A DNA stretch of 10,607 bases from Helicobacteraceae bacterium (GTDB lineage Bacteria; Campylobacterota; Campylobacteria; Campylobacterales; Sulfurimonadaceae): assembly GCA_015488075.1 (NCBI GenBank), contig WFOM01000271.1:1-10607 (forward strand), in the 5' to 3' direction. Below the pieces are notes generated by a model. That model made no database searches and was not told where the DNA came from. It saw only the letters and a list, made by a program, of their open reading frames with translations. The translations under genes were made by a program, and so were the position numbers. Of this stretch, positions 1-10,607 are shown in pieces (position 1 is the stretch's first letter; each line of letters opens with the position of its first letter).

Positions 1-1576
1 AGTCTATACCCACAACTTTTTCAAAATCTTTTGCAAGTTCAAACGATGCTCTGCCTACAGCACACCCTATATCTAGTGCTACATTTTTATTTGTCGTGTA
101 TTTTACAACCTCTTTTACACAATTTTTTAAAAAGTTTTCAACTCCAAAGGTATTTTCTTTTGAGTAGTGAAACTCAAGATACTCTGAGATTATATCATCT
201 TGTTCGTAGTAGTTTGTTTTCTCTTTGTTGTTAGATATAGCAAGTCTAAATCCCGCATGCTGGTAAAAATGTCTTCTAAATGCATATCTTGAGTGTTTTA
301 GGATCAAATTGCCGCTGCTTGCCCATGATGAACCCAAAATAATGTTGTGTTTTTCATCAAGTGTCGGTGTAGTAAAATCATCATAAAGAGGATGAGGTTT
401 AAATCCTTCAAATGCTCTTATGGGAGTTTTAGAGTGTTGCCACACATTTCCTACAACATCATATATAACATCGCCGCTTTTTGTTTTAAAGGGATGCATA
501 TCAACGGGAGTGGATGATGCAAATTTGAAGTCATGATTTGCTTTTTCTTTAGTAACAACCTCATCCAGTTCACAATACTCCCACATAGCAATGTATTCTG
601 CTTCGCTCATAAGGGTGTATTTTTTACCATCTTTTTTTGATTTGTATCTGGTGTATGCCATAGCTTCAAGGTTGCTTACTTCAACGGGAAAGTTTTTTGG
701 CATAGGGGTTATTTGAGCCATATATCTATACTCATATTCTCCATCAAAATCCTCAACCCAAAAAGGTGGATGTTTTATGCTATTTTTAGTTATAAACTCC
801 CACCCTTCTTCATCCCAGAACTCTTTATTTTCATATCCTCCATCTTTAACAAACTCCATAAACTCTTCGTTTGTTACCAGATGGTTTGAGACATAAAACT
901 CATCAAGTTCTGCTTCAAATCTGCCGTATTCGTTATCCCATCCGTAGTATTTGTCATTTTCAAAAGATTTGCCGAGTTTAACTTTGGTTGATGGTATTTT
1001 TACAAATTTGGTCTTTAGTTTTTTCCCTTCATCGCTAAAGTAGTATCTAAAACCTTTAACATCTTTTACAAACTCTATGGGCATTTGTCTGTGAAGGACC
1101 AAAGAGGTTTCTATATGTATCCTCTCATGCTCTATCCCCATTAAAACAGCCCACATACTTGAGTTCCAATTTATAGGCAGAGTAAAATCAAGACTCTCTA
1201 TAACATCCAAAACAACTGTTTTTACCTTTTGTCTATATTCTCTTACTTCAGATACTTTTGGCCATTTTATCTTGGAGTAGTCAAGATCATCCCACTCCAT
1301 CTCATCAACACCCACGGCAAAGAGTGATTCAAACTTCTCGTTTATCCTGTCATTTAGCACTTTTGCCAAAATCAGTTTGTTTATATAAAAGACAGCGGTA
1401 TGTCCGTAGTAAAATATCATGGCATGTCTTGTTTTTTCACTTTGTTTGTAAAAAACACTCTCATCTTTTAGATATTCAAAGATTTTTTCAAAAAGCTCAA
1501 ATGTTTCTAAAAAGTAGTTTTTTATCTCTTCTCTTTTTTTATCTATATTATCACCATCAAGCCTTATGCTTATCAT
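1..1576 (-). CDS. ovoA: OvoA: 5-histidylcysteine sulfoxide synthase / mercaptohistidine N-methyltransferase (3' end outside window)
   Basis: Only the first 525 residues are present; the reading frame is open to the left edge. OvoA joins cysteine to the C5 of histidine with oxygen at a mononuclear iron, and its C-terminal domain methylates the mercaptohistidine product, giving ovothiol A (family knowledge). Domains in order: a DinB-like N-terminal region with the iron motif H150-x3-H154-x-E156, an FGE-sulfatase/EgtB-like domain from about 190 to 430, and the start of a SAM methyltransferase with D-I-G-C-A-V-G-R near 505-512. The methyltransferase separates it from EgtB, which lacks one. The ATG at 1576 abuts the TAG stop of hisJ upstream, and a GGAG (1586-1583, minus strand) lies 6 nt before it, so the two genes are probably co-translated. 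The remaining methyltransferase, perhaps 180-250 residues, lies outside the window. No frameshift was seen when the frame was read through both ends. Confidence 0.92.
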   Translation of the reverse strand, partial: MISIRLDGDNIDKKREEIKNYFLETFELFEKIFEYLKDESVFYKQSEKTRHAMIFYYGHTAVFYINKLILAKVLNDRINEKFESLFAVGVDEMEWDDLDYSKIKWPKVSEVREYRQKVKTVVLDVIESLDFTLPINWNSSMWAVLMGIEHERIHIETSLVLHRQMPIEFVKDVKGFRYYFSDEGKKLKTKFVKIPSTKVKLGKSFENDKYYGWDNEYGRFEAELDEFYVSNHLVTNEEFMEFVKDGGYENKEFWDEEGWEFITKNSIKHPPFWVEDFDGEYEYRYMAQITPMPKNFPVEVSNLEAMAYTRYKSKKDGKKYTLMSEAEYIAMWEYCELDEVVTKEKANHDFKFASSTPVDMHPFKTKSGDVIYDVVGNVWQHSKTPIRAFEGFKPHPLYDDFTTPTLDEKHNIILGSSWASSGNLILKHSRYAFRRHFYQHAGFRLAISNNKEKTNYYEQDDIISEYLEFHYSKENTFGVENFLKNCVKEVVKYTTNKNVALDIGCAVGRASFELAKDFEKVVGID

Positions 1577-2359
1577 CTAAAACTCCACAAAATATCTTTT
1601 TCTGTTTTTATAAACCGCACACTGTGTATATCCTACCTCTTTTGCGAGGTTTTCAGCCTCTTGTGCATATCTTGAAACCTGAGCGGGTGAGTGTGCATCG
1701 CTTCCGAATGTTATGGGTATCTCAAGCTCATAAGCAAGTTTTAGTAAATCTTTTGAAGGGTATGATTCTTTGCAAGGTTTGTCATAACCTGCCGTGTTTA
1801 TCTCCAGAGTCATATCTGCTTTTTTTATAGCTTCAAGTGCTTTTTTTGCATATTCACGAGGTGTTTTTTTCTTTGGGTAGTATTTGAAAACTTTTATAAG
1901 ATCCAAATGTCCTACTATGTCAAAAAATCCGGTTTTTGCCATATCTTCCACCGTGTCAAAATATTTTTCCCAAATCGAGTCTATATCTTTGTCATCATAT
2001 TCTCTTAAAAACTCGGGATTGTCAAATCCCCACTTGTCCAAAAAATGAACCGAGCCTATAAGATAGTCAACATCCGCTTCAAGCACCCTTTTATCCATAT
2101 GCCCAGGCAGATAGTCAACTTCATAACCAAGCAAAACATCTATATTTTCTTTATATTTTTCTTTTATCTCTTTTACTTTTTCTTCATAAAAGTTCATCTC
2201 GTCAAATTTCATTCTGTATTTCGGGTCAAAATCCATTGGTGCATGATCGCTAAACCCATAGATTTGTGTGCCGTTTTCTACAGCCAGTTCTACATACTCC
2301 TCTATCTCTCCTTTTGCATGGTTGCAAAGTTTTGTATGGTTATGTAAATCAACTTTCAT
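1577..2359 (-). CDS. hisJ: HisJ-family histidinol-phosphatase (PHP domain)
   Basis: A 260-residue protein with the full set of PHP-domain metal ligands: H6-x-H8 near the start, S-D-H39, E80 in G-Y-E-V-D, H105 in S-V-H-F, H151 in G-H-L-D, and D221-x-H223 in G-S-D-A-H-S-P. Length and motif set fit the HisJ type of histidinol-phosphate phosphatase, which performs the penultimate step of histidine synthesis with a multinuclear metal centre in the cytoplasm (family knowledge). The ATG at 2359 has an AAGAGA-like ribosome site 4-10 nt upstream. It is the first gene of a minus-strand unit and its TAG stop directly touches the ATG of ovoA. OvoA consumes histidine, so the pairing could link histidine supply to ovothiol synthesis, but PHP phosphatases can be promiscuous and the true substrate is not shown by the sequence. 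Confidence 0.88.
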   Translation of the reverse strand: MKVDLHNHTKLCNHAKGEIEEYVELAVENGTQIYGFSDHAPMDFDPKYRMKFDEMNFYEEKVKEIKEKYKENIDVLLGYEVDYLPGHMDKRVLEADVDYLIGSVHFLDKWGFDNPEFLREYDDKDIDSIWEKYFDTVEDMAKTGFFDIVGHLDLIKVFKYYPKKKTPREYAKKALEAIKKADMTLEINTAGYDKPCKESYPSKDLLKLAYELEIPITFGSDAHSPAQVSRYAQEAENLAKEVGYTQCAVYKNRKRYFVEF

Positions 2360-2436
2360 AATTATCTCTTTTTGACTTTTAAATTTATAATTTTTATGAT
2401 ATTATACTAAAAATAAAGATAATTTTGGAGTTTAAA
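2360..2436. promoter_or_regulatory. Divergent promoter region between hisJ-ovoA and cheZ
   Basis: This very AT-rich 77-base spacer separates two divergent start codons. On the plus strand an extended -10, TGA-TATTAT, sits at 2397-2405 (alternative TATACT at 2403-2408), which would give a leader of about 25 nt for cheZ. On the minus strand a perfect TATAAT lies at 2406-2401, overlapping the plus-strand -10; TATAAA at 2389-2384 is an alternative. No convincing -35 box is visible on either strand, which fits Campylobacterota sigma-70 promoters, where an extended -10 plus AT-rich upstream DNA is typical. The promoter calls come from pattern reading only. Confidence 0.6.
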
Positions 2437-3126
2437 ATGACTCAGGAAGAATTAGATGCATTGATGAATGAAGATTTGGACAATCTGCCTGAAGAGATAC
2501 AGGAAGAAGCAAAAGAGGAACAGACAGAAGAGATAGCGGATATGCCGGAAGAGGGAAGTTACGGTAAAGTAGAAGCCACAAAGGCATGGCCACCACCTCC
2601 TCCAAGCGATGACAACAAAGTTGTGCATCAGCTTGACGATGTTACAAAAGAGTCTGAAGAAAAAGCAAACGAAATCTTAGAAGAGGTTGAGAAACTCGGT
2701 GATATTTTTATGGATACCGAAGAGGTTTTAAACTCGGTAAAAGAGGTTGTTGAGTCAAATTTAGAGACTTTTGAAAAACTAAGCCGGAAGTTTCCTTCTA
2801 TAAACACATTTAAAGAACAGGCGGAAAAAACTAAAGATGTTCTAAACTCTCTTGATGATGCTATCAACAAGATGATGGACGGAAACGATGCAACCATGGA
2901 TATCATGGATAAAATGCAGTTTCAGGATATCCACAGACAAAAAATAGAAAGGGTTATAAATATCATGAGAGCCCTTTCAAATTATATGAATGCACTTTTT
3001 TCAGGTAAGATTGATGATGAAAAACGGGTAAGCTCCGCTACACACATACACGGAGATACAACAACCGAAGATGTTGTTGATGAAGCAGATATAGAAGCAC
3101 TACTAGAGCAATTTGGTAAAAAATAA
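2437..3126 (+). CDS. cheZ: CheZ: CheY-P phosphatase (chemotaxis)
   Basis: A 229-residue acidic, mostly helical protein. CheZ speeds dephosphorylation of CheY-P and so resets flagellar switching. The catalytic signature F-Q-D-I-H-R-Q puts the acidic residue at D164 and the glutamine at Q168, matching D143/Q147 of E. coli CheZ. A proline run (W51, P52-P56) links an acidic N-terminus to the helical hairpin (about 70-190). The C-terminus D-I-E-A-L-L-E-Q-F (219-227) resembles the CheY-binding tail of known CheZ proteins. A longer reading begins at TTG 2425, but ATG 2437 has a GGAG (2427-2430) 6 nt upstream, and that TTG overlaps this ribosome site, so 2437 is preferred. No other chemotaxis gene is nearby. 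The order cheZ, U32, purE is, from memory, conserved in Campylobacter. Confidence 0.87.
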   Translation: MTQEELDALMNEDLDNLPEEIQEEAKEEQTEEIADMPEEGSYGKVEATKAWPPPPPSDDNKVVHQLDDVTKESEEKANEILEEVEKLGDIFMDTEEVLNSVKEVVESNLETFEKLSRKFPSINTFKEQAEKTKDVLNSLDDAINKMMDGNDATMDIMDKMQFQDIHRQKIERVINIMRALSNYMNALFSGKIDDEKRVSSATHIHGDTTTEDVVDEADIEALLEQFGKK

Positions 3127-3135
3127 TCTTCAAAA

Positions 3136-3151
3136 AGTGGCTTTTGCCACC
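3136..3151 (-). terminator. Stem-loop after cheZ; terminator-like only on the minus strand
   Basis: GTGGC (3137-3141), a TTTT loop and GCCAC (3146-3150) form a perfect 5-bp stem with one possible flanking pair. On the plus strand the stem is followed by CAAAA, with no T tract, so it should not stop cheZ transcription. Read on the minus strand, the stem is followed by TTTTTG, the layout of a short rho-independent terminator that would block antisense transcripts entering cheZ. On the plus strand it may instead protect the 3' end of the cheZ message. The stem is short. Confidence 0.4.
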
Positions 3152-3177
3152 AAAATCCACAACAGAAAGACAATTAT

Positions 3178-4470
3178 ATGAAAAAAGTTGAATTACTCTC
3201 ACCGGCAGGTAATTTGGAAAAACTAAAAATTGCAATAGAGTTTGGAGCAGATGCCGTCTATGGAGGGGTCAGCCATTTTAGTCTCAGGATAAGAAGCGGC
3301 AAAGAGTTTGATATGCAAAGTTTTAAAGAGGGGATAGATTATGCCCACAAAAGAGGCAAAAAAGTTTATGCTACCATAAACGGTTTTCCGTTTAACTCTC
3401 AGATAAAACTGCTAAAAAAACATATAGAACAGATGGCAGAGCTTGAACCGGATGCTTTTATAATCTCAACTCCTGGGGTCTTAAAACTTTGTCGTGAAAT
3501 TGCCCCACATATGCCGCTTCATCTTTCAACACAGGCAAATGTGTTAAATGTTATGGATGCGAGTTTCTATCATGATATGGGAGTTAGTCGTATAATAGCA
3601 GCAAGAGAGATAAGCCTAAAAGACTTAAAAGAGATAAAAAAAGAGCTGCCTGAACTTGAGTTGGAGGTATTTGTGCATGGGAGTATGTGCTTTGCCTACA
3701 GCGGCAGATGTCTTATATCTACACTTCAAAGTGGAAGAGTGCCAAACAGGGGAAGCTGTGCAAACGACTGCAGGTTTCCTTATGAGATATATGCCGCAAA
3801 TCCGGAAACAGGAACACTTTTCAAGCTTGTTGAGGAAGAGGGGATAGGCACATATATAATGAATGCCAAAGACTTAAATTTAGCTAGCCATATAAAAGAG
3901 ATACTTGACAGCGGTGCGGTTGATTCACTAAAGATAGAAGGTAGGACAAAAACCTCATACTATGCCGCAGTTACCGCTAAAGCTTATAGGATGGCTATAG
4001 ATGACTATTATACAGATAGCTATAACCCGCAAAAATATCAATACGAACTAGAATCTCTTCAAAACAGAGGTTATACCGATGCATATCTAATCTCAAGACC
4101 TTTTGAGAGAAACGATGCACAAAGTCTGGACTTTACCATACAGCTTGGCACTCATCAGGTTACAGGTGAAGTAACCGGGGACGGTGAGTATTTTATGTGC
4201 AAATACAAAACACTGCCCGGTGATGAGCTTGAGATAGTAGCACCGCTTGATGGTGAAATAACAGAATGTAAAAACGATATAGGCGAAGTTTATAAAAAAG
4301 ATGACAGATATTTTCTAAAGCTAAACAGGATTGAAACAAAAAACGGAAAAATTTTAGATAGTGTCCACAGCGGCAATCTAAACCCTATAAAACTGCCTGT
4401 AAAACTGCCTCCATACAGTTTTTTCAGGATACCGTCAAGTCCGGATATGGGAACATACCCTAAAAAATGA
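3178..4470 (+). CDS. U32-family protein (PrtC/TrhP-like, probable Fe-S RNA hydroxylation enzyme)
   Basis: A 430-residue protein with the U32 signature E-V-F-V-H-G-S-M-C followed by S-G-R-C-L-I-S. Four cysteines, C171, C178, C194 and C198, match the set that ligates a [4Fe-4S] cluster in characterised U32 members. The N-terminus (E-L-L-S-P-A-G-N, then G-A-D-A-V-Y-G-G) is the usual TIM-barrel start. The family was first called collagenase-like protease; members such as TrhP and RlhA instead hydroxylate tRNA U34 or 23S rRNA, and UbiU/UbiV act in oxygen-independent ubiquinone synthesis. Size and the C-terminal beta region beyond about 330 fit TrhP best, but the RNA target is not shown. The gene starts 51 nt after cheZ with a weak AGAAAGA ribosome site (3164-3170). 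In C. jejuni the equivalent is, from memory, Cj0701. Confidence 0.85.
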   Translation: MKKVELLSPAGNLEKLKIAIEFGADAVYGGVSHFSLRIRSGKEFDMQSFKEGIDYAHKRGKKVYATINGFPFNSQIKLLKKHIEQMAELEPDAFIISTPGVLKLCREIAPHMPLHLSTQANVLNVMDASFYHDMGVSRIIAAREISLKDLKEIKKELPELELEVFVHGSMCFAYSGRCLISTLQSGRVPNRGSCANDCRFPYEIYAANPETGTLFKLVEEEGIGTYIMNAKDLNLASHIKEILDSGAVDSLKIEGRTKTSYYAAVTAKAYRMAIDDYYTDSYNPQKYQYELESLQNRGYTDAYLISRPFERNDAQSLDFTIQLGTHQVTGEVTGDGEYFMCKYKTLPGDELEIVAPLDGEITECKNDIGEVYKKDDRYFLKLNRIETKNGKILDSVHSGNLNPIKLPVKLPPYSFFRIPSSPDMGTYPKK

Positions 4471-4497
4471 TATAATTTTAGCTAAAAAAGGGGATAG
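4468..4497 (+). promoter_or_regulatory. Internal promoter and ribosome binding site of purE
   Basis: An extended -10 box TGA-TATAAT (4468-4476) overlaps the stop codon of the U32 gene, so its TGN element is also the TGA stop. The predicted start point, near 4482-4484, falls inside a perfect 12-bp palindrome TTTTAGCTAAAA (4476-4487). A strong AAGGGGA ribosome site (4488-4494) lies 3 nt before the ATG. This would let purE and the genes after it be expressed apart from cheZ. Confidence 0.55.
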
Positions 4498-4998
4498 ATG
4501 AAATTTGTATCGATCATTATAGGAAGCAAGAGCGATTATGAAACGATGAAAGCCTGTGCGGATACTTTTGAGGCATTTGGAGTAAACTATGAGCTTATAA
4601 TCTCTTCGGCACACAGAAGCCCGGAGAGAACAAAAGAGTATATCAAAAAAGCTGAAGAAAAAGGTGCACAGGTTTTTATAGCAGCAGCAGGTATGGCGGC
4701 TCACTTAGCAGGAGTTTTGGCAAGTAAAACGGTAAAACCGGTGATAGGTGTTCCTATGAGTGCTTCGGCTCTTAGCGGTATAGATGCACTTCTCTCAACC
4801 GTTCAGATGCCGGCAGGTATGCCCGTAGCTACCGTTGCCATAGGAAAAGCAGGAGCTATAAATTCGGCATACCTTGCTATGCAGATACTTGCACTTGATG
4901 ATGAGGAACTTGCCATAAAACTAAAAGAGGACAGGATCTCAAAAGCAAAAAAAGTTGAGATGGATTCTATGGAGATAGAAACGATACTGGGAGAATGA
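4498..4998 (+). CDS. purE: PurE: N5-carboxyaminoimidazole ribonucleotide mutase
   Basis: A 166-residue class I PurE, the usual length. The enzyme moves the carboxyl group of N5-CAIR to C4 of the imidazole in purine synthesis, in the cytoplasm, normally as an octamer (family knowledge). Motifs seen: I-I-G-S-K-S-D (7-13) for phosphate binding, S-S-A-H-R-S-P with catalytic H39, and A-A-A-G-M-A-A-H-L-A-G for the substrate loop. The next gene starts 1 nt after its stop, so the two are coupled. PurE needs N5-CAIR from PurK in the usual bacterial route; purK is not in the window. No altered active-site residue was noticed. Confidence 0.96.
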   Translation: MKFVSIIIGSKSDYETMKACADTFEAFGVNYELIISSAHRSPERTKEYIKKAEEKGAQVFIAAAGMAAHLAGVLASKTVKPVIGVPMSASALSGIDALLSTVQMPAGMPVATVAIGKAGAINSAYLAMQILALDDEELAIKLKEDRISKAKKVEMDSMEIETILGE

Positions 4999-4999
4999 G

Positions 5000-5476
5000 A
5001 TGGAGCTGATGAGCAAAGAGGAATATGCAAAGTTAACCGGTCTTAGTTTGGATGCTATCGAAGAGATGATAGAGAGAAAAAAGCTCTCTATAAAAGTCCA
5101 AGGGGGTGAGGTAAAAATCGACCCATCATCAGGAGTAAACGATATAGTCCCTATGCAACTAAAAAACCTCTCTGCTCAGACACAAAATACAAAAGAACTC
5201 ACCGTAGGTTCAGAGTTTGTAGAAAAAACGATAGGAACCATAGTCAATCTTCACCAAAAAGTTCTTGATGCAAAAGATGAAACATTGGAGTCTTTGAAAA
5301 ATGAAAACCAGTTTTTAAAAGAGGCGTTAGAATCTCTTCAAGAACTTTATGATGAAGACAGAAAAACGATAGAAACACTCCAAAAACAACTAAAAATCGC
5401 TCAAGACGAAGTTGAGTTTCTAAAAAGAAAATACAAACTAATGTGGAACAAAACCATAGAGGAACACACCTCTTGA
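5000..5476 (+). CDS. Small HTH-like plus coiled-coil protein (Cj0703-like; possibly DUF3972)
   Basis: A 158-residue protein of unknown function. Residues 5-45 (K-E-E-Y-A-K-L-T-G-L-S, then I-E-E-M-I-E-R-K-K-L and a short strand) look like an excisionase/MerR-type helix-turn-helix. Residues about 75-150 are rich in E, K, L and Q with heptad character and should form a long coiled coil. There is no signal peptide or membrane segment. ATG 5000 has GGGAGA (4989-4994) 5 nt upstream and is preferred; ATG 5009 is a weaker in-frame alternative. It lies 1 nt after purE and overlaps the DUF89 start. By position it matches Cj0703 of C. jejuni; the DUF3972 name is from memory and uncertain. A DNA-binding or structural role is possible, but no function is claimed. 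Confidence 0.75.
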   Translation: MELMSKEEYAKLTGLSLDAIEEMIERKKLSIKVQGGEVKIDPSSGVNDIVPMQLKNLSAQTQNTKELTVGSEFVEKTIGTIVNLHQKVLDAKDETLESLKNENQFLKEALESLQELYDEDRKTIETLQKQLKIAQDEVEFLKRKYKLMWNKTIEEHTS

Positions 5477-6327
5477 ATATAACACAAACTTGCGTAGAGT
5501 GTATAATCAACCAGTCAAAAAGGGTAGGTGATACTTTAGGGCTTGATGCTTTTACAAAAGAACACATAGTCAGCCTTACTACAGATATGAGTAAAAACTT
5601 CTCTTTTTTTCAAACTCCTCCCGAGGTTGCAACACCTGTTTATGAAACTATAGCAAAAACGATAAAAACAGATGATATTTACAAAGATATAAAAGCCAAA
5701 TCAACAAAACAGGCCATCTCACTTTTACCTTTGCTGGAAGAAAAGCTCAAATCTTCAAACAACAGGTTTTTAACCGCCACAAAGATTGCTGTTGCCGGAA
5801 ATGTTATAGATTTGGCAAGTGAGTTTAAATTTGATCTTGAAAAAGAACTTGACAAGATTTTTGAAACCGATTTTGCCATAGACAATACAAAAGAGTTTTA
5901 TGAAAAGCTTTTAAACTCAAAAAAAGTAGTGATTTTGGGGGACAATGCGGGTGAGCATATATTTGACAGGCTTTATATACAAACTCTTAAAGATATGTTT
6001 GAGGATATAGAGTTTTTCTACTTTACAAGGGGTAAGCCCATCATAAATGATGTTACATATGATGAAGCGAAAAAAGCAGGTTTTGATGAGGTTTGCGAGG
6101 TTGTAGACTCAGGTGTGCCTACACCCGGATTTGTATATAATTTAGCAAACAAAAAAGCAAAAGAGCTTTTTGATAGTGCGGATTTGGTTATCAGCAAGGG
6201 TATGGGAAATTATGAATGCCTTACACCTTCACATAAAAAAGATATAGTATTTCTTCTAAAAGTTAAGTGTTCGGTTGTTGCTGCTTCTTTGGGACTTAAT
6301 GTAGGCGATATAGTTTGTAAACATTAA
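5473..6327 (+). CDS. DUF89 damage-control phosphatase (ARMT1-like)
   Basis: A 284-residue DUF89 (PF01937) protein. The family contains metal-dependent phosphatases that remove harmful or damaged phosphometabolites, such as sugar phosphates and oxidised phosphopantetheine. Motifs: the N-terminal C7-x2-C10, A-G-N-V-I-D (108-113), G-D-N-A-G-E (156-161) with the metal-binding D157/N158, R-G-K-P-I-I-N-D (186-193), S-K-G-M-G-N-Y-E (241-248) and L-L-K-V-K-C (261-266). The longest frame begins at GTG 5443, but TTG 5473 is preferred: AGAGGAA (5458-5464) lies 8 nt upstream, the GTG has no ribosome site, and the C-x2-C then falls within 10 residues of the start as in relatives. The TTG overlaps the TGA stop of the previous gene. 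The physiological substrate is unknown. Confidence 0.87.
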   Translation: MNITQTCVECIINQSKRVGDTLGLDAFTKEHIVSLTTDMSKNFSFFQTPPEVATPVYETIAKTIKTDDIYKDIKAKSTKQAISLLPLLEEKLKSSNNRFLTATKIAVAGNVIDLASEFKFDLEKELDKIFETDFAIDNTKEFYEKLLNSKKVVILGDNAGEHIFDRLYIQTLKDMFEDIEFFYFTRGKPIINDVTYDEAKKAGFDEVCEVVDSGVPTPGFVYNLANKKAKELFDSADLVISKGMGNYECLTPSHKKDIVFLLKVKCSVVAASLGLNVGDIVCKH

Positions 6328-6417
6328 CTACACGAAAATAACACAATCTTTTTGCTAACATTACACTAACACAAAAATTTTATACTTTCGCTAACAATCC
6401 AATAAAAAGGCGTTAAC
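6328..6417 (+). promoter_or_regulatory. Promoter region of the PqqD/ATP-grasp/decarboxylase operon, with CTAACA repeats
   Basis: This 90-base spacer holds a -10-like TATACT (6381-6386), giving a leader of about 25 nt, and an AAAAAGG ribosome site (6404-6410) 7 nt before ATG 6418. Three copies of CTAACA (6355-6360, 6366-6371, 6391-6396) and a related TTAACA (6413-6418, running into the start codon) surround the -10. The first two are 11 bp apart, one helical turn, which suits a dimeric regulator, though chance in AT-rich DNA cannot be excluded. No clear terminator for the DUF89 gene is visible, so read-through is possible. No small peptide gene with a start and ribosome site is seen here. Confidence 0.45.
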
Positions 6418-6657
6418 ATGGAGATGATAGAAAATTTGATCATAGATGAAAACAACATAGCATATAACAATGCTTTGGGCACTTCATACAAATTAAACGA
6501 AACAGGTAAAGATATCTTGGAATATTTAAAAAAAGGTCTCTCAAAAGATGAGATCCTTAACGAAATTGTTTCAAAATATGATATAGACAAAAAAGAGGCT
6601 TTTATAGATATACAAGATTTTTTTATAAAGCTTAAGTTGTATGGACTTGTATCATGA
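6418..6657 (+). CDS. PqqD-like free-standing RiPP recognition element (RRE)
   Basis: A 79-residue protein of PqqD length. The order fits the PqqD/RRE fold: short N-terminal strands, Y-K-L-N-E-T-G-K-D-I-L-E-Y-L (24-37), then G-L-S-K-D-E-I-L-N-E-I (40-50), a Y-D-I-D-K-K-E-A turn (54-61), and a final helix F-F-I-K-L-K-L-Y-G-L-V (68-78). RRE domains bind leader peptides of ribosomally made peptides as an added beta strand and hand them to modifying enzymes (family knowledge). Its stop overlaps the next ATG by 4 nt (ATGA), so translation is coupled to the ATP-grasp gene. No radical-SAM partner, the usual companion of PqqD, is in the window. Other PqqD-like proteins serve as peptide-modification chaperones in non-PQQ clusters, which is the likelier role here. 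Confidence 0.85.
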   Translation: MEMIENLIIDENNIAYNNALGTSYKLNETGKDILEYLKKGLSKDEILNEIVSKYDIDKKEAFIDIQDFFIKLKLYGLVS

Positions 6658-7667
6658 AAATAGCTGTTAGCGGACTTAACAATACAGACAATCCGGCTCC
6701 GGGTATACCGGTTATAAAAGGTATAAAAGATGAACATACAATCATAGGACTTTCATACGATCCAAACGAACCCGGAAACTATATGGGAATGTGTGAGAAA
6801 GTTTATCTTATGCCTTATCCTTCACTTGGTTTTGAAGAGCTTAAAAACAGGCTTTTATATATAAAAGAGAAAGATGGTATAGAAGCTGTTGTCCCAAACC
6901 TTGATGCAGAACTTCCTTTATATATAAAATACCAAAAGGATATAGAAGATATGGGAATAAAACTATTTTTACCCAGTTTGGAAAATTTTGAACTAAGAAA
7001 TAAAAACAGACTTGACAAGTTATCGTCGGAATTGAATATAACTTATCCTAAAACTTATGAAATCACATCTATTAACGAGCTTGAAAAAATATCAAAAGAG
7101 GCATCTTTTCCTTTAATGATAAAAGGAAATTACTATAAAGCATACAAAGCTTACAATTTAGAGAGTGCAATAGAGTATTTTTATAAAATTTCTAATGAAT
7201 GGGGATTTCCAATTTTGGTTCAAGAGGTTGTTAAAGGTGAAGAACTAAATTTAGTAGGTGTAGCTGACGGTAATGGAGAATTAAAAGGTGCAGTTACTAT
7301 AAAAAAACTAACAACGACGGATATAGGAAAAATATGGACAGGTGTTACTATACATAATGAAAAGCTTTTAGAGATAGCTAAAAAGTTTGTAAAAGCTACA
7401 AAATGGAGAGGTGCTTTTGAACTAGAATGTATAGTGAATATGAATCATATCTATCTTATAGAGATAAATCCAAGGTTTCCGGCATGGGTTCATTTTGCAA
7501 CAGAGGTTGGAGTAAACCTACCTAAAATGCTAATAAATTTGATTCAAGGAAAAAATGTCAAACAAAAGTTGGATTATCCGCAAAACAAGATGTATGTAAG
7601 ATATACAGGCGAGTTTGTAACAGATATGAGTAACTTTACAAAAATTTTAACATCAAAGGAATTATAA
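6654..7667 (+). CDS. ATP-grasp ligase (carbamoyl-phosphate-synthase-like family)
   Basis: A 337-residue protein. An N-terminal pre-ATP-grasp Rossmann-like half (1-110) is followed by N-R-L-D-K-L (117-122) and the ATP-grasp fold. Nucleotide and metal residues that can be placed: K157 in L-M-I-K-G, the Q-E-V-V-K-G-E-E hinge (190-197), E257 in A-F-E-L-E, and E270-I-N-P-R274. ATP-grasp enzymes activate a carboxylate as an acyl phosphate and join it to an amine or thiol, often to make peptide-like bonds. The substrate cannot be read from the sequence; next to an RRE, the candidates are modification of a leader-bearing peptide or conjugation of a free amino acid. It overlaps the RRE gene by 4 nt and the decarboxylase ATG by 1 nt, so all three are translationally coupled. 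Confidence 0.88.
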   Translation: MKIAVSGLNNTDNPAPGIPVIKGIKDEHTIIGLSYDPNEPGNYMGMCEKVYLMPYPSLGFEELKNRLLYIKEKDGIEAVVPNLDAELPLYIKYQKDIEDMGIKLFLPSLENFELRNKNRLDKLSSELNITYPKTYEITSINELEKISKEASFPLMIKGNYYKAYKAYNLESAIEYFYKISNEWGFPILVQEVVKGEELNLVGVADGNGELKGAVTIKKLTTTDIGKIWTGVTIHNEKLLEIAKKFVKATKWRGAFELECIVNMNHIYLIEINPRFPAWVHFATEVGVNLPKMLINLIQGKNVKQKLDYPQNKMYVRYTGEFVTDMSNFTKILTSKEL

Positions 7668-7765
7668 TGGAAAAAAAAGTTTATACAAAACCTACTATAA
7701 ATAAAATAGAATTTGCAATGGCTTCAAAATACGGCAGTCCGTTAAGAACACAAAAAGTAAGAAGA
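7667..7765 (+). other. RiPP-leader-like N-terminal segment of the decarboxylase
   Basis: Residues 1-33 precede the recognisable decarboxylase domain. They contain Y6-x-x-P9-x-I11-x-x-I14 within K-K-V-Y-T-K-P-T-I-N-K-I-E-F, the pattern (Y-x-x-P-x-L) that RRE domains read in lasso-type leaders. After it comes A-M-A-S-K-Y-G-S-P-L, whose K-Y-G-S-P-L (21-26) echoes K-F-G-S-P-L (46-51) at the true domain start. The motif match is seen in the sequence; recognition by the upstream RRE is inferred. Confidence 0.55.
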
Positions 7766-8998
7766 GATATAGACGGTATAGATGTGCATGAACTTACTGA
7801 AAAATTCGGTTCACCTTTGTTTGTATTTAGTGAATCGAAGATAGAGGAGTTATATACAAAACTATATACGGCTTTTAATTCAAGATACAAAGATGTTACA
7901 TTCGGATGGAGCTATAAAACAAACTATCTAAACGGTATATGTAAAGTTTTTCATAAATTAGGTTCAATTGCCGAGGTTGTTAGTGAGTTTGAGTATCAAA
8001 AAGCAAGAGCTTTGGGAATAGAGGGTAAAGATATAATCTTTAACGGTCCGTATAAACCTTATAATGATTTAAAGCTGGCTGTTAAAGAAGGTGCTAAGAT
8101 TCATATAGACAATTTTTTTGAACTTAATGATTTGGAAAAGATTGCAGATGAGCTAAACCAAACTATAAATGTAGCTATAAGAGTAAATATGGATACCGGT
8201 ATATATCCTCAATGGTCAAGATTCGGATTTAATTATGAAAGCGGTGAAGCATATGATGCTATAAAAAGGATCTATGAAACAGGCAAAATGAATCTTGTCG
8301 GACTTCATACACATATCGGGACATTTATGTTAGATGCTAATGCTTATCGTTTGGCTACAACAAAATTAATGATGTTGAAAGAGATAGCAGAAAAAGAGTT
8401 CAATGCCGAAATAGAGTATATAGATTTGGGCGGAGGTTTTGCCAGCAAATCGCATTTAAAAGGGATTTATCAATCACCGGAAGTTGTTGTTCCAACTGCT
8501 GAAGATTATGCTGAAGCTATAACAAATGCAATATATGAACATAACAAGTCTAAGAGACTTCCAAAACTTTATCTTGAAACAGGGAGAGCTTTGATAGATG
8601 AAGCAGGTTTCTTGCTTACATCGGTTGTAGGATATAAAAGATTTCCAGACGGTAAAAAAGGGTATATACTTGATGCTGGAGTAAATCTGCTTTATACTTC
8701 AACGTGGTATAACTTTAATGTAGAACTTGATAAACGGTATGAAGGTGAAAATGAACCAAGTGTTTTAAACGGTCCATTATGTATGAACATAGATGTGATA
8801 GAAGAAAATATAATGCTTCCTCCTCTTGATAGAGGCAGTCTCTTAACACTATCGCCTGTCGGTGCATATAATTACACACAATCTATGCAGTTTATAAGGT
8901 ATAAACCGGCAGTTGTTCTTATAACAAAGAACGGAGAAGCCAAACTTATAAAAGAGATAGATGACTTGGCAACTATAAATTATAAAGAGGTTGAATAA
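7667..8998 (+). CDS. PLP-dependent decarboxylase, LysA/ornithine-decarboxylase fold, with leader-like N-terminal extension
   Basis: A 443-residue fold-type III decarboxylase. The PLP lysine is K84 in W-S-Y-K-T-N; H-T-H-I-G (214-218), L-G-G-G-F (254-258) and a phosphate-site E304-T-G-R307 follow. The C-terminal domain has G-P-L-C372-M-N and G-A-Y401. Two positions differ from diaminopimelate decarboxylase: E-T-G-R replaces E-P-G-R, and C-M-N replaces C-E-S, while the tail after G-A-Y lacks the usual S-N-Y-N stretch, so the substrate is probably not diaminopimelate. The LysA-like domain starts near residue 34 (D-I-D-G-I-D); before it lies an extension with K-K-V-Y-T-K-P-T-I-N-K-I (3-14) resembling a RiPP leader. 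AAAGGA (7655-7660) lies 6 nt before the ATG. Spacing to both neighbours is 1 nt or an overlap, so it belongs to the RRE/ATP-grasp operon. Confidence 0.88.
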   Translation: MEKKVYTKPTINKIEFAMASKYGSPLRTQKVRRDIDGIDVHELTEKFGSPLFVFSESKIEELYTKLYTAFNSRYKDVTFGWSYKTNYLNGICKVFHKLGSIAEVVSEFEYQKARALGIEGKDIIFNGPYKPYNDLKLAVKEGAKIHIDNFFELNDLEKIADELNQTINVAIRVNMDTGIYPQWSRFGFNYESGEAYDAIKRIYETGKMNLVGLHTHIGTFMLDANAYRLATTKLMMLKEIAEKEFNAEIEYIDLGGGFASKSHLKGIYQSPEVVVPTAEDYAEAITNAIYEHNKSKRLPKLYLETGRALIDEAGFLLTSVVGYKRFPDGKKGYILDAGVNLLYTSTWYNFNVELDKRYEGENEPSVLNGPLCMNIDVIEENIMLPPLDRGSLLTLSPVGAYNYTQSMQFIRYKPAVVLITKNGEAKLIKEIDDLATINYKEVE

Positions 8999-8999
8999 G

Positions 9000-10607
9000 T
9001 TGATAACCAAAGAAGGTATGTATAATATACTAAAACCGTATTCAGCTATACTTTTTTTAGATAATAAAGTTGTGGCATTTGTTGTGTTGGCCATAACTTT
9101 TATAAATCCTTATGTAGCTATAAGCGGTATATTTGCTGTTGTTTTTACTATAGTCTTTGCTGAAATTATAGAATTTAAGGAGAGTTATCTTTCTGAAGGT
9201 TTTTATATATATAACTCTTTGTTGGTAGGTATGGGTATAGGATATCTTTATAAACCTTCTTTGATAAGTTTGTCACTTATAGCTATAACTTCTGCTTTGA
9301 CATTTTTGTTGTCTTTTATGTTAAATAGGCTATTTTTATATTATAAGATACCTATACTTTCTCTCCCTTTTTCAATAGTTACTATGTTTGCATATCTTGC
9401 ATCATTAAAATATTCCGGACTTCTTACCTCTATTGTAAACAATGCAACACTATTTGATATAGATTTACCTTTATATTTCAGCGGTTTTTTTAAATCGTTG
9501 GGAACTATACTTTTTCTACCTAATAATTTGGCCGGGATTTTGATTTTTGTTTTGATTTTGGCGGTATCCAGGATAATGGCTATAGTTTCTGTTAGCGGTT
9601 ATTATTTTGGAGTTATATTGCATTCTTTGTTTATAGGTTCTTTGTATCAAGCTTTTAGTGATCCGTTTGCATTTAACTATATACTTGTAGCTGTTGCACT
9701 TTGTGGTATATTTTTACTTCCAACCATAAAAAATTTTTTTATAGCACTAATCGGTGTCGGGATTAGTGTAGTTTTAACAGATGCTATAGCAATTTTGTTT
9801 AACTACTATTTGATTCCTGTTTTTACATTACCGTTTAATATAACTGTTATTTCTTTTATATTTATATTGTCTATCATATACTACAAGGAGTTTAATACAA
9901 ATATAAAACCGACTCCGGAAGCTTCACTCTCAAGTTATTTAAGCACTATTTTTAGATTTGGAAAAACTCCCGTTCAGATATCTTTGCCTTTTAGTGGACA
10001 ATGGAAAGTTTACCAGGGATTTGATTCTAAATGGACACATAAAGGTGAGTATAAATTTGCTTACGATTTTGTAAAAACCAAAAACGGTCAAACTTTTAAA
10101 AACGATGGAGATTATTTGGATGATTATTTTGCTTTTGGTGAAGCTGTTTTTTCACCTGTAAGTGGATATGTAGTGGATTTAAGAACAGATTTAAAAGACA
10201 ATTTTATAGGTGAAGTAGACAGAATAAACAACTGGGGAAACTATATAATCATAAAAAGCGATTACGGTTTTTTTGTAGAGATAAGCCATCTTATGCAGTT
10301 CAGTATAAAAGTAAATATAGGAGAGTATGTCAAAGAGGGAGATGTTATAGCAAAATGCGGCAACAGTGGTTATTCACCACAACCACATATACATTTACAG
10401 GTTCAAGATACAGGTGTAATAGGTGCCGTTACAAGAGAATTTTGCTTTAACAGGTATATCAAAGATGACAAGTTGATTATAAGTAATATACCTAAAGAAG
10501 ATGAGGAAGTGGAAAATGTTATAGTAGATAAAAGCATAGAAGCAAGGTTGACATTTATCCTTGATGACAGATTTACTTATAACATTTATGAAGGATTTGT
10601 AAAAAAA
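9000..10607 (+). CDS. Urea-transporter-like membrane domain fused to M23 (LytM) peptidase (3' end outside window)
   Basis: An open frame of 536 codons runs off the right edge. TTG 9000 is preferred as the start: AAGAGG (8985-8990) lies 9 nt upstream and the gene begins 1 nt after the decarboxylase stop; ATG 9018 has its purine run too close. Residues 15-295 are hydrophobic with about ten membrane segments and two urea-transporter-like half repeats: Y-N-S-L-L-V-G (71-77) with S-L-P-F (121-124), and F-N-Y-I-L-V-A (225-231) with T-L-P-F (276-279). After a linker (298-325) comes an M23 domain with H347, D356, H430 and H463-x-H465, the usual zinc and catalytic set. M23 domains cut peptide cross-bridges of peptidoglycan or bind them. 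The tail after about 490 is an unassigned beta-rich piece. Transport of urea itself is unproven; the operon suggests a small amide or amine product. Confidence 0.85.
   Translation, partial: MITKEGMYNILKPYSAILFLDNKVVAFVVLAITFINPYVAISGIFAVVFTIVFAEIIEFKESYLSEGFYIYNSLLVGMGIGYLYKPSLISLSLIAITSALTFLLSFMLNRLFLYYKIPILSLPFSIVTMFAYLASLKYSGLLTSIVNNATLFDIDLPLYFSGFFKSLGTILFLPNNLAGILIFVLILAVSRIMAIVSVSGYYFGVILHSLFIGSLYQAFSDPFAFNYILVAVALCGIFLLPTIKNFFIALIGVGISVVLTDAIAILFNYYLIPVFTLPFNITVISFIFILSIIYYKEFNTNIKPTPEASLSSYLSTIFRFGKTPVQISLPFSGQWKVYQGFDSKWTHKGEYKFAYDFVKTKNGQTFKNDGDYLDDYFAFGEAVFSPVSGYVVDLRTDLKDNFIGEVDRINNWGNYIIIKSDYGFFVEISHLMQFSIKVNIGEYVKEGDVIAKCGNSGYSPQPHIHLQVQDTGVIGAVTREFCFNRYIKDDKLIISNIPKEDEEVENVIVDKSIEARLTFILDDRFTYNIYEGFVKK

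Follow-up and report, generated by a model that had tools for sequence, protein, structure and literature searches.

RREs are readers of precursor peptides. In lasso peptide systems, the discrete RREs (the B1 proteins TbiB1, TfuB1 and PbaB1) have a precursor peptide as their client, and the clusters contain a lasso cyclase. In the butirosin pathway, BtrJ is an ATP-grasp ligase, and BtrI is a separate carrier protein. According to the available part of PMC7857480, the butirosin enzyme BtrK, a decarboxylase of the AR fold, acts on a carrier-bound amino acid, MccE of the microcin C pathway, also of the AR fold, decarboxylates a group attached to a peptide product of ribosomal origin, and the substrates of FigC, SbnH, MccE and BtrK are conjugated. 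Pearlins (PEARL), in the portion of the literature available on them, are small molecules built with an aminoacyl-tRNA ligase on a ribosomal peptide serving as carrier or scaffold.

We analysed a stretch of 10,607 nucleotides (the window), in which genes for an RRE, an ATP-grasp ligase and a PLP decarboxylase follow one another (Table 1). The coordinates given in the initial annotation were confirmed, as were its overlaps of 4 nt (the RRE gene ends with TGA and the ATP-grasp ATG lies at 6654) and 1 nt (the last position of the ATP-grasp gene, 7667, is also the first of the decarboxylase ATG). As to extent, the leader and module that it had recognised are present; however, the conserved module is longer than first stated, because a K-x-G motif comes after the leader, and the operon runs past position 8998 into a urea-transporter/M23 gene, whose probable start is the ATG at 9018. 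The decarboxylase is a 443-aa enzyme with the N-terminus MEKKVYTKPTINKI, also given as MEKKVYTKPTINKIEFAMASKYGSP.

Table 1. Features of the operon within the window
Feature	Position	Strand	Description
RRE gene	6418..6657	+	discrete PqqD-like RRE, 79 aa
RRE residue D64	6607-6609	+	
RRE residue F68	6619-6621	+	
ATP-grasp ligase gene	6654..7667	+	337 aa, carbamoyl-phosphate-synthase-like, weakly PylC-like
Built-in leader, decarboxylase residues 1-14	7667..7708	+	M-EKKV-Y6-TK-P9-T-I11-N-K-I
Core-like segment of decarboxylase, S20-K21-Y22-G23-S24-P25	7724..7741	+	
LysA/FigC-type PLP decarboxylase domain, from I35	7769..8998	+	PF02784, PF00278
Putative PLP lysine K84 of decarboxylase	7916-7918	+	
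Decarboxylase C372-M373-N374-I375-D376	8780-8794	+	
Urea-transporter (PF03253) and M23 peptidase fusion	9018..10607	+	cut by window end

For comparison, 81 loci were used, namely the window and 80 of 374 relatives from a contig search. Genome record titles of the homologues name Campylobacterota, Aquificota, Ignavibacteriota, Verrucomicrobia and Thiotrichaceae, and, judging habitat by genus names, we assume that many genera of sulfur and vent habitats have the gene set. Source annotations call the decarboxylase gene a diaminopimelate decarboxylase or an alanine racemase. A urea-transporter/M23 homologue occurs in 75 of the 81 loci (window counted). The ATP-grasp protein matches the Pfam family ATPgrasp_Ter (43.9 bits, cut-off 29.1), and its residues E258, E270, N272 and R274, which we take to be the usual ATP-grasp metal/ATP residues, are invariant in 8/8 sequences. 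None of the four proteins gave a PADLOC match at E 0.01, and a defence system was thus set aside.

The initial annotation had proposed that the decarboxylase carries a built-in RiPP-type leader, serving either as a tether or as a substrate. The leader part of this proposal withstands the refuting condition named there, as the extension is not lost where the RRE is kept. The pattern YxxPx[hydrophobic] is present in 78/78 named homologues with a readable decarboxylase N-terminus (none is visible in L036, where the frame is broken, and in L082, where the contig is cut), and among the 77 aligned ones, 74 have Ile at leader position 11. Wherever the contig of a named locus reaches that far, an RRE gene lies upstream of the decarboxylase (68/68), while among 240 Campylobacterota genomes both genes occur in the same 16, all of which have the leader. 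The expectation that the leader is found only beside an RRE was borne out as well, since 26 of 26 LysA-like genes examined have neither a leader nor an RRE within about 1.5 kb. The motif is not a chance match: Y..P.[ILV] lies within the N-terminal 20 residues, counted from the first start codon, in 75/81 decarboxylase ORFs, whereas of the 625 remaining ORFs in these loci with 100 aa or more, the same criterion selects 1. A looser near-start search was positive in 77 of the 80 named loci and, in addition, in L106. It could be argued that the N-terminal extension is simply a regular structural element in this subfamily of decarboxylases, with residues K21-P25 packing on the catalytic domain and the RRE-like look being coincidental. 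We consider this very improbable in the light of the same contrast with background ORFs and the shared set of genomes, and also because RRE residue D64 covaries with the leader Tyr and the leader occurs on separate peptides, both of which are described below.

The RRE belongs to the PqqD/RRE family (PF05402, 43.1 bits against a cut-off of 23.4), but it does not reach the NCBIfam cut-offs for lasso PqqD proteins (36.1 vs 70 and 28.8 vs 80). Its nearest solved structures are nonetheless lasso RREs, namely TbiB1 (5v1u/5v1v, 52.1 bits), TfuB1 (6jx3, 41.3) and PbaB1 (9x90, 26.1), all of which are RRE-leader complexes according to the available part of PMC13381572. The same part of that paper gives 12 leader-pocket residues of PbaB1, and all 12 positions align without a gap to Y24, L26, T29, I33, I50, Y54, I56, E60, D64, F68, L72 and L77 of our RRE, the offset of 18 in the PbaB1 chain numbering being deduced from matching letters. 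Two of these positions are unlike in kind (T29 against I44 of PbaB1, and D64 against Q79). Among 68 RREs, conservation is high at N27 (65), I33 (66), D64 (68), F68 (65) and L72 (64). The RRE family, the gapless pocket map and the leader pattern, which in lasso systems reads [Y/W]xxPx[L/V/I/F/A] in the sources available, are thus common to both; in contrast, the client here is a 443-aa enzyme.

D64, whose counterpart in a solved complex of a lasso RRE with its leader contacts that leader, is Asp in 90/90 loci with a Tyr leader and in 0/7 of those in which the leader Tyr is replaced by Phe or Leu. Among the 79 RRE columns, mutual information with the leader residue also peaks at column 64 (0.377; the next is 0.229), although the covariation amounts to two independent events, both concordant (sign test p 0.5). 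Together with the separate leader peptide of L173, a distant relative, this covariation takes the leader reading further than initially proposed. On this indirect evidence, we find it highly probable that the RRE binds the decarboxylase tail, and we strongly infer a binding mode like that of lasso RREs, with the leader Tyr beside D64.

Binding in itself would fit both a tether and a substrate role of the tail. One possible explanation is docking alone, in which the RRE serves as an adaptor that holds decarboxylase and ATP-grasp enzyme together, so that a ligated intermediate, in free form, can be channelled from one enzyme to the other while the tail stays unmodified. The leader pattern, the co-occurrence with the RRE and the D64 covariation fit this equally well, and free conjugates are the substrates of FigC and SbnH in the available part of PMC7857480. 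What docking does not readily explain is the retention of K21 and G23, each found in 77/77 sequences of the named alignment. In a second subfamily the K and G of K-x-G are kept in 20/20 and 19/20, respectively, and the motif persists with other neighbours in L223 and L225 (QKSG) and L226 (TKHG). K-x-G thus favours the tail as a substrate over the tail as a tether. On the other hand, L169, L170, L171 and L211, four loci of one Verrucomicrobia-type clade, have the leader but neither such a Lys nor K-x-G, as docking would allow, and these argue against the substrate reading. As L006/L224 (SKVP, a Lys without the Gly) and L160 (KFA in place of K-x-G) also deviate, K21 cannot be the acceptor in every locus. 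The main rival to a tail that acts as a self-carried acceptor arm is docking alone, which we regard as possible, though less likely.

A further point that docking does not readily explain comes from L173, whose decarboxylase has no leader. The leader is instead found on a separate 64-aa peptide, which lies between two ATP-grasp genes, adjoins the RRE and leaderless decarboxylase genes as well, and has YEKP and a CKMG core. CKMG is invariant in 12/12 sequences (this peptide and 11 homologues), within the invariant segment GCKMGHGLFPF. This gene context was seen in a single genome, whose decarboxylase branch is very long (2.9). A search of plasmids, phages and viral contigs, and of 387 genomes belonging to the same phylum as G614, gave no standalone-peptide context other than that of G614. 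L103 has a separate small peptide too, with the leader and SKYG, but it is a singleton with no relatives in the protein database and only weak matches (E 0.002-0.08) in 149 genomes of its class.

Such precursor-like peptides would fit a classical RiPP pathway, in which modification of the tail, or of an unlinked peptide, would be followed by its proteolytic release as the product, the decarboxylase being only a vehicle. With its 443 aa, the decarboxylase is not a short peptide like a RiPP precursor, and separate peptides were seen solely in L103 and L173. Although 172 of 8325 short ORFs on both strands of the 81 loci match a loose leader motif, inspection by eye found none linked to the operon except that of L103. 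A missed precursor in the window itself was rejected, as its five loose-motif short ORFs are all antisense to longer ORFs. The representatives of the eight recurrent neighbour clusters (UT/M23, a 290-aa protein without a Pfam match, TPR, a response regulator, two histidine kinases, DUF2202 and DUF4405) include no lasso cyclase (PF00733), in contrast to lasso clusters, and no B2 protease or evident leader protease apart from the M23 domain. We therefore regard the classical pathway as improbable.

The catalytic domain matches Orn_Arg_deC_N (111.6 bits, cut-off 23.4), and 45 PDB sequences (E 1e-10) align to the decarboxylase profile solely from position 30 onward. An ordinary LysA, that is, diaminopimelate decarboxylase, was rejected on its score (TIGR01048, 225.9 bits, below the cut-off of 297.9) and on the active site; in each of the eight relatives that have the family member, another LysA-like match is present as well and begins at query residue 25-41. 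FigC (7kh2) is the nearest solved structure, and the NCBIfam model for FslC/FigC, the N-citrylornithine decarboxylases, scores best, yet at 231 bits it is below the cut-off of 500. The CM motif is in common, M355 of FigC being retained as M373. However, H357 and R387 of FigC, citrate ligands predicted by docking in the available part of PMC7857480, correspond by hand-matched alignment to I375 and Q405, which are invariant in 49 rows; a siderophore-type citryl-ornithine decarboxylase was thus rejected. Because M373 is kept while the predicted citrate ligands are replaced, the substrate is likely conjugated, but non-citryl.

Given the leader conservation, the D64 covariation and the L173 peptide with YEKP and CKMG, the tail resembles a module of the RiPP-precursor type that has become fused to an enzyme. 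Our preferred reading, to which we give a probability of roughly 0.5, is that the operon is a RiPP-like assembly whose decarboxylase bears its own acceptor arm, which would be loaded and then decarboxylated. In this scenario, the RRE would dock the tail and present it to the ATP-grasp enzyme, which would ligate a carboxylic acid onto it. The acid may be an amino acid linked via its side-chain carboxylate, and the likeliest attachment point would be the epsilon-amine of K21. Next, the decarboxylase fused to the tail would remove the alpha-carboxylate that is still free in the adduct, acting either in cis or between the subunits of the dimer, as modelled on BtrK acting on a carrier protein and MccE acting on a microcin C intermediate. 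The product would later be released, perhaps, as a guess, through the M23 domain of the fourth gene, and then moved by the transporter. That the tail is covalently loaded at all has, in our estimate, about an even chance, and K21 as the loading site is a more tentative proposal. It is also possible, at somewhat less than even odds, that the enzyme is self-carrying in the full sense, its own tail being the carrier on which the RRE-docked ATP-grasp enzyme builds the substrate for the same enzyme. L173-type clusters would then preserve the ancestral arrangement, in which the carrier peptide is separate.

The gene content is compatible with carrier logic of the BtrIJK type, but no separate carrier protein was recognised here, and the RRE and the leader-bearing tail stand in its place. 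The proposed reaction resembles that of MccE, yet the available part of PMC7857480 mentions no RRE or leader on that enzyme. Pearlins, as available sources describe them, share the carrier principle, but here the ligase is of the ATP-grasp type and the carrier-like module is fused to a pathway enzyme. No published description of the RRE/ATP-grasp/decarboxylase set was found in the accessible part of the open-licence literature. The main text of the RRE-Finder paper (PMC7470986) mentions neither ATP-grasp nor decarboxylase, that of PMC12710340 mentions ATP-grasp once, within a filter list, and decarboxylase not at all, and PMC12455567, in its available part, deals with other leaders.

Comparative sequence evidence thus points to an undescribed pathway, present in several phyla, in which a leader tag serves to dock an enzyme to its partner or to let the partner load it. 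If this is true, a discrete RRE with a full-size enzyme as its client would widen the leader-RRE principle so as to cover enzyme assembly or enzyme-borne carriers, and precursor searches limited to short peptides would overlook such leaders. The leader-fused enzyme would also offer a natural design for leader fusions, and genes now labelled diaminopimelate decarboxylase or alanine racemase would become a testable new pathway.

The overlaps among the RRE, ATP-grasp and decarboxylase genes were found as the initial annotation had them (Table). The window genome (G000) consists of 274 contigs, with a completeness of 81.9%, and going by the named genomes closest to it belongs to the Campylobacterota. 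Two further genes in the window, for an ARMT1-like damage-control phosphatase (PF01937) and a long ORF, are neighbours apparently unrelated to the operon.

Table. Coordinates of features in the window and in loci compared with it.
Feature	Location	Coordinates	Strand	Remark
RRE	window	6418-6657	+	4-nt overlap with ATP-grasp
ATP-grasp	window	6654-7667	+	1-nt overlap with decarboxylase
Decarboxylase	window	7667-8998	+	N-terminus MEKKVYTKPTINKIEFAMASKYGSP
Urea-transporter/M23 fusion	window	9018-10607		next gene after decarboxylase, open at window end
ARMT1-like phosphatase	window	5473-6327	+	
Long ORF	window	2-1576	-	
Interrupted decarboxylase	L227	G897:C1:850613-851809		
Interrupted decarboxylase	L228, L229	G1057:C1:204478-205732		
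Two RRE genes and partial ATP-grasp ORF	L090	167-3846		477-aa ORF in between
406-aa ORF	L173	4456-5676	-	downstream of leaderless decarboxylase

Conservation of the leader was assessed in named genomes, where the best 80 of 374 relatives were compared. A regular expression (YxxPx[ILVMF]) found the motif near the decarboxylase start in 77 of the 80 loci; of the three misses, L106 has the motif, L036 has a broken frame and L082 is truncated by the contig. As the expression itself picked those rows, the invariance of Y6 and P9 in the 77 is partly by construction, and the real result is the presence of the motif in 78/78 readable N-termini. The possibility, raised earlier, that the extension is unconserved in homologues which keep the RRE is not borne out. 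In the aligned loci, position 11 is Ile in 74/77 and position 13 Lys or Arg in 76/77. Pro is encoded by all four of its codons and Tyr by both, so the protein is what selection acts on. When one criterion was applied to all ORFs (motif within residues 1-20, counted from the first start codon), 75/81 decarboxylase ORFs matched; of the 625 other ORFs that were 100 aa or longer, one did.

Does the leader occur only beside a PqqD-like gene, as the initial annotation proposed to ask? An RRE gene lies upstream in 68 of these best 80 loci (lowest score 63.5 bits), and in the remaining 12 the contig starts within the ATP-grasp or decarboxylase gene or a short way upstream of it, one of them (L054) retaining an RRE end. 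Of 240 genomes from the phylum Campylobacterota, 16 have the decarboxylase (at E values up to 1e-100), and the RRE is present in the identical 16 at a cut of at least 98 bits, chosen afterwards within a wide gap (the next RRE-like score is 32 bits); all 16 have the leader. As controls, 26/26 LysA-like genes (21 paralogues, L011-L031, and five further genes, L161-L165) lack a leader and have no RRE closer than about 1.5 kb. Leader, ATP-grasp and RRE occur together in 20/20 loci of a second subfamily (L141-L160, phylum of G060), with 17 Tyr and 3 Phe leaders, the RREs of L153 and L159 being incomplete at the locus end. In two of the 16 genomes, G897 and G1057, stops break the decarboxylase frame while RRE genes and leader letters persist; these are pseudogenes or sequencing errors. 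The extra RRE and ATP-grasp genes beside the complete set in L090 look like a partial duplication. Other Campylobacterota PqqD-like ORFs (L246 in G041, L247 in G1052, L248 in G1067, L249 in G012; 22-32 bits) lie outside the operon.

Behind the leader, K21 and G23, neither of which was used to pick rows, are invariant in all 77 aligned named loci. The second subfamily has K in 20/20 and G in 19/20 (the exception, L160, reads KFA). In the 16 Campylobacterota genomes K is found in all and G two residues further in 15, G051 (L006/L224) reading SKVP; K-x-G is kept in a changed setting in G874 and G881 (QKSG) and G876 (TKHG). Four Verrucomicrobia-type fused loci (L169, L170, L171, L211; leaders FEPP, LEPP, FEAP, FEPP) have no K-x-G. 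The tails of L223, L225 and L226 carry changed cores (TQKSGAFGNP, TKHGNYGNP), possibly an intermediate core type, and have GNP in common with some Verrucomicrobia-type tails without K-x-G.

In the PDB, a 28-row RRE profile matched the lasso-peptide RREs TbiB1 (52.1 bits), TfuB1 (41.3) and PbaB1 (26.1). The leader pocket of PbaB1, as given in PMC13381572, comprises Y39, L41, I44, I48, L65, Y69, V71, E75, Q79, F83, L87 and L92, with Q79 hydrogen-bonded to the leader's first aromatic residue; by gapless profile alignment, and with chain numbers shifted by 18, a value deduced from the matching letters, the window equivalents are, in that order, Y24, L26, T29, I33, I50, Y54, I56, E60, D64, F68, L72 and L77. 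Position 64 is Asp in 90/90 rows with a Tyr leader and in 0/7 with a Phe or Leu leader (Y, Y, H, G, S, A, Y). Both parts are readable in all of these 97 rows; loci whose contig has no RRE had been removed before counting, as had presumed duplicates (L139, L140, L166, L167, L174, L175, L176). The leader label of L159 and residues 64 and 68 of L171 were assigned manually, and L173 is represented by a separate peptide paired with its RRE. Among 79 columns, mutual information with the leader residue peaks at column 64 (0.377 vs 0.229 for the next), the only column without a residue common to both leader classes, ragged end columns 1 and 79 aside. Fisher's test gave p 8e-11, a value that takes no account of kinship. 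The leader changes twice on the tree and so does D64, concordantly both times, which is too few for the sign test (p 0.5).

Leader plus K-x-G occurs on free peptides as well as on the enzyme. In L103, which also has a fused leader, a 64-aa singleton peptide containing YHKPII and SKYG is encoded between the genes for ATP-grasp and decarboxylase. In L173, a distant relative (G614; Verrucomicrobia per protein record), an RRE gene and the gene for a leaderless decarboxylase accompany two ATP-grasp genes that have the gene for a small peptide between them; YEKP, GCKMGHGLFPF and YRR are invariant in this peptide and 11 homologues, peptide sequences alone being compared. In the decarboxylase tree, 53 fused rows lie on one side of a branch and L173, itself a very long branch, with 17 LysA-like rows on the other (support 100/97.7). 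The 406-aa ORF in L173 contains the stretch CTMCDYGG and had no match in a Pfam search at E 1; it may be a radical-SAM-like partner.

The ATP-grasp enzyme matched carbamoyl-phosphate-synthase-like models and, weakly, PylC. As PylC acylates the lysine epsilon-amine, K21 is the best candidate acceptor: the ATP-grasp enzyme would load it, and the decarboxylase would handle the conjugate. The nearest solved structure to the decarboxylase is FigC (7kh2), and BtrK (2j66) is also related. According to PMC7857480, members of this clade use conjugated substrates: MccE takes a microcin C intermediate, BtrK a glutamylated carrier protein, and others citryl amino acids. M355 of FigC is retained here as M373, whereas the citrate ligands predicted by docking for FigC, H357 and R387, have given way to I375 and Q405, neither of which varies in 49 rows. 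The natural reading is that the substrate would be conjugated, non-citryl and made by the ATP-grasp enzyme. In the Verrucomicrobia-type clade, either the acceptor may differ or the tail may serve for docking alone. A literature search, with partial coverage of the open literature, found no description of such a system.

Neighbour clusters were counted in 81 loci (window included), many of them truncated. Homologues of the urea-transporter/M23 fusion occur in 75/81; 56 loci have a 290-aa protein that matches nothing in Pfam, and 51 have a TPR protein. Less common are a response-regulator cluster (27 loci) and a histidine-kinase cluster (8 loci). Judged by eye, the M23 part retains its H/D and HxH residues and the 290-aa protein is probably exported. 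These neighbours suggest that the operon product may be exported or envelope-related and sometimes under two-component control.
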